From Arthrobacter sp. StoSoilB5 (GTDB taxonomy: Bacteria; Actinomycetota; Actinomycetes; Actinomycetales; Micrococcaceae): DNA of 64,000 bases. Under the pieces are notes generated by a model. That model did no database searches, was not told where the DNA came from, and was given only the letters and a program-made list of their open reading frames with translations. Within the stretch, counting starts at the first letter, position 1; the number at the start of each line of letters is the position of its first letter. Shown piece by piece: positions 1 to 64,000 of this stretch. The stretch lies in the NCBI RefSeq assembly GCF_019977235.1, contig NZ_AP024646.1:4092001-4156000 (forward strand), in the 5' to 3' direction. The position numbers and the translations under genes are program-made.

Positions 1-1
1 T

Positions 2-1597
2 GCCGGAACCTACGGCGTTGTGGCTCTGGCCGGCATCGCAGAGATCATCGCCATGCTCGGTGGAAGCTCCTGGGCAGTCAACGACCCCAAGCGTTCCGTG
101 CTCCTGGACGCAGTGGAGAACACCTACGCACCGTTCGTGTGGGACGGCCGGATCATGGACACCATCCGTGGCCGTGCCGTATCCCGGCAGCGCGAGCCCG
201 ACTATGTCAGCGGCTTTGGGCTGATCTCCGCCGTCTTACTGCTGGCACCAGGCTGCGAGGAGCCGTACCGTTCGAGGTTCCTCGCCTTGGCCAAGGGCTG
301 GCTTGAACGCTGCGCGGACCAGAAACTCGTTGGCCATCCAACGCAGAGCCTGGCAAAGTCCCTGTTATCGATGGGCGTCCTGTCCGATTCCTCCGTGGTT
401 TCAGCACCGGCGCCTGTGTATAGCCGGATGTTTGCCGACCAGGATCGGCTGGTGCACCACAGACCACAGTGGGGCTGCACGGTGAACCTGTCCTCCAAGC
501 GCATTGGCCGCTACGAGTGGGGCAACAGCGAGAACAACCTCGGCTGGTATCAGGGCGACGGAATGACTTTTTTGTACACCCGGCAAGATCCTTCCCAGTT
601 CAGCGCTGACTTCTGGCCCACGGTGGATCCCTACGCACTCCCGGGCACCACAGTCAACGACCAAGCACGCGCGAGCGGAGCAGGCGGTGCAGGAACTGGA
701 ATCCCCCGCGCTTTCCAGGCCTTTGCCGGCGGACTCACCGTGGACGGACGTTGGGGCGTCATCGGTATGGACCACCTGAACCACAACAAGTCCCTGTCCG
801 GAAGGAAATCGTGGTTCTTCCTGGATGACGCCGTCATCTGCCTGGGCGCGGGCATCACCGGTACAGGTGGAGCTTCGGTTCAGACCACCATCGAGAACAG
901 GTCCTTCGCCGTGGGGTCCGGTCCGGACTTGCGAACTGATTCCCGGACGCGTCGCCTGGCTGATGGCGATTCCCCCGTAGCCATTAAACGATCAGTTCAC
1001 ATTGAAGGGCATGGCGGCTATGTCCTCTTGGACGCGCCCGGCATCTCAGGAGCAACCGAGGTAGCCGTGATCCGCCGGACGGGCAGCTGGTATGACGTCA
1101 ACTCCGGAGCGGATACCGGCGGCACCACGGATCCCGTCACACGGGAATACGTGACCATCACACACCGCCACGGCGTGGATCCCGCGGATTCCGGCTACGC
1201 ATACATGGTGCTCCCCGCGGCAACCCACGACACCACGTTCTCGCAGTCCGCGAATCCCGATGTAAAGGTCCTGGCAAACTCCTCAGTGTCGCAGATGATC
1301 GAAGTCGCGACGGAAAAGCTGGTCCTGGCCAACTTCTTCGCCGCAGGCAGCAGCGAGGGCTATACGGTCTCCGGGCCCGGCACGCTGGCAGTCCGCCAGG
1401 TTGGGGACCAGCTCGCTGTCTCCGTTGCAGATCCGTCCCGGACACAGTCCAGCGTTCGGGTCACGCTGCCAGGAACCCAGTGGCGCACGCTGGCACAGGC
1501 CGACGACGGCGTGGCCCTTGTCAGCGTCGATCCCCTCGTCATCGAAGTCCAACTCGACGGACATGGCCACCAGAAGAACCTGACGCTGGGCACCTAG
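2..1597 (+). CDS. Polysaccharide lyase family 8 (hyaluronate/chondroitin/xanthan lyase type), 5' truncated by window edge
   Basis: The reading frame is open to the first base, so the N-terminal half lies outside the window; about 531 residues remain. Family 8 lyases cleave uronic-acid-containing polysaccharides by beta-elimination, usually outside the cell. The first visible residues (GTYG, codons from base 5) correspond to the segment carrying the catalytic Tyr in Arthrobacter chondroitin AC lyase; the catalytic Asn and His would lie upstream. Further family signatures are an RGRAVSR segment near base 170, NNLGWYQGDGMTFLY near base 530 and DFWPTVDPYALPGTTVND near base 610, then the C-terminal beta-sandwich domains. 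Substrate cannot be decided here. The gene ends in a nested inverted repeat. Confidence 0.9.
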   Translation, partial: AGTYGVVALAGIAEIIAMLGGSSWAVNDPKRSVLLDAVENTYAPFVWDGRIMDTIRGRAVSRQREPDYVSGFGLISAVLLLAPGCEEPYRSRFLALAKGWLERCADQKLVGHPTQSLAKSLLSMGVLSDSSVVSAPAPVYSRMFADQDRLVHHRPQWGCTVNLSSKRIGRYEWGNSENNLGWYQGDGMTFLYTRQDPSQFSADFWPTVDPYALPGTTVNDQARASGAGGAGTGIPRAFQAFAGGLTVDGRWGVIGMDHLNHNKSLSGRKSWFFLDDAVICLGAGITGTGGASVQTTIENRSFAVGSGPDLRTDSRTRRLADGDSPVAIKRSVHIEGHGGYVLLDAPGISGATEVAVIRRTGSWYDVNSGADTGGTTDPVTREYVTITHRHGVDPADSGYAYMVLPAATHDTTFSQSANPDVKVLANSSVSQMIEVATEKLVLANFFAAGSSEGYTVSGPGTLAVRQVGDQLAVSVADPSRTQSSVRVTLPGTQWRTLAQADDGVALVSVDPLVIEVQLDGHGHQKNLTLGT

Positions 1598-1600
1598 GCG

Positions 1601-1661
1601 GGCTCCGGCGTCGTGCGTTCCCTGGAACGTGCAGCCCCGCGACGCCGACACCGTGGGAGCC
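1601..1661. terminator. Nested inverted repeat after the lyase gene
   Basis: Three nested pairs of arms are visible: GGCTCC with GGGAGCC, GGCGTCG (1607-1613) with CGACGCC (1640-1646), and GCGTTCC (1615-1621) with GGAACGT. It begins 4 bases after the lyase stop codon. No T-run follows, so it would be an actinobacterial hairpin terminator without U-tract. Confidence 0.5.
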
Positions 1662-1730
1662 GTGCGAGTTCGCACGGAAACCTCCCGCGAACTCGGCGGG
1701 TTCCCGCGAACTCAGCCGTTTAACGCAGAT

Positions 1731-1756
1731 GGAGGGCCGGGAAATCCCGGCCCTCC
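1731..1756. terminator. Strong hairpin between convergent lyase and gabT
   Basis: Perfect 11-bp arms GGAGGGCCGGG and CCCGGCCCTCC with loop AAAT. It lies 15 bases beyond the gabT stop, so it probably ends gabT transcription and could act in both directions. No T-run on either strand. Confidence 0.6.
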
Positions 1757-1771
1757 TCCGCGAAACAGACC

Positions 1772-3127
1772 TTACGCGTTGGCCTTGATGGCGGCGGCGA
1801 GAACCTCGAGGCCGTCGAGGAGCAGCTCGTCGCTGATCACGAGCGGCGGAAGCAGGCGGATCACGTTGCCGTAAGTGCCACAGGTCAGGATGATGACACC
1901 TTCCTGGAGGCATGCGGCGGCGACGGCCTTGGTGAGCTCAGCGTTCGGTTCCTTGGAGCCGGGCTGTACGAGTTCAATGGCCAGCATGGCGCCGCGGCCA
2001 CGGATGTCGCCAACCACGGAAACTTCTCCAGCCAGATCGCGGAGCTTGCCCAGGGCGAGCTCTTCGATGTGGCGGGCGCGGCCCTTGAGGTCGTGCTGCT
2101 CCATGGTGTCGATGGCTGCGAGAGCTGCTGCGCAAGCAACCGGGTTGCCACCGTAGGTGCCGCCGAGGCCGCCGGGGTGGACGGCGTCGAGCAGATCGGC
2201 GCGGCCGGTGATGGCGGACAGCGGCAGGCCGCCGGCGATGCCCTTGGCCATGGTGATGATGTCCGGGACAACACCTTCGTGGTCAACGGCGAACCATTCG
2301 CCGGTGCGGCAGAAGCCGGACTGGACCTCATCAGCAATGAAGACGATGCCCTTTTCCTTGGCCCAAGCCGACAGTGCCGGGAGGAAGCCTTCGGCCGGAA
2401 CGATGAAGCCACCCTCACCCTGGATGGGTTCGATGATGATCGCTGCAACCTGGTCGCCACCGATCTGCTTCTCGATCATGGTGATGGCGCGCTTGGCAGC
2501 CTCGGCACCGGTGATCTCCGGGTTCTCTTCACGGAACGGGTAGCTCATGGGCATGCGGTAGACCTCGGGCGCGAACGGGCCGAAGTTGGTCTTGTACGGC
2601 ATGGCCTTGGCAGTGAGCGCCATGGTCAGGTTGGTGCGGCCGTGGTAGGCGTGGTCGAAAGCAACAACAGCGTCGCGGCCGGTAGCCAGGCGTGCAACCT
2701 TGACGGCGTTCTCCACGGCTTCAGCGCCGGAATTGAACAGCACGGTGCGCTTGGCGTGGTCGCCCGGGGTGAGGCGGTTGAGCTGCTCGGCCACTGCGAC
2801 GTAGCCCTCGTACGGGGTGACCATGAAGCAGGTGTGCGTGAAGTGCGCGGCAGCTTCCTGGACGGCGGCGACGACGGCGGGGTCGGACGCGCCGACGCTG
2901 GTCACGGCGATGCCGGAGCCGAGGTCGATGAAGGAGTTGCCGTCGACGTCGCGGATGATGCCGCCGTCGGCGTCTTCGACATAGACAGGTACGCCGGAAG
3001 CGACGCCGGCAGCAACGACGGCGGAGCGACGCTCGGCCAGTGCCTGCGACTTGGGGCCGGGGAAGGCGCCGTTGATGTTGCGCTTCTGCTCGATGCGGTA
3101 CGAGAGTTCGTTCGCGGTAGTGGTCAT
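1772..3127 (-). CDS. gabT: 4-aminobutyrate aminotransferase
   Basis: Class III PLP aminotransferase of 451 residues, the usual length. It moves the amino group of GABA to 2-oxoglutarate, giving succinate semialdehyde and glutamate in the cytoplasm. Seen: the cofactor phosphate-binding FNSGAEAVENA (about 131-141), the PLP-stacking region FDHAYHGRT (157-165), Asp266 in IADEVQSGF, and the PLP lysine K295 in TMAKGIAGGLPLSA. It starts 63 bases downstream of the gamma-aminobutyraldehyde dehydrogenase gene on the same strand, so the two likely form an operon that takes the putrescine breakdown product 4-aminobutyraldehyde to GABA and on to succinate semialdehyde. The final succinate semialdehyde dehydrogenase is not in the window. 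Confidence 0.93.
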   Translation of the reverse strand: MTTTANELSYRIEQKRNINGAFPGPKSQALAERRSAVVAAGVASGVPVYVEDADGGIIRDVDGNSFIDLGSGIAVTSVGASDPAVVAAVQEAAAHFTHTCFMVTPYEGYVAVAEQLNRLTPGDHAKRTVLFNSGAEAVENAVKVARLATGRDAVVAFDHAYHGRTNLTMALTAKAMPYKTNFGPFAPEVYRMPMSYPFREENPEITGAEAAKRAITMIEKQIGGDQVAAIIIEPIQGEGGFIVPAEGFLPALSAWAKEKGIVFIADEVQSGFCRTGEWFAVDHEGVVPDIITMAKGIAGGLPLSAITGRADLLDAVHPGGLGGTYGGNPVACAAALAAIDTMEQHDLKGRARHIEELALGKLRDLAGEVSVVGDIRGRGAMLAIELVQPGSKEPNAELTKAVAAACLQEGVIILTCGTYGNVIRLLPPLVISDELLLDGLEVLAAAIKANA

Positions 3128-3190
3128 GGGGTGATTGCCTTTCTGGGAAGCCAGGTGTGGAGGGTTACGCGACTGCGTTATGCAACTGAG

Positions 3191-4630
3191 TTATGCATCC
3201 AATGCACTCATGACGTGCTTGATGCGCGTGTAGTCCTCCACGCCGTACATGGAGAGGTCCTTGCCGTAGCCGGACTGCTTGAAGCCACCGTGCGGCATCT
3301 CTGCCGTGAGGAGGATGTGGGTGTTGATCCAGACTGCGCCGAAGTCCAGGTCACGGCTCATGCGCATGGCAGTGCCGTGGTCGGTGGTCCAGACGCTGGA
3401 TGCCAGGGCGTATTCGACGTCGTTGGCCAGCTCGAGCGCTTCGGCTTCGGTGCTGAACTTCTGGACCGTAATGACGGGACCGAAGGTTTCCTTCTGGACG
3501 ATGTCGTCGGTCTGCTTGGCGCCGGTGATGATGGTGGGCTCGAAGAAGAAGCCCTTCTCGCCCGCGCGGTGGCCGCCGGTTTCGATCTTGCAGTTCTCCG
3601 GGAGGTGTTCCACCACGGAGGTGACGGCGTTGAAGTGGTTCACGTTGTTGAGCGGGCCGAAGTAGTTGTCTTCGTCGTTCTCGGAACCGGTGTGCAGCGT
3701 CTTGGTGTGCTCAACCATGGCCGCCACCATGTCATCGTGGATCTCGTCCTCGATCAGTACACGGGTGATGGCCGTGCAGTCCTGGCCGGCGTTGAAGAAG
3801 GCGAATTCTGCGATGGCCGCAGCGCTCTTCTTGATGTCGGCGTCCTTGAAGACGATGGCCGGAGCCTTGCCGCCAAGTTCCAGGTGTGCACGCTTGAGGC
3901 CCTTGGCCGCACCGCTGGCAACGGCGATGCCGGCGCGGACGGAACCGGTGATGGACACCAGGCCGGGGACCTTGTGATCCACCATCATGGCGCCGGTTTC
4001 ACCGGTTCCCAGGACAACGTTGAGGACGCCGGCGGGGAAGATTTCCCCGGCGAGGCGTGCCAGCACCAGGGTGGATTCCGGGGTGGTGTCCGACGGCTTG
4101 AGGACAACAGTGTTTCCAGCGGCCAGGGCGGGGCCGATCTTCCAGATGGCCATGAGGAACGGGTAGTTCCACGGCGCGACCTGGGCCACGACACCGATCG
4201 GTTCGCGGCGGACGTAGGAGGTGTGGCCCTCGAAGTACTCGCCTGCGGACTTGCCTTCCATGATGCGTGCAGCACCTGCGAAGAAGCGGAGCTGGTCTGC
4301 GCCGGCGGCAACTTCCTCGGAAGCGATCAGGGAGCGGACCTGGCCGGTGTTGCGGTGCTGGGCTTCAACGAGTTCCTCGCTGTTGGCCTCCACGGCGTCG
4401 GCAAGCTTGAGCAGCATGAGCTGGCGCTGGCCCGGTGTGACGTGCTTCCACGTCTTGAAAGCGTCGCTGGCAGCGGTCATGGCGGCGTCAACATCGGCCT
4501 GCACCGAAATCGGCGACTTGGCAACGATCTCCCCGTTGGTGGGGTTCACGATGTCCAGGAGACCCGTACCTGCCGGCGTAACGAATTCGCCGTTGATGAA
4601 ATTCTGCAAGGTTTGAACCACGGTGTGCAA
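3191..4630 (-). CDS. patD: Gamma-aminobutyraldehyde dehydrogenase (PatD/YdcW-like)
   Basis: NAD-dependent aldehyde dehydrogenase of 479 residues. Catalytic residues are present: Asn155 in VAPWNYP, Glu251 in HLELGGK and the nucleophile Cys285 in NAGQDCTAITR. The FNAGQDCTA signature, the EYFEGHTS segment, and the C-terminal EMPHGGFKQSGYGKDLSMYG resemble E. coli PatD (YdcW) more than succinate semialdehyde dehydrogenases, so 4-aminobutyraldehyde to GABA is the likely reaction, in putrescine catabolism. It sits upstream of gabT and is divergent from a PucR-family regulator across a 136-bp gap, which suggests local control. A betaine-aldehyde or general aminoaldehyde specificity cannot be excluded. 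Confidence 0.85.
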   Translation of the reverse strand: MHTVVQTLQNFINGEFVTPAGTGLLDIVNPTNGEIVAKSPISVQADVDAAMTAASDAFKTWKHVTPGQRQLMLLKLADAVEANSEELVEAQHRNTGQVRSLIASEEVAAGADQLRFFAGAARIMEGKSAGEYFEGHTSYVRREPIGVVAQVAPWNYPFLMAIWKIGPALAAGNTVVLKPSDTTPESTLVLARLAGEIFPAGVLNVVLGTGETGAMMVDHKVPGLVSITGSVRAGIAVASGAAKGLKRAHLELGGKAPAIVFKDADIKKSAAAIAEFAFFNAGQDCTAITRVLIEDEIHDDMVAAMVEHTKTLHTGSENDEDNYFGPLNNVNHFNAVTSVVEHLPENCKIETGGHRAGEKGFFFEPTIITGAKQTDDIVQKETFGPVITVQKFSTEAEALELANDVEYALASSVWTTDHGTAMRMSRDLDFGAVWINTHILLTAEMPHGGFKQSGYGKDLSMYGVEDYTRIKHVMSALDA

Positions 4631-4766
4631 CCCTCTTTCGGTGTGTGGGCGTGGGTTTTAGCTGATCAGAGCCTATGCCAGCAGAGGGGTCCAAGGAATA
4701 GTCAGCTGCACACACACGCACACTCTCCTTAGTGCGCTTGACCAGCGCCGGGTTACGCTTGTAACC

Positions 4767-6209
4767 ATGGCAATGTCCCTCTCTTCGCTCGTCGCTGTCC
4801 CCTCCCTGAAGCTCCGCAAAACAGGTAGCGCAGAAACAACCTGGAACCAGGACATCAGCTGGGTGGCCGTGACGGAGCTGGAAGATCCACAGCGCTTCCT
4901 CAGCGGCGGGGAATTGGTCCTCACCACGGGCCTGCGCCTGAAGAGCGCCGCCGACCAGCGCCGATTCGTCCGGCAGGTCCAGCGCGCGGGTGCGGTGGGC
5001 ATCGGCTTCGGCATCGGCCTTACGCACGAGTCCGTTCCCGAGGCCCTCATCGCCGAAGCCAACCGTTGGGGCCTGCCCCTGGTGGAAGTGCAGTACGAGA
5101 TTCCCTTCATCGCCATCGGAAAACTCGTTGCCGAGTCGCATTCGGCTGACCACTACGCAAACTTGGAACGACTCCTGGCAGGACACCAGATCCTCGCCCG
5201 ATCGCTCCTTACCGGCGGCGGCCTGGGCGAACTCCTCAAGCAATTGGGCAGCATGCTGCGCACTGACGTCGTGCTTACCCAGTTCAGCGCGCAACTTTAC
5301 AACAGCGTTCCCGGGAAACCGGCCCCGACGGCGGATGGCTGGGCTTCGTATCCGATTCCCACCGGCCGTAGGGACGCCTGCACGCTGTGGTTGCGGCAGC
5401 CATTCGTGGACTCCGGGATTGTCAGTTACGCACAGAACCTCATCAGCGTGGAGCTCAACAACATGGTCAAGCAGCGCCAGGCGCAGAGAGCCATGGCCGG
5501 GCAGGTGCTGGACGACGTCATCCACGGCACGCTGGAAACCATAGAGGCTGCCCGCCGTTTGGCAGGCGTTGGAATCAACAGCACCAGGAAGAACGTGGTG
5601 CTCGTGGCGGAGTCCACGGCACACCACAAGCAACTGGTGAATATCTCGCTGCCCCAGGCGTTGGAAGCTGGCGTCAGCGCGGTGGTCGGGAAGGACCTGG
5701 TCACCGTCATCAGCGACGACGGCAGCTCTGCCACAGCCTTGGCCAAGAGCCTGAGCGACCATCTGCAGGAAGCCGGGATCCACGCCGTGATCGGAATCGG
5801 CGGCGCCTATACGAAGCCGAACGGCCTGCGCTGGAGCTACTTTGAAGCGCGCGACGCCGTGGCGCACGGCTTGCCCGTGAACGAACCCGAGCGGCTGAGC
5901 CTGACCTCCCTGTTGCTGGCGAGCGAGGACGTTCCGTTGGCCGACATGGCCAGCGAGTCGCTCACCCCCCTGCGGAAGTTCGACGCCGCGCACGGTGCCG
6001 AACTGGTGACCACGCTGGAGAGCTACCTCAACCACAACGGCTCCGTGGCGGCCGTCGCCGAAGCCCTGACGCTGCACCGCAACACGGTGCGGTACAGGCT
6101 GGCGCAGATTACGGAGCTGACGGGCTACGACCCCTCACAGACGCAGGACCGGGTGCAGCTTTGGCTTGCGCTGGCCGTCCAGCGGCTGGGCTCGCGGAAC
6201 CCCCGGTAA
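4767..6209 (+). CDS. PucR-family transcriptional regulator (probable GABA/putrescine regulator)
   Basis: 480 residues with the PucR layout: an N-terminal PucR ligand domain (about 5-125, with the FLSGGELVLTTG signature), a central GGDEF-like region, and a C-terminal helix-turn-helix (about 410-440) with GSVAAVAEALTLHRNTVRYRL. PucR proteins are cytoplasmic activators or repressors of purine and nitrogen-compound catabolism. Its divergent position next to patD-gabT suggests it controls them and perhaps itself; that is inference. A second PucR-type gene lies at 13.6-15.2 kb but has a different N-terminal domain. Start chosen at the first ATG; ATGGCAATG offers a second, in-frame Met two codons later. 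Confidence 0.88.
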   Translation: MAMSLSSLVAVPSLKLRKTGSAETTWNQDISWVAVTELEDPQRFLSGGELVLTTGLRLKSAADQRRFVRQVQRAGAVGIGFGIGLTHESVPEALIAEANRWGLPLVEVQYEIPFIAIGKLVAESHSADHYANLERLLAGHQILARSLLTGGGLGELLKQLGSMLRTDVVLTQFSAQLYNSVPGKPAPTADGWASYPIPTGRRDACTLWLRQPFVDSGIVSYAQNLISVELNNMVKQRQAQRAMAGQVLDDVIHGTLETIEAARRLAGVGINSTRKNVVLVAESTAHHKQLVNISLPQALEAGVSAVVGKDLVTVISDDGSSATALAKSLSDHLQEAGIHAVIGIGGAYTKPNGLRWSYFEARDAVAHGLPVNEPERLSLTSLLLASEDVPLADMASESLTPLRKFDAAHGAELVTTLESYLNHNGSVAAVAEALTLHRNTVRYRLAQITELTGYDPSQTQDRVQLWLALAVQRLGSRNPR

Positions 6210-6252
6210 GCGCCCAGCCGCCGCGCCACCGGAGAGATTCGCCACAAAGTTC

Positions 6253-6286
6253 TAGACATTAAACGTCAAACGTCTAACCTTTAGAT
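6253..6286 (+). promoter_or_regulatory. Candidate promoter/operator of the MFS-GntR operon
   Basis: TAGACA (6253-6258) and TAACCT (6275-6280) are spaced 16 bp and sit 6 bases before the ATG at 6287, so the transcript would be leaderless; no Shine-Dalgarno is visible. The spacer holds two direct AAACGTC copies (6261-6267 and 6269-6275), and the whole site reads as an imperfect dyad with TAGAC and GTCTA ends. It could be the operator of the GntR protein encoded second in the operon. Confidence 0.45.
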
Positions 6287-7570
6287 ATGGCTGCGACGAC
6301 CCCTTACACCCCGACCACAGGAAACATCCCACAGATTGCCCCCGCCAACGTGGCAACAGCCCAAGCGGTGAAGGCAGTCCCCAAGACGCGCGTCGTGGCC
6401 GTCGTCGGCATCGTTGCAGTGGTCCTCATCGGACTGAACCTGCGCGCCGGAATCACCAGCGCAGCGGCGCTCTTCCACGAGTTGCAGCAGGCGCTGGGCT
6501 ACGGCGCCTTGGTGGCTTCGATCCTGCCCTCGATTCCGCTGCTGTGCTTTGCGGTTGCAGGGATGGGGACCTCGTGGCTGACCCGCCGCGTGGGTGTTGA
6601 GAAGGCCATCGCGATCGCCTTGGCCTTGCTGGCAGGGGGCTTGCTGGTGCGCGGTGTTCCAATGACGGGCGCCCTGCTCGGTGGAACCGTCCTGGCGATG
6701 TCCGGACTTGCCGTGTGCAACGTGGCCATGCCGTCGTTTATCCGCGAACACTATGCGGACCGCACCTCGATGATGACCGGGCTCTACACCTTCACGATGT
6801 CCGGCGGCGCTACGTTCGCAGCGGCCGTGAGCGTTCCCTTGGCCCAGCAGCTCGGTTCGCCGTCGATGGGCCTTGCCGCCTGGGGCATCCTGGGCGTCGC
6901 AGCGCTACTCGGCTTCCTCCCGGTGGTCCTGCACTCGCACCGGAATTCCACCAAGACGGACCGTCCGCGCGTATCCATGTGGCCCCTGCTCCGCACCCGC
7001 CTGGGGATCCTCATCACCGCTATCTTCACCTTCCAGGCTTTCCTCGCCTATGCCGTGATGAGCTGGTTCGCGTACATCCTCACCTCCCAGGGCCTCAGTG
7101 CTTCCGAAAGCGGACTGCAGTTTGGCGTCATGCAGCTGGTCTCCGTAGCCGCCGGCATGATCCTGCTCGCCTTCGGTTCCCGGCCGGGCATGCTGCGGCC
7201 TGCTCTCTACCTCGCGAGCAGCTCCACGCTGGTTGCCATTGCCGCCATGATCTGGTTGCCCACCTCCTTGGCGGTCATTTCGGCGGTGCTCTTCGGCTTT
7301 GGCTTGGGCATCTTCCCGCTGGTCCTGGTGATCATCAGCCGCAGTGGACGCTCGACGGCGGAAACCACCGCGCTCTCCACGATCGCCCAATCGCTGGGAT
7401 ACTTGATTGCGGCAATCGGCCCCTTTGGCATGGGGCTGCTCCACAGCGCTACGGGCGGGTGGGCGCTGCCCCTGAGCTTGCTGTCCATCGTGGCAGTGGC
7501 GCTCATGGTTACCTGCCACATGCTCACGAGCAAGCGCACTGCCACCAAGACCGGACCGAGGAAAGCATGA
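6287..7570 (+). CDS. MFS transporter, CynX/NimT (cyanate permease-like) family
   Basis: 427-residue, 12-helix major facilitator protein. The N-terminal helix VVLIGLNLRAGITSAAALFHEL and the loop after helix 2 (GMGTSWLTRRVGVEKAI) are typical of the CynX/NimT group, which includes cyanate and 2-nitroimidazole transporters. About 40 cytoplasmic residues precede helix 1. The stop codon overlaps the start of the next gene as ATGA, so transporter and GntR regulator are translationally coupled. The substrate is unknown; no cyanase gene is nearby, so cyanate is not supported by context. Its promoter appears leaderless and carries repeated AAACGTC motifs. Confidence 0.85.
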   Translation: MAATTPYTPTTGNIPQIAPANVATAQAVKAVPKTRVVAVVGIVAVVLIGLNLRAGITSAAALFHELQQALGYGALVASILPSIPLLCFAVAGMGTSWLTRRVGVEKAIAIALALLAGGLLVRGVPMTGALLGGTVLAMSGLAVCNVAMPSFIREHYADRTSMMTGLYTFTMSGGATFAAAVSVPLAQQLGSPSMGLAAWGILGVAALLGFLPVVLHSHRNSTKTDRPRVSMWPLLRTRLGILITAIFTFQAFLAYAVMSWFAYILTSQGLSASESGLQFGVMQLVSVAAGMILLAFGSRPGMLRPALYLASSSTLVAIAAMIWLPTSLAVISAVLFGFGLGIFPLVLVIISRSGRSTAETTALSTIAQSLGYLIAAIGPFGMGLLHSATGGWALPLSLLSIVAVALMVTCHMLTSKRTATKTGPRKA

Positions 7571-8247
7571 CCCTTACTCCTTCGCATCGCCCGGCACTTG
7601 CCGAGGAGATCACCGCCAAGCTGCGGGACATGATCAAATCAGGCGAGTGGCCACTCCAGGAGCGCATCCCGGCTGAGCCTGAACTCATGGCGAGCCTTGG
7701 CGTTTCGCGGGGAACCCTCCGCGAGGCCATCAAGGCTTTGGCACACTCGGGCATGCTCGAAGTCCGCCGGGGAGACGGCACGTATGTACGGGCCAACAGT
7801 GAAATGTCCGGTGCGGCCCAGCGCATGTACTTGGAGCACACCCAGGAACACATCGTGGAAGTGCGGCTCGGCCTGGATACCCAGGCGGCCCGCCTTGCCA
7901 CCAAGCACGCAACGGTGGAAGACCTGTCCGAGATGCGGCGCCTGCTGGCCCTGCGCCATGACGCCTGGCAGTCCGAGGACTACCCCACCTGGGCCCGCGC
8001 TGACTGGGAATTCCACGAACGGGTTGCCCTGGCATCCGGAAATCCGCTGCTGCATCAGCTCTACGTCTCGTTTGGCGGGGTCTTCCATAATGACCTCCTC
8101 CGCCAGCAACGCAAGGAGGGCTTCAACGGCATCCCCCGCGAGGGGCACGATGAACTGGTGGATGCTTTGGAAGCCCACGATCCCGACGCCGCCGTCCAGA
8201 GCGTCTACCGGAACCTGGATTTCTGCGCGGACAAAACCCCACACTAA
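7567..8247 (+). CDS. GntR-family (FadR/FCD subgroup) transcriptional regulator
   Basis: 226 residues from the ATG that overlaps the upstream stop codon (ATGA at 7567-7570); longer readings of this frame run inside the transporter gene and are not credible. The N-terminal winged helix (about 10-75) has EPELMASLGVSRGTLREAIKAL and VRRGDGTYV. The C-terminal FCD-type ligand domain (about 90-220) shows the expected acid and histidine metal or ligand residues, for example DWEFHERVALASGNPLL and EGHDELVDAL. Being second in an operon with an MFS transporter, it probably represses that operon in response to the transported compound or a relative. Confidence 0.87.
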   Translation: MTLTPSHRPALAEEITAKLRDMIKSGEWPLQERIPAEPELMASLGVSRGTLREAIKALAHSGMLEVRRGDGTYVRANSEMSGAAQRMYLEHTQEHIVEVRLGLDTQAARLATKHATVEDLSEMRRLLALRHDAWQSEDYPTWARADWEFHERVALASGNPLLHQLYVSFGGVFHNDLLRQQRKEGFNGIPREGHDELVDALEAHDPDAAVQSVYRNLDFCADKTPH

Positions 8248-8319
8248 CCCTTCGCTAGTCCGTTGCCAGCCCGCTTTTCCGTTGTTGCCCAACCACGTAA
8301 CAGCGGCCCGGCAACGTCT

Positions 8320-9699
8320 TTACGGAGTCGTTTCGATTCCCACCCCGGCCGCGTCCTTGTACCTGGCGTTGATCAGCACCACGTCGCGTCCCGCCCGGTC
8401 CAGGAGGCTGGCTGCAACACTCGCCCGGTAACCCGTTGCGCAGTGCACCCAGATTCTTGACTCCGGCAGCTCCGTGATCCTTCCGAGCAGCTCATATACC
8501 GGCATGTTGAGCGCGCCCCTGACATGCGAGGCCGCGAATTCATCCGGCCGCCGAACATCAAGGACCACGTCCTCCGGTGTTCTGTCCTTGACGAGCCCGG
8601 CCCAGTCCGAGTGCGGATACGACGCCTGCGTGTGGTCCGGCGCCAAGGCACCAATGTCCAAGACTTTAGCGTTAGGCCCGACGGCGGCATCCGGACTATC
8701 GATGCCGATTCTCGCCAGGTCACGGATCGCCTTCTCTACTTCGTCCAACGGGCCCAGTAGGGTGAGTGGCTGGTTCCACGGGATCACCCAGCCGAGGTAG
8801 CTGGTGAAGTTGGAGCCGCTTCCGTATTCGAAGCTCACGCTGCCGTGAAGATGGCTGTCCGCAAAGGCCACCCGGTGCCGCAGATCCACCACCCACTCGC
8901 CCGCGTCCAAACGACGACCCAGCTCTGCGGCGTCCACTGAATCAGGTACTCCCAGATTTGCCGGGCCAGGGCCACCTGCATTGAGCGGGCTCATGTGCGC
9001 GTAGTAGGCCGGGTAAGCCGTGATGTTCTCCAAGAGCTCAGCCACGAAATGGTCCTCACTGGGGTCCGTTAACGCGTGATTGGCGACGGCTTGCTCGCCA
9101 ATGGTCGAGGCGTTCTGCCTGCTCGCTGGTCCGATGGAACAGAAGGATCCGAAGCCGTGCGTTGGATAAAGGGCAGCATCGGATTGCGCCTCAGCGACCA
9201 GACGCCGGACCGAAGAATACTGGTCGTGTGCCAGGCCGGCCGTGTCATGTGGCGAGACCAGGTCCGTCCGCCCAACGGAACCGTAGAGCAAGCTGCCGCC
9301 GGAAAACACAGCCTCGGGGCCGCCGTCGTGCCCTTCCTCCCGGACGACGTACGAAAGGTGCGTGTGCGTGTGCCCAGGCGTTGCGAGCACCTTCACAATC
9401 AAGCGCCCCACACGGATGACTTGCCCGTCGGTGACGGGGACGCGATCAAACGCAACATGGTCATCACCGTTGACCAAGTACTCGGCACCATGTTTTTCAG
9501 CCAAAACCAGCCCGCCGGTGACGTAGTCGTTGTGCAGATGGGTTTCGGCGACGTGGGTGATCCGGACGCCAGCTTGCCTCGCTGCCGCTTCTATCCGATC
9601 AGTGTCCCGCTGCGGGTCTATAACCAGCGCAACTTTGCCGTCATGCACCAGGTAGCTGCGGTCCCCCAATGCCATGGTTTCGATGACTACGACGTCCAT
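8320..9699 (-). CDS. Metallo-beta-lactamase fold / rhodanese fusion (persulfide dioxygenase-like, altered metal site)
   Basis: 459 residues: an MBL-fold domain (1-250) followed by two rhodanese domains. Family members handle persulfides and sulfane sulfur. Seen: THLHNDY (His54, His56, Asp58, Tyr59) instead of HxHxDH, His109 in ATPGHTHTH, and SGGSLLYGSVGRTDL where ETHE1-type enzymes have GD with the third iron ligand; here that Asp is Gly. The first rhodanese (about 255-325) has no obvious active-site Cys; the second (about 355-450) has the loop HCATGYRAS with a Cys. It follows the siroheme synthase-ferredoxin reductase genes after a terminator, so it is probably its own transcript, yet fits a sulfur-metabolism neighbourhood. 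Exact activity is uncertain. Confidence 0.8.
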   Translation of the reverse strand: MDVVVIETMALGDRSYLVHDGKVALVIDPQRDTDRIEAAARQAGVRITHVAETHLHNDYVTGGLVLAEKHGAEYLVNGDDHVAFDRVPVTDGQVIRVGRLIVKVLATPGHTHTHLSYVVREEGHDGGPEAVFSGGSLLYGSVGRTDLVSPHDTAGLAHDQYSSVRRLVAEAQSDAALYPTHGFGSFCSIGPASRQNASTIGEQAVANHALTDPSEDHFVAELLENITAYPAYYAHMSPLNAGGPGPANLGVPDSVDAAELGRRLDAGEWVVDLRHRVAFADSHLHGSVSFEYGSGSNFTSYLGWVIPWNQPLTLLGPLDEVEKAIRDLARIGIDSPDAAVGPNAKVLDIGALAPDHTQASYPHSDWAGLVKDRTPEDVVLDVRRPDEFAASHVRGALNMPVYELLGRITELPESRIWVHCATGYRASVAASLLDRAGRDVVLINARYKDAAGVGIETTP

Positions 9700-9726
9700 G
9701 ATTCAGCGTACCGCTGAAGGTTAAGC

Positions 9727-9757
9727 AAAAGCGGGGCCACTCAATGAGTGACCCCGC
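9727..9757 (-). terminator. Rho-independent terminator after the ferredoxin reductase gene
   Basis: On the minus strand a GC-rich hairpin (GCGGGG with CCCCGC, extended by CACTCA/TGAGTG) is followed by TTTTGCTTAA. It starts 13 bases after the stop of the reductase gene and ends the cysG-fpr transcript. Confidence 0.8.
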
Positions 9758-9770
9758 CAACGCAGAAAAA

Positions 9771-11237
9771 CTAGACCTGTGCGGCTACTCCGTCGCGGGA
9801 GATGTCCACCATGTCCTCACGCGGCACAACCTTGATGCGCTCACGCGTGACCTCAACGCCGTGGGACGTGCCGGCCTCGGTGGCTGCAGCGCCGAGCGCG
9901 AGCTCGTGGGCGTCCAGTGCCAGCCAGCCTTCCCAGCTGGTGAACTTCACCCCGCGGGCGTCGAGCAGTTCCACCACCGCATCAGCTTCGGGAACCTCAG
10001 CGAAGGGCAGGTTCTGGCGGTCCTCAAGGAGGTACGTGACGGTCTCCAGGGCATCGCCCTTGGTGTGGCCGATGAGGCCCACCGGACCACGCTTGATCCA
10101 GCCCGTTGCGTAGAGGCCCGGTACGTGCTGGCCGTCGGCGTCCAGGACGCGGCCGCCGTCGTTCGTGACAACGCCCTTCTTGTGGTCGAACTCAACGTCC
10201 GGCAGGGCGGAGCCGAAGTAGCCGATGGCACGGTAAACGGCCTGGACCGGGTAGTCGATGAACTCGCCGGTTCCGCGGGCGTTGCCCGTGCCGTCCAGCT
10301 CGGTGCGCTCGAACTTGATGCCGGCAACCTTGCCCGGAGTCTCCGCGGAGTCAACGATCTCAACCGGGCTGTGCAGGAAGTGCAGGTGCAGGCGGCGGGA
10401 AGCCTTGAGCTCGGAGAGGTCCTCGGGCTGCTCAGCGATCCAGTTGGTGAGCGTGCCCACCATGGTCTTGGTCTGGTTGTTGGTCTGGACCTGGCGGTCG
10501 GACTCTTCGTCGAATTCGAAGTCCTCGGCGTAGAGGATGATGTCTACGTCCTTGGAGTGCGAGAGTTCGCGCAGTTCCAGCGGGGTGAACTTCACCTGGG
10601 CGGGGCCGCGGCGGCCGAAGACGTGGACGTCCGTGACCGGAGAGTTCTTCAGGCCGGCGTAAACGTTGTCCGGGATTTCGGTGACCAGCAGGTCATCGGC
10701 GTGCTTGGAGAGGACACGCGCCACGTCAAGGGCAACGTTGCCGTTGCCGAGGACAGCGATTTCCTTGGCGTCCAGCGGCCATTCGCGGGAAACGTCCGGG
10801 TGGCCGTCGTACCAGGAGACGAAGTCGGCGCCGCCGAAGGATCCCTCAAGCTCGATGCCCGGGATGTTCAGGTCCGCGTCCTTGATGGCGCCGGTGGCGA
10901 AGATGACGGCGTCGTAGTGCTTGCGCAGGTCCTCGATGGAGATGTCCGTGCCGTAGTCAACGTTGCCGAAGAAGCGGATGTCGCCGCGGTCCAGGACCTT
11001 GTGCAGGGCGTTGACGATGCCCTTGATTCGCGGGTGGTCCGGGGCGACGCCGTAGCGGATCAGGCCATACGGTGCCGGGTAACGGTCGAAGAGGTCGATG
11101 CTGACGTTGAGCTCGCCGCTCTTGACGGCCTCGCTCTTGGTCAGGATGTCTGCTGCGTACACGCCGGCAGGGCCGGAGCCGATGACGGCGACGCGAAGCG
11201 GACGGTCCGCAGAACCTACGGGGGTGCTAGTTGACAC
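9771..11237 (-). CDS. fprA: FAD-dependent ferredoxin-NADP+ reductase (FprA type)
   Basis: 488 residues. It transfers electrons between NADPH and ferredoxin. The adrenodoxin-reductase-like layout is visible: FAD-binding VAVIGSGPAGVYAADIL (about 15-32), RYGVAPDHPRIK (about 60-72), the NADP-binding AVLGNGNVALDVARVL (about 160-175), and the C-terminal ATGWIKRGPVGLIGHTKGDA that closes the FAD site. It lies 20 bases downstream of siroheme synthase on the same strand, so the two are probably co-transcribed. Since the sulfite reductase of this window needs reduced ferredoxin, this gene plausibly supplies its electrons. No ferredoxin gene is in the window. Confidence 0.9.
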   Translation of the reverse strand: MSTSTPVGSADRPLRVAVIGSGPAGVYAADILTKSEAVKSGELNVSIDLFDRYPAPYGLIRYGVAPDHPRIKGIVNALHKVLDRGDIRFFGNVDYGTDISIEDLRKHYDAVIFATGAIKDADLNIPGIELEGSFGGADFVSWYDGHPDVSREWPLDAKEIAVLGNGNVALDVARVLSKHADDLLVTEIPDNVYAGLKNSPVTDVHVFGRRGPAQVKFTPLELRELSHSKDVDIILYAEDFEFDEESDRQVQTNNQTKTMVGTLTNWIAEQPEDLSELKASRRLHLHFLHSPVEIVDSAETPGKVAGIKFERTELDGTGNARGTGEFIDYPVQAVYRAIGYFGSALPDVEFDHKKGVVTNDGGRVLDADGQHVPGLYATGWIKRGPVGLIGHTKGDALETVTYLLEDRQNLPFAEVPEADAVVELLDARGVKFTSWEGWLALDAHELALGAAATEAGTSHGVEVTRERIKVVPREDMVDISRDGVAAQV

Positions 11238-11257
11238 GGCTGTGTTCCTTCTTCTTC

Positions 11258-12544
11258 TCAGTTGGTGCGGACGCGGGGACGGTTGGGGGTAATGGTGCTG
11301 TAGTCAGCGGTCTTGAAATGCTGGGGGGCGAAGGGGCTGACACGGACCACATCGCCGATCACGATGACTGCTGGATTGGCCACGCCGACGGCTTCAGCCT
11401 GGTCCGCAATGGTTCCCAACGTGCCGATGGTGACGCGCTGGTCCGGCAAATACCCGTTCTCAACGATACCTACTGGAGTGTCCAAAGGCAGACCCGAGCC
11501 AGCCAGGGCAGCCGCGGAATCGCGCAATTGGGCCACGCCCATGAGCAAAACCACAGTGTGATCCGGCCGGGCAGGGACTTCGGACAGCTCTTCGTGGCCA
11601 GTCACCACGCTGAAGCCCTTGGCCAGGCCGCGATGCGTGACGGGAATACCAGCAGCGGCAGGAACCGAGATGGCCGACGTCACGCCGGACACCACTTCAA
11701 CCTCGACGCCGTGCTGCCGGCAGAACTCTGCTTCCTCGCCACCGCGGCCCAGAACGTACGGATCGCCGCCTTTGAGGCGGACCACGCGGTTGCCCTTGAG
11801 GGCTTCGTCCACGAGGATGCGGTTGATCTCCAGCTGCGGCACCGGGTGATGGCCGGGCGTCTTGCCTACCTCGATCACGCGGACGTCCGGAGCCAGTTCC
11901 TTCAGCAGCTCACGAGGGCCCAGACGGTCAGCAACCACGACGTCGGCCTGGCCAAGCAGGCGGCGACCACGGACTGTGATGAGTCCCGAGTCGCCCGGGC
12001 CTCCACCTACCAAAGCGACTGAGCCGACGGAACCAGTGGAGGTCTTTCCGGACGCATCGGGCTTGCGGTGGCGGCGAAGCGGGAGGTCACCGGTTTCCAG
12101 GGCGGTGGCAACGGCATCGCGGAGGGCCATCGCACGGCGAGGGTCTCCCCCGGCGTTGATGGCGATCTTTACGTCATCCACCACTGCCACTGCCGGAGTC
12201 CATGCGGCCGATGATTCGTGGTCCGAGGCATTGACGCACCAGATGCGCTGCGCTTCGGCGTCGGCTGCAACCTTGGTGTCCACTGCGGGAGCGCCAGTGG
12301 CCGTCTGAACGAACCAGACGCCGTCGAGGTCTGACGTGCGGTACTCGCGCGGCTCCCAGGTGAGGAGTCCGGCGTCGGCGAGTCCGCGGAGGTTTTCGGA
12401 GGCAACGGGAGCGACAACGGTGACCTTTGCACCGGCGTCGAGCAGTCCCTTGGCGCGGCGCTCCGCGACGGGCCCGCCGCCCACAACCAGCACCGGGCGG
12501 CCAAGCAGCCGTAATGCTGTGGGGTAAATGTCCTGTATTGCCAT
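11258..12544 (-). CDS. cysG: Siroheme synthase: precorrin-2 dehydrogenase fused to uroporphyrinogen-III C-methyltransferase
   Basis: 428 residues. The N-terminal Rossmann domain (about 1-155) has GRPVLVVGGGPVAERRAKGLL and converts precorrin-2 to sirohydrochlorin with NAD; its helical tail is shorter than in E. coli CysG. The C-terminal domain (about 180-420) is a SAM-dependent methyltransferase with VGGGPGDSGLITVRGRRLL, YVLGRGGEEAEFC and VSGVTSAISVPAAAGIPVTHRG. The start is set at the ATG before AIQDIYPTALRLLGRP; an in-frame ATG at 12649 would add 35 residues unlike the family. A separate sirohydrochlorin chelatase at 30.7-31.4 kb may do the iron insertion. Function: siroheme for sulfite and nitrite reductases. 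Confidence 0.9.
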   Translation of the reverse strand: MAIQDIYPTALRLLGRPVLVVGGGPVAERRAKGLLDAGAKVTVVAPVASENLRGLADAGLLTWEPREYRTSDLDGVWFVQTATGAPAVDTKVAADAEAQRIWCVNASDHESSAAWTPAVAVVDDVKIAINAGGDPRRAMALRDAVATALETGDLPLRRHRKPDASGKTSTGSVGSVALVGGGPGDSGLITVRGRRLLGQADVVVADRLGPRELLKELAPDVRVIEVGKTPGHHPVPQLEINRILVDEALKGNRVVRLKGGDPYVLGRGGEEAEFCRQHGVEVEVVSGVTSAISVPAAAGIPVTHRGLAKGFSVVTGHEELSEVPARPDHTVVLLMGVAQLRDSAAALAGSGLPLDTPVGIVENGYLPDQRVTIGTLGTIADQAEAVGVANPAVIVIGDVVRVSPFAPQHFKTADYSTITPNRPRVRTN

Positions 12545-12652
12545 GAAAAAACTGTAGGGCTGGCTCGTAACATGCTTCAAAGGCTCGGAAACACCCGGTA
12601 ACGCTGGGTAATCCAGCGTCACATTGGGTTCATCCCTCCAAAACTTCATCCC

Positions 12653-13564
12653 CTAAAAAACAGACCAGCCCGTACGCGTCGTGAATTCGTCCAACGCAGC
12701 GACTCCTGCCACCGAGTTGCCGGACCGGCCAAGGCCCGGGCTCCACACACTGATGGCGCATTTGTTGGGAACCACTGCGACGATTCCGCCTCCAACGCCG
12801 CTCTTTCCCGGAAGGCCCACGCGATAGGCGAATTCCCCGGCGGCGTCGTAGGTCCCGCAGGTGAGCATGACGGCGTTGATCCGCTTGGTCTGCGCCGGCG
12901 ACAGCAATCGCGTGCCGTCCGCTCCTACGCCGTTGGCTGCCAGGAATCGGGTTGCGAGCGCCAGGTCTTCGCACGTCATGGCCAGGGCGCACTGTTCCAC
13001 ATAGGACTCCAGGACAGCTTCCACGGGGTTTTCCAGGTTCCCGCAGCTGGCAAGGAAGTGGGCCAGTGAGGCGTTGCGGTGGCTGTTCCGTAGTTCCGAC
13101 GCAGCGACGTAGTGGTCCGCGGCCACGGTGGAGTTGCCGGTTTCCCTGCGCATCAAATCGCGGACAGACAGGGCAGCACTTCCCGTGACGCTGAGGAGCC
13201 GGTCGCTGACCACGATCGCGCCTGCGTTGATGAAGGGGTTCCGGGGAATCCCTTCCTCGCTCTCCAATTGGATCAACGAGTTGAACGGGTTGCCCGATGG
13301 TTCGCGGAAGACGCGCTTCCAGATTCCATCGCCGTCGAAGGCCAACACCAAGGCGAGCGCGAACACTTTGGAAATACTTTGTATTGAGAAAGGCACATGC
13401 GCGTCCCCTGAAGAGTAGACGTCACCGTCCCGGGTGGCGAGGGAGATGCCGAACTGGTGTGGGTCGACGGATCCCAGCTGCGGGATGTAATCGGCCACGT
13501 TGCCCTGGCCGACGTGCGGCTGTACTGCCCCGACGATGTCGTCGAGGAGATTCTGGATGTCCAA
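12653..13564 (-). CDS. glsA: Glutaminase A
   Basis: 303 residues, normal for serine-dependent glutaminases that hydrolyse glutamine to glutamate and ammonia. Seen: catalytic motif PFSIQSISK with Ser and Lys (about residue 60-70), EPSGNPFNS, NPFINAGAI, the Tyr/Asn segment in ELRNSHRNASLAHFL, and LPGKSGVGGGIVAVVP near the C-terminus. The start is a TTG at 13564 preceded by an AGGAG sequence about 9 bases upstream; a longer reading overlaps the upstream gene. It lies 4 bases after the stop of a PucR-family gene, so the two form one operon, and that operon is divergent from an asparagine-type permease. This is a small amide-utilisation locus. Confidence 0.92.
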   Translation of the reverse strand: MDIQNLLDDIVGAVQPHVGQGNVADYIPQLGSVDPHQFGISLATRDGDVYSSGDAHVPFSIQSISKVFALALVLAFDGDGIWKRVFREPSGNPFNSLIQLESEEGIPRNPFINAGAIVVSDRLLSVTGSAALSVRDLMRRETGNSTVAADHYVAASELRNSHRNASLAHFLASCGNLENPVEAVLESYVEQCALAMTCEDLALATRFLAANGVGADGTRLLSPAQTKRINAVMLTCGTYDAAGEFAYRVGLPGKSGVGGGIVAVVPNKCAISVWSPGLGRSGNSVAGVAALDEFTTRTGWSVF

Positions 13565-13568
13565 GGTT

Positions 13569-15185
13569 CTAGCTCCTGGCCTCTGCGTAGGTCCACAGTC
13601 GTAACTGGAGATGGGCAAGCAAGCGTTCGTCCGCGGACTGCAGGTCCAGCCCTGCTTCCTCGCACGCACGCCGCAGACGGTAGTGGACGGTGTTGCGGTG
13701 GATGGCCAGTTCCTCGGCGCAGCGGTTCACATCGCCGAAGAATTCGAGGTACGTGAGAAGGGTCAAAGCGAACTCCGGATAGCGGTCGCAGAGCTTCGCT
13801 ATGCCCTGGTGCCGCAGCCTCTTGCGGGTTTCCAACAGATCAAGCAATTCGTTGGTAAGGACTGTGGTTTCCACATCCCTGTAGGAGGCAACCCGGATGG
13901 ACGGGGTGCTTTGCAGCACCTTAAGGACACTGCGGACGTGGTCAAGCGTTGCGTGCAGGGCGTCCAGCCGGGGAACAATCGGGCCAACGGCGGCCTGGAC
14001 CTGGAAATGCAGGTGTGTGGTGGCGTCACGCACAATCGTATTGACCAGCCGGTTGATGGCGGGCAGGGACTTTACCGGGTCCAGATCGGGCAGGATAATT
14101 GCTGTTTCCATGCCCAGCGCTCCCACGACTGCTCCCGGACGGTATGCCGCGGCGTGGATGGATGCGAGGTTGGAGAGCTCACCCCTGCGGAGCTGGAGGC
14201 CGGGGGCGCTCTGGTCCAACCCGCCCGCGGAAATCAACACCAAGGCCGCAGGTTTGGAGGGGTCGATTCCTGCCGACTGGGCCTGCGAATGAACCTGTGC
14301 CGTGCCGCTCAGCAGGCTGGACACCCGGTCCTCGCGCATGGATTGGGATTGCTGGTTCCGGTGGCGCACCAGTTCGATCGCCGCATGGCGCGCAGCGCCG
14401 ATCATCAGCCTGTCAGTGTTCTGTGCCAGCGGTTCGGCCCCTTCCTGCAGCCAGATGTAGCCCATCACGCGGCTCCCCGCATGGATGCCAATGGCCACGC
14501 GTTCCCGAAGCCCGGCCGCGGGGTTGGCATCCACGTGAACGGGCTCTTCGGTGGCCTGAAGGTGCTTGTAGACGCCTGATTCCTTGAGGAGCTTCTGGTA
14601 CCGCTCCGGTCCGCGCCTTGCAAGAATGGACAGGCGCCGGAGCTCATCGACGTCGTTGGAAGCCGGCGAGTACGCGAGGACCCGGTTTCCTGGATCCTCA
14701 ATGACGACGTGGCCGTTGGTCAGGGTTGCCGTTGTTTGGGCGATGGCAAACAAGTCCCTGTGCACCGTGGTGGGATTCTCCCCGGACACACCGCGTTCCC
14801 GGATACGGTCCAAGGCGACGCTTTCGAACTTGTCCCAGCGAAGGCCCGGGGCTACGGCAACCAATCCGATTCCGGTGGATTGCAACAGCTCCGCCACGGC
14901 TTCGAGTTCACGTTCGTTGCCCTTGACCGCGACGGCCGTTGGCCTGTCGCTAATGATCCGCCGGATTGCCGGCAGCGCCACACGTCCACGGGCGCCGATG
15001 AGCATCACCAAGGACCCGGGGCGGGTGGCATTCTCGTCTTCAGCATCTACAATGACCGTTTCACGAACTGTCAGGTTGTCCGTGTCGGGGGCAAGCAACA
15101 ACCGTGCGTTGTCCACCCCCAGGTCTTCAAGTACATCGCTCAGCAAGGTGACGACGCCGTCGTCGTCAATTTCCAGGGCCTTCAA
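13569..15185 (-). CDS. PucR-family helix-turn-helix regulator upstream of glutaminase
   Basis: 538 residues. The N-terminal part (1-140) is a PucR-like ligand region rich in short beta strands. A middle region includes a GAF-like segment and the GGDEF-like CdaR region. The C-terminal HTH_30 domain (about 470-530) has GDVNRCAEELAIHRNTVHYRLRR. The start is TTG with an AGAGGAAG sequence about 10 bases upstream; I found no better ATG or GTG. Translationally close to glsA and divergent from the permease-decarboxylase operon, it is the likely local regulator of both. Ligand unknown; amide nitrogen compounds are a guess from context. Confidence 0.82.
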   Translation of the reverse strand: MKALEIDDDGVVTLLSDVLEDLGVDNARLLLAPDTDNLTVRETVIVDAEDENATRPGSLVMLIGARGRVALPAIRRIISDRPTAVAVKGNERELEAVAELLQSTGIGLVAVAPGLRWDKFESVALDRIRERGVSGENPTTVHRDLFAIAQTTATLTNGHVVIEDPGNRVLAYSPASNDVDELRRLSILARRGPERYQKLLKESGVYKHLQATEEPVHVDANPAAGLRERVAIGIHAGSRVMGYIWLQEGAEPLAQNTDRLMIGAARHAAIELVRHRNQQSQSMREDRVSSLLSGTAQVHSQAQSAGIDPSKPAALVLISAGGLDQSAPGLQLRRGELSNLASIHAAAYRPGAVVGALGMETAIILPDLDPVKSLPAINRLVNTIVRDATTHLHFQVQAAVGPIVPRLDALHATLDHVRSVLKVLQSTPSIRVASYRDVETTVLTNELLDLLETRKRLRHQGIAKLCDRYPEFALTLLTYLEFFGDVNRCAEELAIHRNTVHYRLRRACEEAGLDLQSADERLLAHLQLRLWTYAEARS

Positions 15186-15510
15186 CGAAGCTATCGCTTC
15201 CTCTCGTATTCAGTTCGGGTCAACTGGATTCCATCGCCATTGAAGAAATCCTGCCCATGCTCCTGCGCAATCGCGCACAGCGAAAAACATTACCGGGCCT
15301 TCAGGACACCAGTGTTGTCCAGCCAGCACAAGAGCCGGGCCCTGAATTTGGTTCGCCAGCCAATTTGCGCGATTCGCCTGAGATCTAGAGTTATTGACTG
15401 TTCCCAACGCCACAAACACTGTCTGTCGCGCCAGTGCCAGAGAACACGTCTGTGCCCGTTGGGACTGTTGAGCTGCCGACGGCGGCGCCGGAGTCAAAGG
15501 AGACCCCTCA
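15186..15510. promoter_or_regulatory. Divergent control region between the PucR-glsA and permease-decarboxylase operons
   Basis: This 325-bp gap has no credible gene. It holds an imperfect dyad GGACACCAGTGTTGTCC at 15304-15320 near its middle, a possible operator. An AAAGGAG ribosome-binding site precedes the GTG start of the permease at 15511. Promoters could not be assigned with confidence. Confidence 0.4.
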
Positions 15511-17025
15511 GTGATACCCACGTCAGTTTCAGCGCATACTGCTGCGCCCAACCGGTCCGACGGGGCCGGCACCCTGCTTGTTGGCCAGGAGCCAGGCCAG
15601 GATTTCTCAACAGAAGAATCGGGCTACCGGAAGACACTCAAGCCTCGCCAGATCCAGATGATCGCCATCGGCGGCGCGATCGGCACGGGGCTTTTCATGG
15701 GGGCAGGAGGCCGCCTCAACGGTTCAGGCCCCGCCTTGGTCCTGGTTTATGCGGTGTGCGGATTTTTTGCCTTTCTCATCCTGCGGGCTCTGGGCGAGTT
15801 GGTTCTCTACCGCCCAGCCTCGGGCTCGTTTGTCTCCTATGCCCGTGAGTTTTACGGCGAGAAGATGGCGTACACGGCTGGCTGGTTGTACTTCCTGAAT
15901 TGGGCCATGACCTCCATTGTGGACGTCACCGCAGTGGCTCTGTACGTGAAGTTTTGGGGCCAGTTCTGGCAGCCCATCAATGACGTCCCCCAGTGGCTCA
16001 TCGCCCTCATCGCCCTGGTGGTAGTGCTGGCGTTGAACCTCGTGTCGGTGAAGATTTTCGGCGAGATGGAGTTCTGGTTCGCCCTCATCAAGGTGGGTGC
16101 GCTCGTGGCCTTCCTCGTCGTCGGAATCTGCTTCATTGTCCTTGGTGGCAAGACGGATGTGGGCGTTCCCGGCCTGAACGTCATTGCGGACAACGGGGGT
16201 CTCTTCCCCACCGGAGCGGTGGCGCTGCTCCTGGCGATCAGCGGCGTCGTGTTCGCCTACGCGGCCGTTGAACTGGTGGGCACCGCCGCCGGCGAAACTG
16301 CCAACCCTCACAAGGTCATGCCCAAAGCCGTGAACACAGTGGTGCTTCGTATCGGTATTTTCTATGTCGGCTCCGTCCTTTTGCTCTCCCTGCTGCTGCC
16401 CTTCACGTCCTACAAGTCCGGCGAATCGCCGTTCGTGACCTTTTTCTCCCACCTTGGCGATCCCCAGGCTGGCGCGATTTCGGCCTCCGTGATGAATTTC
16501 GTGGTTCTGACCGCCGCCCTCTCGAGCCTCAACGCCGGCTTGTACTCCACCGGCCGGATCCTGCGCTCCATGGCTGTCAACGGCTCAGCTCCACGCTTCA
16601 CCGCCCGCATCAGCGCTTCCGGTGTTCCTTACGGCGGCATCTTGCTGACTGCGGTCATCACGTTGATGGGTGTGGGCCTCAATGCGATCGTTCCGTCGCA
16701 GGTCTTTGAAATCGTGCTTGAGGTCTCTGCTCTGGGCATCATCGGGGGCTGGGCCACCATCATGCTCTGCCACATCAAACTCCAGGCGTGGGTGCGGAGC
16801 GGCAAAGTGGCAAGGCCCGCGTTCCAGCTTTTCGGCGCCCCCTTTACTTCTTATCTGACTCTCGGATTCCTGGCCTTTGTCCTCATCACCATGGGCTTCT
16901 CGGAAACAGGCCGATGGGTGCTCGCTTCCCTGCTGGTGCTGGCACCGCTGCTCGTCGGCGGCTGGTATGCCCACCGGGGCCGAATCCACAACGAGCAGCC
17001 CGCTTTGAACCCGCCCTCAGTTTGA
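15511..17025 (+). CDS. ansP: Amino acid permease, L-asparagine permease (AnsP)-like
   Basis: 504 residues, 12 membrane helices, APC superfamily, amino acid transporter group. The first-helix signature [17 protein letters not shown], the [14 protein letters not shown] loop and the C-terminal part [38 protein letters not shown] and [10 protein letters not shown] closely resemble E. coli AnsP. A cytoplasmic N-terminus of about 45 residues precedes helix 1. The GTG start has a clear AAAGGAG site. It is followed 17 bases later by a large Orn/Lys/Arg decarboxylase gene, so the substrate may instead be a basic amino acid; divergent glutaminase favours amides. Specificity cannot be settled from sequence alone. 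Confidence 0.82.
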
Positions 17026-17042
17026 AAGAGAAAACACGTCAC

Positions 17043-19835
17043 ATGAGCACCCTCTCCCCCCTTCCAAAAATTGGCACACCCAGCCGCGCCTGGAGGTCGC
17101 GCGCCGATGCTTGGGAGTTCCTGGGATACGCCATCAAGCAACTTGCCTTGGACCACAACTCCGCGTCCCCCGATTCAGGCTTGCGCTCCCAGATCAGCCG
17201 CACTTTTGCCCTCCTGGACGCCGTGGAGCCCTACTGGGCAGAGCCGGGAGTTGACGCTGTGGCGCAGTTGCGCCAATTGGTCAACGACGGCGACCCCCAC
17301 GCCGCGCTCGAGCTTCTGGGCGGTTTGGCGCACCTTCCGCTGGCTTCTGGAGCGGAGCCCGGTTCAGTGTCCGGAGTTGTCCAGGAGTCGCTGGAGGACG
17401 AGGTTTCGCAAACCGAGCAGGCTGAGCGTCCCCGCTTCGAAGTCTTGGTAGTGGACAACGTCACGGTCCAGGAAGCTGAGTCGCTCAAGAGCAATATGGC
17501 AGCCCAGCGCCGTCCTTCCGATGCTTTTACTTACGACATCAATGTGGTTCCCAGCTACGAAGACGCGTTGGTTGCCGTCCTGCTTAACCCGGATATCCAA
17601 GCCGTGATCCTGCGTCCGGGTTTTTCCGTTCGCAGCTCCCAGCTACTCGGCAGCGATCTCCGCCGGTTCCTGGCTGGGCACACCCCCGAAGACCTGCAGG
17701 CTTTGCGACCTGTCAAACGGATCCTGGGCTTGGCCGAGGAATTATCCGGGCTCCGGCCTGAGTTGGACGTCTACCTGGTTGCAGGCGTTTCCATCGAATC
17801 CTTGGCCGGGTCACTGACCAGGAAGTTCCGAAGGATTTTCCGCAGGCAGGATCACCTGGACCTGCATTTGTCCCTGTTGTCCGGGGTTGCAGAACGATAC
17901 GAAGCTCCGTTCTTCACGGCCCTGCAGGATTACAGCCGTAGGCCCGCAAGCGTCTTCCACGCCCTGCCCATTTCACGGGGCGGATCCGTAGGGAACTCCC
18001 CCTGGATCCGGGACATGGCCGATTTTTACGGGACAAACCTTCTTTTGGCGGAGACATCCGCGACCTCCGGCGGCCTTGATTCCCTGCTTGACCCGCACGG
18101 ATCCATCAAACAGGCGCAGGACCTCGCCGCCCGGGCCTTCGGAGCGCAGAGAACCTACTTTGTTACCAATGGCACCTCCACCGCCAACAAGATCGTTCAC
18201 CAATCCCTGTTGGCCCCCGGTGACGTTGTGTTGGTTGACCGAAACTGCCACAAGTCCCATCACTACGCGTTCGTGCTCGCCGGTGCCCGGGTTTCATATC
18301 TGGATGCCTACCCCTTGGACAAGTACGCCTTCTACGGCGCCGTGCCCTTGGCCAGCCTGAAGCGCAGGCTGCTTGAGTACCGTCGTGCCGGGCGGCTGCA
18401 CGAAGTCAAAATGGTCACGCTCACCAACTGCACCTTTGACGGAATCGTTTACGACGTGGAACGTGTCATGGAGGAATGCCTGGCCATCAAACCTGATCTG
18501 GTGTTCCTCTGGGACGAGGCATGGTTTGCCTTCGCCCGCTCGCATCCCATCTACCGGCGCCGAACGGCGATGGCATCGGCAGCTGCGTTGGAGGCGTCCT
18601 TCAGCAACCCGGCCTACGCTGCCCGGTTTGCCGATCAGGCAGCGGCCCTCCATGACCCTGCCACGGGTGAGCCAGTGGATGATGAGGCCTGGCTGAACAC
18701 CCGGCTGATTCCCGACCCCGCGAAGGCGCGCATCAGGGTCTACGCCACCCAGTCCACGCATAAGACCCTGACATCCCTACGCCAGGGCTCCATGATCCAT
18801 GTGTACGACCAAGACTTCATGTCGTCCAACCAGGAGTCCTTCCGTGAGGCGTACATGACCCACACCTCCACCTCGCCCAATTACCAAATCCTGGCGTCCC
18901 TGGACATTGGCCGGCGGCAGGTGGAGCTTGAAGGTTTTGGCTTGGTCCAGAGGCAATCCGACCTCGCCGTGTCAGTGGCACAAGCCGTGGCACGGCATCC
19001 CCTGCTGAAGAAGTACTTCCGTGTGTTGACCTCGCGGGACCTCATTGAGCCCCAATACCGTGAGACCAGCGCCGCCATGCCGTTGCGGGAGGGATTGGCG
19101 GAACTTGAGGACGCCTGGCAGCGCGATGAGTTCGTCATCGATCCCAGCCGCCTCACGCTGGATATCAGCAAGACGGGCATCGACGGCGACACGTTCCGCC
19201 ACAGCTACCTCATGGACGATCACGGAATCCAGGTGAACAAGACGTCCCGGAACACGGTGCTGTTCATGACCAACATCGGCACATCGCGGAGTTCCGTGGC
19301 GTACTTGATCGAGGTGCTGGTCAAACTCGCAGAAGATTTCGATAACCCACATCCCTCATCGCGGCCTCGGTCAGTGCCTGTGCTTTCGCCGGCCGGAGGG
19401 TCAGCGGGGCTTGGGCAGACGCCGCCACTTCCGGACTTCAGCACATTCGCCACGCGGTTCCGTGTGGACGACGCCTGCGAAGACGGCGACATCCGAGCCG
19501 CCTACTTCGAAAGCTACAAGCCGGAATCCACCGCGTACTTGTCCGCCGAGGAGCTGGCCATTGCGGTACGAGAAGGCCAGGAAGTAATTTCCGCCGGCTT
19601 CGTTACGCCGTACCCGCCGGGCTTCCCCATCCTCGTCCCGGGCCAGGTCATTACCCGGCAAACGTTGGAGTTCATGGCCGCTTTGGACACGCGCGAAATC
19701 CACGGATTCGATCACGAACGCGGCTACCGGGTTTTCGTCGATGGGTCAGTGGTTGAGTCTGGTGTTTCGGAATCTGGCGTTTCGGCAAGTGCTGTCGCAG
19801 CGGCCGGCATCGGGCGGCTGCCCGCCGCGTCGTAG
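17043..19835 (+). CDS. Orn/Lys/Arg decarboxylase family protein (PLP-dependent), unusually long
   Basis: 930 residues from the ATG after the permease; E. coli relatives are about 710-760. Fold-type I PLP enzyme that decarboxylates a basic amino acid to a polyamine. Layout: an N-terminal wing-like domain (about 130-230), the PLP-binding large domain with FVTNGTSTANKIVHQSLL, DRNCHKSHHYAF, FLWDEAWFAF (Asp near 491) and the PLP lysine K574 in QSTHKTLTSLRQGSM, then the C-terminal domain (about 700-900) with TPYPPGFPILVPGQ. Extra length lies at the N-terminus and in an insertion after the WDEAWF motif. The operon with a permease suggests uptake and decarboxylation. Ornithine, lysine or arginine cannot be told apart here; the GABA genes 12 kb away could use putrescine. 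Confidence 0.85.
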   Translation: MSTLSPLPKIGTPSRAWRSRADAWEFLGYAIKQLALDHNSASPDSGLRSQISRTFALLDAVEPYWAEPGVDAVAQLRQLVNDGDPHAALELLGGLAHLPLASGAEPGSVSGVVQESLEDEVSQTEQAERPRFEVLVVDNVTVQEAESLKSNMAAQRRPSDAFTYDINVVPSYEDALVAVLLNPDIQAVILRPGFSVRSSQLLGSDLRRFLAGHTPEDLQALRPVKRILGLAEELSGLRPELDVYLVAGVSIESLAGSLTRKFRRIFRRQDHLDLHLSLLSGVAERYEAPFFTALQDYSRRPASVFHALPISRGGSVGNSPWIRDMADFYGTNLLLAETSATSGGLDSLLDPHGSIKQAQDLAARAFGAQRTYFVTNGTSTANKIVHQSLLAPGDVVLVDRNCHKSHHYAFVLAGARVSYLDAYPLDKYAFYGAVPLASLKRRLLEYRRAGRLHEVKMVTLTNCTFDGIVYDVERVMEECLAIKPDLVFLWDEAWFAFARSHPIYRRRTAMASAAALEASFSNPAYAARFADQAAALHDPATGEPVDDEAWLNTRLIPDPAKARIRVYATQSTHKTLTSLRQGSMIHVYDQDFMSSNQESFREAYMTHTSTSPNYQILASLDIGRRQVELEGFGLVQRQSDLAVSVAQAVARHPLLKKYFRVLTSRDLIEPQYRETSAAMPLREGLAELEDAWQRDEFVIDPSRLTLDISKTGIDGDTFRHSYLMDDHGIQVNKTSRNTVLFMTNIGTSRSSVAYLIEVLVKLAEDFDNPHPSSRPRSVPVLSPAGGSAGLGQTPPLPDFSTFATRFRVDDACEDGDIRAAYFESYKPESTAYLSAEELAIAVREGQEVISAGFVTPYPPGFPILVPGQVITRQTLEFMAALDTREIHGFDHERGYRVFVDGSVVESGVSESGVSASAVAAAGIGRLPAAS

Positions 19836-19851
19836 GGCGTAACCGGATCCG

Positions 19852-20892
19852 TCAGGCTCTTTGGCGGGCCCAACCAAAAGCAGGTGCGATGTACTTCGCG
19901 ACGTTCCCCAGGAGCTTCGCGTTGTACTCGACGCCGAGTTGGTTGGGCACCGTCAGAAGGACCGTATCTGCAGCTTGGACGGCTGCATCGGATGCGAGTT
20001 CTTCGGCCAAGGTGTCCGGCTCCCCGATGTAGCTCTTCCCGAAACGGGACAACGCGCCGTCGAGGATTCCTACCTGGTCCTGCCGGTCCGCTTGGGCGCG
20101 GAGACCAAAGTAGCGATTGTCCACCTCATCGACGATCGGCAAGATGCTGCGGCTGACTGAAACACGGGGCTCGAAGTCGTGCCCGGCAGCGGCCCAGGCC
20201 TCGCGGAACATGTGGATCTGCTCGGCTTGCAGTTGGTCGAACGGGACGCCCGTGTCCTCGGTCAGGAGCGTCGAACTCATGAGGTTCATCCCTTGCTCGG
20301 CAGCCCAGACGGCCGTCTTGCGGGTGCCGGCACCCCACCAGATCCGCTGTGGGAGCCCGGGAGAGAGCGGTTGGATGGGGAGGAGTCCGCTGGCTCCGCC
20401 TGCATAGTGCGGATCCGCTTGGGCTACGCCGTGCCCGGCAATGGCCTTGCGGAAAAGTGCCGTGTGGCGGCGCGCCATATCGCCGGTGTCCTCGCCTTCG
20501 TTCGGGACATGGCCAAAGTTGGCCGCTCCGTTCAGGGCGGGCTCGGGTGAACCACGGCTTATTCCGAGTTGAAGCCGGCCGTCGCTGATGAGATCCGTAG
20601 CAGCAGCTTCCTCCGCCATATACAGCGGTGTCTCATAACGCATGTCGATCACGCCGGTGCCCATCTCGATCGTGCTGGTCCGCGCCGCGATTGCGGCGAG
20701 CAGCGGGAACGGGGAGGCTTGCTGCCGGGCGAAGTGGTGGACGCGGAAGAACGCGCCGTCGATCCCAAGTTCCTCTGCCGCTACCGCCAGATCGATGCCC
20801 TGCTTAAGTGCTTCACCGGCCGACGGTACCAGCGAACCAGGGACGCGTGCCCAATGGCCGAAGGAAAGGAAGCCGATCCGTTTGTTGTGCAT
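19852..20892 (-). CDS. LLM-class (luciferase-like) flavin-dependent monooxygenase
   Basis: 346 residues, TIM-barrel bacterial luciferase family using F420 or FMN. Seen: N-terminal IGFLSFGHWA, the substrate/flavin region GIDGAFFRVHHFARQ, TSTIEMGTGVIDMRYETPLYMAEEAAATDLISDGRLQLGISRGS (the typical SxGRLxLGIxRG pattern near 100-115) and a C-terminal ADTVLLTVPNQLG. It is convergent with the decarboxylase gene (16-bp gap) and is 35 bases downstream of a RibD-like reductase on the same strand. The substrate is unknown; the nearby sulfonate-type ABC genes allow, but do not prove, a role in sulfur scavenging. Confidence 0.85.
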   Translation of the reverse strand: MHNKRIGFLSFGHWARVPGSLVPSAGEALKQGIDLAVAAEELGIDGAFFRVHHFARQQASPFPLLAAIAARTSTIEMGTGVIDMRYETPLYMAEEAAATDLISDGRLQLGISRGSPEPALNGAANFGHVPNEGEDTGDMARRHTALFRKAIAGHGVAQADPHYAGGASGLLPIQPLSPGLPQRIWWGAGTRKTAVWAAEQGMNLMSSTLLTEDTGVPFDQLQAEQIHMFREAWAAAGHDFEPRVSVSRSILPIVDEVDNRYFGLRAQADRQDQVGILDGALSRFGKSYIGEPDTLAEELASDAAVQAADTVLLTVPNQLGVEYNAKLLGNVAKYIAPAFGWARQRA

Positions 20893-20927
20893 GTCCGGGA
20901 CAACAGCAGTGGGCGCCCGCTAATTCC

Positions 20928-21485
20928 TCACTCGGCGCGTCGGTAGTGCACGGCGACCGCGCCGTTGCTGAGCGGCTTGGCCGAGATCAGTGCCAGGCGC
21001 CTGCTCCTGGGCAGTCCGCCCTGGTGCAGAGTGGGACCGTGGCCGGCGATCACGGGGTGGACCAGGAACTTGTACTCGTCGATGAGGTCCAGGCGGTCCA
21101 GCTCGGCGGCAAGTTTGCCGCTACCGACAAGCACGCCGTTAGGAGTCCCGTCCTTGAGATGCTGCACAGCACTGCGCAACTCGCCGTCGAGGTGATGGCT
21201 GTTGGTCCAGGGGAAGTCGCTACGGGTCGACGAGACCACATATTTGGGCTTGGTCTCCAGTTTGAGGGCCCAATCGCGCATGGCTGGCGGCGAGTCGACG
21301 TCGCCACGGGCCACCAGCGGCCAGTAGGCCTCCATCATTTCGTACGTGGTTCGGCCCCAGAGCATCGCGCCGCTCTCCTCCAGGAGCCGGGTGAAGTGGG
21401 CATGCGTCTCGTCGTCGGCGATGCCCTCCCGGTGGTCGATGCAACCATCCAGTGTGACGTTGATGCTGAACGTTAGAAGGCCCAT
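20928..21485 (-). CDS. RibD C-terminal/dihydrofolate reductase family protein
   Basis: 185 residues, one DHFR-like NADPH-binding domain as in the C-terminal half of RibD. Seen: N-terminal MGLLTFSINVTLDGCIDH strand-loop, MLWGRTTYEMM (about 41-51), KYVVSSTRSD, and the glycine-rich VLVGSGKLAAELDRLDLIDEY (about 118-138) followed by HPVIAGHGPTL. Such proteins are common as stand-alone members in actinobacteria and rarely have a proven substrate. It is not part of a riboflavin operon here. It may be co-transcribed with the LLM oxidoreductase downstream. Confidence 0.85.
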   Translation of the reverse strand: MGLLTFSINVTLDGCIDHREGIADDETHAHFTRLLEESGAMLWGRTTYEMMEAYWPLVARGDVDSPPAMRDWALKLETKPKYVVSSTRSDFPWTNSHHLDGELRSAVQHLKDGTPNGVLVGSGKLAAELDRLDLIDEYKFLVHPVIAGHGPTLHQGGLPRSRRLALISAKPLSNGAVAVHYRRAE

Positions 21486-21513
21486 TAGGTGATTCTATGC
21501 AGCTAAAGGGGGC

Positions 21514-22458
21514 CTAGCGGCTGCTGCCCGCCAGCAAACCGCGACGCTGGAGCAGTCGCTTCTCGATCGGTCCGAAAACGAGGAGTTCGATCAGGATGCC
21601 CACAGCCAGGATCAACAGGATCGCGGACATGACCACTGCCATGTCGGCCAACGTACGTCCCTGGTCAAGAAGCGAGCCCAGGCCGAAGCCGATAGAGCCA
21701 CCCACAGCGATGATTTCCGCGGCCATCAAAGAGCGCCAGGAGAACGCCCAGCCCTGCTTCAATCCGCCGATGTACCCGGGAAGTGCAGCAGGAAGGACGA
21801 TCTGCAGGGCCATCTGAAGCCGGTTCGCGCCGAGCACGGTGCCAACGCTGCGGTACTGGGGCGGGATCTGGTCTACGCCGGAGATGAGCCCGTTGATGAT
21901 GGACGGGATAGCGCCCATGAACACCACAAAGTAGACGGTGGCGTCGGTCAGGCCAAACCAGATGATCGCCGCAGGCACCCAGGCCACCGACGGCAGGACC
22001 TGAAGACCCGAGATCAGCGGCCCAAAGGCCCGCCGTAACGGAGCAACCTGTGCCAGCAACAGACCCACGGGCGTCGCAATCACAACCGAAATCAGGAAGC
22101 CGACCAAGCCACGCTGCAACGAGGTCCACACCGATTCCTGGACCTTGCCTTCGCCCCAGAGCGTCACCAACTGGGTGAGCACGTCAAGGGGCCCGGGCAC
22201 TTGGTCACGGCGCTTGAGGCCGAGGGAAACGTAGAACTGCCAGACGAGGACGAGGACTACCAAGGCAGCGATCGGCAGCAGTATGCGCTTCCATTCGATA
22301 CCGGCTTTACGTCCGGTATCGGACTGGAGGTTATCCAGGCCCGCTTCGAGGTCGCGCAGCTCTGAGGGGTTGCCCTTCAAGGATGGCGACGTAATGTGCT
22401 CGCTGGATTCGCTCACGGGCAGGGTCCGCTCTTGGGTAGTGGTGGGGTTACTTGGCAT
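21514..22458 (-). CDS. ABC transporter permease, sulfonate/taurine/nitrate type
   Basis: 314 residues with about 60 hydrophilic N-terminal residues and six membrane helices. The inner-membrane EAA-type loop is visible as YRSVGTVLGANRLQMALQIVLPAALPGYIGGLKQGWAFSWRSLMAAE (split by position, about 195-240), characteristic of SsuC/TauC. Its start overlaps the end of the ATPase gene by 11 bases, so the two are translationally coupled. Gene order on the minus strand is binding protein, ATPase, permease. Together they import a sulfonate or similar anion; the adjacent methionine and sulfate-assimilation genes favour a sulfur source over nitrate. Confidence 0.9.
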   Translation of the reverse strand: MPSNPTTTQERTLPVSESSEHITSPSLKGNPSELRDLEAGLDNLQSDTGRKAGIEWKRILLPIAALVVLVLVWQFYVSLGLKRRDQVPGPLDVLTQLVTLWGEGKVQESVWTSLQRGLVGFLISVVIATPVGLLLAQVAPLRRAFGPLISGLQVLPSVAWVPAAIIWFGLTDATVYFVVFMGAIPSIINGLISGVDQIPPQYRSVGTVLGANRLQMALQIVLPAALPGYIGGLKQGWAFSWRSLMAAEIIAVGGSIGFGLGSLLDQGRTLADMAVVMSAILLILAVGILIELLVFGPIEKRLLQRRGLLAGSSR

Positions 22459-23179
22459 GGCGGCGGATCTCGTCGCGTAGCCGGCGGGTGATGACTCCGG
22501 TCAGCTCCCCAGCACGACCAGCATCAGTTCGGTGTTCTTCGGTCACATCCCATTCCGCCACAACACGGCCAGGACGCGAGGACAAAAGCAGGACGCGCTG
22601 GCCCAGCCGCACGGCCTCACGAACGTTGTGGGTCACGAACACGATGGTGCGGCCGGTCTCCTTCCAGATCCGCTCAAGCTCGTCGTGGAGGAGATCGCGC
22701 GTGATGGCATCAAGGGCCGCGAAGGGCTCGTCCATCAACAACAGTTGCCGGTCCTGCGCCAGGGAACGGGCAAGGGCAACGCGTTGGCGCATGCCGCCGG
22801 ACAGCTCGTGTGGACGCTTGTCGCCAGCGCCACCCAGGTGGACGAGTTCCAGCAGTTCAGTTGCCCGTGCGCGGCGGCTGGCCTTGGTGCTGGATTTGTC
22901 GGCCAGCTGCAGTGCCAGCTCGATGTTGCCTCGCGCCGTCAACCACGGGAACAGTGCCGAGTCCTGGAACATGAAGGCCGCGCCGTCGCTGGGCACCTCA
23001 AGGGCGCCCGACGTCGGATGCTCAAGTCCCGCCATGATGTTCAGCAGCGTGGACTTGCCGCAGCCGGACGCACCGAGGAGGGCAACGAACTCGCCCTGCG
23101 CGATGGTGGCGTTGACGTCGTCCAGCACCGGGGCGCCGTCGCCGAAGCGCTTGCCCAGGTTCTCGAGTACGACTGGCAT
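22448..23179 (-). CDS. ABC transporter ATP-binding protein, SsuB/TauB type
   Basis: 243 residues. Walker A GASGCGKSTLLN (about 36-47), Q-loop FMFQDSALFPWL, ABC signature ELSGGMRQRVALARSLA, Walker B LLLMDEPFAALD and the switch His in VTHNVREA are all intact. It energises the permease encoded just downstream, on the cytoplasmic face. A strong hairpin in the 99-bp gap before this gene may lower expression of ATPase and permease relative to the binding protein. Confidence 0.92.
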   Translation of the reverse strand: MPVVLENLGKRFGDGAPVLDDVNATIAQGEFVALLGASGCGKSTLLNIMAGLEHPTSGALEVPSDGAAFMFQDSALFPWLTARGNIELALQLADKSSTKASRRARATELLELVHLGGAGDKRPHELSGGMRQRVALARSLAQDRQLLLMDEPFAALDAITRDLLHDELERIWKETGRTIVFVTHNVREAVRLGQRVLLLSSRPGRVVAEWDVTEEHRTDAGRAGELTGVITRRLRDEIRRHAK

Positions 23180-23222
23180 GGTCCCGTCCTTCGTGTTGAT
23201 TGGTGGAGCTGATATGGCTGAA

Positions 23223-23269
23223 GGCTGGCCCGCTCCCCCACCTGTTTTCCGAGGGGAAGCGGACCAGCC
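23223..23269 (-). terminator. Intercistronic hairpin between binding protein and ATPase genes
   Basis: Arms of about 16-17 bases (GGCTGG, CCGCT and CCCC blocks pairing with GGGG, AGCGG, CCAGCC) enclose a loop of about 14 bases. Two G-U type differences only. No T-run follows, so it is more likely an attenuating or mRNA-stabilising structure than a full stop. Confidence 0.55.
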
Positions 23270-23278
23270 GGTTGGTGC

Positions 23279-24427
23279 TTAGTCCTGGCCGAGCCCGGCA
23301 GCGGACGTCTTCTTGCCCTCTACTTCGTTCAAGGCCCGGAGGTCGAAGATGCCGTTGATGTCGGCTGCTTTGGTAGTGCCGGCGTCCACGCCGTCCTGCA
23401 GGAGCTTCTTGTAGGTTCCAGCGAGCGGATCCGTGGTGAAGGTGATGTTCTTCAGCGCGCGATCGATCACGTTGGCGGGAAGCGGCTTGCCGGCAGTGTC
23501 CTTGAGGACCGCGTTGATGGTGCTTGCCTTCTCCTCAGCCGACGCGGAATTCAGCCAGCTCACGGATTCGACGTGACCCTTGAGCAGTGCCTTCACGGTC
23601 TCCGGGTGCTCCGAGGCGAACTTCTTGTTCACGATCAGGATGGTGGTGGTGAACTCACCCTTGTCCCACAGGTCCTTCTCGTCCACGAGTACTTTCGCGC
23701 CTGCTTCCAGGACCAAACGGGAGGCCCACGGCTCGGGCAACCACGCGCCGTCGAGCTTTCCGTCCTGGAAGAGCTTCAACGTCTGGGCGTTTTCGGTCGG
23801 GTTGATGGTGACGTCGCCGCTGCCGTCCGGGTTGGTCTTGTAGCCCTGGTGGCCCAACCAGGCGCGGAGGGCTACGTCCTGCGTACCGCCAAGCTGCGGC
23901 GAGGCGAGCACCTTGCCCTTGAGGTCGGCGGCCGAGTTGATTTCGGGCTTGACCACAAGCTGGGCTCCGCCTGCTGCTGCGCCGGCGATGATGCTGATGG
24001 ACTCGCCTTTGCTCTTGACGAACGAGTTGATGGCCGGGTTCGGGCCGATGTAGGTGGCGTCGATGGCACCGGCGTTCAATGCCTCGATCGCGGCAGGGCC
24101 GGCGTTGAAGATCTGCGTGCTCAGCTTGGTGTCGCCGAGGTCCTTGGCGATGATGCCCTTGCTGATGCCCACCAGCGCCGGGCCGTGGGTGACGTTGCTG
24201 AAGTAGCCGAGCTTGAGTTCGGCGGCGGGCGACGTTGTGGGCGCCGGTGCTGCCTCGTTGCTGCGGGAGACGGCGGACGCAACCGCGGCGCCTGCACCGA
24301 TGAGCAGCACCAGGCCGAGGGCGAGGGCGATCTCTACAGTGCGGCGGCGTTTGGGCTTGTTGGTCTCACCGGCGACGATGCGGGTGGTGCCGGAATCGGG
24401 CTTCTGTGACTCGGGAGTGTTTGCCAT
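23279..24427 (-). CDS. ABC transporter substrate-binding protein, aliphatic sulfonate/taurine type
   Basis: 382 residues. An N-terminal membrane segment (about 31-52, VEIALALGLVLLIGAGAAVASAV) follows a basic KPKRRR stretch; there is no lipobox Cys, so the protein is membrane-anchored or secreted rather than a lipoprotein. The mature part is a type II periplasmic-binding fold: LKLGYFSNVTHGPALVG, GPAAIEALNAGAIDATYIGPNPAINSF, and DGAWLPEPWASRL, as in SsuA/NrtA-like proteins. It is the first gene of the transporter operon. The ligand is likely an organosulfonate, though nitrate or thiamine-precursor relatives share this fold. Confidence 0.88.
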   Translation of the reverse strand: MANTPESQKPDSGTTRIVAGETNKPKRRRTVEIALALGLVLLIGAGAAVASAVSRSNEAAPAPTTSPAAELKLGYFSNVTHGPALVGISKGIIAKDLGDTKLSTQIFNAGPAAIEALNAGAIDATYIGPNPAINSFVKSKGESISIIAGAAAGGAQLVVKPEINSAADLKGKVLASPQLGGTQDVALRAWLGHQGYKTNPDGSGDVTINPTENAQTLKLFQDGKLDGAWLPEPWASRLVLEAGAKVLVDEKDLWDKGEFTTTILIVNKKFASEHPETVKALLKGHVESVSWLNSASAEEKASTINAVLKDTAGKPLPANVIDRALKNITFTTDPLAGTYKKLLQDGVDAGTTKAADINGIFDLRALNEVEGKKTSAAGLGQD

Positions 24428-24576
24428 GGGGGTCCTAAGGAGCTGTGGGATGCGAAGGGGCGAAGATCAGGCCCCTAACATCGCCCGTTCTGGGCAAGGA
24501 AGGACCATTCCGGAGAGGTCATAAGTTCACAGTAGGGACTGTCATATTTCCGCTTCAATCCCGCAGAAACCAACGT

Positions 24577-24648
24577 TCACGCAGGGTCACGTGGCGTCAT
24601 ATTCACTGCCATGCCTTCAAAGTTGCGCCGGGTTGTGCGGCACTTGCG
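24577..24648 (-). pseudogene. Relic partial tandem copy of the 3' end of mmuM
   Basis: Directly after the mmuM stop, 73 bases downstream, the minus strand again reads KCRTTRRNFEGMAVNMTPRDPA followed by TGA, matching the true end CCRTTPRDIEDLAANMTPGDPS. The copy is shifted one base out of frame with mmuM and has no start, so it is not expressed as protein. It is a diverged duplication of the last 23-24 codons. Confidence 0.75.
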
Positions 24649-24649
24649 T

Positions 24650-25603
24650 TCACGAAGGGTCACCCGGCGTCATGTTTGCTGCAAGGTCTTCAATGTCCCG
24701 TGGCGTGGTGCGGCAGCAGCCACCGATCAGCCTGGCTCCCCGGTCGCGCCAATCAGCGGCGTTTCCGGCGAGGGTAGTGGTGCCGTGCCCGCCCGCGGAA
24801 GGTCCCCAGGTCTTCGTGACGGCGTCGTAGGTCTCCCCGGAGTTCGGGTACGCGACCAAGGGTTTGTCCGAGACCTCGTTGAGCGTCCCAAGCGCCGAGG
24901 TCACCAGGTCCAGCGGCACGCAGTTAACCCCGACGGCGGCCACCCTCGGTTCCGCGCTGAGCAGCGCAACCACATCCGCCAGTGGGGTTCCGTCGCTGAT
25001 GTGTTCCGCGTCCCGCAGCGTGAACGTAAACCAGGATTCGACGTCGAACTCCGCCACGAGCGCCAACAGTGCCTCTGCCTCGGCGAACGATGGCAGCGTC
25101 TCGCACGCCAGGAAATCCGCTCCGGCCTCCACGAGCGCAGCGATCCGGGGACGGTGGAACTCCATGAAGTCGGCGCGGCTCAGTGTGTAATCGCCCCGGT
25201 ACTCCGAGCCATCAGCAAGATAGGCACCATACGGGCCCACGGAGCCGGCCACCAGAAGCGGGCGCTTGGAAGGGTTCGCCTCGGCATGCTCGCGCCGTGC
25301 CTGGTCTGCAAGCTGCACACTCAAAGCCACCAGATCCAAGGCCTCGCGCTCCCCTAGGCCACGCCGCGCGAACCCCTGGGGAGTGGCCTGGTAGCTGGCC
25401 GTGATGGCCACGGAGGCACCGGCGTCGAAATAGTCCCTGTGGACCTGCTTGATCAGGTGTGGCTGCTCCAGCAGAACCTTGGCGGACCACAATGCGTCCT
25501 CCAGATCACAGCCATGGGCTTCCAGTTCCGTGGCCAGCGCGCCGTCCAGGACGAGGTCCTGACCTGAATCCAACAAGGTGCTAAGTGCTATGTTCCGCGG
25601 CAT
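24650..25603 (-). CDS. mmuM: Homocysteine S-methyltransferase
   Basis: 317 residues, cobalamin-independent zinc enzyme that methylates homocysteine to methionine using S-methylmethionine or S-adenosylmethionine. Seen: LVLDGALATELEAHGCDLEDALWSA near the N-terminus, HRDYFDAGASVAITASYQATPQGF, VAGSVGPYGAYLADGSEYRGDY, and the zinc ligands: Cys in VGVNC (about 225) and the Cys pair in IGGCCRTTP (about 291-299). It sits between the sulfonate transporter and the sulfate assimilation operon, and a terminator separates it from the latter. No S-methylmethionine permease gene adjoins it. Confidence 0.92.
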   Translation of the reverse strand: MPRNIALSTLLDSGQDLVLDGALATELEAHGCDLEDALWSAKVLLEQPHLIKQVHRDYFDAGASVAITASYQATPQGFARRGLGEREALDLVALSVQLADQARREHAEANPSKRPLLVAGSVGPYGAYLADGSEYRGDYTLSRADFMEFHRPRIAALVEAGADFLACETLPSFAEAEALLALVAEFDVESWFTFTLRDAEHISDGTPLADVVALLSAEPRVAAVGVNCVPLDLVTSALGTLNEVSDKPLVAYPNSGETYDAVTKTWGPSAGGHGTTTLAGNAADWRDRGARLIGGCCRTTPRDIEDLAANMTPGDPS

Positions 25604-25630
25604 ATAGTGATCTTCCTGCTAATCGCTCAA

Positions 25631-25695
25631 TGAAAAAACCGCAGCTTGTTCGAAATCCCCGCCGTACAAGGCCGGGAATTTCGAACAAGCTGCGG
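25631..25695 (-). terminator. Rho-independent terminator of the cys operon
   Basis: A 23-bp stem with one mismatch (arms 25639-25661 and 25673-25695, GCAGCTTGTTCGAAAT in one arm) with an 11-base loop, followed on the minus strand by TTTTTTCA. It lies 20 bases after the cysN stop. The unusually long perfect stem would also form read from the plus strand, but without a T-run. Confidence 0.9.
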
Positions 25696-25714
25696 TCTAT
25701 CTGACTCTTCGACC

Positions 25715-27127
25715 TTAGATGACGTAACGCTCGTCTTCGTGATCGCCCGGGTGGTCCTTGACCAGGCCCGCGGCAAGGGTGTTGCCGTCGATGGGGTCGA
25801 TCACCAGGAAAGCGCCCGTACGGCGGTGGTGCAGGTAGTTCTCCAGCGGCAACGCGGCAGCCAGGCGCAGCTGGGCGTGGCCGATGTCGTTGAGCTCCAG
25901 GCTTGAAGCCGGCTCCACGTTGAACGTAGCGAGATCAAGCTTGCCGGTGACATTCCGGACCAAGGCCTGGACCGTGCGCGTACCGTGCTTCACCAGGACT
26001 TTCTGGCCTTCACGCAGCGGCTTGGGCGAGAGCCAGCACAGCGACGCGTACAGATCGGCAGTGCTTTCGCGGACCGTGCCGGCAGCAGCGATCGTGTCGC
26101 CACGGGCGATGTCGATCTCGTCGGCCAGACGGACGGCAACGGACTGCGGAGCAGCCGCTTCCTGAAGTTCCTTACCGGCGAAGTCGATGCCAATGACCCG
26201 AGTGATTCGCGGTTCGTGGCCAGGGCTCAGGACAGTCACTTCGTCGCCGACCTTGACGGAACCCTCGGTGATCTGGCCAGCGTAGGCGCGGTAATCGCGG
26301 TATGCCTCCACGTCCAAGCCACCAGCCACAGCATCAGGCGCCAAGGCACCCTGCGGACGGATGACCAGCTGCACGGGGAAGCGGAAGCTCTCCAGTTCGG
26401 CCTCAAGCTCGTCGGCTGCCGGGAGCGTTTCGAGGACCTCCAGCAGAGCGGGACCGCTGTACCAGGGGGTGCGGTCCGAGCGGTCCACGACGTTGTCGCC
26501 GTCGAGCGCTGAAACCGGCACCACCAGCAGGTCAGCCACGCCATCGGACCCAAGTCCCAGCTCGCGGGCAACCTTCTGCACGTCCGCCTCGATGTCGCGG
26601 AAGACCTGCTCGCTGAAGTCAACGAGGTCGATCTTGTTCACGGCAACAATCACGTGGGCCACGCGAAGCAGCTGCAGCACGGACAGGTGCCGGCGGGTCT
26701 GCTCAAGGACACCCTTGCGGGCGTCAATGAGTACGACGACGGCATCCGCAGTGGACGCGCCGGTCACCGTGTTCTTGGTGTACTGAACGTGGCCGGGGCA
26801 GTCCGCCAGGATGAAGCTGCGGCGGTCCGTGGCGAAGTAGCGGTAAGCGACGTCGATGGTGATGCCCTGCTCCCGCTCGGCACGCAGGCCGTCGGTCAGG
26901 AGGGCGAGGTCGATCCCACCCTTGTCCCCGCCGAAGCCGCGGTCCGCAGAGGTACGGGCAACAGCGTCGAGCGTGTCAGCAAGAATTGCCTTCGAGTCGT
27001 GAAGGAGGCGGCCCACCAAAGTGGACTTGCCGTCATCAACCGATCCGGCAGTAGCGAAGCGGAAGAGAGTAGACGGGAGCTGCGCGGACTCAAGGCCGCC
27101 GTCAAGGAATACGGTATCGGTGCTCAT
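25715..27127 (-). CDS. cysN: Sulfate adenylyltransferase, GTPase large subunit
   Basis: 470 residues. With CysD it forms adenosine 5'-phosphosulfate from sulfate and ATP, using GTP hydrolysis. GTPase motifs are intact: G1 GSVDDGKSTLVG, G3 DCPGHVQY, G4 VNKIDLV. The EF-Tu-like beta-barrel domains II and III follow (about 235-440). There is no C-terminal APS kinase domain, in keeping with the direct APS reductase route shown by cysH. The start ATG follows the cysD stop as TAAATG, so translation is coupled. Last gene of sir-cysH-cysD-cysN. Confidence 0.95.
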   Translation of the reverse strand: MSTDTVFLDGGLESAQLPSTLFRFATAGSVDDGKSTLVGRLLHDSKAILADTLDAVARTSADRGFGGDKGGIDLALLTDGLRAEREQGITIDVAYRYFATDRRSFILADCPGHVQYTKNTVTGASTADAVVVLIDARKGVLEQTRRHLSVLQLLRVAHVIVAVNKIDLVDFSEQVFRDIEADVQKVARELGLGSDGVADLLVVPVSALDGDNVVDRSDRTPWYSGPALLEVLETLPAADELEAELESFRFPVQLVIRPQGALAPDAVAGGLDVEAYRDYRAYAGQITEGSVKVGDEVTVLSPGHEPRITRVIGIDFAGKELQEAAAPQSVAVRLADEIDIARGDTIAAAGTVRESTADLYASLCWLSPKPLREGQKVLVKHGTRTVQALVRNVTGKLDLATFNVEPASSLELNDIGHAQLRLAAALPLENYLHHRRTGAFLVIDPIDGNTLAAGLVKDHPGDHEDERYVI

Positions 27128-28135
27128 TTAGAAGTAGCCGTCCTTCTTGCGGTCTTCCATGGCTGCCTCGGAGATGCGGTCATCTGCTCGGGTGGCGCCA
27201 CGTTCGGTCAGGGTGGAGGCAGCGACTTCAACTACGACGTCGGCCACGGTGCGTGCGTCGGATTCGACGGCACCGGTGCAGGACATGTCGCCAACTGTGC
27301 GGTAGCGAACCAGCTTGGTGATGACTTCCTCGTGCGGCAACGGTTCGGAAACCTCGCCCACTGCACGCCACATGCCGTCGCGGGCGAAGACCTCGCGCTC
27401 GTGGGCGTAGTACAGGCTGGGGAGCTCGATGTTCTCGCGCTCGATGTACCGCCAGATGTCCAGCTCGGTCCAGTTGCTGATGGGGAATGCACGGACGTGC
27501 TGGCCCACCGTGTGGCGGCCGTTGTACAGGTTCCACAGCTCGGGGCGCTGGTTGCGCGGGTCCCACTGGCCGAACTCGTCACGGAGGCTCAGGATGCGCT
27601 CCTTGGCGCGGGCCTTGTCCTCGTCGCGACGGCCGCCGCCGAACACAGCGTCGAACTTGTTGCGCTGGATGGCATCCAACAGCGGGACTGTCTGCAGCGG
27701 GTTGCGGGTGCCATCGGCACGCTCGGCCAATTCGCCGCGGTCAATGAACTCCTGGACCGAACCAACAACCAGCTTCAGGCCAAGTCGCTCAACCGTGCGG
27801 TCACGGAAATCGATGACCTCCGGGAAGTTGTGGCCGGTGTCCACGTGCAGGACCGGGAAAGGAACCTTGCCGGGCCAGAAAGCCTTGGTGGCCAGGTGCA
27901 GCATGACCACGGAGTCCTTGCCGCCGGAGAACAGCAGCGCAGGCTTCTCGAACTCAGCAACAACCTCGCGGATGATATGGATTGCTTCGGACTCGAGGGT
28001 GTCCAGTGAGCTCAACCGCTCAGCTGAAGGGCCGCCGTGCCCGCTTCGCGATGCCCGCCACGCCGCGGCGGCCCCTTCAGCTTCGCTCTGCAACTGGTTC
28101 AACTCGAGGTCCTCGCTGGTTGTTTGGGTGCTCAT
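27128..28135 (-). CDS. cysD: Sulfate adenylyltransferase small subunit
   Basis: 335 residues, ATP pyrophosphatase of the PAPS reductase-like superfamily. The PP-loop SGGKDSVVMLHLATKAF (about residue 70) binds ATP; the HVDTGHNFPEVIDFRD, GGRRDEDKARAKERILSLRD and FPISNWTELDIWRYI segments are typical of CysD. Start chosen at 28135, where ATGA overlaps the cysH stop; an in-frame ATG at 28150 would add five residues. The N-terminal 45 residues are longer than in E. coli CysD and of low complexity (EGAAAAWRASRSGHGGPSAERL). Confidence 0.94.
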   Translation of the reverse strand: MSTQTTSEDLELNQLQSEAEGAAAAWRASRSGHGGPSAERLSSLDTLESEAIHIIREVVAEFEKPALLFSGGKDSVVMLHLATKAFWPGKVPFPVLHVDTGHNFPEVIDFRDRTVERLGLKLVVGSVQEFIDRGELAERADGTRNPLQTVPLLDAIQRNKFDAVFGGGRRDEDKARAKERILSLRDEFGQWDPRNQRPELWNLYNGRHTVGQHVRAFPISNWTELDIWRYIERENIELPSLYYAHEREVFARDGMWRAVGEVSEPLPHEEVITKLVRYRTVGDMSCTGAVESDARTVADVVVEVAASTLTERGATRADDRISEAAMEDRKKDGYF

Positions 28136-28845
28136 GTGTGTAGTCCGCATTCTGTCTTGTCGGATCCAGCCCAGCGGCCGGCACGGGGATCTTCACCCGG
28201 GGCCACTTTGCGGGTGCAGGGCTGGCAGCCGATGGACGGGTAGCCCTGGCTCAGGAGGGGGTTGACGGGAAGGATGTTGTCCTCGGAGTACTCGACCAGC
28301 TGGTCGAAAGTCCAGTCGACCATCGGGTTCACCTTGACCAGGCCGAAGCCCTCGTCCCAGGTGATCACCGGCGTATTGGTGCGGGTGGGGCCTTCGTCGC
28401 GTCGGACTCCGGTGAACCACACTTCGTAGCCAGCCAGCGAGCGGCGCAGCGGCTCCACCTTGCGCAGCGCGCAGCACTGGGCGGGGTCGCGGGCGAACAG
28501 GTCCTTGCCCAGCAGGCGGTCCTGCTGTTCCACCGTGTTCTCCGGAAGGACGTCCACCACGTTGACGCGCAGGTTCGCCGCGACTTCGTCGCGGGTCTCG
28601 TACGTTTCCTTGAAGTGGTAGCCGGTCTCCAGGAACAAAACGTCGACGCCGGGAAGCTGGTCCGCGACCAAAGCCGGCAGTACGGCGTCGGCCATGGAGC
28701 AGGCGACCGTCACTGCAGGCAGTTCGAAGTTCCGGGCCACCCAGGCGATGACATCGCGGGCGGGGGCATTCCAACCGAGCTCGGCAGCTCCGGCCTCGGC
28801 CAGAGCCTTGAGTTCTTCGTGGGAGCGCTTAGTAGCAACGGTCAC
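28132..28845 (-). CDS. cysH: Adenylylsulfate (APS) reductase, assimilatory
   Basis: 237 residues. It reduces APS to sulfite with thioredoxin. The two Cys pairs that bind a 4Fe-4S cluster in APS-type enzymes are present: CC in DPAQCCALRKVEP (about 121-126) and CxxC in IGCQPCTRKV (about 205-210). The catalytic Cys is in the C-terminal TECGLH. PAPS-only reductases lack these pairs, so APS is the likely substrate, which fits the absence of an APS kinase gene. The start ATG overlaps the sir stop as ATGA. Confidence 0.93.
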   Translation of the reverse strand: MTVATKRSHEELKALAEAGAAELGWNAPARDVIAWVARNFELPAVTVACSMADAVLPALVADQLPGVDVLFLETGYHFKETYETRDEVAANLRVNVVDVLPENTVEQQDRLLGKDLFARDPAQCCALRKVEPLRRSLAGYEVWFTGVRRDEGPTRTNTPVITWDEGFGLVKVNPMVDWTFDQLVEYSEDNILPVNPLLSQGYPSIGCQPCTRKVAPGEDPRAGRWAGSDKTECGLHT

Positions 28846-30584
28846 TGGAGGTCTCCTTCATCGGCGGAGTGTGCCCACTCTGCGAAAGTCTGGCCCTCGG
28901 CGCCAACAGCGACGAACTTACGGACCACACGCTCCACGTAATCGGGCAATTCTTCGACCGTGACCTTGAGGCCGCGGACGGTGCGTCCCAAACCGGCTTC
29001 CTCACGCTCGTTGTTAGCCAGCCCGCCGCCAAGGTGGACCTGGAAACCCGGGGTGGGGTCGCCGTCGGGCGTTGGCAGCATCATGCCCTTAAGGCCGATG
29101 TCCGCGGTCTGGATGCGGGCGCAGGAATTGGGGCAGCCGTTGATGTGGAGGGACAGTGCCTGCGGCAGCTGCTTGGTCTCCACGAGGTCAGCCAGGCGGC
29201 GTTCCAGCTCGGCGATCGCCGTGGCCGCGGTGACCTTGGTTTCCACGATGGCGAGCTTGCAGAACTCGATGCCCGTGCAGGCGATGGTGCCGCGGCGGAA
29301 CACGGACGGGCGGGCGGAAAGGCCCAGGGTGTCCAGTTCAGCGATGAGCGGCTCCACCTGCTCCTTGGCAACGTCCAAGATGACGAGCTTCTGGTGAGGA
29401 GTAGTGCGCAGGCGGTAGGTGCCGTGCTGTTCCAGCGTGTCGGCGAGCTTGACCAGCGCCTCTCCGGACGTGCGGCCCACAGTGGGGGTCACGCCGATGA
29501 AGAACTTGCCGTCCTTCTGCTCGTGGACACCGATGTGGTCTCCGGGAGCCGTGGGCTTGGGAGCGGCGGGGCCGTCCGGCAGCTTGAAGCCGAGGTATTC
29601 GTCTTCCAGGATCTGGCGGAACTTGGCCGGACCCCAGTCGTTCATGAGGAACTTCAGGCGGGCCTTGGTGCGCATGCGACGGTAGCCGTAGTCGCGGAAG
29701 ATGCTGGTGACGCCCAGCCATACTTCAGCGGCGACGTCGGCCGAGACGAACACACCGAGGCGCTCGGCAAGGCGCGGGTTGGTGGACAAACCGCCGCCAA
29801 CCCAGAGGTCGTAACCGGCACCGAGCTCGGGGTGGACAACACCCACCAGGGCGAAGTCGTTGATCTCGTGCACCACGTCCTGGGACGGGTGGCCCGTGAT
29901 GGCGGTCTTGTACTTACGAGGCAGGTTGGCCAGCTCCGGGTCGCCGATGAAACGCTCGGCGAGCTCGTGGATGAGCGGCGTGGGGTCGATGATCTCGTCC
30001 TTGGCGATGCCGGCGACCGGGGAGCCGAGGATGACGCGGGGAACGTCGCCGCAGGCCTCGGTGGTGGACAGGCCGATGGATTCGAGGCGGCGCCAGATTT
30101 CCGGCACGTCCTCCACGCGGATCCAGTGCAGCTGGATGTTCTGGCGGTCCGTGAGGTCGGCCGAGCCGCGGGCGAAGTCCACGGAGATCTGGCCGATGAC
30201 GCGCAGCTGCTCGGTGGTCAGCGCACCGCCATCGATGCGCACGCGCAGCATGAAGTACTTGTCTTCGAGCTCGTGCGGCTCAAGCGTGGCGGTCTTGCCG
30301 CCGTCGATCCCGGGCTTGCGCTGGGTGTAGAGGCCCCACCAGCGGAAACGGCCATGGAGGTCCGTACCGTCGATCGAGTCGAAGCCCTCTTTGGAGTAGA
30401 CAGACTCGATCCGCTCACGGACGTTCAGTCCGTTGTCTTCCTGCTTCCAGGTTTCGTTGGCGTTGAGTGGCGCAGTGCCATCAACCTTCCACTGACCGTG
30501 GGGCTTGGCGGCAGGGCGGGTGCGTGCTGGGCGCGAGGGGACTGCGGCGTCCGAGGGCGCACCGGCTACAGCTGTATCTGTCAT
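28842..30584 (-). CDS. sir: Ferredoxin-dependent sulfite (nitrite/sulfite) reductase
   Basis: 580 residues; reduces sulfite to sulfide with six electrons. The siroheme/4Fe-4S cysteines are present: Cys in IACTGIEFCKLA (CxxxxxC) and in INGCPNSCAR (CxxxC), about 445-492. Also typical are the substrate-binding arginines in the half-repeats QLHWIRVEDVPEIWRR and MRTKARLKFLMNDWG. The N-terminal 35 residues are proline/alanine rich. First gene of the cys operon. The ferredoxin type rather than the NADPH hemoprotein is inferred from length and from the absence of cysJ. Siroheme would come from the cysG at 11.3 kb and the chelatase just upstream. Confidence 0.92.
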   Translation of the reverse strand: MTDTAVAGAPSDAAVPSRPARTRPAAKPHGQWKVDGTAPLNANETWKQEDNGLNVRERIESVYSKEGFDSIDGTDLHGRFRWWGLYTQRKPGIDGGKTATLEPHELEDKYFMLRVRIDGGALTTEQLRVIGQISVDFARGSADLTDRQNIQLHWIRVEDVPEIWRRLESIGLSTTEACGDVPRVILGSPVAGIAKDEIIDPTPLIHELAERFIGDPELANLPRKYKTAITGHPSQDVVHEINDFALVGVVHPELGAGYDLWVGGGLSTNPRLAERLGVFVSADVAAEVWLGVTSIFRDYGYRRMRTKARLKFLMNDWGPAKFRQILEDEYLGFKLPDGPAAPKPTAPGDHIGVHEQKDGKFFIGVTPTVGRTSGEALVKLADTLEQHGTYRLRTTPHQKLVILDVAKEQVEPLIAELDTLGLSARPSVFRRGTIACTGIEFCKLAIVETKVTAATAIAELERRLADLVETKQLPQALSLHINGCPNSCARIQTADIGLKGMMLPTPDGDPTPGFQVHLGGGLANNEREEAGLGRTVRGLKVTVEELPDYVERVVRKFVAVGAEGQTFAEWAHSADEGDLQ

Positions 30585-30590
30585 ACGTCG

Positions 30591-30620
30591 ACTTTAGGTC
30601 TGGCCAGTTTTCGTCAGCAA
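30591..30620 (-). promoter_or_regulatory. Candidate promoter of the sir-cysHDN operon
   Basis: On the minus strand TTGCTG (30615-30620) and TAAAGT (30591-30596) are spaced 18 bp. The ATG of sir lies 6 bases after the -10, so a leaderless transcript is likely; no Shine-Dalgarno is seen. Confidence 0.45.
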
Positions 30621-30690
30621 AGGTCCGGAAACGCTAAGTCACCTAGGGAAACATTTCGTCACGAACACGCCAGCGGCCTTGTCCCGAGGG

Positions 30691-30704
30691 CCTGCATATG
30701 CAGG
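30691..30704. promoter_or_regulatory. 14-bp perfect palindrome upstream of the cys operon
   Basis: CCTGCATATGCAGG is a perfect dyad in the 153-bp gap between the chelatase gene and sir, about 70 bp upstream of the putative sir -35. It may be an operator for a sulfur regulator or end the chelatase transcript. TCCTTTTTGG follows on the plus strand, where no gene ends. Confidence 0.4.
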
Positions 30705-30737
30705 TCCTTTTTGGGGCTCCCGCTGCGCAAACAAAGG

Positions 30738-31442
30738 TTAGGACGCCCTTGCCAGCACTGCGTCGTAACGCTCCAGCGCTATCTCTGCGAGAACCGGCGA
30801 CGGCAACAGTGGAGCCGTAACAATATCCGCTCCGGCCTTGGCCAGTTGGTCGTGGAAGTAGCCGGTTGCCAGCAGGTACGAGGACACGAAGACCCTGCCT
30901 GTTCCACCGTCTTCGGCAAGTTCGGCACGCAAGGAGGCGACGCCGTCGGGCACTGTTGGCTTCGCGCTGGCACCGTAGGCGACCCGAACCTTGTTCGGCA
31001 GCAGCTCAGCGAGTTGCCGCGCCTGCTCCTCCGAGTCCACCGACCCGTCCGGAAGCGACGATCCGGCGGCAGCCAGCAGCACGCCGTCGTGCTCGGTCAG
31101 GCCAGCGGCGCGCAGCTGCGCGGCGAGCAGCTCAGCCAGTCGCGGATCCGGGCCCAGCGGCCTCGCGGCTACTACCTCCGGCCGGCTCTTGATGGCCTTG
31201 GGCACGTCCACCTTGATGTGGAAGCCTGTGCTGAGCAAAAGCGGTACAACGACGGCGGCAGTCCCCTCAGGCAGGCCCTCCACTACCCCGGACAACTCGG
31301 GTTCCTGCACGTCCACGTACGCCTCAAGGACCTGCAGACCCGGGCGGAGGGCCTCAATTTCGGCCATGACGTGGCGGATGGCGGCCTGGCCTTCGGCGTT
31401 GCGGGTTCCGTGGGCGCAGGCGATCAAAACGGGGCTGTTCAT
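30738..31442 (-). CDS. sirB: Sirohydrochlorin chelatase (CbiX/SirB family)
   Basis: 234 residues. Inserts iron (or cobalt) into sirohydrochlorin. The N-terminal LIACAHGTRNAEGQ carries the metal-binding His, and VVPLLLSTGFHIKVDVP carries the second His; a weaker second half (about 125-230) repeats the CbiX fold, as in two-domain members. Start set at the ATG before NSPVLIACAHG; an upstream in-frame start would add 52 residues that run into the divergent gene. Placed upstream of sir on the same strand, it suggests siroheme supply is tied to sulfite reduction. Confidence 0.88.
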   Translation of the reverse strand: MNSPVLIACAHGTRNAEGQAAIRHVMAEIEALRPGLQVLEAYVDVQEPELSGVVEGLPEGTAAVVVPLLLSTGFHIKVDVPKAIKSRPEVVAARPLGPDPRLAELLAAQLRAAGLTEHDGVLLAAAGSSLPDGSVDSEEQARQLAELLPNKVRVAYGASAKPTVPDGVASLRAELAEDGGTGRVFVSSYLLATGYFHDQLAKAGADIVTAPLLPSPVLAEIALERYDAVLARAS

Positions 31443-31505
31443 GGGAGCTAGCGTAACGTTGAGCCAGCACCTACTGAGAGTCGCAGGCAGAAAGAACCCG
31501 TCCAC

Positions 31506-32177
31506 TTGATTTCCATCGACATTGTCCTTCTGTGGCTTGACCTGGTCGGCGTGTTCTTCTTCGCGGTCTCGGGTTCGCTGCTGGCAGCCCGCAAACAATT
31601 CGACATCGTGGGTTCAGTTCTCCTCGCCTCCATTGTGTCGCTGGGTGGCGGCGCGATCCGCGACGTCGTCATCAACGCCGGACCTCCCGTGGCCTTCACA
31701 AACCCGGTCTACCTGGTTCCGCCACTGCTGGCTGCGCTGCTGGTCTACTTCCTCTTCTCCTCCGTGCAGCGCTTCACATCCCTACTAACACTGTTCGACG
31801 CCGGCGGGCTGGCACTGTTCTGCATCACCGGGACTTTGAAGGCGCTCACCGCGGGGATGAACCCCGTTGCTGCGATCCTGTTGGGCGTCACCACGGCAGT
31901 AGGCGGCGGACTGTTGCGCGACATCACCGCCAACGAGATTCCTACTCTTTTTGATGCCCGCGACATTTACGCCTTACCGGCTTTTGTGGGGGCCGGTTTG
32001 ACCACATTGCTCTGGCACCTTGGCCTGTTCAGCGGACTCACCGCATGCTTGGTAGCCGGCATTGTTTTTGCTTTCCGCGTCACAGCCTGGAGGCGGAGTT
32101 GGTACGTGCCGTTGGCCGTGCGTGGTTGGCAGCGCGGAGGCACCGGGGCGGGCGCAATTTCGGGTGCCCGCGATTAG
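31506..32177 (+). CDS. TRIC/UPF0126 family membrane protein (YicG-like)
   Basis: 223 residues, seven predicted membrane helices in two repeats. The repeat signatures are SVLLASIVSLGGGAIRDVVINAGPP (about 37-62) and ILLGVTTAVGGGLLRDITANEIP (about 118-140), each with the G-rich GGGxxRD motif of the family. Bacterial members form trimeric cation-selective channels by homology to TRIC; some are linked to glycine import. Start is TTG at 31506, divergent from the chelatase; an alternative start is not obvious. Function here unknown. Confidence 0.85.
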   Translation: MISIDIVLLWLDLVGVFFFAVSGSLLAARKQFDIVGSVLLASIVSLGGGAIRDVVINAGPPVAFTNPVYLVPPLLAALLVYFLFSSVQRFTSLLTLFDAGGLALFCITGTLKALTAGMNPVAAILLGVTTAVGGGLLRDITANEIPTLFDARDIYALPAFVGAGLTTLLWHLGLFSGLTACLVAGIVFAFRVTAWRRSWYVPLAVRGWQRGGTGAGAISGARD

Positions 32178-32190
32178 CTAGGATAAGAGC

Positions 32191-32613
32191 ATGACTGACA
32201 TGTTCCTCGAGAAGTTCCGCGCGCTGGTCCCAAAGTATCTCGAGGATGAATGGCAGGAAGAAGACGGCCTCACGCCCGACGAACTGGACGACGCCCTCGC
32301 TGACCACTCCTTCACCATCCCGCTTGCCCTGCGCGAGTTCTACCTCGCCCTCGGTGGCTGCGAGGACCTCATGGAGGCGTACCACTACTTCTGGGATCCC
32401 GAGGAACTCGAGGTAGATGACGAAGGCTTCCTCATGTTCCTGGAGGACGAAGAGGAACAATTCACCTGGGGATTCCGCATTGCCGATGTCAGCATCCCGG
32501 ACCCCATTGTGTGGCGCCGGAACAACGCCCGCGGCCAGTGGAAGAGCGAAGAAGGCACGTTCTCCGAGTTCGTCTTCGACATGTTCGAGTGGGCGTTCAA
32601 CGACGAAGACTAG
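32191..32613 (+). CDS. Small acidic protein, SMI1/KNR4 (SUKH)-like
   Basis: 140 residues, very acidic (many Asp/Glu), cytoplasmic. The pattern FTIPLALREFYLALGGCEDL (about 35-54), then LMFLEDEEEQFTWGF and IPDPIVWRR, matches the SUKH superfamily plan: helix-P-LxxFYxxxGG, then a beta sheet with an E-x-Q-x-W segment and DPxV. Many SUKH proteins are immunity proteins against nuclease toxins, but no toxin gene adjoins it. AGGA 8 bases before the ATG is a fair ribosome-binding site. It follows the TRIC-like gene by 13 bases, so they may share a transcript. Confidence 0.75.
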   Translation: MTDMFLEKFRALVPKYLEDEWQEEDGLTPDELDDALADHSFTIPLALREFYLALGGCEDLMEAYHYFWDPEELEVDDEGFLMFLEDEEEQFTWGFRIADVSIPDPIVWRRNNARGQWKSEEGTFSEFVFDMFEWAFNDED

Positions 32614-32680
32614 GTTTTGACTGGCGGCCCCTGCGCTCCCTTTTGGGTGGCGTGGGGGCTGTTTTGTTGCGGCTCCGCGC

Positions 32681-32772
32681 GGTCACGACCCACTTTCAAC
32701 TGGAAACCAGCCCGGACGCGCCGCACCAGCGGCGTGTCGCCCACTTTTGGTCCTCAAAGTAGGTCGTGACGG
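32681..32772. repeat. Dispersed imperfect palindrome, copy A
   Basis: About 92 bp with inverted ends: TCACGACCCACTTT on the left and AAAGTAGGTCGTGA on the right. The centre is GC-rich. Copies C and, more weakly, B share these ends within the next 1.5 kb. Looks like a REP or MITE-like element without coding capacity. Confidence 0.6.
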
Positions 32773-32787
32773 TACACGCGCGCTGAT

Positions 32788-33657
32788 TCACGACGGCGGT
32801 ACCCACCCGGGTGCGTAGCGCGCCGGTGCATACCGGCCGACTTCCCTGTTCAGAAGGACAGTCAACACCTCCTCAACCATTCGCTGGGGGTGATGCACCA
32901 CATCCACGTAGTAGTAGTGCAGCGTCAGCAGGCCTCCCCGGACACCGGCATTGTTCCGATACTGGTCTTTCCTTACCTGCTTGCCTTCCAAGTGGGTTCT
33001 GCCGTCGAGTTCAACAATCAGGCATTCATTGATCAAGCAATCCACCTCCCCTACGCCAGGCAATTCCACGTGCATCCGCACCCTGAGTCCGGCGCGGACA
33101 AAATGGGTATGGGCGAGTACCTCCAGGAGCGAATCTGCCCTGGGGAGCACCAAGTCAAGGATTGCCCGGAGTTTCCCGTTCCTGTTCCCCGGTAATTTGG
33201 ATCGAAGGAAGTCGGTTGTCAGCAAAGCTTGACTAACCGCACTCTGCACCAGCACCACCGCTTCAAGTTCGGGTCGGCACCTCAGTGCATGCAGCAAGAC
33301 ATCAGCCACCCCCGCCACAGGCAGATATGGGTGGACGGGATGCAAACAGTCACCGTGATGCACCACTCGGTGCCTGGGTCGCCCAGTTCCGCAGCTCAGA
33401 TGAAGTTGCTCGGGGACGCTCAGAGTCCAAAGACGGTAAAACCGGGCTGCCGAAATACAGGTCAGCCGACCGTTGGCCCGGAAGGCCGCCACGATCTCGA
33501 GGTCCGCATCCTTTGATACGTAAACGCCTCGGTGCAGCCGAAGTATTGTGCCATCGAGAACAGCGCGTTCCACGGCCCTTCTGGGAAAGCCTGCCCTCTC
33601 GAGTGCACCGGTGGTTGCGGCCCCATACCGACGACGAAGAAATTCATTGAAGTCCAT
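32788..33657 (-). CDS. AbiEi-like N-terminal domain with C-terminal DUF559/Vsr-like nuclease fold, unknown function
   Basis: 289 residues. The N-terminal part (about 1-75) looks like a winged helix of the AbiEi antitoxin type: TGALERAGFPRRAVERAVLDGTILRLHRGVYV. The C-terminal part (about 175-280) looks like the DUF559/very-short-patch-repair endonuclease fold: RMHVELPGVGEVDCLI, CLIVELDGRTHLEGKQVRKDQYRNN, with E-VD and the LDG core resembling a restriction-like active site. Such proteins are frequent and unexplained in Micrococcales. Toxin-antitoxin function is not shown; there is no AbiEii partner. It lies between two dispersed palindromic repeats. Confidence 0.75.
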   Translation of the reverse strand: MDFNEFLRRRYGAATTGALERAGFPRRAVERAVLDGTILRLHRGVYVSKDADLEIVAAFRANGRLTCISAARFYRLWTLSVPEQLHLSCGTGRPRHRVVHHGDCLHPVHPYLPVAGVADVLLHALRCRPELEAVVLVQSAVSQALLTTDFLRSKLPGNRNGKLRAILDLVLPRADSLLEVLAHTHFVRAGLRVRMHVELPGVGEVDCLINECLIVELDGRTHLEGKQVRKDQYRNNAGVRGGLLTLHYYYVDVVHHPQRMVEEVLTVLLNREVGRYAPARYAPGWVPPS

Positions 33658-33724
33658 CAGTCAACGCTGCAGCCGAGAGAAATGCCTTGGGGGCAGCATT
33701 CGGCTGTATGTGGATAACTCCGAC

Positions 33725-33826
33725 GTACGACCACGCCCCACTTTGGCGCCAAATGGCTACCGTCACACCTGGATCCCGGCGTGTCGGCCGGCACCACATT
33801 TCAGACTAGGTCGTGGAGGTACCAGC
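33725..33826. repeat. Dispersed imperfect palindrome, degenerate copy B
   Basis: Starts GTACGACCACGCCCCACTTT and ends near TAGGTCGTGGAGGTAC. Same end-motif order as copies A and C but with several changes and extra bases. Confidence 0.4.
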
Positions 33827-33876
33827 GAGTCTGTAAATAGCCGTGGCCCACATTAAATTTTCGTTGACTCAGAAAG

Positions 33877-33905
33877 TTGCATATATGACAGGTTTGTCAT
33901 AAGCT
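33877..33905 (+). promoter_or_regulatory. Operator-like dyad inside a promoter-like sequence
   Basis: TTGCAT (33877-33882) and TAAGCT (33900-33905) are 17 bp apart. The spacer is almost filled by a perfect dyad, TATGACA and TGTCATA around GGTT (33884-33901). The only start codon just after it, ATG at 33918, opens a frame of about 19 codons, so the gene it served may be lost. Confidence 0.4.
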
Positions 33906-34068
33906 ATTCACGGATCCACTAAATGCCTCCGGTGGGTCTGATGCGAACGGAGATTGTGGTCCCGGTTCGGTGCAACGTATGACTCGTAATGTTGCAGCGA
34001 GCCGGGGCCATTCCTTTTAAGCCAGCGCAAGATCCGCGGTAATCAAGTACGGGGCGAGCGACGTGTGC

Positions 34069-34160
34069 GGCCAGCAACCACTTTGAACGCACGACGCCGG
34101 CGACTCGCCGCAGTGCCTGGCGCGCCGCGGACCTTGCGCGCCCAAAGTGGGTCGTGACGG
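34069..34160. repeat. Dispersed imperfect palindrome, copy C
   Basis: Left end CAGCAACCACTTTGAAC, right end CCAAAGTGGGTCGTGACGG. The right end matches copy A in AAAGTRGGTCGTGACGG. Length about 92 bp. Confidence 0.6.
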
Positions 34161-34303
34161 ACCCCGTGAACGCATGCAACGGGGCACGCTAACAAAAAGA
34201 CATACGCCCGAACCAACGAGGTTCGAGCGCCTGCCGGGTCTAAAGGCTGGGCCTGAAGGCTGAGCCCAAACAAGGTCAGGAACCCACAGCCACAAGGGGA
34301 AAG

Positions 34304-35407
34304 TTAGCTGCTCCGGTCCACCACAGCGTGAGCGAAGTTAGTAAGCGACGTCTTCACTACGCCCTCGGGCAGTGGCGCAAGGGCTGCAATTGCCTCCGAA
34401 GACCACTGGCGGGCGATCTTCCAGGATTCAGTGGTCACCGGGTGCTCCCGCAGGCCAGCCACAGCCTCGGCGAGAGCGGCATCCGAAGACAAGTCACCGT
34501 CCACCAACTCCAGCAGGGCGGCCGCGGAGGAATCCCCCGCTGCAGCGTCCCGGCGCAGGAGGAGCACGGGCAAAGTGGGCACGCCTTCGCGCAGATCGGT
34601 GCCCGGGGACTTGCCGGACTTGACCTTTACACCGGTGACATCGATGACGTCGTCGGCAAGCTGGAAGGCCACGCCCACCTTCTCGCCGTACTCAACCAAG
34701 ACGTCCTCGAACGCTTCGTCGGCACCGGCAAAGATCGCGCCAAGTTGGCCGGAGGCTGCAACCAGGGAGCCAGTCTTGTCGGCGATGACGGACAGGTAGT
34801 GCTCAACCGCGTCTTCGTCCTCACGCGGGCCCACGGTTTCGTGGAGCTGGCCAAGGCACAGGCGTTCGAAGGTGCGGGCCTGGATGCCGAGGGCGCGGGA
34901 ACCGAGTTCGGAGACGAGAATGGAGGCGCGGGCAAAGATGAGGTCGCCTGTGAGGATTGCCACGGAGTTGCCCCAGACCTCGTGAGCTGTCGGGGCGCCG
35001 CGGCGGAAGGGGGCGGAGTCCATGACGTCGTCGTGGTACAGGGTGGCGAGGTGCGTCAGTTCAACCACGACAGCCGCCTGGACCACCTCGGGACGGGATG
35101 CATCTCCAAGGTGTGCGCACAGCAAAGTCAGCAGCGGACGGATGCGCTTGCCGCCGGCTTCCACCAGGTGGCGCGACGTCGCGTCAGCCAGGGGATCCGA
35201 GTTGGAGATGGCTTCGCGAAGCTTTTTCTCCACGCGGGCGAGGTTTGTGGTGATGGCTGGGCCGAGTTCGGCGTCGCCGGCGATGGCGGCAAATCCGGCG
35301 GGCAGCTGGAGTCCCGTTGCGATCGCGGTGGTGTTGGGAGCAGGCTCAACAGTGTCCGGCAGGCCGTGCCCGGCATGCGTCCAGCTGTGTTCGGCAGAGT
35401 TCGTCAC
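34304..35407 (-). CDS. Polyprenyl diphosphate synthase (long-chain, for menaquinone side chain)
   Basis: 367 residues, trans-prenyltransferase. First aspartate-rich motif DDVMD in TLYHDDVMDSAPFRRG (about 133-147), the GGKRIRP substrate motif, the GDLIFARA helix, and the second motif LADDVIDVTG (about 270). It builds the isoprenoid chain (probably 8-10 units) by repeated condensation of isopentenyl diphosphate. It ends a run of three menaquinone genes on the minus strand, 9 bases after the FAD reductase gene. Chain length cannot be set from sequence by eye. Confidence 0.9.
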   Translation of the reverse strand: MTNSAEHSWTHAGHGLPDTVEPAPNTTAIATGLQLPAGFAAIAGDAELGPAITTNLARVEKKLREAISNSDPLADATSRHLVEAGGKRIRPLLTLLCAHLGDASRPEVVQAAVVVELTHLATLYHDDVMDSAPFRRGAPTAHEVWGNSVAILTGDLIFARASILVSELGSRALGIQARTFERLCLGQLHETVGPREDEDAVEHYLSVIADKTGSLVAASGQLGAIFAGADEAFEDVLVEYGEKVGVAFQLADDVIDVTGVKVKSGKSPGTDLREGVPTLPVLLLRRDAAAGDSSAAALLELVDGDLSSDAALAEAVAGLREHPVTTESWKIARQWSSEAIAALAPLPEGVVKTSLTNFAHAVVDRSS

Positions 35408-35416
35408 GGCTTAACC

Positions 35417-36760
35417 CTAACTAGTTGTTGCGGAAACCGCGGTGTCGGAGTCTGCCGGCTTAAAAGGACGGACAGAGGAAACGTTGGACGTGGCCGGGAC
35501 GAGCATCTCAAGGACGCGGATCACGCGGTCTTCGAAGCCCTTCGCGGACGGATCCGTGAGGTTGGCAAGCATACGCACCACGAAGCGCATGAGCACCGGA
35601 ATGGGCATGCCCGTGCGCAATGCAAGCTTCATGACGGCGGGCTTCCCGATCAAGGAAGCAAACATGCGGCCCAAGGTGAAGTGCGATCCCCATTGGTCCC
35701 GCACATGGTCCGCGTACCGCGAAAGGTGGGCGTCGGCGTCGTCGGCGGTCCATCCGGCAGAAGCGGACCGGGCGGCACAATCGACAATAAACTCGGCCGC
35801 GAACCGGGCCGACTCCATGGCGTAGGAGATGCCCTCGCCGTTGAACGGGGAAACCATGCCGCCGGCGTCGCCCAGCAGGAGCAGCCCTGGCGAGTAGTGC
35901 GGCGTGCGGTTGAAGCCCATGGGCAGTGCGGCGCCGCGGATCTCCCCCACTTGGTTTTCGGGGGTGAAGCCCCAGTCAGCGGGCATGCCGGCGGTCCATT
36001 CGCGAAGGACCTGCTTGTAGTCCAGCTTGCCGAATTCCTTTGAAGAGTTCAGGATCCCGAGGCCAACGTTGGACGTTCCGTCGCCCACGCCGAACACCCA
36101 GCCGTAACCGGGCAACGGCTTGCCGGACTTGCCGGGGAGCTCCAGCCAGCCTTCCATCCAGTCGTCTTCGTGCCGGGGAGAAGTGAAGTACGTGCGTACG
36201 GCGACGCCCAGCGGACGGTCGTCACGTTTGTGCATGCCCAGCGACACGGCGGTTCGCGTGGAGTTGCCGTCCGCGGCGAGTACGACGTCGGCATGGAAGT
36301 CGCGCGTTTCGCCGGTCTTGCGTCCGGACTCGTCAAGGATGGACACCCGTGCGCCGATGACGCGCCCGTCGTCAGCTGTCAGGGCGGAAGTGACGCTGTG
36401 GCGTTCAAGCACGACGGCGCCCGCGGCCTGCGCGTGACGGGCCAACTCTTCGTCGAAGCCCAGACGCGTCCGAATCAGTCCGTACGTGGGAAAGTCTGAA
36501 ACCTCAGGCCACGGCAGCTCGATGGTACGGCCACCGGCGATCAGGCGGAGACCTTTATTACGGCGCCAGCCCTCTGATTCGGCGTGCGGCAACCCAAGCT
36601 TCTGGATTTCCCGAACCGCCCGAGGGGTCAGGCCATCGCCGCAAACTTTTTCACGCGGGAAGCTCGTCTTTTCCAGCACCGTGACGTCAATGCCGGCCTG
36701 GGCGAGGTAATACGCAGCGGTGGACCCGGCGGGCCCCGCGCCAACTATCAGTACTTTCAC
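35417..36760 (-). CDS. menJ: Geranylgeranyl reductase family FAD protein, probable menaquinone side-chain reductase (MenJ-like)
   Basis: 447 residues. N-terminal FAD-binding VLIVGAGPAGSTAAYYLAQAG (KVLIVGAGPAGS at 2-13), PREKVCGDGLTPRAV, the second FAD motif GLLLLGDAGGMVSPFNGEGISYAMESAR (about 285-312). In Mycobacterium tuberculosis MenJ, next to menG and grcC1, saturates one isoprene unit of menaquinone-9; the same three-gene neighbourhood is present here. Archaeal-type geranylgeranyl reductases share the fold, so the substrate is inferred from context. Confidence 0.85.
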   Translation of the reverse strand: MKVLIVGAGPAGSTAAYYLAQAGIDVTVLEKTSFPREKVCGDGLTPRAVREIQKLGLPHAESEGWRRNKGLRLIAGGRTIELPWPEVSDFPTYGLIRTRLGFDEELARHAQAAGAVVLERHSVTSALTADDGRVIGARVSILDESGRKTGETRDFHADVVLAADGNSTRTAVSLGMHKRDDRPLGVAVRTYFTSPRHEDDWMEGWLELPGKSGKPLPGYGWVFGVGDGTSNVGLGILNSSKEFGKLDYKQVLREWTAGMPADWGFTPENQVGEIRGAALPMGFNRTPHYSPGLLLLGDAGGMVSPFNGEGISYAMESARFAAEFIVDCAARSASAGWTADDADAHLSRYADHVRDQWGSHFTLGRMFASLIGKPAVMKLALRTGMPIPVLMRFVVRMLANLTDPSAKGFEDRVIRVLEMLVPATSNVSSVRPFKPADSDTAVSATTS

Positions 36761-36782
36761 ATCGTCCTAAATAAGTGGCACG

Positions 36783-37553
36783 TCAGCTGGGCTGGCTGCC
36801 GGACCGTCGCGGTTTGATCTGGCGGCGCAGCTTGGCGACGGGAACGCTTTCGCGGTGTTCGGCGGGCTTCTGCGCGCGGTGCACCGCTACGATACCGCCG
36901 CTGAGGTTGCGGTAGGTGATGTCCGTCCAGCCAGCCTCGCTAAGCCACTGGGCCAGGTGGTCCTGATCCGGCCAGGCACGGATCGACTCTGCCAGGTAGA
37001 CGTAGGCGTCCGGGTTGGAGGAGACCTTGGTGGCGATGGCCGGGAGGGCACGCATCAGGTACTCGGTGTAAAGGTTGCGCCACAGGGGAACTACGGGCTG
37101 CGAGAACTCGGCGATGACGAGCCGGCCGCCGGGCTTGGTGACGCGGAGCATTTCCTCGAGCGCCTTGCGCGGTTCCACGACGTTCCGCAGGCCGAAGGAA
37201 ATGGTGGACGCGTCAAAGCTGTTGTCCGCGAAGGGCAGGTTGGTGGCGTCGCCTGCAATGAAGTCGATGTCCGGGCGGCGGCGCTTGCCCACCTTGAGCA
37301 TGCCCAGGGAGAAGTCGCAAGCCACAACGTCCACGCCGGCGTCGGCATAGGGTTCGCTGGAAGTGCCCGTTCCAGCGGCGAGGTCCAGGACCCGCTGGCC
37401 CACCCTGACATCCATGGCATCAACCACGATCCGGCGCCACCGCCGCGTCTGCCCCATGGAGAGGACGTCATTCACGACGTCGTATTTGGGGGCGACATCG
37501 TCAAACATCGTCGCAACTTCGTCCGGACGCTTTTCCAAGGATGCTCGGTTCAC
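36783..37553 (-). CDS. menG: Demethylmenaquinone methyltransferase
   Basis: 256 residues; SAM-dependent C-methylation of demethylmenaquinone, last step of menaquinone synthesis. UbiE/MenG signatures: [18 protein letters not shown] (about 24-41), [19 protein letters not shown] (motif I, about 55-73), [14 protein letters not shown], and [20 protein letters not shown]. Divergent from the isochorismate synthase gene across about 90 bp. The C-terminal 20 residues are basic and probably unstructured. Confidence 0.93.
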
Positions 37554-37644
37554 CCTGTAATTGTCTCAGACATTCAGCCGACTTTGCTGCGCTGTAGAAC
37601 TCGGCTCAGGTTCTGGTGGCACGCGGGAGTACTGTTGTTCCATC

Positions 37645-38994
37645 ATGACGAGCACGCTCCGTACCTTGACAGTCCCCCTCGATGTCGAATCATCCTCCGG
37701 GGGGCTGCCGTCGTTTCTGGTCCGGGACGACGTCCTCTGCTGGTCACGCCGCGAAGCCGGTCTGGTGGGGTACGGCGAGCTGACCCGGTTCAGCGCCTCG
37801 GGCCCTGAACGCTTCCTTGAAGCCGATATCTGGTGGCGGCACCTCATCCTTGAAGCCGAAATCACTGACCACGTGGAGATTCCGGGCACTGGCCCGGTGG
37901 CGTTCGGCTCGTTCGCTTTTTCCAAGATGTCCCCGCACGTTTCCCGGCTGATTGTCCCTGAAATGGTGGTTGGCATCCGCGATGGCCGCGCCTGGGCAAC
38001 CCAACTAACGTTCGACGACGCCCAGCTCACCGAGGCGGGTGTCCTCGCCGCCCTGGACCGCTGGCTCAGTGGTGGCGAGCCGAACGGTGAGGATTCGGCG
38101 GCAGGCGGATCCGACGTCGGGCTGTCACCTGATGCTTTGTCGCCCGACGGTGCGTACCTCAGCCGCGGCTCCTTGAGCGAAACGGATTGGATGCAGGCCG
38201 TCTCCAACGGCGTGGCGGAAATCCGCGCCGGCAAGCTGGAGAAGCTTGTGTTGGCGCGCGACGTCGTAGCCAACCTTCCTGCGGGCGTGAACGCCGCGGA
38301 GGTGCTTCGCCAACTCGCTGCAAGGTACCGGGAATGCTGGACCTACGGTGTTGACGGCCTGGTGGGCGCGACGCCGGAAATGCTGATTCAGGTAGAGGGC
38401 CGCACAGCTCAGGCCCGCGTGCTGGCAGGAACGTTGGATCGCCGCGACGCCGAAGGCGTTGACGGATCCCCCATGGCATACGCAGAGCGGGTTCTGGCCG
38501 GATCCGAAAAGCAGCGCCACGAGCACGAGATCGCTATTGATTCGCTGACACGCCAGCTGGCGCCGTTTTCCGAGGCGATGAACTCCCATAGTGAGCCCTT
38601 CATTCTTGAACTGCCCAACGTGTGGCATTTGGCCTCGGACGTCAAGGCTGAGCTTGCTGATATCGAAGGTCACGTGCCCACATGTTTGGCCTTGATCAAC
38701 GCGTTGCATCCCACTGCGGCCGTCTGCGGAACACCCACCTTGGTGGCAGGAGCGCTCATCCGGAAACTCGAGCATCTGGACCGCGGACCGTACGCCGGGC
38801 CGGTGGGTTGGTTGGACGCCGCAGGCAATGGCGAGTGGGGCATTGCCCTGCGCGGCGCGGTCATAGAGGACGCCAATACAGTGCGCCTTTACGCGGGCTG
38901 CGGGATCGTGGAAGGTTCCCAGCCGGAGGCTGAACTCGCTGAGACATGGGCGAAATTCCGGCCAATGCTTGAGGCGCTGGGCATCCAGCGCTGA
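37645..38994 (+). CDS. menF: Isochorismate synthase
   Basis: 449 residues from the ATG at 37645; an upstream TTG at 37561 would add 28 unlikely residues overlapping the menG promoter. Converts chorismate to isochorismate, first step to menaquinone. Chorismate-binding domain (about 185-445) with KLVLARD, GATPEMLIQVEGRTAQARVLAGT, SEKQRHEHEIAI, LHPTAAVCGTP and DRGPYAGPVGW; the catalytic Glu/Lys are in these blocks. A salicylate synthase or siderophore isochorismate synthase is possible, but the menG-menJ context favours menaquinone. Confidence 0.9.
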   Translation: MTSTLRTLTVPLDVESSSGGLPSFLVRDDVLCWSRREAGLVGYGELTRFSASGPERFLEADIWWRHLILEAEITDHVEIPGTGPVAFGSFAFSKMSPHVSRLIVPEMVVGIRDGRAWATQLTFDDAQLTEAGVLAALDRWLSGGEPNGEDSAAGGSDVGLSPDALSPDGAYLSRGSLSETDWMQAVSNGVAEIRAGKLEKLVLARDVVANLPAGVNAAEVLRQLAARYRECWTYGVDGLVGATPEMLIQVEGRTAQARVLAGTLDRRDAEGVDGSPMAYAERVLAGSEKQRHEHEIAIDSLTRQLAPFSEAMNSHSEPFILELPNVWHLASDVKAELADIEGHVPTCLALINALHPTAAVCGTPTLVAGALIRKLEHLDRGPYAGPVGWLDAAGNGEWGIALRGAVIEDANTVRLYAGCGIVEGSQPEAELAETWAKFRPMLEALGIQR

Positions 38995-39152
38995 ATCTGG
39001 GATCTCAGACTGGGACTGCCGGCCGGCGCTTGCATATTCGCTAAACTAGTTATCTGATAGTGAAACTAAGTTTCCTGTGATGCACATCTCACGTTCGGCG
39101 CTACACTAAAACCGACTCAGTTCAGCATCCACTGCAACAAAAGGTAAAAAAC

Positions 39153-39953
39153 ATGCAGATCTCCCGTTCGGTTCTGTCCGGCACCAAGATGGCCGCCGTG
39201 CTCGCAGCAGGCGTCCTGGCCCTGACCGCTTGCGGTGGCTCCTCCACCCCGGCAGCCTCGAGTGAATCGGGCCCCAAGCTCATCAACGCCGGCAAACTCA
39301 CGGTGTGCTCCGATGTCCCTTACGAGCCCTTCGAATTCCAGAAGGACGGCAAGATCGTCGGCTTCGACATGGACATTGCCAATGAAGTGGCCAAGGACCT
39401 TAAGGCCGAACTCAACGTAGTGGACAGCTCCTTCGAAGCAATCGAGACCGGCACGGCACTGACTGGTTGCGACGTCTCCATCTCCTCAATCTCCATCACC
39501 GACGTCCGCAAGAACGTCATGGACTTCTCCAACCCCTACATGGACGACGACCTGACCCTCGTCGCTACCTCATCGTCGGGCATCAACAACCTCGACGGCG
39601 CCAAGGGCAAGAAGGTGGGCGTCCAGCAGGCCACCACCGGCGCCCAGTACGCAAAGGACAAGGGAATCGACGCCCAGCAGTTCGAAGACTCCGGTCTCCT
39701 GGTCCAAGCCCTCAAGGCAGGCACCATCGACGCCGCAGTGGGCAACCAGTCGGTTCTGGGCTACGCCATCATGGGCGATTCCAAGCTCAAGCGCGTTGAA
39801 GACTACGCAACAGGCGAGAAGCTGGGCATCTCCATCAAGAAGGGCAACACGGCCATGGCTGATGCCGTCAACGCCACTCTGAAGCGCATCACCGATGACG
39901 GCACCCTGAAGAAATTCCAGACGACCTGGTTCGGCGAAGCCACCAAGAAGTAG
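39153..39953 (+). CDS. Amino-acid ABC transporter substrate-binding lipoprotein
   Basis: 266 residues. Lipoprotein signal with lipobox LTAC (about 23-26, ALTACGGSS), so the mature protein is tethered to the outside of the membrane. The mature part is a family 3 solute-binding fold: LTVCSDVPYEPFEF, GFDMDIANEVAKDL, SISSISITDVRKNVMDFSNPYMDD, and GISIKKGNTAMADAVNATLKRI. First gene of a three-gene importer. Polar amino acids such as glutamine, glutamate or cystine are likely ligands; the exact one is unknown. A strong hairpin follows it. Confidence 0.9.
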   Translation: MQISRSVLSGTKMAAVLAAGVLALTACGGSSTPAASSESGPKLINAGKLTVCSDVPYEPFEFQKDGKIVGFDMDIANEVAKDLKAELNVVDSSFEAIETGTALTGCDVSISSISITDVRKNVMDFSNPYMDDDLTLVATSSSGINNLDGAKGKKVGVQQATTGAQYAKDKGIDAQQFEDSGLLVQALKAGTIDAAVGNQSVLGYAIMGDSKLKRVEDYATGEKLGISIKKGNTAMADAVNATLKRITDDGTLKKFQTTWFGEATKK

Positions 39954-39978
39954 TCCGAGCCCCGGCTCCCAAGAATCA

Positions 39979-40034
39979 CGCAGGCGGGCCCCGCAACGAT
40001 CTGTCCAGGCAGTCCGTTCGGGGCCCCACCTGCG
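39979..40034 (+). terminator. Intercistronic hairpin between binding protein and permease genes
   Basis: Arms of about 15 bases (CGCAGG...CCCCG and CGGGGCCCC..CCTGCG) around a 25-base loop. No T-run, so it may reduce read-through or protect the upstream mRNA, giving more binding protein than permease. Confidence 0.55.
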
Positions 40035-40055
40035 CAACACGAATGTGAGAACACC

Positions 40056-40847
40056 ATGGCAATGACTGCACGTCAACGAGCCAAAGTCAGTCTGTACGTC
40101 CAGGCCGGGATCTTCGTTGTGGCCGTGGCCGCAGTGATCCTCGCCGTGGATTGGAAGACCGTTGGAAACAGCGTCTTCAACTTCGCCAAAATCGGCCCGA
40201 TGTTCCCGGATATCTTCCTGATCGGCCTCAAGAACACCCTCATCTACACGGCACTTGCCTTCGTTGTGGGCCTCTCCGGCGGCCTGCTGCTCGCCCTGAT
40301 GAAGCTCTCCTCTTTCCCGCTGTACCGCTGGCTCGCTACCGGTTACATCGAGTTCTTCCGCGGCGTTCCTGCCCTGCTGGTGTTCATCGCCTTTGGCTAC
40401 GGCGTGCCCCTCGCATTTGGCGTTCAGTGGGACGTCAACATTGTGGTCATGGTCTCCCTCGGTATGGTGGCCTCCGCATACATCGCCGAAACCCTGCGCG
40501 CCGGACTCCAGGCCGTTCCCAAGGGACAGATGGAAGCCGCGCGCTCACTCGGCATGCCGCACTGGCGCGCGATGGTCTCCATCGTCATTCCCCAGGCGTT
40601 CAAAATCGTCCTGCCGCCGTTGACCAACGAGATCATCCTGCTCACCAAGGACTCCTCGCTGATCTACGTCCTTGGCCTCACCGCGTCCCAGTATGAGCTG
40701 ACCAAGTTCGGCCGCGACGGTATCTCCAGCCTCGGCGCCGGGCTGACCCCGTTGCTCGTGGCGGGTGCCTTCTACCTGGTCATCACCATCCCCTTGAGCC
40801 TCCTGGCACGGAAGTTCGAAAGCCGCTCCGCGCGGACGAAGCGATAG
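40056..40847 (+). CDS. Amino-acid ABC transporter permease
   Basis: 263 residues, about five membrane helices, His/Glu/Gln/Arg-type permease. The conserved cytoplasmic loop [29 protein letters not shown] (about 165-193) contacts the ATPase; the earlier [19 protein letters not shown] is typical too. It precedes the ATPase gene by 11 bases. Only one permease gene is present, so it would act as a homodimer. Confidence 0.93.
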
Positions 40848-40858
40848 GCAGGACAGTC

Positions 40859-41653
40859 ATGAACGACGTCGTAAACAACCCAGCGACCGTCCAGGCCGCG
40901 GGCGTGAACATCAAGGATCTGCGCAAGTCCTACGGAAGCAATGAGGTCCTCAAGGGAATCTCGCTTACCGTGGAGCCAGGCCAGGTTGTCTGCCTGATCG
41001 GCCCTTCCGGTTCCGGAAAGTCCACCCTCCTGCGCTGCGTGAACCTTCTGGAGCACCCGAACGCGGGCACCATCAACGTGGGCAAGTTCGAGGCAACCGA
41101 CCCCGATGTAGACCTCAACCGCATGCGTCAAAGCGTTGGCATGGTGTTCCAGCACTTCAACCTTTTCCCCCACCTGAGCGTGCTGGACAACTGCACCATC
41201 TCCCAGATGAAGGTCCTCAAGCGGTCCAGGTCCGAGGCCGCCGAAGTGGCTCGCCGCAACCTGGAACGTGTTGGCCTTGGACACCTTGCTGACCGCTTCC
41301 CTGACCAGCTCTCCGGCGGCCAGCAGCAGCGCGTTGCCATTGCGCGCGCGCTGTCCATGGACCCGCAGCTGATGTTGTTCGATGAGCCAACGTCCGCCCT
41401 TGACCCGGAGACGGTGGGCGATGTCCTTGCCGTTATGCGCAAACTGGCCCAGGAAGGCATGACCATGCTGGTGGTCACCCACGAGATGGGCTTCGCCCGC
41501 GAGGTGGCTGACCGCGTGGTCTTCATGGATGCCGGCGTAGTAGTGGAGGAAGGCCCGGCGGAACACGTCATCAGTGCCCCGTCCCAGCCGCGAACCAAGG
41601 AATTCCTGCGCCGCGTCCTGGACCCGACGCACATCGACGTCGTGGAGGACTAG
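40859..41653 (+). CDS. Amino-acid ABC transporter ATP-binding protein (GlnQ type)
   Basis: 264 residues. Walker [17 protein letters not shown]-loop [12 protein letters not shown], signature [17 protein letters not shown], Walker [15 protein letters not shown] and the switch [11 protein letters not shown] are intact. The GlnQ/HisP-type length and the FNLFPH segment fit polar amino acid uptake. It completes the operon that starts at 39153; a 38-bp perfect palindrome lies 72 bases after the stop and probably ends transcription. Confidence 0.95.
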
Positions 41654-41725
41654 GTCCACCGCTACGTTGGCCTTTGCGGCTTGCTGGACAGCTCGCGCCA
41701 CGCAAATTCGTAAGCGCGACGCATG

Positions 41726-41763
41726 CGGGAGGGCGACACCTATATATAGGTGTCGCCCTCCCG
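41726..41763. repeat. 38-bp perfect palindrome (P1)
   Basis: A 19-base arm (starts CGGGAGGGCGACACCTATA) pairs perfectly with itself in reverse complement. It lies between the amino-acid transporter operon and the truncated nuclease-like gene, which are convergent, so it could serve as a bidirectional terminator. Its 26-base core matches palindrome P2 at 42341-42366 in 22 positions. Confidence 0.7.
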
Positions 41764-41775
41764 TATTTGTATCAG

Positions 41776-42348
41776 CTATGAATTTGCGCGTCCCGCAGAA
41801 GCACGACGGCGGCGGGGAACCCCCGCTGCCTCGAGCTCGGCTTCCAGCCGACCCGGCGATAGGAGGTCACTCCACACCAACCGGACAACGCCGCGGCCCG
41901 TCGCCCGGATGGCATTTTCGCGGTCCTTTTCAGCAACAACAACCTGCGAAGGAGTGCGTCCCTTCAGAAATTCCGGTTTCATATACTTTTCACGGCCGTC
42001 GAATTCCCCCACTATTCGAACATCCCTCCAGTAGTAGTCGCTGTAGACAATCCCCTGCTTGGTCTGAATCGGGCATTGGAGCTCCGGTGTGGCGAACCCG
42101 GACACATGCATCAGGCCACGGGCATAGGACTCCCCCGGCGAACCTGAATTTGGGACGGCAAACTCAACAGCTGCAATGATCCTGCGGGCTGCCGCCTTCG
42201 AGTATCTGCCGTCGATGGCAGCCAGCAACTCAACCTGTCTGAGCGCAGCCTTCCCGATGTGTGCGGCCACGCTCGCGGGATCCGCCCCGGTGGGGACCCT
42301 GGCACGACACTCAAATTGCCTGCTGACACCTAATCCTGCTGGTGACAC
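41776..42348 (-). pseudogene. 5'-truncated DUF559/Vsr-like nuclease-fold gene
   Basis: The frame codes for 190 residues from a GTG and resembles only the C-terminal two thirds of AbiEi/DUF559 proteins such as the one at 32.8-33.7 kb. The core GESYARGLMHV, IVYSDYYWRDVRIVGEFDGREKY and AEKDRENAIRATGRGVVRLVW matches the Vsr-like part (E, D-GEFDG, then KDR). The N-terminal winged helix of about 100 residues is missing; upstream there is room only for palindrome P2 and the menD 3' end. It may still be translated, but I treat it as a remnant. Both its ends sit within 15 bases of related palindromes. Confidence 0.6.
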
Positions 42349-42366
42349 CCATATCCAGGTGTCGCC
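42341..42366. repeat. Imperfect palindrome (P2) related to P1
   Basis: Arms GGTGACACC and GGTGTCGCC around CATATCCA. It overlaps the 5' end of the truncated nuclease-like gene. A further half copy, GACACCTAATCC, lies at 42325-42336. Confidence 0.6.
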
Positions 42367-42433
42367 TGTCCGTTTGAGCAGCGTGGAGGCATGAGCGTGG
42401 CGTGGGCGAATTTGGGCGGCGTGGGAAACCCCG

Positions 42434-44143
42434 CTAGCCCGCCGTCAGGACCTTGCCCACGGCGCCGGAGACTGCTTCCTTGATGCGGGCATGAAGTCCG
42501 CGCAGGCCCGCTCGATCCACGCGCACCTCCACAAGGGTGCGGCCCTTCAGCGGCGACTTAAGTGCCTCGGCGAGTTCCGCCGTCGTGCTTACCGCTTGGT
42601 GTCCGACGCCGTATGCAGCCGCGAGTGCGGCGATGTCCACTGAGTGCGGGGTGCTGAAGAGGCGTTCGACGGCGGTGCCGTAGGCCCCGGAGTCCTCCAC
42701 CTCACCGTGTTCGAGGAGGCTAAAGATGGCACCCCCGGAGTCGTTAAGGACTACGATCCGGAGATCGGGGACGGGCTCGCCCTGGCCCAGGAGCAGTCCG
42801 CCGGCGTCGTGGAGGAAGGTGACGTCGCCCAGGAGAAGCGTGGTTTCGCGTCCGCTGCCCAGGGCAATTCCTGTGGCCGTGGCGATGGTGCCATCAATGC
42901 CCGCGAGGCCGCGGTTGGCGTAAACCGTGGCGATGGGGTCGGGGTGTGGTTGGCCGGCGAGGTCGACGTCGCGGATGCCGTTGGAGGATCCGAGTACCAG
43001 TTTGCCGCGCGAGTGCTCCCAGACGGTGGCTCCGACCGAAGGACCGTTGGCCGTGGACTCCCCTGCCAGTATTCCGTCCAAGGCATGTTGGGCGGCGGCC
43101 CCTGCCAAGAGCCAGGAATCCAGCCACTCGGCAGAGCCACGGCCGGCAAACTCTGCCAGCTCAGGGAGGGTTTCGATAGGTGTCTCGCGGCGTCGCCCGG
43201 CCTCGTACCAAGCCACGGGAACCGGCTGGTAGATGGCGGATTCGATGGTGGGGCGGGCCAACAACGCAGCAACGGGCCGCGAAAGGGTGGCCCGGCCGAA
43301 CAGGACTACGCGCTCGATCGGGGTGGCCGAATCCGGGCCGAAGTGCTCCAGCAGCACGCGGTATGGACCCACGGCGTTGGGCCCGAACCGCGCATTGGAT
43401 GAAGGTTCCGCGAGCAACGGAAGGCCATGGGCGCGTGCGAAGGCCTCGGCCACGGGACCGGCGTCGTGACCTGCGAGGACCACCGTGCGTCGCTCGGCGA
43501 GGTCGGTGGATGCCGGCGGGAGATCCAGTGCTTGGGGACCGGCGTCGTAATGGAAAATGCTGTGACCAGCGGCGGCGGGGAGTGCATCGCCGGCATCGGG
43601 AACAAGCGGGGCGCGGAACGCGAGGTTTACTTGAACGGGTCCCGGCGGGGTGTCCTCAAGGGCGCCGGTCGCCGCGTACAGCGCAGTGGCAACTGCCCGC
43701 TGTGGGCTGTCCCCCGCGGCGACGTCGACGGCGAAGCGAACGTGTTCGCCGAAAAGGTCCAGCTGGGTTGTGGTCTGGTTCGCCCCGGTACCGTGAAGTT
43801 CCTCCGGCCGGTCCGCGGAGACGACCACCAGCGGTACGGCTGAGTGGTTGGCCTCCATCACAGCTGGCAGCAGGTTCCCGACGGCGGTACCCGAGGTGGT
43901 CAGGACGGCGGCGGGCGCTTCGGTTGCGAGGGCAAGGCCAAGGGCCATGAATCCTGCATCTCGTTCATCGATCCTGACATGAAGGAGAACTTTGCCCGCA
44001 GCTTCCGCCTCGGCCAGGGCGTACGCCATGGGCGCAGAACGTGAACCTGGCGCCACTACCACGTGCCGCACGCCGCCGTCGAGCAACGCCGTGACGGCAA
44101 TTCTGGCGGAGGCGATGGATGTCAGAGAGTCCTGGGAAGTCAC
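42434..44143 (-). CDS. menD: 2-succinyl-5-enolpyruvyl-6-hydroxy-3-cyclohexene-1-carboxylate synthase
   Basis: 569 residues, thiamine-diphosphate enzyme joining isochorismate and 2-oxoglutarate. Seen: N-terminal VVVAPGSRSAPMAYAL and RIDERDAGFMALGLAL (Glu activating the cofactor lies in this region), DRPEELHGTGANQTTTQ, and the C-terminal cofactor and Mg motif GDVTFLHDAGGLLLGQ followed by VVLNDSGGAIFSLLE. Start is GTG; TAGACT lies 6 bases upstream, so the mRNA may be leaderless. The 32-bp repeat array begins directly upstream of that promoter. Confidence 0.94.
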   Translation of the reverse strand: MTSQDSLTSIASARIAVTALLDGGVRHVVVAPGSRSAPMAYALAEAEAAGKVLLHVRIDERDAGFMALGLALATEAPAAVLTTSGTAVGNLLPAVMEANHSAVPLVVVSADRPEELHGTGANQTTTQLDLFGEHVRFAVDVAAGDSPQRAVATALYAATGALEDTPPGPVQVNLAFRAPLVPDAGDALPAAAGHSIFHYDAGPQALDLPPASTDLAERRTVVLAGHDAGPVAEAFARAHGLPLLAEPSSNARFGPNAVGPYRVLLEHFGPDSATPIERVVLFGRATLSRPVAALLARPTIESAIYQPVPVAWYEAGRRRETPIETLPELAEFAGRGSAEWLDSWLLAGAAAQHALDGILAGESTANGPSVGATVWEHSRGKLVLGSSNGIRDVDLAGQPHPDPIATVYANRGLAGIDGTIATATGIALGSGRETTLLLGDVTFLHDAGGLLLGQGEPVPDLRIVVLNDSGGAIFSLLEHGEVEDSGAYGTAVERLFSTPHSVDIAALAAAYGVGHQAVSTTAELAEALKSPLKGRTLVEVRVDRAGLRGLHARIKEAVSGAVGKVLTAG

Positions 44144-44179
44144 TGTTCCAGTCTATTGGCGTAGACCGGACCCCAAATG

Positions 44180-44430
44180 CTCTCTCACATCCCACCGCCA
44201 CCCACGGGTTCCTCTCTCACATCCCACCGCCACCCACGGGTTCCTCTCTCACATCCCACCGCCACCCGGGTTCCTCTCTCACATCCCACCGAAACCCACG
44301 GGTTCCTCTCTCACATCCGGGCTTCGAGAGGAATCGCCCCCACTGTGGCAAGTGAGAGAACATTCGTCGAAAACCCGCAGGAAGTGAGAGAACATCCGTC
44401 AAAAACCCGCAGGAAGTGAGAGCGCAACGG
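44180..44430. repeat. 32-bp tandem array with inverted halves upstream of menD
   Basis: Left half: copies starting CTCTCTCACATCC at 44180, 44212, 44244, 44274 and 44306, spaced 32, 32, 30 and 32 bp. Right half: copies starting GTGAGAGA at 44352 and 44384 and GTGAGAGC at 44416, spaced exactly 32 bp. Read on opposite strands both halves start with GTGAGAGA, then diverge. The array fills most of the 346-bp gap between phoX and menD and abuts the putative menD -35. No coding function is apparent. Confidence 0.8.
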
Positions 44431-44489
44431 AAGGACGGAAACGCCCCCCACCCATCAGCGCGGGTGGGAGAGCGATTCCGTCGGATAGG

Positions 44490-46580
44490 TTACTTGCGGA
44501 ACACCTGAACGATCGAGGGGCGCGGAGCCCGGACCGCACCGGCGGCGGGCGTGGCTCCAGCGTCCACGTAATCCGGGAAGAAAGAGTTCTGCGCAGCGAA
44601 CGTACCTTCCTCGCCCGGGTGCTGGACGGCTACGAAAACAGTGCGCTCCTCATCGTGGATGATCGGACCACAGGTCTCGGCGTCGCGCGGGACGGCGAGG
44701 AACTGCTCCACCTTTCCGCGTTCTGCGCCTTCGAGGGTGACCTTGAACAGCCCATCTGCGTAGCCGATGGTGGACGGTGCACCATCGGTGGAGATCCAGA
44801 GGTTGCCCACGGAGTCGAACGCCACGTTGTCTGGGCAGGAGATCGGGGATACCTTGTCCGCCGGGAATCCGGAGAAGTATGTGGAAGTGTTCTTGGCGGG
44901 GTCACCGGCCACCAGCAGCAAGGTCCAGTTGAACTTGGTGCCCGTCTGCTCCGGCCCTTCGGTGATTTCCACGATGTGGCCGTCGCGGTTCAGCGTACGG
45001 GGGTTGACCTCGGTGGCCCCTTCCTTGCCGGCTTTGCCGCGGTCCGAGTTGTTGGTGCAGGCCACGTAAACCTTGCCGGTGAGGAGGTTGGGCTGGACGT
45101 CTTCGCAGCGGTCCATCTTGGTGGGGCCAACCTTGTCAGCGGCAAGACGGGTGTAGACGAGAACCTCTGCGACGGACATACCGGGGACGGCGGAGGTGCC
45201 GTTGACCACGAGCGGCAACCACTCGCCAGTGCCGTCAAAGGCACCGTCTGCGGGGACTTTGCCCGTGCCGTCGACTTCCGCTGCCGGGGAGTCCCCCGTG
45301 AAGCGGGCAACGTAGAGATCTCCTTCGGACAGCAGGCCCATGTTGTTCTTGCGGGCCTCCGCTGAGTCACCGGGCTGGTATTTGCCCTTGGAGACGAACT
45401 TGTAGAGGTAATCGAAGCGCTCGTCGTCACCCATGTACGCCACCACCTGGCCTGACGGTGCGACAATCACGTTGGCGCCCTCATGCTTGAAGCGGCCCAT
45501 GGCGGAGTGCTTCTTCGGGGTGGACGTGGGGTCGAACGGGTCCACTTCCACGATCCAGCCGAAGCGGTTGGTCTCATTGGCGTAGCCAGCGTTGCGGGTA
45601 TCGAAGCGAGGCTCGTCGAGTTCCCACTGACGTGTGGTCGGCTTCGCAGATATGCCGTAGCGCTTGTCGCTGTCGCTGGTCCCTGGTGCGGCAAAGTAGC
45701 CGTTGAAGTTCTCTTCGCCGGAGAGGATGGTTCCCCAGGGAGTGGTACCGCCGGAGCAGTTGCCCAGCGTGCCCTTGATCCAGCGGCCGGCGGGGTCGTC
45801 GATGGTCTTGACCAGGTTGCTGCCCGCGGCGGGACCAGTGAGCTCGTAGACCGTGTCCGTGAGGTAGCGGCGATTCAGGGGTGCGCCCTGAACGTAGTTC
45901 CACGGCTTGTTCTTGTTCTTTCGCTCCAATTCCACCACCGTCAGGCCATGACCTGCCCGGCCGATGGCACGGGCCTCGGCGGCGTCAAAACCTGCGGGCA
46001 ACATAATGTTCTCGTTGGTGTATTCGTGATTCGTGAACAGTACGGCACGGCGGTCCTTGGACCCGGGTACCGGGATGATGTCCGTGTAGTCGTTGTTGTA
46101 GCCGAATTGGCGTGCCTGTGCAGCAGCAGTCTGGGCGTTGAGGTCGAAGGCCGGCGAATCGGCGAAAAGGGGGTCACCCCAGCGGATAATCGGCTTCCAG
46201 TCGAACCCCTCAGGAACTGTAAAAGCGTCAACGGCGGCATCAACGGGCTTGATTGCCGTGAACTGGAGCTTTGACTTCCCGAAGCCCTGCTTGGCCGCGT
46301 CCGACAATCCGTTGCCGGCATCGGCGACCGCAGGTTCGGCACCCGTCACTGCACTACCAAGCACGACGGCGAGCGCACCGGCGGCGCCAAGCCCCAGGGC
46401 GGCGCGGCGGGTCATTGCCGTTGAAGCGATGTCGCGGAAGTAGCCGTTGGAGCTGGTGTTGCAAACGTCGCCTGCACAGGCGTTGTCGCACTTGAGCGCA
46501 CACGTAACGGCACTGCGCTTGCCTTTGGTGTGGCCGAACATGGGCAGCAGTGGGAACGAGCGTCCGGTGGTATCAGACAT
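44490..46580 (-). CDS. phoX: PhoX-family alkaline phosphatase (DUF839), Tat-exported
   Basis: 696 residues. PhoX enzymes are calcium/iron-dependent phosphatases outside the membrane. A Tat signal (TRRAALGLGAAGALAVVLG, about 57-75) is preceded by an unusual 55-residue stretch with four cysteines (CALKCDNACAGDVC). The mature part shows DUF839 features: WGDPLFADSPAFD, NHEYTNENIM, NCSGGTTPWGTILSGEENF, YMGDDERFDYLYKFVS, CTNNSDRGKAG and ISCPDNVAFDSVGNLWISTDG. It lies between menD and menC without an evident link to them. Regulation by phosphate is expected, but I saw no clear Pho box. Confidence 0.9.
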   Translation of the reverse strand: MSDTTGRSFPLLPMFGHTKGKRSAVTCALKCDNACAGDVCNTSSNGYFRDIASTAMTRRAALGLGAAGALAVVLGSAVTGAEPAVADAGNGLSDAAKQGFGKSKLQFTAIKPVDAAVDAFTVPEGFDWKPIIRWGDPLFADSPAFDLNAQTAAAQARQFGYNNDYTDIIPVPGSKDRRAVLFTNHEYTNENIMLPAGFDAAEARAIGRAGHGLTVVELERKNKNKPWNYVQGAPLNRRYLTDTVYELTGPAAGSNLVKTIDDPAGRWIKGTLGNCSGGTTPWGTILSGEENFNGYFAAPGTSDSDKRYGISAKPTTRQWELDEPRFDTRNAGYANETNRFGWIVEVDPFDPTSTPKKHSAMGRFKHEGANVIVAPSGQVVAYMGDDERFDYLYKFVSKGKYQPGDSAEARKNNMGLLSEGDLYVARFTGDSPAAEVDGTGKVPADGAFDGTGEWLPLVVNGTSAVPGMSVAEVLVYTRLAADKVGPTKMDRCEDVQPNLLTGKVYVACTNNSDRGKAGKEGATEVNPRTLNRDGHIVEITEGPEQTGTKFNWTLLLVAGDPAKNTSTYFSGFPADKVSPISCPDNVAFDSVGNLWISTDGAPSTIGYADGLFKVTLEGAERGKVEQFLAVPRDAETCGPIIHDEERTVFVAVQHPGEEGTFAAQNSFFPDYVDAGATPAAGAVRAPRPSIVQVFRK

Positions 46581-46655
46581 GGGGGACCTTCCAGAGTATG
46601 TACGAGGTTCCCGCTGAGCCTTTCAGCGCAATCCGAATCCGAGAGGACACTCTGG

Positions 46656-47684
46656 TTAAGTTTCGGTGAACATGCTTTCCCACGAGGACGCAAGCGTGGA
46701 ATGTACGCGTCGCAACCTCTCCAGCCACCAGTCGCGACGGTCCACCGGAGCCGCGTATTGCTCCAGCAGCCCGGGATCGGCGACGGCTTCGCGAAGGCGG
46801 ATGGCGCCGTCGTCGGCTAGCAAGGGATCCAGGGTGATATCCGAGGCGAAGAGCGAAACCGTGCCAAGCCCGCAGGCGTATGGCAGCGAAGGCAGCGCGG
46901 CCGCGAGCGCCAGACCGGCGCGGATCCCGATGGAGGTATCCAGGGCGGAACTGACGACGGCGGGCAGGCCGGCCTGGGCGACGATGTCCAAGGCGCGTAC
47001 CACTCCCCCAAGTGGCGCTACCTTGACGACGATCAGGTCCGCAGCACCCGCCCTCGCAACGCGAAGGGGGTCGGTTTCTTTCCGGACGCTTTCATCTGCG
47101 GCTATCAGGACGGGCGTTCCCTCGGTGGCAAGGCGACGGCGCACCTCAGCCAGACCCTCAATGTCCGGTACGGGTTGCTCTGCGTATTCGAGTCCAACAA
47201 CAGACAATCTGCCTAGTGCCTCTACAGCCTGGCCGACATCCCAGCCTCCGTTCGCATCGACGCGGATGGCGGCGTCTGGGAGGACATCGCGCACGGCGGT
47301 GACCCGTGCGACGTCGTCGGCGAGAGATTGCCCACGCTCAGCAACTTTGATCTTGACGGCATCCACGCGGCCAAACCGATCCAGTACTTCCGGCACGCGT
47401 TCGGCGGGGACTGCGGGAACGGTGGCGTTCACGGGAATGCTGTCCCGAAGTGTTGGAGGGAAACCAATCCAGCCCGCTTCCAGGGCGGCAGAGAGCCAAC
47501 GGGAGGATTCGTCGTCGTCGTATTCCGGAAAGGGGCAGAATTCCCCCCAACCCAGCGGCCCTCTCAGGAGGAGTGTTTCCCGCTCCATGATGCCGCGGAA
47601 CTTCACGCGCATGGGCAGTGAAACGACGTGGGCGTTGTCCAGGAGTTCTTCGAGCGACGGCAAATCAGGGAGGCGAGCAGGCAT
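46656..47684 (-). CDS. menC: o-Succinylbenzoate synthase
   Basis: 342 residues, enolase superfamily; dehydrates the MenD/MenH product to o-succinylbenzoate. Catalytic Lys in VKIKVAERG (about 133), metal ligands Asp in RVDANGGWDVG (about 162), Glu in LEYAEQPV (about 190) and Asp in IAADESVR (about 215), and second Lys in LIVVKVAPLGG (about 238) are all visible. Located 76 bp upstream of phoX on the same strand, but a separate transcript is possible. Other later men genes (menA, menB, menE) are not in the window. Confidence 0.93.
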   Translation of the reverse strand: MPARLPDLPSLEELLDNAHVVSLPMRVKFRGIMERETLLLRGPLGWGEFCPFPEYDDDESSRWLSAALEAGWIGFPPTLRDSIPVNATVPAVPAERVPEVLDRFGRVDAVKIKVAERGQSLADDVARVTAVRDVLPDAAIRVDANGGWDVGQAVEALGRLSVVGLEYAEQPVPDIEGLAEVRRRLATEGTPVLIAADESVRKETDPLRVARAGAADLIVVKVAPLGGVVRALDIVAQAGLPAVVSSALDTSIGIRAGLALAAALPSLPYACGLGTVSLFASDITLDPLLADDGAIRLREAVADPGLLEQYAAPVDRRDWWLERLRRVHSTLASSWESMFTET

Positions 47685-47744
47685 ATTGCCACTGTACCGG
47701 CGGCTCCCGACGAGAACGGCAGGCCAATATGGCTATGTGGACAA

Positions 47745-48353
47745 CTATTCCGTCCAGTATTTCCGGATCTTGCCCAGTGCATCGCTCAGCTGCTCACCGG
47801 ACAAGGTAAGGGAGCTTTCCGGCATGCCCAACGCGTCCCACCGAGCCACTAGCTGGGTGTCACCTTCTACCGGCAAAGGCCACAGCCAGTAGTGGGCCGT
47901 GGATTGAACGATTTCATCATTGCTGCTCCCCCCGCCACCGCCCAGAGTAGTCAGCACGGGACCTGTGACGTCGTCCGCCCCTTCGTACATCGACGGCCCG
48001 TGAATCGCTGCAACTGCCTTGCGCCCATCGGGGAAAGCGACCCCTATCTGCAATCCCGTCCCGGTATCGAGGCTTGAACGCGGATGGTTGAAGGATTGGT
48101 CCATGACGTCACGCCATTCGCGGTCCGACTCGTCACCGCGGCGAACTGACCACACCAAGTCCAAAGTACATCCCGTGGAATACACCTCAACCAGCTTCAG
48201 CGCCATCACTATCTGCCGGCTGTTGTAAACGAACTCGCCGATGTGAACCACGCCAGGCAGCTCGTCCGACGGCGGACCGGACCAGCCTGGGCGGAGGGGC
48301 TGGGGTTGGCGCGGACGTTGGGGTGGCTCTGGAAGATCGTCGAAGAACGTCAT
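47745..48353 (-). CDS. Conserved hypothetical protein
   Basis: 202 residues, no signal peptide or membrane helix. A proline-rich N-terminus (PEPPQRPRQPQPLRPGW) leads to a beta-rich domain: VHIGEFVYNSRQIVMALKLVEVYSTGCTLDLVW (split by position, about 35-67), LQIGVAFPDGRKAVA, a Gly/Ser linker LGGGGGSSN, then YWLWPLPVEGDTQLVARWDALGMPESSLTL. The last block resembles domains predicted to bind or modulate protein partners in actinobacteria, but I do not recognise a family. AAGGA lies 7 bases before the ATG. Confidence 0.8.
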   Translation of the reverse strand: MTFFDDLPEPPQRPRQPQPLRPGWSGPPSDELPGVVHIGEFVYNSRQIVMALKLVEVYSTGCTLDLVWSVRRGDESDREWRDVMDQSFNHPRSSLDTGTGLQIGVAFPDGRKAVAAIHGPSMYEGADDVTGPVLTTLGGGGGSSNDEIVQSTAHYWLWPLPVEGDTQLVARWDALGMPESSLTLSGEQLSDALGKIRKYWTE

Positions 48354-48456
48354 GTTTCCATCCTTACACCGCCACGAAAGCTAAGGGAGGGTTGCAATCC
48401 GAACGGAAGGATGGAACCGCGCTATCCTCTGATTCACGACTCTATTCGGGGGAAAT

Positions 48457-49077
48457 ATGACGCACGCACCCAATGGTTCCATGACGCCGGCCGGCTGGTA
48501 CCCGGATCCTTCTTTTCCACAGCAGATGCGCTGGTGGGACGGCGTGCAATGGACTCCGCATTTGGCACCTGCCAGCCAGCAGTTCATGCCGCTCCAGCGT
48601 GTGCTGATCAGCAATCAGACGCCTGTGTACAACCCCTTCATTTGGACGGTGGTGCTGCTGCCGCTGGTGAGCATCCTTCTGATGCTTACCTGGCAGCCGG
48701 AGTTCAGAATGATCACCACCAGGCAGGGTGCCACCACCATCGACCCAATGTCGCTCTACACACCGGGCTACTTCCTGCTCCAAGCGTCAGGGGTCATCAT
48801 TTATGGCGTATCTGTCCTGATGGCCTACTTGGACCACCGGCGGCTGGGCCGTTCCGGCGTCGTCCGCCCCTTCCATTGGGCATGGTGCTTCCTGAGTCCC
48901 GCCGTGTATGTCATTGGCCGCACGGTGATTGTCCGGAAGGTTGCCCCTGGCCGTGGGATGTGGCCGGTGTGGGCACTCATTGGCACATTCGTGTTGTCCA
49001 TGATCGTGGCCGGCATCTGGATGTCCGCAATGATGCAATCGCTGTACTCCCAGATCGGTTATTCAATAAACGCCTAA
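48457..49077 (+). CDS. DUF2510 membrane protein
   Basis: 206 residues. An N-terminal DUF2510 domain (about 10-38: PAGWYPDPSFPQQMRWWDGVQWTPH split over the WYPDP and RWWDG motifs) is followed by four or so membrane helices (about 60-80, 105-125, 140-155, 172-192). DUF2510 is a short beta domain typical of actinobacterial membrane proteins; its role is unknown. Divergent from the hypothetical gene at 47.7-48.4 kb across about 100 bp. Confidence 0.82.
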   Translation: MTHAPNGSMTPAGWYPDPSFPQQMRWWDGVQWTPHLAPASQQFMPLQRVLISNQTPVYNPFIWTVVLLPLVSILLMLTWQPEFRMITTRQGATTIDPMSLYTPGYFLLQASGVIIYGVSVLMAYLDHRRLGRSGVVRPFHWAWCFLSPAVYVIGRTVIVRKVAPGRGMWPVWALIGTFVLSMIVAGIWMSAMMQSLYSQIGYSINA

Positions 49078-49104
49078 GGTCTTGGCGCCAATCAAGGACA
49101 CGAT

Positions 49105-49446
49105 TCATGCAGTAAGTGCGTAGGCCGCACGAACCCAGGTCAGGAACTCACCGTCGATTTCAGCGACGTCCTTCACTATGACCTCGTTGTGCCACCGGTT
49201 ACTCGACACGCGCTCAGCCCGGTGAACACGATCTGACTCAATCTCGCTCTCGAGGACTATGTTGACCAGAATGCCACCACGACGAGGATGAATCCCGAGA
49301 AACGCGCGCCCGTGCGTGACGTGGAAGGATGAGGCGTTCTCCTGTACTTCCCAGCCTTCCAACTCGGAGAGTGAATCCGTGATTGCCTTGTAAATACTGG
49401 AGGAAGCAGGGTCACTTTCAATGCGCTCTCTAGCGGTGCGTGCCAT
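49105..49446 (-). CDS. DUF5655-like small protein
   Basis: 113 residues, cytoplasmic. The features F-HVTHGRAFLGIHPRRGGILVNIVL, a basic VHRAERVSSNRWHNEVIVKDVAEID and the C-terminal EFLTWVRAAYALT fit DUF5655, a domain often fused to nucleases or found alone. It is convergent with the DUF2510 gene. Function unknown. Confidence 0.75.
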   Translation of the reverse strand: MARTARERIESDPASSSIYKAITDSLSELEGWEVQENASSFHVTHGRAFLGIHPRRGGILVNIVLESEIESDRVHRAERVSSNRWHNEVIVKDVAEIDGEFLTWVRAAYALTA

Positions 49447-49536
49447 GGTGCCAGCATAAGCGTCACTTCCCTGAACCGGTGCCGCCTACTGCCTATATCT
49501 CCCTACGACTCATCCGAATTGCATCTTGGGCGCCGT

Positions 49537-49552
49537 CCTCACACGCGTTAGG
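49537..49552 (+). promoter_or_regulatory. LacI-type operator upstream of the regulator gene (O3)
   Basis: CCTCACACGCGTTAGG; its reverse complement matches operator O1 of the sugar transporter operon in 15 of 16 positions. A TAGACT -10-like hexamer follows at once (49553-49558). This points to autoregulation. Confidence 0.7.
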
Positions 49553-49590
49553 TAGACTGCTGAAAAATGAAGGATGGAAGGACTCTCCCG

Positions 49591-50646
49591 ATGAACCGCA
49601 AGGCCACAGCCCTGGACGTCGCCAAAAGGGCGGGGGTGTCCAGGAGTGCGGTCTCGCTGGTGCTCAATGGCCGCGGCGACGGCAATGTGGCCAAAGAGAG
49701 CCAGGACCGGATCCGCCTTGCCGCACAGGAACTCAACTACTCCCCCAACGCGATCGCGCTCAGCCTGCGGAACCAACGCTCCCGCGTGATCGGCATCGTT
49801 TCCGACGAAGTTGTGGTCAGCCCCTTCGACGGCAATATCATCGGCGGCGCGGACGATGTCGCCCGCAGCCGGGGCTTCGTCACCGTGGTCATGGATACCG
49901 AGCGCGACGCCGCCCGGGATGAGAGTGCAATTGAAACCCTCCTGGACCGGCAGGTGGACGGGCTCATGTACGTGACCGTGGGTTTGAAGCCGCTCGATGT
50001 GCCCCACGGCATGCTGCGCGTCCCATCAGTCCTGGCCAATTGCTACGACAACAGCCCCGAGCCTCAGCTCCATCACGTCATCCCGGACGAAGTCACCGGC
50101 GGCAGGGAAGCCACCGAGCACCTGCTGCAGTTGGGCCATCGGGACATCGCCTTGCTTGCTGGCGCTGAGGAGTCCCCGGCCGCTCCCCTGCGAGTTGAGG
50201 GCTACCGGGATGCGTATGCCGCAGCCGGCCTGTCGGTTCGCGCGGACAGGATCACCATGGCGGGTTGGGACATCGACGCCGGTTTCCACGGCGCCATGAA
50301 ACTGCTCGACGGCGTGTCCCCGGCCGAGCGGCCCACGGCCATCATGTGCGCGAATGACCGTCTGGCAATCGGCGTTGCCCTGGCCGCAGCCCGTCTAGGG
50401 CTCAGCATCCCGGCGGATCTTTCGGTGATGGGTTACGACGACGAAGAACGGATCGCCGACACCATGGTCCCCGCCCTCACCACCATGGCCCTGCCGCTGC
50501 GTGAGATCGGCCGCGCGGCCATGACGACGCTCCTTGACAAGATCGAGGGCGCTACCGCCGAAGACACGGCGGAAACCACCATGGAAACGATGGTCCCCTG
50601 CCAGCTGGTTATCCGGGAATCAACCGGCCCTGCGCCCACGCGCTGA
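49591..50646 (+). CDS. LacI-family transcriptional regulator of the fructan/sucrose locus
   Basis: 351 residues. HTH at the N-terminus: ATALDVAKRAGVSRSAVSLVLNG, with hinge helix region SPNAIALSLRNQ. The periplasmic-binding-protein-like sensor domain covers about 65-345 and ends with the usual ALTTMALPLREIGRAAM segment. Start set at 49591, which has GGAAGGA 8 bases upstream; an ATG at 49567 would add eight residues. Three matching operators, one before this gene and two before the transporter operon at 55.5 kb, suggest that it represses both. The effector may be sucrose, fructose or an oligofructan. Confidence 0.9.
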   Translation: MNRKATALDVAKRAGVSRSAVSLVLNGRGDGNVAKESQDRIRLAAQELNYSPNAIALSLRNQRSRVIGIVSDEVVVSPFDGNIIGGADDVARSRGFVTVVMDTERDAARDESAIETLLDRQVDGLMYVTVGLKPLDVPHGMLRVPSVLANCYDNSPEPQLHHVIPDEVTGGREATEHLLQLGHRDIALLAGAEESPAAPLRVEGYRDAYAAAGLSVRADRITMAGWDIDAGFHGAMKLLDGVSPAERPTAIMCANDRLAIGVALAAARLGLSIPADLSVMGYDDEERIADTMVPALTTMALPLREIGRAAMTTLLDKIEGATAEDTAETTMETMVPCQLVIRESTGPAPTR

Positions 50647-50660
50647 GTAGTTCGTCGTTG

Positions 50661-50703
50661 ACCCGCTATTCCGTTGTCGGGCAACAACGGAATAGCGGGT
50701 TTG
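50661..50703 (+). terminator. Terminator after the LacI-family gene
   Basis: Perfect 17-bp arms (ACCCGCTATTCCGTTGT and its complement) around a 6-base loop, followed by TTTG. Lies between the convergent regulator and GH32 genes and could work for both. Confidence 0.8.
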
Positions 50704-50813
50704 CCACGTCAAATAGGGCCCACACCACCCGGGTTCCCTGGCTGAGCTTGCGAAGTTAGGGAGGGGGTGGGGACGCAGAGCAGGCCCCACAACGCACGAC
50801 GTCGGCCTGCCGC

Positions 50814-52226
50814 CTACTCGGGGAGAGTCAACTCCCACACGTCGGCGGTTGCGCCGGCGGGCAGGGTGAGCTGCCACTCTTCCCCAGCCGCCGGGTAGGC
50901 GCGAAGCGTCGTCGCGACCGAACCCGTGCGGTACACCTCCACAAGGGAAGCATCGATGAAGATCCGAAGCTCCTCCCCCGCGGCCAGGGAACCCGAGTAG
51001 ACCACTTGCCTGTTGTCCCCGGAGCCGGTCTCTGGATGCGAAACGAGCGCCAACTCCACAACGCCGGAAGGCACATCACCACCCGTCACCAGCACTTCGG
51101 CAAACGCGGGAACCACCACCGAGCCCGCAGCACCCCCAAGAACAGAAGCACCCCTGTACGCCAATACCTCGGGCGCAGGAGAAACGGCCAGCGCCCCGTC
51201 AACCACGGACAGAACGCGAGGATGTGTCAGCACACCCGACCACCCGGCGTCGTCGATTTCCTCCTGGGTGCGGCCGCGGCGGCCGTCCCGTCCGGGACCT
51301 TCGTTGGCCCACCCCCACAACAACGCCGTAGGCGAAGAACCAGAGGAACCATAAGAGAGCTGGACAACCTGCGGTGCATAGAAGTCGCGCCCCAGATCGG
51401 ACTTCCCACCGGAGGACGGCACAAACACAGGCAGCCCCGTCGCGGGGTCCGAGGCAAGGGAACCGATCAGGTGCCCAACCCCGTTGGCGTGCTCGTGGTC
51501 ATCGCCAGCCAGCCAGAGCGAGAACATCATCACCCACGCGGAGCCGCCCGACGCGTCAGGCACCTGCACCAACTGCGGGCACTCCCAAATCTCGGCAGGC
51601 GTGTGAACGGCAGCCACGGGATCAGCGGAGGTTAGCCAAATCCCCTCGTAGTGCCAGTCATTCATGTCCTCCACTGTGTACAGCAGCAGAGCGGCGCGCC
51701 CATCAGACAGGCCCGCTCCTTGGAGGGCGTATCGAGCCCCGTTGAAGCGGAAGATGAAGGGATCGCGCACGGCCGTGACCAGAGGATCGGAGGGCATTGA
51801 CGCAGCAACGTGCCCGGTCTGCTCCCACGTCACCAGGTCCGAGGAACCGCGGGCAATGACTACCTGCGAGTGCCCTCCGTGATCGCGGACGCCCGAGTAG
51901 ACCGCGGTCGGGACGCCACCATCGGAGGTCACCACGCCCGTCCAGCAGCCTGCGGAATCCGGACCTCCGGGCTGCGGCTTCAAAGCTACGGGGTGTTCTT
52001 CCCACTGGATCAGGTCGGGGGAACTCACGTGGCCCCACTGGATCTGCGAGTGTCGGGCAGATTCCGGGTTGTACTGGAAGAAGACGTGGTATCGGCCGTT
52101 GATGTAGCTGACGCCGTTGGGATCGTTGATCCAGCCTTGGGCGGGACGCGGGTGGAAGCGCGGGAACGCCGGATCCGGATGGCTGGCAGCCGAAACAAGG
52201 GAACTAAAAAGTGCAAGGTCCGTCAC
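50814..52226 (-). CDS. Glycoside hydrolase family 32 (sucrose/fructan hydrolase)
   Basis: 470 residues from a GTG with an AAGGG site 5 bases upstream; a longer upstream reading of the frame has no family likeness and overlaps the permease gene. GH32 enzymes hydrolyse beta-fructofuranosides. The catalytic triad is visible: nucleophile Asp in GWINDPNG (about 33), transition-state Asp in VRDPF (about 142) and acid/base Glu in WECPQL (about 195). A C-terminal beta-sandwich (about 335-470) has RIFIDASLVEVY. No signal peptide, so it acts in the cytoplasm after uptake by the ABC transporter encoded upstream. Last gene of the operon. Confidence 0.93.
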   Translation of the reverse strand: MTDLALFSSLVSAASHPDPAFPRFHPRPAQGWINDPNGVSYINGRYHVFFQYNPESARHSQIQWGHVSSPDLIQWEEHPVALKPQPGGPDSAGCWTGVVTSDGGVPTAVYSGVRDHGGHSQVVIARGSSDLVTWEQTGHVAASMPSDPLVTAVRDPFIFRFNGARYALQGAGLSDGRAALLLYTVEDMNDWHYEGIWLTSADPVAAVHTPAEIWECPQLVQVPDASGGSAWVMMFSLWLAGDDHEHANGVGHLIGSLASDPATGLPVFVPSSGGKSDLGRDFYAPQVVQLSYGSSGSSPTALLWGWANEGPGRDGRRGRTQEEIDDAGWSGVLTHPRVLSVVDGALAVSPAPEVLAYRGASVLGGAAGSVVVPAFAEVLVTGGDVPSGVVELALVSHPETGSGDNRQVVYSGSLAAGEELRIFIDASLVEVYRTGSVATTLRAYPAAGEEWQLTLPAGATADVWELTLPE

Positions 52227-52252
52227 TGGAACCCTTTCAATAATGAGTGGAG

Positions 52253-53125
52253 CTACTTGCCCGTTCCGGCGGTGAGTCCGTCCTGCAGTGCGCGCTGGCC
52301 GAACATGAACACCACCAGCGCGGGAATCATGGAGAGTACGACGCCGGCGAGCACCACGGAGATGCTTCCTGTGCCGAGGTTGCCTTGGAGGGAGACCAGT
52401 CCCAATGGCAGTGTGAAGTTCTGCTCGGAGATGGTCATGATGAGTGGCCTGAAGAACTCGTTCCAGTGGAAGTTGAACGCCAGGATGCCCACGATCGCCA
52501 GGCCCGGCATGGCCAGCGGCGCGTAGACGGAGCGGAAGGTCCGCCACGGTGAGGCGCCATCAATAGCGGCGGCCTCAGCGAGCTCACCCGGCAATCCCAT
52601 GAAGTATTGGCGCATCAGGAAGGTGCCGAACGCCGTCGGGATGGCCGGAATGATCAACGCGAGCAGCGTGTCCGAGAGCCCAACACCTCGGATCAGCATA
52701 AACACCGGCACGATCGTCACCTGGGCGGGCACCATCATGGTGGCCAGCACGATGGAGAACAGGGCGCCCCGTCCCCTAAAACGAAGGTGCGCGAACGCGT
52801 AACCAGCCAGTGCCGCGGTCACCATCTGTCCGACGGCGATCAGTCCGGTCACAAGGGCACTGTTCAGTACCAGTCCCACGATGTTGAGCTGCTTGAACAC
52901 CTGCTGGTAGGACGCGAGATCGGGGTTCAGCGGCAGGAAGGCAGGCGGCAGTTTGAAGGATTCCGACGGCGGCCGCAGCGAGGTGGATAACGTCCAGAGG
53001 ACGGGGCCCAGGACAAAGACGGATGCGATCAGCAAGATGGCGACGCGCCCGGCAACTGACCAGTCGCGTTTTTTACGCGTAACTACAGGCGCCGTGGTTT
53101 CAACACGATCTGAAATGAGGGTCAT
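52253..53125 (-). CDS. Carbohydrate ABC transporter permease (MalG type)
   Basis: 290 residues; start at the ATG before TLISDRVETTAP, 8 bases after the upstream permease. Six membrane helices. The EAA loop is EAAAIDGASPWRTFRSVYAPLAMPGLAIV (about 190-218). Partners are the MalF-type permease and binding protein encoded upstream. No ATPase gene lies in the operon, so a shared MsiK/UgpC-type ATPase elsewhere probably energises it, as is common in actinobacteria. Confidence 0.92.
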   Translation of the reverse strand: MTLISDRVETTAPVVTRKKRDWSVAGRVAILLIASVFVLGPVLWTLSTSLRPPSESFKLPPAFLPLNPDLASYQQVFKQLNIVGLVLNSALVTGLIAVGQMVTAALAGYAFAHLRFRGRGALFSIVLATMMVPAQVTIVPVFMLIRGVGLSDTLLALIIPAIPTAFGTFLMRQYFMGLPGELAEAAAIDGASPWRTFRSVYAPLAMPGLAIVGILAFNFHWNEFFRPLIMTISEQNFTLPLGLVSLQGNLGTGSISVVLAGVVLSMIPALVVFMFGQRALQDGLTAGTGK

Positions 53126-53133
53126 GGCGGGCC

Positions 53134-54099
53134 TTACTGGTAGAAGACGAATCGTTTGCTGAGCCGGAACTGCGCGGCGGTGATGGCCATGATGATGAGC
53201 GTCAGGATCACGCCGATCGCCGAGGCCTGGCCGAATTCGAGGCGTTGGAACGCGGATTCGAAGATCACCATGACGGCGGTGCGCGTTGAGTCGCCGGGCC
53301 CGCCGCGTGTGAGCACATAGGGCTGATCGAACACTTGCAGGGCGTTGATGATGGCCATCACCGAGGCCACCAGGGTGGTGGGGCTCAGCAGCGGCAGGGT
53401 GACGTAGAAGTGCTTGCGCCACCCGGTGGCACCGTCGATCGATGCGGCCTCATAGGTTTCAACCGGGATCGAGGCAAGCCCGCCAACAAACAGCAGGAAC
53501 GAGAAGCCGAAGTTCTGCCACACGTACACGAGAATTACGACGGCGGCCGATCCCCCTGGCGTCGTCAGCCACGGTACTGCGGGCACGCCGACCAGGGACA
53601 ACAGCCAGTTCACCACGCCAAACTGCTCGTTGAAGAGGTACCGCATGAAGATGGAGACCGATGCGGCGGAAAGAATCAGCGGGAAGAAGAAGGCCGAGCG
53701 GAAGAACACCCGCAGCCAGGCCGGGAGCTTCTCCTGCACCATGATGGCCAAGCCCAGGGCGAGTCCCAACTGGAGGGCGACGGCCACGATGACGAACACG
53801 ATGGTGTTGAGGAACGAGACGCGCACCGTCGGGTCCTGGACTACCTCGGCGAAATTATCGAAGCCCACGAACGTCGGCGCGGAGATGATGTCCCAGCGGA
53901 AGAAGGCGAGCGCCACCGAAGCGACGATCGGCAGGAGGGTGAAGATCCCCATGCCCACGATGGTCGGGGCAAGGAAGGCCCATGGCAGCCAGCGTTGTTG
54001 GACGCGGCCACGCTTGGAGGGTTGGCTGTGCTTGTGGGTGGCCTGACGGCTGCCCGGCTGCTTCCCTGTCCCGGTGGGGGTACTGGTTGCGGTGCTCAT
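53134..54099 (-). CDS. Carbohydrate ABC transporter permease (MalF/UgpA type)
   Basis: 321 residues with a basic 35-residue cytoplasmic N-terminus and six helices. The EAA loop reads YEAASIDGATGWRKHFYVTLPLLSPTT (about 225-251). The start ATG overlaps the binding-protein stop as ATGA, so the two are translationally coupled. Confidence 0.92.
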   Translation of the reverse strand: MSTATSTPTGTGKQPGSRQATHKHSQPSKRGRVQQRWLPWAFLAPTIVGMGIFTLLPIVASVALAFFRWDIISAPTFVGFDNFAEVVQDPTVRVSFLNTIVFVIVAVALQLGLALGLAIMVQEKLPAWLRVFFRSAFFFPLILSAASVSIFMRYLFNEQFGVVNWLLSLVGVPAVPWLTTPGGSAAVVILVYVWQNFGFSFLLFVGGLASIPVETYEAASIDGATGWRKHFYVTLPLLSPTTLVASVMAIINALQVFDQPYVLTRGGPGDSTRTAVMVIFESAFQRLEFGQASAIGVILTLIIMAITAAQFRLSKRFVFYQ

Positions 54100-55514
54100 G
54101 GCTGCCTCCTCAGGGCCAGTTCAAGATCGCGCTGCATTGATTCGAGGGCCTGTTTGAGCTGGCGCTCGTCCCCGCTGACAGCCAGGGATACGTTCTTCAT
54201 GAGCGCCGTCTCGACGGCGGCCTGCTGGGGTGGTGCCGGAATGGGACCTGTGGTGGGGAACCGGTCAAGCGTGTCGTAGAAGACCTTCCAGTTCCGCGGG
54301 CCGGTGCCTGCGTAGAGCTGTTCGTTGACCATGGAACGGCGGGCGGGAGTGGTGTTCGGTGTGGGGAACACGATCCTCATGGCCTCCAGGCTGGAGCTGA
54401 ACTTTACCCATTCCCAGGCTGCGTCCTTGTCCTTGGCGGTCTTCATGATGGCGTAGCCTGCCGTGCCGAACTGGTGCCGCTGACCTCGCCATTTCGGGAA
54501 GAACTGGACGTCGAATCCATCTTCCGTCATTCCCGCTTCGTGGAGGCCTTGCACCCAATAGCCGCCCGCCGGCGTCGTACCTATCCTGTTGGAGGCGAAG
54601 AGACCAATCAGTGCACTGCCGCCGCCTTCCTCGGGCCGGACACCCAGCCCGTCTTTCACCAGGCCGCGGAGGTAGTCGAACGATTCGAAGACGCGGGGAT
54701 CGTCCGCGTTGGGTTCCAGCCATTGGTAACCGCCGGAGCGGAGGCTGCGCGAGGGATCGTTGCCATAGAAGCCATCCCACAGCCATTCGCCGCCGGTGGA
54801 CTTGGTTTCTTTGAGGAAGCTCGTCTCGTTGGCATACAGCCATGGCACTACTCCACCGAAGAGTCGGTTGGTCCAGTAATAGGGCGTGAAGTCCTGTGGC
54901 TTGGCCTTTTTCATCGCAGCGAGCGTGCTGCGGAAGTCCAGGTGCGTCCAGTCGTCGGCAGGGCGTTCAAGGCCGGCCTGCTGGAATGCTGCGGTGTTGT
55001 AGTACATGTTGGCGGCGTTCCAGTCGATAGGGAGCTGGAACAGGCTGCCCTTGTACATGAAGGCTTCCACCAGGCTGGGGTGGACGTCCTCGAAGTACTC
55101 CTTCATGTGCTCGGCGTCGCGGCGCAGGTACTCGTCCAGCGGATGGGCCAGCTTCTCGGCGAAGAGCTGGGCGCCTTCCGTTGCCACGTACACAACGTCC
55201 GGCGGCGTGCCTGCTGCCACCATGGTGAGGATCTTGGTGAAGAAGTCCTTCCAGTCCACGGCCTGGATGGCTTGGACCTTGACCTTGATCTCGGGGTGGA
55301 CCTTCGCGAAGGCGTCGATGACCTTTTGACGCGCTGCGGCGTCTGCGGCGGTGCCCATGATGGCGATGCTGAGGCTATTGTCTCCCCGGCCTGGAATATC
55401 CGTCCCAGTCAATCGCGGCCACGACGCCGCTGTTGCTCCGACTATCCCAGCACCGAGGGCTGTGAGGGCGGTTCTGCGTGTGAATTGTCGCAAAGCCCCA
55501 TTGGTTCCCGGCAT
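54096..55514 (-). CDS. Carbohydrate ABC transporter substrate-binding protein, Tat signal
   Basis: 472 residues. Start at the ATG with GGAAGGA 7 bases upstream; a GTG at 55535 lies inside an operator. The N-terminus RQFTRRTALTALGAGIVGATA is a twin-arginine-like signal without a lipobox, so the folded protein may be exported by Tat and released or anchored. The mature part is a family 1 solute-binding fold: LSIAIMGTAADAAARQKVIDAF, KVHPEIKVKVQAI, PPDVVYVATEGAQLF, and GYWVQGLHEAGM. With a cytoplasmic GH32 in the operon the ligand is probably a small fructan or sucrose. Confidence 0.9.
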   Translation of the reverse strand: MPGTNGALRQFTRRTALTALGAGIVGATAASWPRLTGTDIPGRGDNSLSIAIMGTAADAAARQKVIDAFAKVHPEIKVKVQAIQAVDWKDFFTKILTMVAAGTPPDVVYVATEGAQLFAEKLAHPLDEYLRRDAEHMKEYFEDVHPSLVEAFMYKGSLFQLPIDWNAANMYYNTAAFQQAGLERPADDWTHLDFRSTLAAMKKAKPQDFTPYYWTNRLFGGVVPWLYANETSFLKETKSTGGEWLWDGFYGNDPSRSLRSGGYQWLEPNADDPRVFESFDYLRGLVKDGLGVRPEEGGGSALIGLFASNRIGTTPAGGYWVQGLHEAGMTEDGFDVQFFPKWRGQRHQFGTAGYAIMKTAKDKDAAWEWVKFSSSLEAMRIVFPTPNTTPARRSMVNEQLYAGTGPRNWKVFYDTLDRFPTTGPIPAPPQQAAVETALMKNVSLAVSGDERQLKQALESMQRDLELALRRQP

Positions 55515-55527
55515 GTAGATTTCCTTC

Positions 55528-55575
55528 CCTAACACGTGTGAGGAAGCCTATTCCGGTCACCTAACACGTGTCAAC
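55528..55575 (-). promoter_or_regulatory. Promoter with twin LacI operators (O1, O2) for the sugar operon
   Basis: O1 CCTAACACGTGTGAGG (55528-55543) and O2 CCTAACACGTGTCAAC (55560-55575) are centred exactly 32 bp apart. On the minus strand TTGACA lies inside O2 (55569-55574) and TAGGCT at 55545-55550 with an 18-bp spacer. O1 would cover the transcription start and touch the ribosome-binding site. A repressor on both sites would block the promoter fully. Confidence 0.75.
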
Positions 55576-55664
55576 CGTCACAGGAGTGTTGCGGCGGCCT
55601 CACGACAGTACTCTGCGGGGGAGCCGCCAATCGCGTCATGATTCTTCGCCAAGGCATTATCCAG

Positions 55665-55695
55665 TTGAGTTAGGTTAGGTTTACCTTGTTACATT
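55665..55695 (+). promoter_or_regulatory. Promoter with DtxR/IdeR-type iron box, leaderless
   Basis: TTGAGT (55665-55670) and TACATT (55690-55695) are spaced 19 bp. Between them is TTAGGTTAGGTTTACCTTG (55670-55688), which agrees with the DtxR/IdeR consensus TTAGGTTAGGCTAACCTAA in 15 of 19 positions. The GTG start of the next gene is 6 bases after the -10, so translation would start at the mRNA 5' end. Confidence 0.7.
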
Positions 55696-55700
55696 GACCC

Positions 55701-58388
55701 GTGACTACCCAACCGGATGTGGCCCGAATCTCGTTCGCCACCAACCTGGCGTCTTTCGGCGACCGCACAGCCATCAGCACCGGGGATTGCACCATCAGCT
55801 ACCGCGACCTTGCCGCGCGAGTGGAGGACATGGCACGCAGACTCGGCCCTGCGCGGCGCCTGATCGCCCTTGAAGCCGACAACACCCTGCCGTCCCTGAC
55901 TGTGTATCTCGCCGCCCTGGCGTCAGGCCATCCGTTGCTTATCCTGCCCGCGGGCGGCGGAAAAGCAGCCGAAACACTCATCGCGGCCTACGATCCAGAC
56001 ATCATTGCCCGGACCTCCAACAGTGAACCCATTGTGGAAGTGCGCCGACACGAGACAACACACCAGTTGCACCCGGATCTGGCGCTTCTGGTGAGCACGT
56101 CAGGCTCCACGGGATCACCGAAACTCGTTCGCCTTTCCGGGGCTTCCATCCAGGCGAACGCGGCAGCCATCGCACAGTACTTGCACCTTCGCCCCAGCGA
56201 TACTGCCGCCACAACACTCCCCCTCTCCTACTGCTATGGGATGAGCGTGGTGAACAGCCATCTTCTGGTAGGCGCATCTCTGGCGCTGACGGACCTCTCC
56301 GTAGTGGACCCCTGTTTTTGGGACTTGGTCCGTTCCCAGAGGGTGACCTCCTTCGCTGCCGTGCCTTACACCTTCGAGCTTCTGGACCGTGCGGGATTCG
56401 AGCACATAGACGTTCCGAGCCTGCGCTACATCACGCAGGCCGGAGGTCGCCTTACTCCGGAGCGCGTCCGGTCCTATGCAGAGTTGGGCCGGGAGCGCGG
56501 TTGGGACCTCTTTGTCATGTACGGGCAGACCGAAGCCACAGCCCGCATGGCTTACTTGCCGCCGGACCTGGCGGCGGAGCATCCACAGGCCATTGGAGTC
56601 GCGATTCCCGGCGGAGAATTCCGGCTCGAACCGGTCCCGGGGTTGGACGACCATGAGCTGGTCTACACAGGCCCGAATGTCATGCTGGGCTACGCAGAAA
56701 AGCCCGAAGACCTGGCCCTTGGGCGGGAAGTCACAGAGCTCCACACGGGGGACCTTGCCCGGCTTGGACCTGATGAGCTCTATGAGATCGTTGGCAGGCG
56801 CAGCCGATTCGTGAAAATCGTTGGTCTACGCGTTGACCTGGGACGGGTGGAACGGCTCCTTGCCGACCTTGGACTAACAGCCGCTGCCGCCGGCTCCGAC
56901 GACGCTGTGGTCGCCGCGGTGGAGGGCCACCACGATCTCGCCTTGGTAGCCAAGAGCCTGGCGCAGGATCTGGGCCTACCGCGCGCAGCCGTCCAGCTGC
57001 ATTCGGTGCCAGACATTCCACGGCTCGGCAATGGGAAGCCTGATTATCCGGCCATCCTCGCATTGTCTGCGCAGTCCGAGCGGGGCCACGGGGCACAGTC
57101 CTCGGAACCCGCGCCTGAGACAGAGACTGTTCGTGAGATCTTCGCAGACGTCCTGGAACGCCAGGACATCGCAGAGACGGACAGCTTCGTTTCCCTTGGC
57201 GGAGATTCGCTCTCCTATGTAGCTGCGTCAGTCCGGCTTGAGCGCGCGCTGGGCCGCATCCCTCAAGGGTGGCACCTGATGCCCATTTGCGAGCTCGTCC
57301 CGGCATCTGAGCCCACAGCTCATCGAACCCGGGAAGATGCGGGTGCCATGGGCAAGGGATTTCTCCGTACATGGCGGGGGAAGTTGTCGGCACGCATGGA
57401 AACGGGGATCGTGCTGCGTGCGGTGGCCATCATTTTCATCGTGGCCACGCACATCAAATTCTTCTCCTGGGAAGGCACCGCGCACGTGCTTATGGCGGTG
57501 GCTGGCTACAACTTTGCCCGTTTCCAGCTGACGGGATCCCGGCGGGAACGGCTCCGTCGGCAGTTGCGTGCCGTGGCGCGGATTGTCATACCCAGCGTCG
57601 TGGTCATCGGCGCCGCCTTCGCCGTCACTGACGACTACGGCTGGCACAACGTGCTCTTATTGAACTCGCTCGTGGGCCCGCAGGGGTGGACTGACATGTC
57701 CCGCTTCTGGTTTGTCGAAGTATTGGTTCACATCCTGGTCGGATTGGCTGTCCTGCTGGCCATACCCGCGGTAGACCGTGCACTGCGCAGATGGCCGTGG
57801 GCGTTTCCTCTCGCGTTGGCCGGTGTCGACCTCCTGCAGCGCTTCGACGTCATCGAGTTGCCGTACCCTGGCCAAGGGCCTGTCCTGTGGCTGTTCGCCT
57901 TCGGATGGGCTGCTGCTGTATCCAGAAAGCGGTGGCAACGCGCTGCCATGACCGCCTTCGCCCTCCTGACGATTCCAGGGTCCTTCAGCAACGAATACCG
58001 CAGCGCCACTATCCTGGCCGGCTTCCTCATCCTGCTCTGGATCCCTACCCTGCCCGTGCCGCGTGGCCTGCACCGCATCACGGCACTTTTGGCCAGCTCA
58101 TCCTTGTATATCTACGTCACGCACTGGCTCGTGTATCCGCTCTTTGAACAGGCCAACCAGGGACTGGCCCTTGCGGCATCATTGCTCGTGGGCGTGGCCT
58201 ACTGGGCCACTGCGACGCGGGCCATGGGCAGCGTGGAGCGGTGGCTTCGTCACCGACAAAAGCGGCGCCACGTTAATTCCTCCGGCTCACAGCCGGACGG
58301 GGGTTCAGTGCTGGGTGGGGGTTCAGTGCTGGATAGGTTTTCAGTGCTGGATACGAGGATGGCGCATCGATCGCGTTCTCGCGGATGA
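55701..58388 (+). CDS. Adenylation domain - carrier domain - membrane acyltransferase-3 fusion, iron-box controlled
   Basis: 895 residues. Residues 1-455 form an AMP-forming adenylation domain: A3 VSTSGSTGSPKLVRLS (131-146), A5 MYGQTEATARM (273-283), A7 LHTGDLARLG (347-356), A8 GRRSRFVKIVGLRVDLG (365-381) and A10 RLGNGKPDYP with Lys447. Residues 475-535 are an acyl/peptidyl carrier with LGGDSLSYVAAS, phosphopantetheine Ser503. Residues about 565-865 are about ten membrane helices of the acyltransferase-3 type, with the RAVAIIFIVATHIKFF motif (Arg573, His584). A short repeat-coded tail follows. The layout implies that one protein activates an acid, holds it as thioester and passes it to an acceptor at the membrane. 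Both substrate and acceptor are unknown. GTG start without ribosome site, fitting a leaderless mRNA. Confidence 0.85.
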   Translation: MTTQPDVARISFATNLASFGDRTAISTGDCTISYRDLAARVEDMARRLGPARRLIALEADNTLPSLTVYLAALASGHPLLILPAGGGKAAETLIAAYDPDIIARTSNSEPIVEVRRHETTHQLHPDLALLVSTSGSTGSPKLVRLSGASIQANAAAIAQYLHLRPSDTAATTLPLSYCYGMSVVNSHLLVGASLALTDLSVVDPCFWDLVRSQRVTSFAAVPYTFELLDRAGFEHIDVPSLRYITQAGGRLTPERVRSYAELGRERGWDLFVMYGQTEATARMAYLPPDLAAEHPQAIGVAIPGGEFRLEPVPGLDDHELVYTGPNVMLGYAEKPEDLALGREVTELHTGDLARLGPDELYEIVGRRSRFVKIVGLRVDLGRVERLLADLGLTAAAAGSDDAVVAAVEGHHDLALVAKSLAQDLGLPRAAVQLHSVPDIPRLGNGKPDYPAILALSAQSERGHGAQSSEPAPETETVREIFADVLERQDIAETDSFVSLGGDSLSYVAASVRLERALGRIPQGWHLMPICELVPASEPTAHRTREDAGAMGKGFLRTWRGKLSARMETGIVLRAVAIIFIVATHIKFFSWEGTAHVLMAVAGYNFARFQLTGSRRERLRRQLRAVARIVIPSVVVIGAAFAVTDDYGWHNVLLLNSLVGPQGWTDMSRFWFVEVLVHILVGLAVLLAIPAVDRALRRWPWAFPLALAGVDLLQRFDVIELPYPGQGPVLWLFAFGWAAAVSRKRWQRAAMTAFALLTIPGSFSNEYRSATILAGFLILLWIPTLPVPRGLHRITALLASSSLYIYVTHWLVYPLFEQANQGLALAASLLVGVAYWATATRAMGSVERWLRHRQKRRHVNSSGSQPDGGSVLGGGSVLDRFSVLDTRMAHRSRSRG
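58299..58352 (+). repeat. Three 18-bp tandem repeats in the 3' end of the fusion gene
   Basis: Units at 58299-58316, 58317-58334 and 58335-58352 share TTCAGTGCTGG and code for GSVLGG, GSVLDR and FSVLDT-like hexapeptides (read G-GSVLGGGSVLDRFSVLD). They add a variable hydrophilic tail after the last membrane helix. Confidence 0.75.
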
Positions 58389-58574
58389 GTGCGAGAAGAC
58401 TGGTCGCGCGCCCGAAAACGCCCTCTTGTGACCCTCGCGGCGGCCTCTCCGGTTCGCGGAGGTCCCATCTTCCCGAGAATGCGACGGAGCCAGCAGCATC
58501 AGCGGCACAATGGTTATCCCCAGCCAGACAATCACAGCCAGCAACGCCAGCATTAGGCCTGTAGTAGGTTCCAT
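58341..58574 (-). CDS. Possible small single-pass membrane protein
   Basis: 77 residues: an N-terminal hydrophobic helix (about 6-29, LMLALLAVIVWLGITIVPLML) followed by a basic, serine-rich tail. It overlaps the last 48 bp of the fusion gene tail to tail. TACTCT lies a few bases before the ATG, so a leaderless start is possible. The C-terminal part is merely antisense to the repeats, and coding cannot be confirmed; only the helix argues for it. Confidence 0.35.
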   Translation of the reverse strand: MEPTTGLMLALLAVIVWLGITIVPLMLLAPSHSREDGTSANRRGRREGHKRAFSGARPVFSHSSARTRSMRHPRIQH

Positions 58575-58687
58575 ACGTTAAGAGTAGGCCGATTTACCCT
58601 TGACCATAAGGCGCCTTATTGATATATACGCCACGCCAGAGGCATCTTCACATGAGCCTTCCAGCGAACTGTGGCAGTCTAGATTCA

Positions 58688-59599
58688 ATGAGTTCCCAGC
58701 AGTCCCGCTCCCTGGCAATGTCCCCTGACCGGTCAGCACAAGGTCGCAAGCCCGGTTTCGGTACAGGACTGCTTTTCTGCCTCGGTACCATCGCCAGCAT
58801 GCTGGGCTTGATTGCCACGTACTACTTCTTCGTGCGGACCACCATGGGTCAGTTCATCGACGAGTCAGCATTGGTCGAGGCCACCGAACTGAGCGGATCT
58901 GCGGGCAGGGCCTCCACGAAATTCCTGGATATGCTGCCCATCCTGTCATTGGCAATCGCCACCTTGGTGGTGCTCTTCGTGACGGTGGCGCGTCGCCGTT
59001 GGACCGCCGCAGGAATTGCCATCACCGCGTGCATCGCCGCCAATCTGGCTACCCAGGTACTCAAGTTCTTTATCCCCGACAGGCCAGACCGCGGTGTGCA
59101 GACACTTGAACTCAACTCACTGCCGTCCGGCCACACAACGTTGGCAGCTTCTGCTGCTGCGGCGGTCTTCCTCATGGTCTCGCCCCGCTGGCGGCCCCTG
59201 GCAGGCTTCCTTGGCAGCACGTTCGCCGTGGCCACTGGAGTTTCCACGCTCATCAATCAATGGCACCGGCCTTCCGACGTCGTAGCAGCCTTCCTTGTGG
59301 TGGGCGCTGTCATGCTGCCCGCCGGCTGGCTGATCCTCCGCACCGGAAGCAGCTGGAATGTTTGGAAGGGCTACGGCGAGCACTGGGCTGCATCACGGCT
59401 CTGGGTATGGCTCACCGCCATTGCCTTACTCCTGGCAGCTATCGTGGCAGGCTACTCACTGCTCCAAGTAATGCCGGGACTCAGCGCCGACAGCACCGTG
59501 GACTACTTCTGGTCCGGGACCGCGTTCATAGTCCTCGCCGGATACCTGTCCGCGCTTGGTGGGACGTGGCTGTTCGGCTTGGCGGCCAGGAAGCGCTAA
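58688..59599 (+). CDS. PAP2 superfamily phosphatase (membrane)
   Basis: 303 residues from the ATG before SSQQSRSLAM; in-frame starts at 58652 and 58619 would lengthen it. Five to six membrane helices. The PAP2 phosphatase motifs are present: LKFFIPDRP (C1), LPSGHTT (C2) and LINQWHRPSD (C3, His and Asp). It would act on lipid phosphates or diphosphates (phosphatidate, undecaprenyl diphosphate) on the outer face. Compared with the second PAP2 of this window it carries a longer C-terminal part with two extra helices. Confidence 0.85.
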   Translation: MSSQQSRSLAMSPDRSAQGRKPGFGTGLLFCLGTIASMLGLIATYYFFVRTTMGQFIDESALVEATELSGSAGRASTKFLDMLPILSLAIATLVVLFVTVARRRWTAAGIAITACIAANLATQVLKFFIPDRPDRGVQTLELNSLPSGHTTLAASAAAAVFLMVSPRWRPLAGFLGSTFAVATGVSTLINQWHRPSDVVAAFLVVGAVMLPAGWLILRTGSSWNVWKGYGEHWAASRLWVWLTAIALLLAAIVAGYSLLQVMPGLSADSTVDYFWSGTAFIVLAGYLSALGGTWLFGLAARKR

Positions 59600-59659
59600 G
59601 GAACCAGCGGTTTAACGCTCGACGCCGACAGCTTACCTTTGGAGCGACGCTCCAGTCGC

Positions 59660-59686
59660 GCGGCCGGCGTGGAACCGGCCGCTTGT
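59660..59686 (+). terminator. Hairpin terminator after the first PAP2 gene
   Basis: Arms GCGGCCGG and CCGGCCGC around a 7-base loop, followed by TTGTTT. It lies 60 bases after the PAP2 stop. Confidence 0.6.
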
Positions 59687-59695
59687 TTGGGTGCC

Positions 59696-59956
59696 TCAGT
59701 CCTCCGGGCGTACGGAATCGAAGAACCTGGGATCCCCCGCGTGCTCATCCTTGCTGGCCCGTGCTTGGTCATGGATGAATTCCCGGTCATCTTCGGTCAA
59801 CAATGTGCCTCCGTGCCCGTCGACAGGACCATCCTCACCACTTTCATGGTTGAGCTTGGCCGTTACCGTACGCGGGATGATCATGCTCCCGGGATTGTCG
59901 ATAAGCCATTGCCGCGTATCCGGAGATAGCTGGTTCCAAATTTCCCTGATGTGCAT
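59696..59956 (-). CDS. Small hypothetical protein
   Basis: 86 residues from the ATG (HIREIWNQL); a GTG four codons earlier is possible. Hydrophilic, no membrane segment. The N-terminal half, IWNQLSPDTRQWLIDNPGSMIIPRTVTAKL, looks like a folded helical unit; the C-terminal half is acidic and probably disordered (LLTEDDREFIHDQARASKDEHAG). I do not recognise a family. Coding is supported by composition only. Confidence 0.6.
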   Translation of the reverse strand: MHIREIWNQLSPDTRQWLIDNPGSMIIPRTVTAKLNHESGEDGPVDGHGGTLLTEDDREFIHDQARASKDEHAGDPRFFDSVRPED

Positions 59957-60216
59957 TCTTATCAGCACTGCCCTTCAATGATGGGTTAGTTGGATCGGAC
60001 TCGCTGCGATTTAGCGCAAGTGAAATTGAATGTGAAGGCCGCACAGAATGTGTACGTGCTTTGAGCGAACCCGGCCGCCAGGCGGGTGGCGCCAAGATGC
60101 GCCGCGGAATGGCCCGGCGTCAGGAGCGAATATCCTCAAAACTCAGGCTACGCCCTTTCGGCCCATTCCTGACCACAAGTCCCGCAGACTTTTCTTCCTG
60201 ACACTAGGCTGACCGG

Positions 60217-60969
60217 ATGACGACGATTGAGGCCTTGGGGCCGACCTTGCTGGGGGTCGTTCTCCTCGTGACCCTGACCGCGGCAGCGCTGACCGCCTAT
60301 AAAGTGCCTTACAGGTGGGCGCCAGCGTTGGCGATCCTGCGGGGGACGGTTCAGTTAGCAGCTATCAGTGTCATCCTCAGCGGTGTCATCTCAAGTCCCG
60401 GCTTCGTGGCGCTGGCACTGCTGATCATGTTTGCTGTGGCTGCAACGACTGCTGCCCGGCGAATCGGGTGGAGTTGGAAAACCCTTGGCCTCGTTGGCGG
60501 ATCCATGGGGCTGGGCGTCGCCGTGACGCTCGGCGTCATCTTCGCCAGCGGCGCGGTTGCGCTGACTCCACGTTATGCATTGGCGATTGGTGGCATCATC
60601 ATCGGCAACGCCATGACCACGGCGACCCTGGCCGGTCGCCGTTTCTCGGAGGCCGTCCGTGATCACTGGGAGGAAGTGGAAGGGTGGTTGGCCCTGGGCG
60701 CGACACCTCGCCGGTCAACGTTGGAATTGGCCCGTCGCGCCGTCTATTCAGCATTGATTCCATCCATTGACCAAACGAAGACTACGGGGCTAGTTACTCT
60801 TCCGGGTGCTTTTGTCGGGGCGATCTTCGGCGGTGTTTCACCCCATGAAGCCGGGAGGTTCCAGATTGTGGTCCTGGCCGGGATCATGGCCGCCGGTGCT
60901 TTCACCGCCGTTTCAGTCATCGCTTCCCGTGCCGCTGTTCAGGTGCGTCCAGCGCCGTTGGACCCGTGA
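60217..60969 (+). CDS. FetB/YbbM-like (UPF0014) ABC permease
   Basis: 250 residues, about seven membrane helices. UPF0014 signatures are clear: YALAIGGIIIGNAMTTATLAGRRF (about 118-141), ALGATPRRS, and ALIPSIDQTKTTGLVTLPGAFVGAIFGG (about 185-212). In E. coli FetB pairs with the ATPase FetA and is linked to iron export and peroxide resistance. No ATPase gene is beside it. TAGGCT 8 bases before the ATG and no ribosome site suggest a leaderless mRNA. The iron-box gene 2 kb upstream makes an iron-related role worth testing. Confidence 0.88.
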   Translation: MTTIEALGPTLLGVVLLVTLTAAALTAYKVPYRWAPALAILRGTVQLAAISVILSGVISSPGFVALALLIMFAVAATTAARRIGWSWKTLGLVGGSMGLGVAVTLGVIFASGAVALTPRYALAIGGIIIGNAMTTATLAGRRFSEAVRDHWEEVEGWLALGATPRRSTLELARRAVYSALIPSIDQTKTTGLVTLPGAFVGAIFGGVSPHEAGRFQIVVLAGIMAAGAFTAVSVIASRAAVQVRPAPLDP

Positions 60970-60974
60970 TTCGT

Positions 60975-62027
60975 CTACCGGCGTCGTGAAGGCCAACGGC
61001 GGAGGGACCTTTGGGCCGCACCTTCCCGTGGGAGGCCTGGATTTGTCGTTGCTACGGGCAGTGTAATCCTCATGGAGGTACCATGCGGGCCCGCGTAGGC
61101 CACGTCCGCGGAGCCGCCCGCAGAGACGGCGATCTCGCGAACAAGGGACAACCCAATGCCGAAGCTGCGTTGCTGTTGGCCCCCGCCCTGATGGGTTGTT
61201 CGGGCAAATCGGTCAAAAATCCGAGCCCGGTCAATGCCGGTGATGCCGGGACCCGTATCGGTCACGGTGATCATGGCCTGGCCTCCGGCCACGGTGGTGG
61301 CGACCGTTATTTGGCCTCCCGGCGGCGTATGGACGAGTGCGTTCTCGACCAGACCCAGGATTGCACGGTGCAGTCTTTGAGGAGCAATAAGGGTCCGCGC
61401 TTGCCCCATGCTGGAAAAATCCACGGTGATGCTTCGGTCAACGGCCAATTGGCGAATACTGTCCACCACGTCCTGGGCAACACCGGCGACGTTGGTCAGG
61501 GCTATGTCCGGTTGCTGTCCTGTTCCGATGGCGGATTCCAGGAGTTCGTTGACTATCGCCGTCAGCGCGGCCGTGTCGCTCCGGATCTGCGCCAACGCCT
61601 GCCCGGCCGGTGAATCCGATTCTGTGCCGCGCTGCGCCAATTGAACTCTGGCGTCCAGGATGGCCAATGGCGTGCGCATCTCGTGGCTCGCGTCTTGGAC
61701 GAAACGCCGCTGCATGGCCAGCGCTTCACCCAGCGGACGGATCGCGCTGCGTGCACTGAGCCATCCAACGCCCCCGGCCAGAAGGATGCCGGCCGCTCCT
61801 GCGATGATCATGGCTTTGATCAGATCGTTGGTATCTAGATAGGCGTACACGGCGCCGGGTTCAGCCGGTTCCGGGCTGCCGGACTGGTTAAGCAGGTAAA
61901 GCGTGGACGCCGCCAGAAGGCAGAGGACCAGAACGGCGCAGGCGGCACTGATGCCGAGGGCGATTCTCATGGATGTCCTACGCAGGAATGCCTGGTCCTG
62001 GCCCAAAGGAGCAGGATGTTCAGTCAT
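60975..62027 (-). CDS. Two-component sensor histidine kinase
   Basis: 350 residues. Two membrane helices (about 21-46 and 70-92) enclose a short outer loop of about 25 residues with acidic residues (GSPEPAEPGAVYAYLDTND). There is no clear HAMP domain. The H box is FVQDASHEMRTPLA (phosphorylated His near 114), then N box LVENALVHTPPGG, G1 VTDTGPGI and G2 GIGLSLVREI. The small sensor loop suggests detection of a membrane or ion signal. Start overlaps the response-regulator end by 8 bases. Last gene of a PAP2-regulator-kinase operon. Confidence 0.9.
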   Translation of the reverse strand: MTEHPAPLGQDQAFLRRTSMRIALGISAACAVLVLCLLAASTLYLLNQSGSPEPAEPGAVYAYLDTNDLIKAMIIAGAAGILLAGGVGWLSARSAIRPLGEALAMQRRFVQDASHEMRTPLAILDARVQLAQRGTESDSPAGQALAQIRSDTAALTAIVNELLESAIGTGQQPDIALTNVAGVAQDVVDSIRQLAVDRSITVDFSSMGQARTLIAPQRLHRAILGLVENALVHTPPGGQITVATTVAGGQAMITVTDTGPGITGIDRARIFDRFARTTHQGGGQQQRSFGIGLSLVREIAVSAGGSADVAYAGPHGTSMRITLPVATTNPGLPREGAAQRSLRRWPSRRR

Positions 62028-62694
62028 TCGCGTCGCCGATCTGGTACCCCACCCCGTGCACGGTACGGACGATCGATCTGGAGATCTTCCGACGCAGGTG
62101 GTGGACGTAGGTGTCGATCACTCCGGGCAGTTCACCTTGGCTGAAGGTGGCATTGATCAGCTCTTCCCGTGTGAACACGTGGTCCGGTTGCGCGGCCATC
62201 GTAGTCAGCAATTCACTCTCCTTGGCCGTCAATGAGGTTCGGAATCCGTGAATGGAACGGACGGACCTGGAAGAAGGGTCCAGTTCCCAGTCTCCAATAC
62301 TGAAGGTCTTGACCTCTTGCTGGTAGCTGCGGGTCAACGCCCTTAGCCGGGCTCCCAGTTCCAAGAGGTCGAAGGGCTTGGTCATGTAGTCATTCGCGCC
62401 GGCGTCGAGTCCCCTGACCTTCTCCTCCGTTGCGCCGAGGGCGGTGAGTATGAGGATAGGGGTGGCGATACCCCTGGACCTGAGCGCGGCAATCAGCGCG
62501 ACGCCGTCCATGCCGGGCAGGCGCCGGTCCACCACCATCACATCCCAGATCCGGGAGAGTCCCCGATGCAGGCCTTCATGGCCGTCGACGGCGACGTGAA
62601 CCTGGTAGTCCGGCTCAAGGAGCTCGGCGATGAGCGGCCCGAGGACGACGTCGTCTTCGACCAGGAGCAGGGATGGCTTGGTTGCAGTGGTCAC
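62020..62694 (-). CDS. OmpR-family response regulator
   Basis: 224 residues from the GTG that overlaps the PAP2 stop (GTGA). Receiver domain with VEDD (acidic pocket), phospho-acceptor Asp in VMVVDRRLPGMDG (about 52), Thr in LILTALG and Lys in DYMTKPFDLLELG. C-terminal winged helix with LTAKESELLTTMAAQPDHVFTREELI and VIDTYVHHLRRKI. A CTTAAT-N5-CTTAAT direct repeat upstream of the operon is a plausible binding site, meaning autoregulation. Confidence 0.92.
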   Translation of the reverse strand: MTTATKPSLLLVEDDVVLGPLIAELLEPDYQVHVAVDGHEGLHRGLSRIWDVMVVDRRLPGMDGVALIAALRSRGIATPILILTALGATEEKVRGLDAGANDYMTKPFDLLELGARLRALTRSYQQEVKTFSIGDWELDPSSRSVRSIHGFRTSLTAKESELLTTMAAQPDHVFTREELINATFSQGELPGVIDTYVHHLRRKISRSIVRTVHGVGYQIGDAND

Positions 62695-63413
62695 GAATCC
62701 ATTGTTGCGCGCCGGTCTCTCGCGGACTGGAACCGGGCCACGATCGATGGTGCTTGACGGTTCCAGAGACCAGCCATCAACACGACGACGCCAATGGTCG
62801 CCGGAAACGACGCCATGACATCCAGTGGATAGTGCGCGCCGATGTAGACACGGGACCAGCCGACGATCACTGCGAGGATCATTCCTGTCCAGAGAACGGG
62901 CTTCTCCACTCGGGTACCCCGGGCCACGAAATACGCTGCCAAGGCCAGGGCGACGGCCAGACAGGTGTGCCCGCTGGGAAAGCTGTTGGATACCGGCTCC
63001 GGCGCCAGCGGGTCCAACAAGAGTGCCGGGTCGGGCCGGATCCTGCCGATGACCACCTTGAACAGTTGGCAGCTTAACCATCCCGAACCAACTGTGAGGG
63101 CAAACAGCACAGCTTTCTGGGGGGAACGTCGAATCAGCAGGAGATACAGACTTGTAGCGAGCACCACCATCGCTCCCACCACAGGCTCGAACAGCAGGTT
63201 AAAAGCCAGGGCTAAACCGGTCAGGACAGGGTTATGGTTGCGGCTGAAGTTCTGATCCACAGTCAGCTCAGCCGACGTAAACCCTGGCACGACCTGGACC
63301 GCCAGCCCGACTGCGATGACGACTGCCACCAACATAAGCCCAACGGCAAGCCAGTGTTTGGGTGCTGGCAGCCGCTGTAGGGGTACTGGGGGAAGTGTAG
63401 GTTGCGGCAACAT
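62691..63413 (-). CDS. PAP2 superfamily phosphatase co-transcribed with a two-component system
   Basis: 240 residues from the ATG at 63413 (AAGGG 4 bases upstream). A TTG at 63461 is in frame but lies within the putative regulator site, so I prefer the shorter form. Six helices. Full PAP2 motifs: KVVIGRIRP, FPSGHTC and SRVYIGAHYPLD. Probable lipid phosphate or undecaprenyl-diphosphate phosphatase on the outer membrane face. Its stop overlaps the response-regulator start, so enzyme, regulator and kinase are made together; this points to envelope remodelling in response to a signal. Confidence 0.87.
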   Translation of the reverse strand: MLPQPTLPPVPLQRLPAPKHWLAVGLMLVAVVIAVGLAVQVVPGFTSAELTVDQNFSRNHNPVLTGLALAFNLLFEPVVGAMVVLATSLYLLLIRRSPQKAVLFALTVGSGWLSCQLFKVVIGRIRPDPALLLDPLAPEPVSNSFPSGHTCLAVALALAAYFVARGTRVEKPVLWTGMILAVIVGWSRVYIGAHYPLDVMASFPATIGVVVLMAGLWNRQAPSIVARFQSARDRRATMDS

Positions 63414-63460
63414 GGGACCCTTCGGCAGGACGTATCGTTCTTCCAATTCTCGCGAGGGCA

Positions 63461-63477
63461 ATTAAGAACTCATTAAG
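63461..63477 (-). promoter_or_regulatory. Direct-repeat response-regulator site, CTTAAT-N5-CTTAAT
   Basis: On the minus strand CTTAATGAGTTCTTAAT; hexamers are 11 bp apart, one helical turn, as for OmpR-family dimers. The spacing and sequence resemble the PmrA box of enterobacteria. It lies in the divergent gap between the PAP2 operon and the last gene of the window. Confidence 0.6.
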
Positions 63478-63567
63478 AAGTCCCAGGCCGGGCTGTGAGT
63501 TTGGGTCTGGATGCCCATTTTTCGGCATCTTCGTGTGTCTTGGCCGTATTGGGCCGAAGATGGAGGA

Positions 63568-64000
63568 ATGCAACGGGTCATCGGTTGGCTGGCCGCAGCC
63601 GTCATCGTCACTCTCATCTTCGGAAGTGCCTACGTCACGCTGCAGCAGTTGGGCCGCCGCGCAGCGAATGATGCGCCGACGGCTGCTGCTGCAGCACGGG
63701 TTGAAGCCATTGGTTCTCCGGCGCCAACTGCGCCGCCGCTGGAATTGAATCCTGACAGCGGTGTCTTCGTCATTGTCTACGGGGCGGATAACAAACCGAT
63801 GTCCGGCACAGCCGCCCTTCATGGGTCCTTTCCCGTCCTTCCTGACGGAGTCCTCGAGGCGGCAAGACGGACTGGATCCGATGCCGTGACCTGGCAGCCG
63901 GAGCCGGGTCTACGCATGGCGGTGGTAGCGCGCCCGGCTGGGGAACAGGTAGTCGTCGCGGGGCAGTCGCTTAAACCTGTCGAGGACAGGAACTGGATGG
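63568..64000 (+). CDS. Membrane-anchored protein of unknown function, 3' end outside window
   Basis: At least 144 residues, still open at the last base. A single membrane helix (about 6-26, GWLAAAVIVTLIFGSAYVTLQ) is followed by an alanine/proline linker and an outer domain: SGVFVIVYGADNKPMSGTAAL, LPDGVLEAARRTGSDAVTWQPEPGLRMAVVAR, QVVVAGQSLKPVEDRNWM. This looks like the sensor half of a small two-helix membrane protein. Start at the ATG before QRVIGWL with GGAGGA immediately ahead; a GTG at 63535 is the alternative. It shares its promoter region with the PAP2-two-component operon. A histidine kinase cannot be excluded. Confidence 0.65.
   Translation, partial: MQRVIGWLAAAVIVTLIFGSAYVTLQQLGRRAANDAPTAAAAARVEAIGSPAPTAPPLELNPDSGVFVIVYGADNKPMSGTAALHGSFPVLPDGVLEAARRTGSDAVTWQPEPGLRMAVVARPAGEQVVVAGQSLKPVEDRNWM

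Follow-up and report, generated by a model that had tools for sequence, protein, structure and literature searches.

The window, meaning the whole 64-kb stretch of DNA that was analysed, belongs to a 5.3-Mb genome in one contig that stands close to Arthrobacter/Paenarthrobacter by its nearest named relatives, and its forward strand carries one gene whose product joins an adenylation domain (A), a carrier domain (T) and an acyltransferase-3 membrane domain (AT3). This gene, here called A-T-AT3, and the features in and ahead of it are as follows:

55670..55688, + strand: DtxR/IdeR-type iron box TTAGGTTAGGTTTACCTTG, 15/19, at -31 to -13 from the GTG
55701..58388, + strand: A-T-AT3 gene, GTG start, 895 aa, without internal stop
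55701..57080, + strand: adenylation domain, residues 1-460, with A3 at 133-141, A5 at 274-283, A8 at 365-379 and A10 Lys446
57123..57305, + strand: carrier domain, residues 475-535, with the codon of the phosphopantetheine Ser503 at 57207-57209
57393..58268, + strand: acyltransferase-3/TmAT membrane domain, residues 565-856, with Arg573 at 57417-57419, His584 at 57450-57452 and Tyr805 at 58113-58115
57408..57572, + strand: stretch with the three replaced acyl-CoA-site positions, I570 (57408-57410), L597 (57489-57491) and A624 (57570-57572)

All three domains exceed the curated Pfam cut-offs: AMP-binding at residues 116-331 (128.9 bits), PP-binding at 475-518 (30.9 bits) and Acyl_transf_3 at 571-825 (49.9 bits). 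The profile, the A3, A5, A8 and A10 motifs, the catalytic Lys and the fold place the first domain in the AMP-binding (ANL) family, the profile and the attachment Ser identify the second as a 4'-phosphopantetheine carrier, and the third has the TmAT fold, which VIA-align detects and Foldseek alone does not. The three domains occur together in at least 88 homologues at 60-96% identity among the 120 matches listed (precomputed Pfam), whose lengths range from 590 to 944 residues, and the same order is found in relatives at 37-54% identity. Because the order recurs over this distance, A-T-AT3 is a single gene and not a frame artefact, which contradicts the frame error that the initial annotation had named as a way in which it might be wrong. 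In an alignment of 47 sequences (that of the window and 46 of 85 relatives, picked for spread), Lys446 is kept throughout and Ser503, Arg573 and His584 show no substitution; Ser503 is also kept in 13/13 deep relatives. Thus, the uninterrupted 895-residue frame, the intact adenylation motifs, the carrier with Ser503 and the AT3 domain with Arg573/His584 all stand as initially annotated, the Pfam search and the search for proteins of the same order proposed there both found what they looked for, and the domains, fold and invariant residues support the predicted single-chain enzyme of activation, carrier loading and membrane transfer. Near its 3' end, the gene contains an 18-bp tandem repeat of 3.2 copies (58295-58352), which encodes a repeated GGSVL-like tail; this region varies among relatives.

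Directly upstream (49567-55535, mostly on the opposite strand) lies a fructan-use locus unrelated to iron. It encodes a sugar-binding protein and a GH32 fructan hydrolase and, as read from the sequence, a LacI-type regulator and a pair of sugar permeases. On the other side, PAP2-family membrane proteins at 58619-59599 and 62691-63461 flank a histidine kinase/response regulator pair (likewise read from the sequence), and a membrane protein of UPF0014, the family to which the iron exporter permease FetB belongs, is encoded at 60217-60969, 1.8 kb downstream of A-T-AT3.

When 396 genomes were drawn evenly across the phylum, 18 gave a match to A-T-AT3 at E<=1e-60, confined in three of them (G225, G240 and G374) to the A-domain side. 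The relatives at 37-54% identity belong to different families and orders and, to judge by kinship labels, to different classes of the phylum as well. Within the genus, A-T-AT3 is absent from 8 of the 24 genomes examined. Two gene copies occur in P. nicotinovorans SSBW5, A. liuii and G013 (loci L032 and L037; L047 and L049), and G009 has additional gene pieces, one containing a stop. A candidate association with IucA/IucC was rejected, since none appeared (8/30 genomes with A-T-AT3 versus 3/8 without the gene).

In the AT3 domain, the Arg-x10-His of TMH1, the Gly of TMH6 and the SxxxY of TMH9 (R573, H584, G735, S801 and Y805) are present in 47/47 aligned sequences, although not all positions kept in that alignment hold in the 13 deep relatives, 5 of which have another residue at Arg627 and 2 at Tyr805. 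By comparison, none of the three acyl-CoA-site positions (TMH1 Asp/Gln, TMH2 Phe and the first Arg of TMH3) is kept in any of the 47 sequences or in any of the 13 deep relatives. Two or three of them are kept in 31 of 32 ordinary AT3 domains, which are the best-scoring ones and include one row gapped at these positions, and in 14 of 15 AT3 domains with weak scores, added as a control, two of the 15 scoring below the AT3 of the window. The loss of these CoA-site positions is specific, with the catalytic residues kept, and is absent from the initial annotation. Since the three positions are lost while Arg573 and His584 remain, the fused carrier probably replaces CoA, and we consider it likely that this carrier, rather than acyl-CoA, is the donor to AT3. 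Against this, the role of the lost Arg of TMH3 could be taken over by Arg617 or Arg619.

The acid that would be loaded onto the carrier is less sharply defined. The adenylation pocket, matched to GrsA by eye, consists of C178, Y179, S182, A220, T245, A247, M273, A281 and R282, and in this by-eye alignment a Cys stands where GrsA has Asp235, which makes an alpha-amino acid less likely; the part of PMC11253843 that treats McyG indicates that Asp is not strictly required there. VinN has an Arg aligned to Arg282, and Tyr179 falls, again by eye, at the place of Tyr236 in the aryl-acid enzyme DhbE, but A5 does not fit the form that this motif takes in aryl-acid enzymes. The initial annotation had proposed a prediction of adenylation specificity, from which no substrate emerged: NCBIfam gave remote matches only, all far below cut-off among the 25 matches listed, and the nearest solved A domains (VinN, LgrA, oxalate-CoA ligase, McbA and MenE) indicate none. 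The substrate is thus predicted in general terms as one conserved small acid, probably a non-amino acid.

Ahead of the gene, TTAGGTTAGGTTTACCTTG agrees at 15 of 19 positions with TTAGGTTAGSCTAACCTAA, which we take to be the consensus of the DtxR/IdeR box; the site bears out what had been annotated and is the sole one of at least 14/19 in the window, the runner-up reaching 13. Its supposed location between a -35 and a -10 element was not confirmed, as no pair resembling a promoter came up when 55536-55760 was scanned with the sigma-70 consensus. Conservation was assessed in 80 named loci, drawn from 182 stretches encoding a relative. A site of at least 14 lies within -250 to +60 of the start in 62 of these 80, with the best site at -28 to -33 in 43 of the 62, whereas this score is reached in 9 of the 4325 tiles that these loci supplied as controls, eight of the nine lying ahead of fbpA. 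In the 60 bp ahead of the start, at least 14/19 is reached in 58/80 loci versus 3/4000 shuffles, and at least 12/19 in 73/80 versus 86/4000. Across actinobacterial genera, the position is held at about -31. A further set, consisting of the window's own genome and additional related loci, reaches 14 in 18/20; among 14 deep relatives, which share three genomes with that set, a box lies near the start in 6 and before fbpA in 2 more, and none of at least 14 was found in 6.

The loci without a 12/19 site in the 60 bp before the start are L050, L051, L055, L059, L061, L071 and L072. At L051, L055, L059, L061 and L072 the gene directly follows fbp genes with a box ahead of fbpA, and in four of these the start and stop codons overlap. 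L050 has a 16/19 box 1902 bp ahead of the start, with none of at least 12 in the nearest 60 bp. A box of at least 14 precedes fbpA in 12/12 co-directional loci; L026, L027, L065 and L066 have a box of their own besides, and at L063, L064 and L069 the gene's own box is weak and a stronger one stands before fbpA.

The window genome encodes two DtxR-family regulators. A search of this genome for the box core with at most one mismatch found two sites, the window box and C1:725218, and two mismatches gave 12 sites versus 18 for the reversed control. Only the core sites with at most one mismatch were used, because the two-mismatch count does not exceed the control, and for the same reason a genome-wide regulon based on the box search was rejected. 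A full 19-mer search at three mismatches found only the fbpA site and misses the window site because the latter has four. The conserved 19-bp promoter box is as expected of a DtxR/IdeR regulon member, and its conserved position across genera strongly supports the iron control initially proposed; we therefore regard it as very probable that the gene is turned on by iron shortage through release of DtxR/IdeR.

The strongest lead, also absent from the initial annotation, is the recurrent link to an FbpABC-type importer. FbpA and FbpB are encoded within 8 kb of the gene in 30 of the 80 named loci and are absent there in 50. Eleven of the 30 have the order fbpA-fbpB-fbpC-(A-T-AT3) on one strand, all in the Arthrobacter group, 18 are divergently arranged (Streptomyces, Actinomadura, Kineococcus, Catellatospora and Micromonospora), and L072 is mixed. 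Among the deep relatives, 5/14 have FbpA and FbpB, upstream in 3 and otherwise arranged in 2 (L143 and L144). On a 94-row FastTree tree with long branches flagged, the importer-adjacency label changes 10 times, at least 6 of these changes being forced by starred branches. Pfam recognises among the L026 neighbours a solute-binding protein, a permease in two parts and an ATPase that carries a TOBE domain. Compared with PDB sequences, the FbpA of L026 best matches SfuA/YfuA, that of L064 matches the Fe(3+) SBP 7li0 and the FutA-type 2pt1, and that of L070 matches 7w3w; one representative of each of the three sequence types is accordingly of ferric-binding type. The genes of these FbpABC/SfuABC/FutABC importers are probable partners of A-T-AT3 and have the same iron box. 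In the Micromonospora-type loci L073, L084, L091, L094 and L101, two further families recur near the gene, a luciferase-like monooxygenase and a reductase of the NADPH-dependent FMN type, and the same pair lies farther off in L055, on whose members the families were assigned by Pfam.

In the window genome no fbp gene adjoins A-T-AT3, and the core site C1:725218 directly precedes an fbpA sharing 92% identity with the gene-adjacent fbpA of L026. In the phylum draw, FbpA occurs in 14/18 A-T-AT3 genomes versus 117/378 others (Fisher p 9e-5, a value that ignores descent), in counts that take both draws as the same 396 genomes, those without a match being mostly unlisted. Within the genus FbpA is found in 24/24 genomes and does not discriminate there for that reason; since these include all 8 genomes without A-T-AT3, the importer does not need the enzyme. 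Taken together, the gene arrangements and shared boxes make it quite likely that A-T-AT3 and the FbpABC importer are partners.

These observations lead to a model to which we give about an even chance: A-T-AT3 would belong to the ferric-iron uptake regulon and work as a transmembrane acyltransferase fed by the carrier on its own single chain. When iron runs short, the repressor DtxR/IdeR would come off the conserved box and allow transcription. The A domain, with its invariant residues, would adenylate a particular small acid and load it onto Ser503 of the fused carrier, whose pantetheine arm, given the lost CoA-site positions, may then reach into the AT3 pore from the cytosolic side and take the role of acyl-CoA. 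The acyl group would pass to an acceptor outside the membrane, and the product, surface-bound or released, might be an iron ligand giving Fe3+ to the FbpABC/SfuABC/FutABC-type importer; this last step is proposed because importer adjacency recurs and control is shared. That the product makes or modifies a Fe3+ ligand is plausible at somewhat under even likelihood. More tentative is a "one-gene siderophore", in which one protein activates a common acid, carries it through the pore on its own arm instead of on CoA and builds the iron ligand outside without an exporter.

Known systems resemble A-T-AT3 in part. D-alanylation by DltA-DltC-DltB(-DltD) comprises ANL acid activation, carrier loading, a membrane acyltransferase and an extracytoplasmic acceptor. 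A-T-AT3 would likewise activate, carry and transfer outside, but it is not a Dlt system: its single chain has an AT3/TmAT part, its gene has an iron box and is linked to FbpABC, and no MBOAT profile, as in a DltB-type membrane part, was found in the protein (Pfam, E<=0.001). Epsilon-poly-L-lysine synthetase also has adenylation, carrier and membrane parts on one chain, but the membrane part of A-T-AT3 is different and an alpha-amino acid substrate is less likely for it. A Condensation profile, expected of an NRPS module, is not found either at the same threshold. Compared with the AT3/TmAT enzymes OatA, OafB and HGSNAT, A-T-AT3 adds fused adenylation and carrier domains and has the acyl-CoA-site trio replaced in the 47 aligned and 13 deep sequences. 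In A-T-R carboxylic acid reductases, which are named in PMC11253843, A-T loading is followed by a single C-terminal releasing domain; loading is alike in A-T-AT3, whereas release would be by a membrane acyltransferase and not a reductase. Among the AT3 fusions in the sections consulted of an AT3 review are SGNH and racemase, and the terms "adenyl" and "phosphopantetheine" do not occur in those sections (PMC9558356). Likewise, the available part of a report on the S. coelicolor DmdR1 regulon names no such gene (PMC12161575). The A-T-AT3 architecture was not found described in the open-licence literature (titles and abstract openings, most subscription papers lying outside). The FbpABC importer itself is familiar, but no description was found there of an acyl-transfer enzyme that is dedicated to it and encoded next to it.

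One may argue that the box matches the consensus by chance and that the protein is an ordinary acyl-activating fusion unrelated to iron, and indeed core sites at two mismatches are no commoner than in the reversed control; yet box and position are conserved across genera and fbpA follows a box in every co-directional locus, so that this reading is highly improbable. It is also quite unlikely that AT3 still takes cytosolic acyl-CoA while A-T makes a second, unrelated acyl group. Acyl-CoA is named as the donor of the AT3/TmAT superfamily in passages of PMC9558356, PMC12423673 and PMC11357348, the first of which favours it over ACP in one passage, and, of the three positions lost here, TMH1-Asp is dispensable in OacB according to part of PMC12423673; the weak AT3 domains, however, keep at least two of the positions (14/15), whereas A-T-AT3 and its deep relatives keep none (0/47 and 0/13).

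Two further readings concern the product. A-T-AT3 might be a tailoring enzyme that acylates a separately made NIS or NRPS siderophore outside the membrane. In favour, the window genome has one IucA/IucC NIS synthetase, and a passage of PMC3534580 reports that Arthrobacter Rue61a has a schizokinen-like cluster. This is unlikely in view of the 22 of 30 A-T-AT3 genomes without an IucA/IucC match (38 genomes searched) and of the eight other recurrent neighbour families scanned, which are argininosuccinate lyase, DNA glycosylase, prolyl oligopeptidase, flavin oxidoreductase, acetate kinase, luciferase-like monooxygenase, alpha-amylase and a coiled-coil protein. Alternatively, the enzyme may modify an envelope lipid or glycan in a non-chelating way, altering surface charge or permeability, and be merely co-regulated with iron uptake. 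Surface glycans are the main AT3 targets according to part of PMC9558356, 50/80 named loci have no nearby fbp pair, and Dlt combines the same three steps, but linkage to three ferric-importer sequence types in several arrangements is hard to obtain from co-regulation alone, and we hold this reading to be rather unlikely.

The carrier-fed acyltransferase serving ferric-iron uptake, if true, would have broader implications. FbpABC importers are described, in the part of PMC3534580 concerned with them, as taking free ferric ions, and a one-gene route would serve an importer usually thought to take these bare ions. It would also be the first carrier-fed AT3/TmAT enzyme found in the literature searched and would add a further kind of donor to a superfamily that is described as acyl-CoA-using, while the fused carrier, if it is the donor to AT3, would offer a soluble handle on the passage of acyl groups across the membrane. 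Free ferric ions are scarce in oxic soil. An acyl-transfer enzyme under an iron box and tied to three importer types would thus be a testable answer to how FbpABC is fed in soil actinobacteria.
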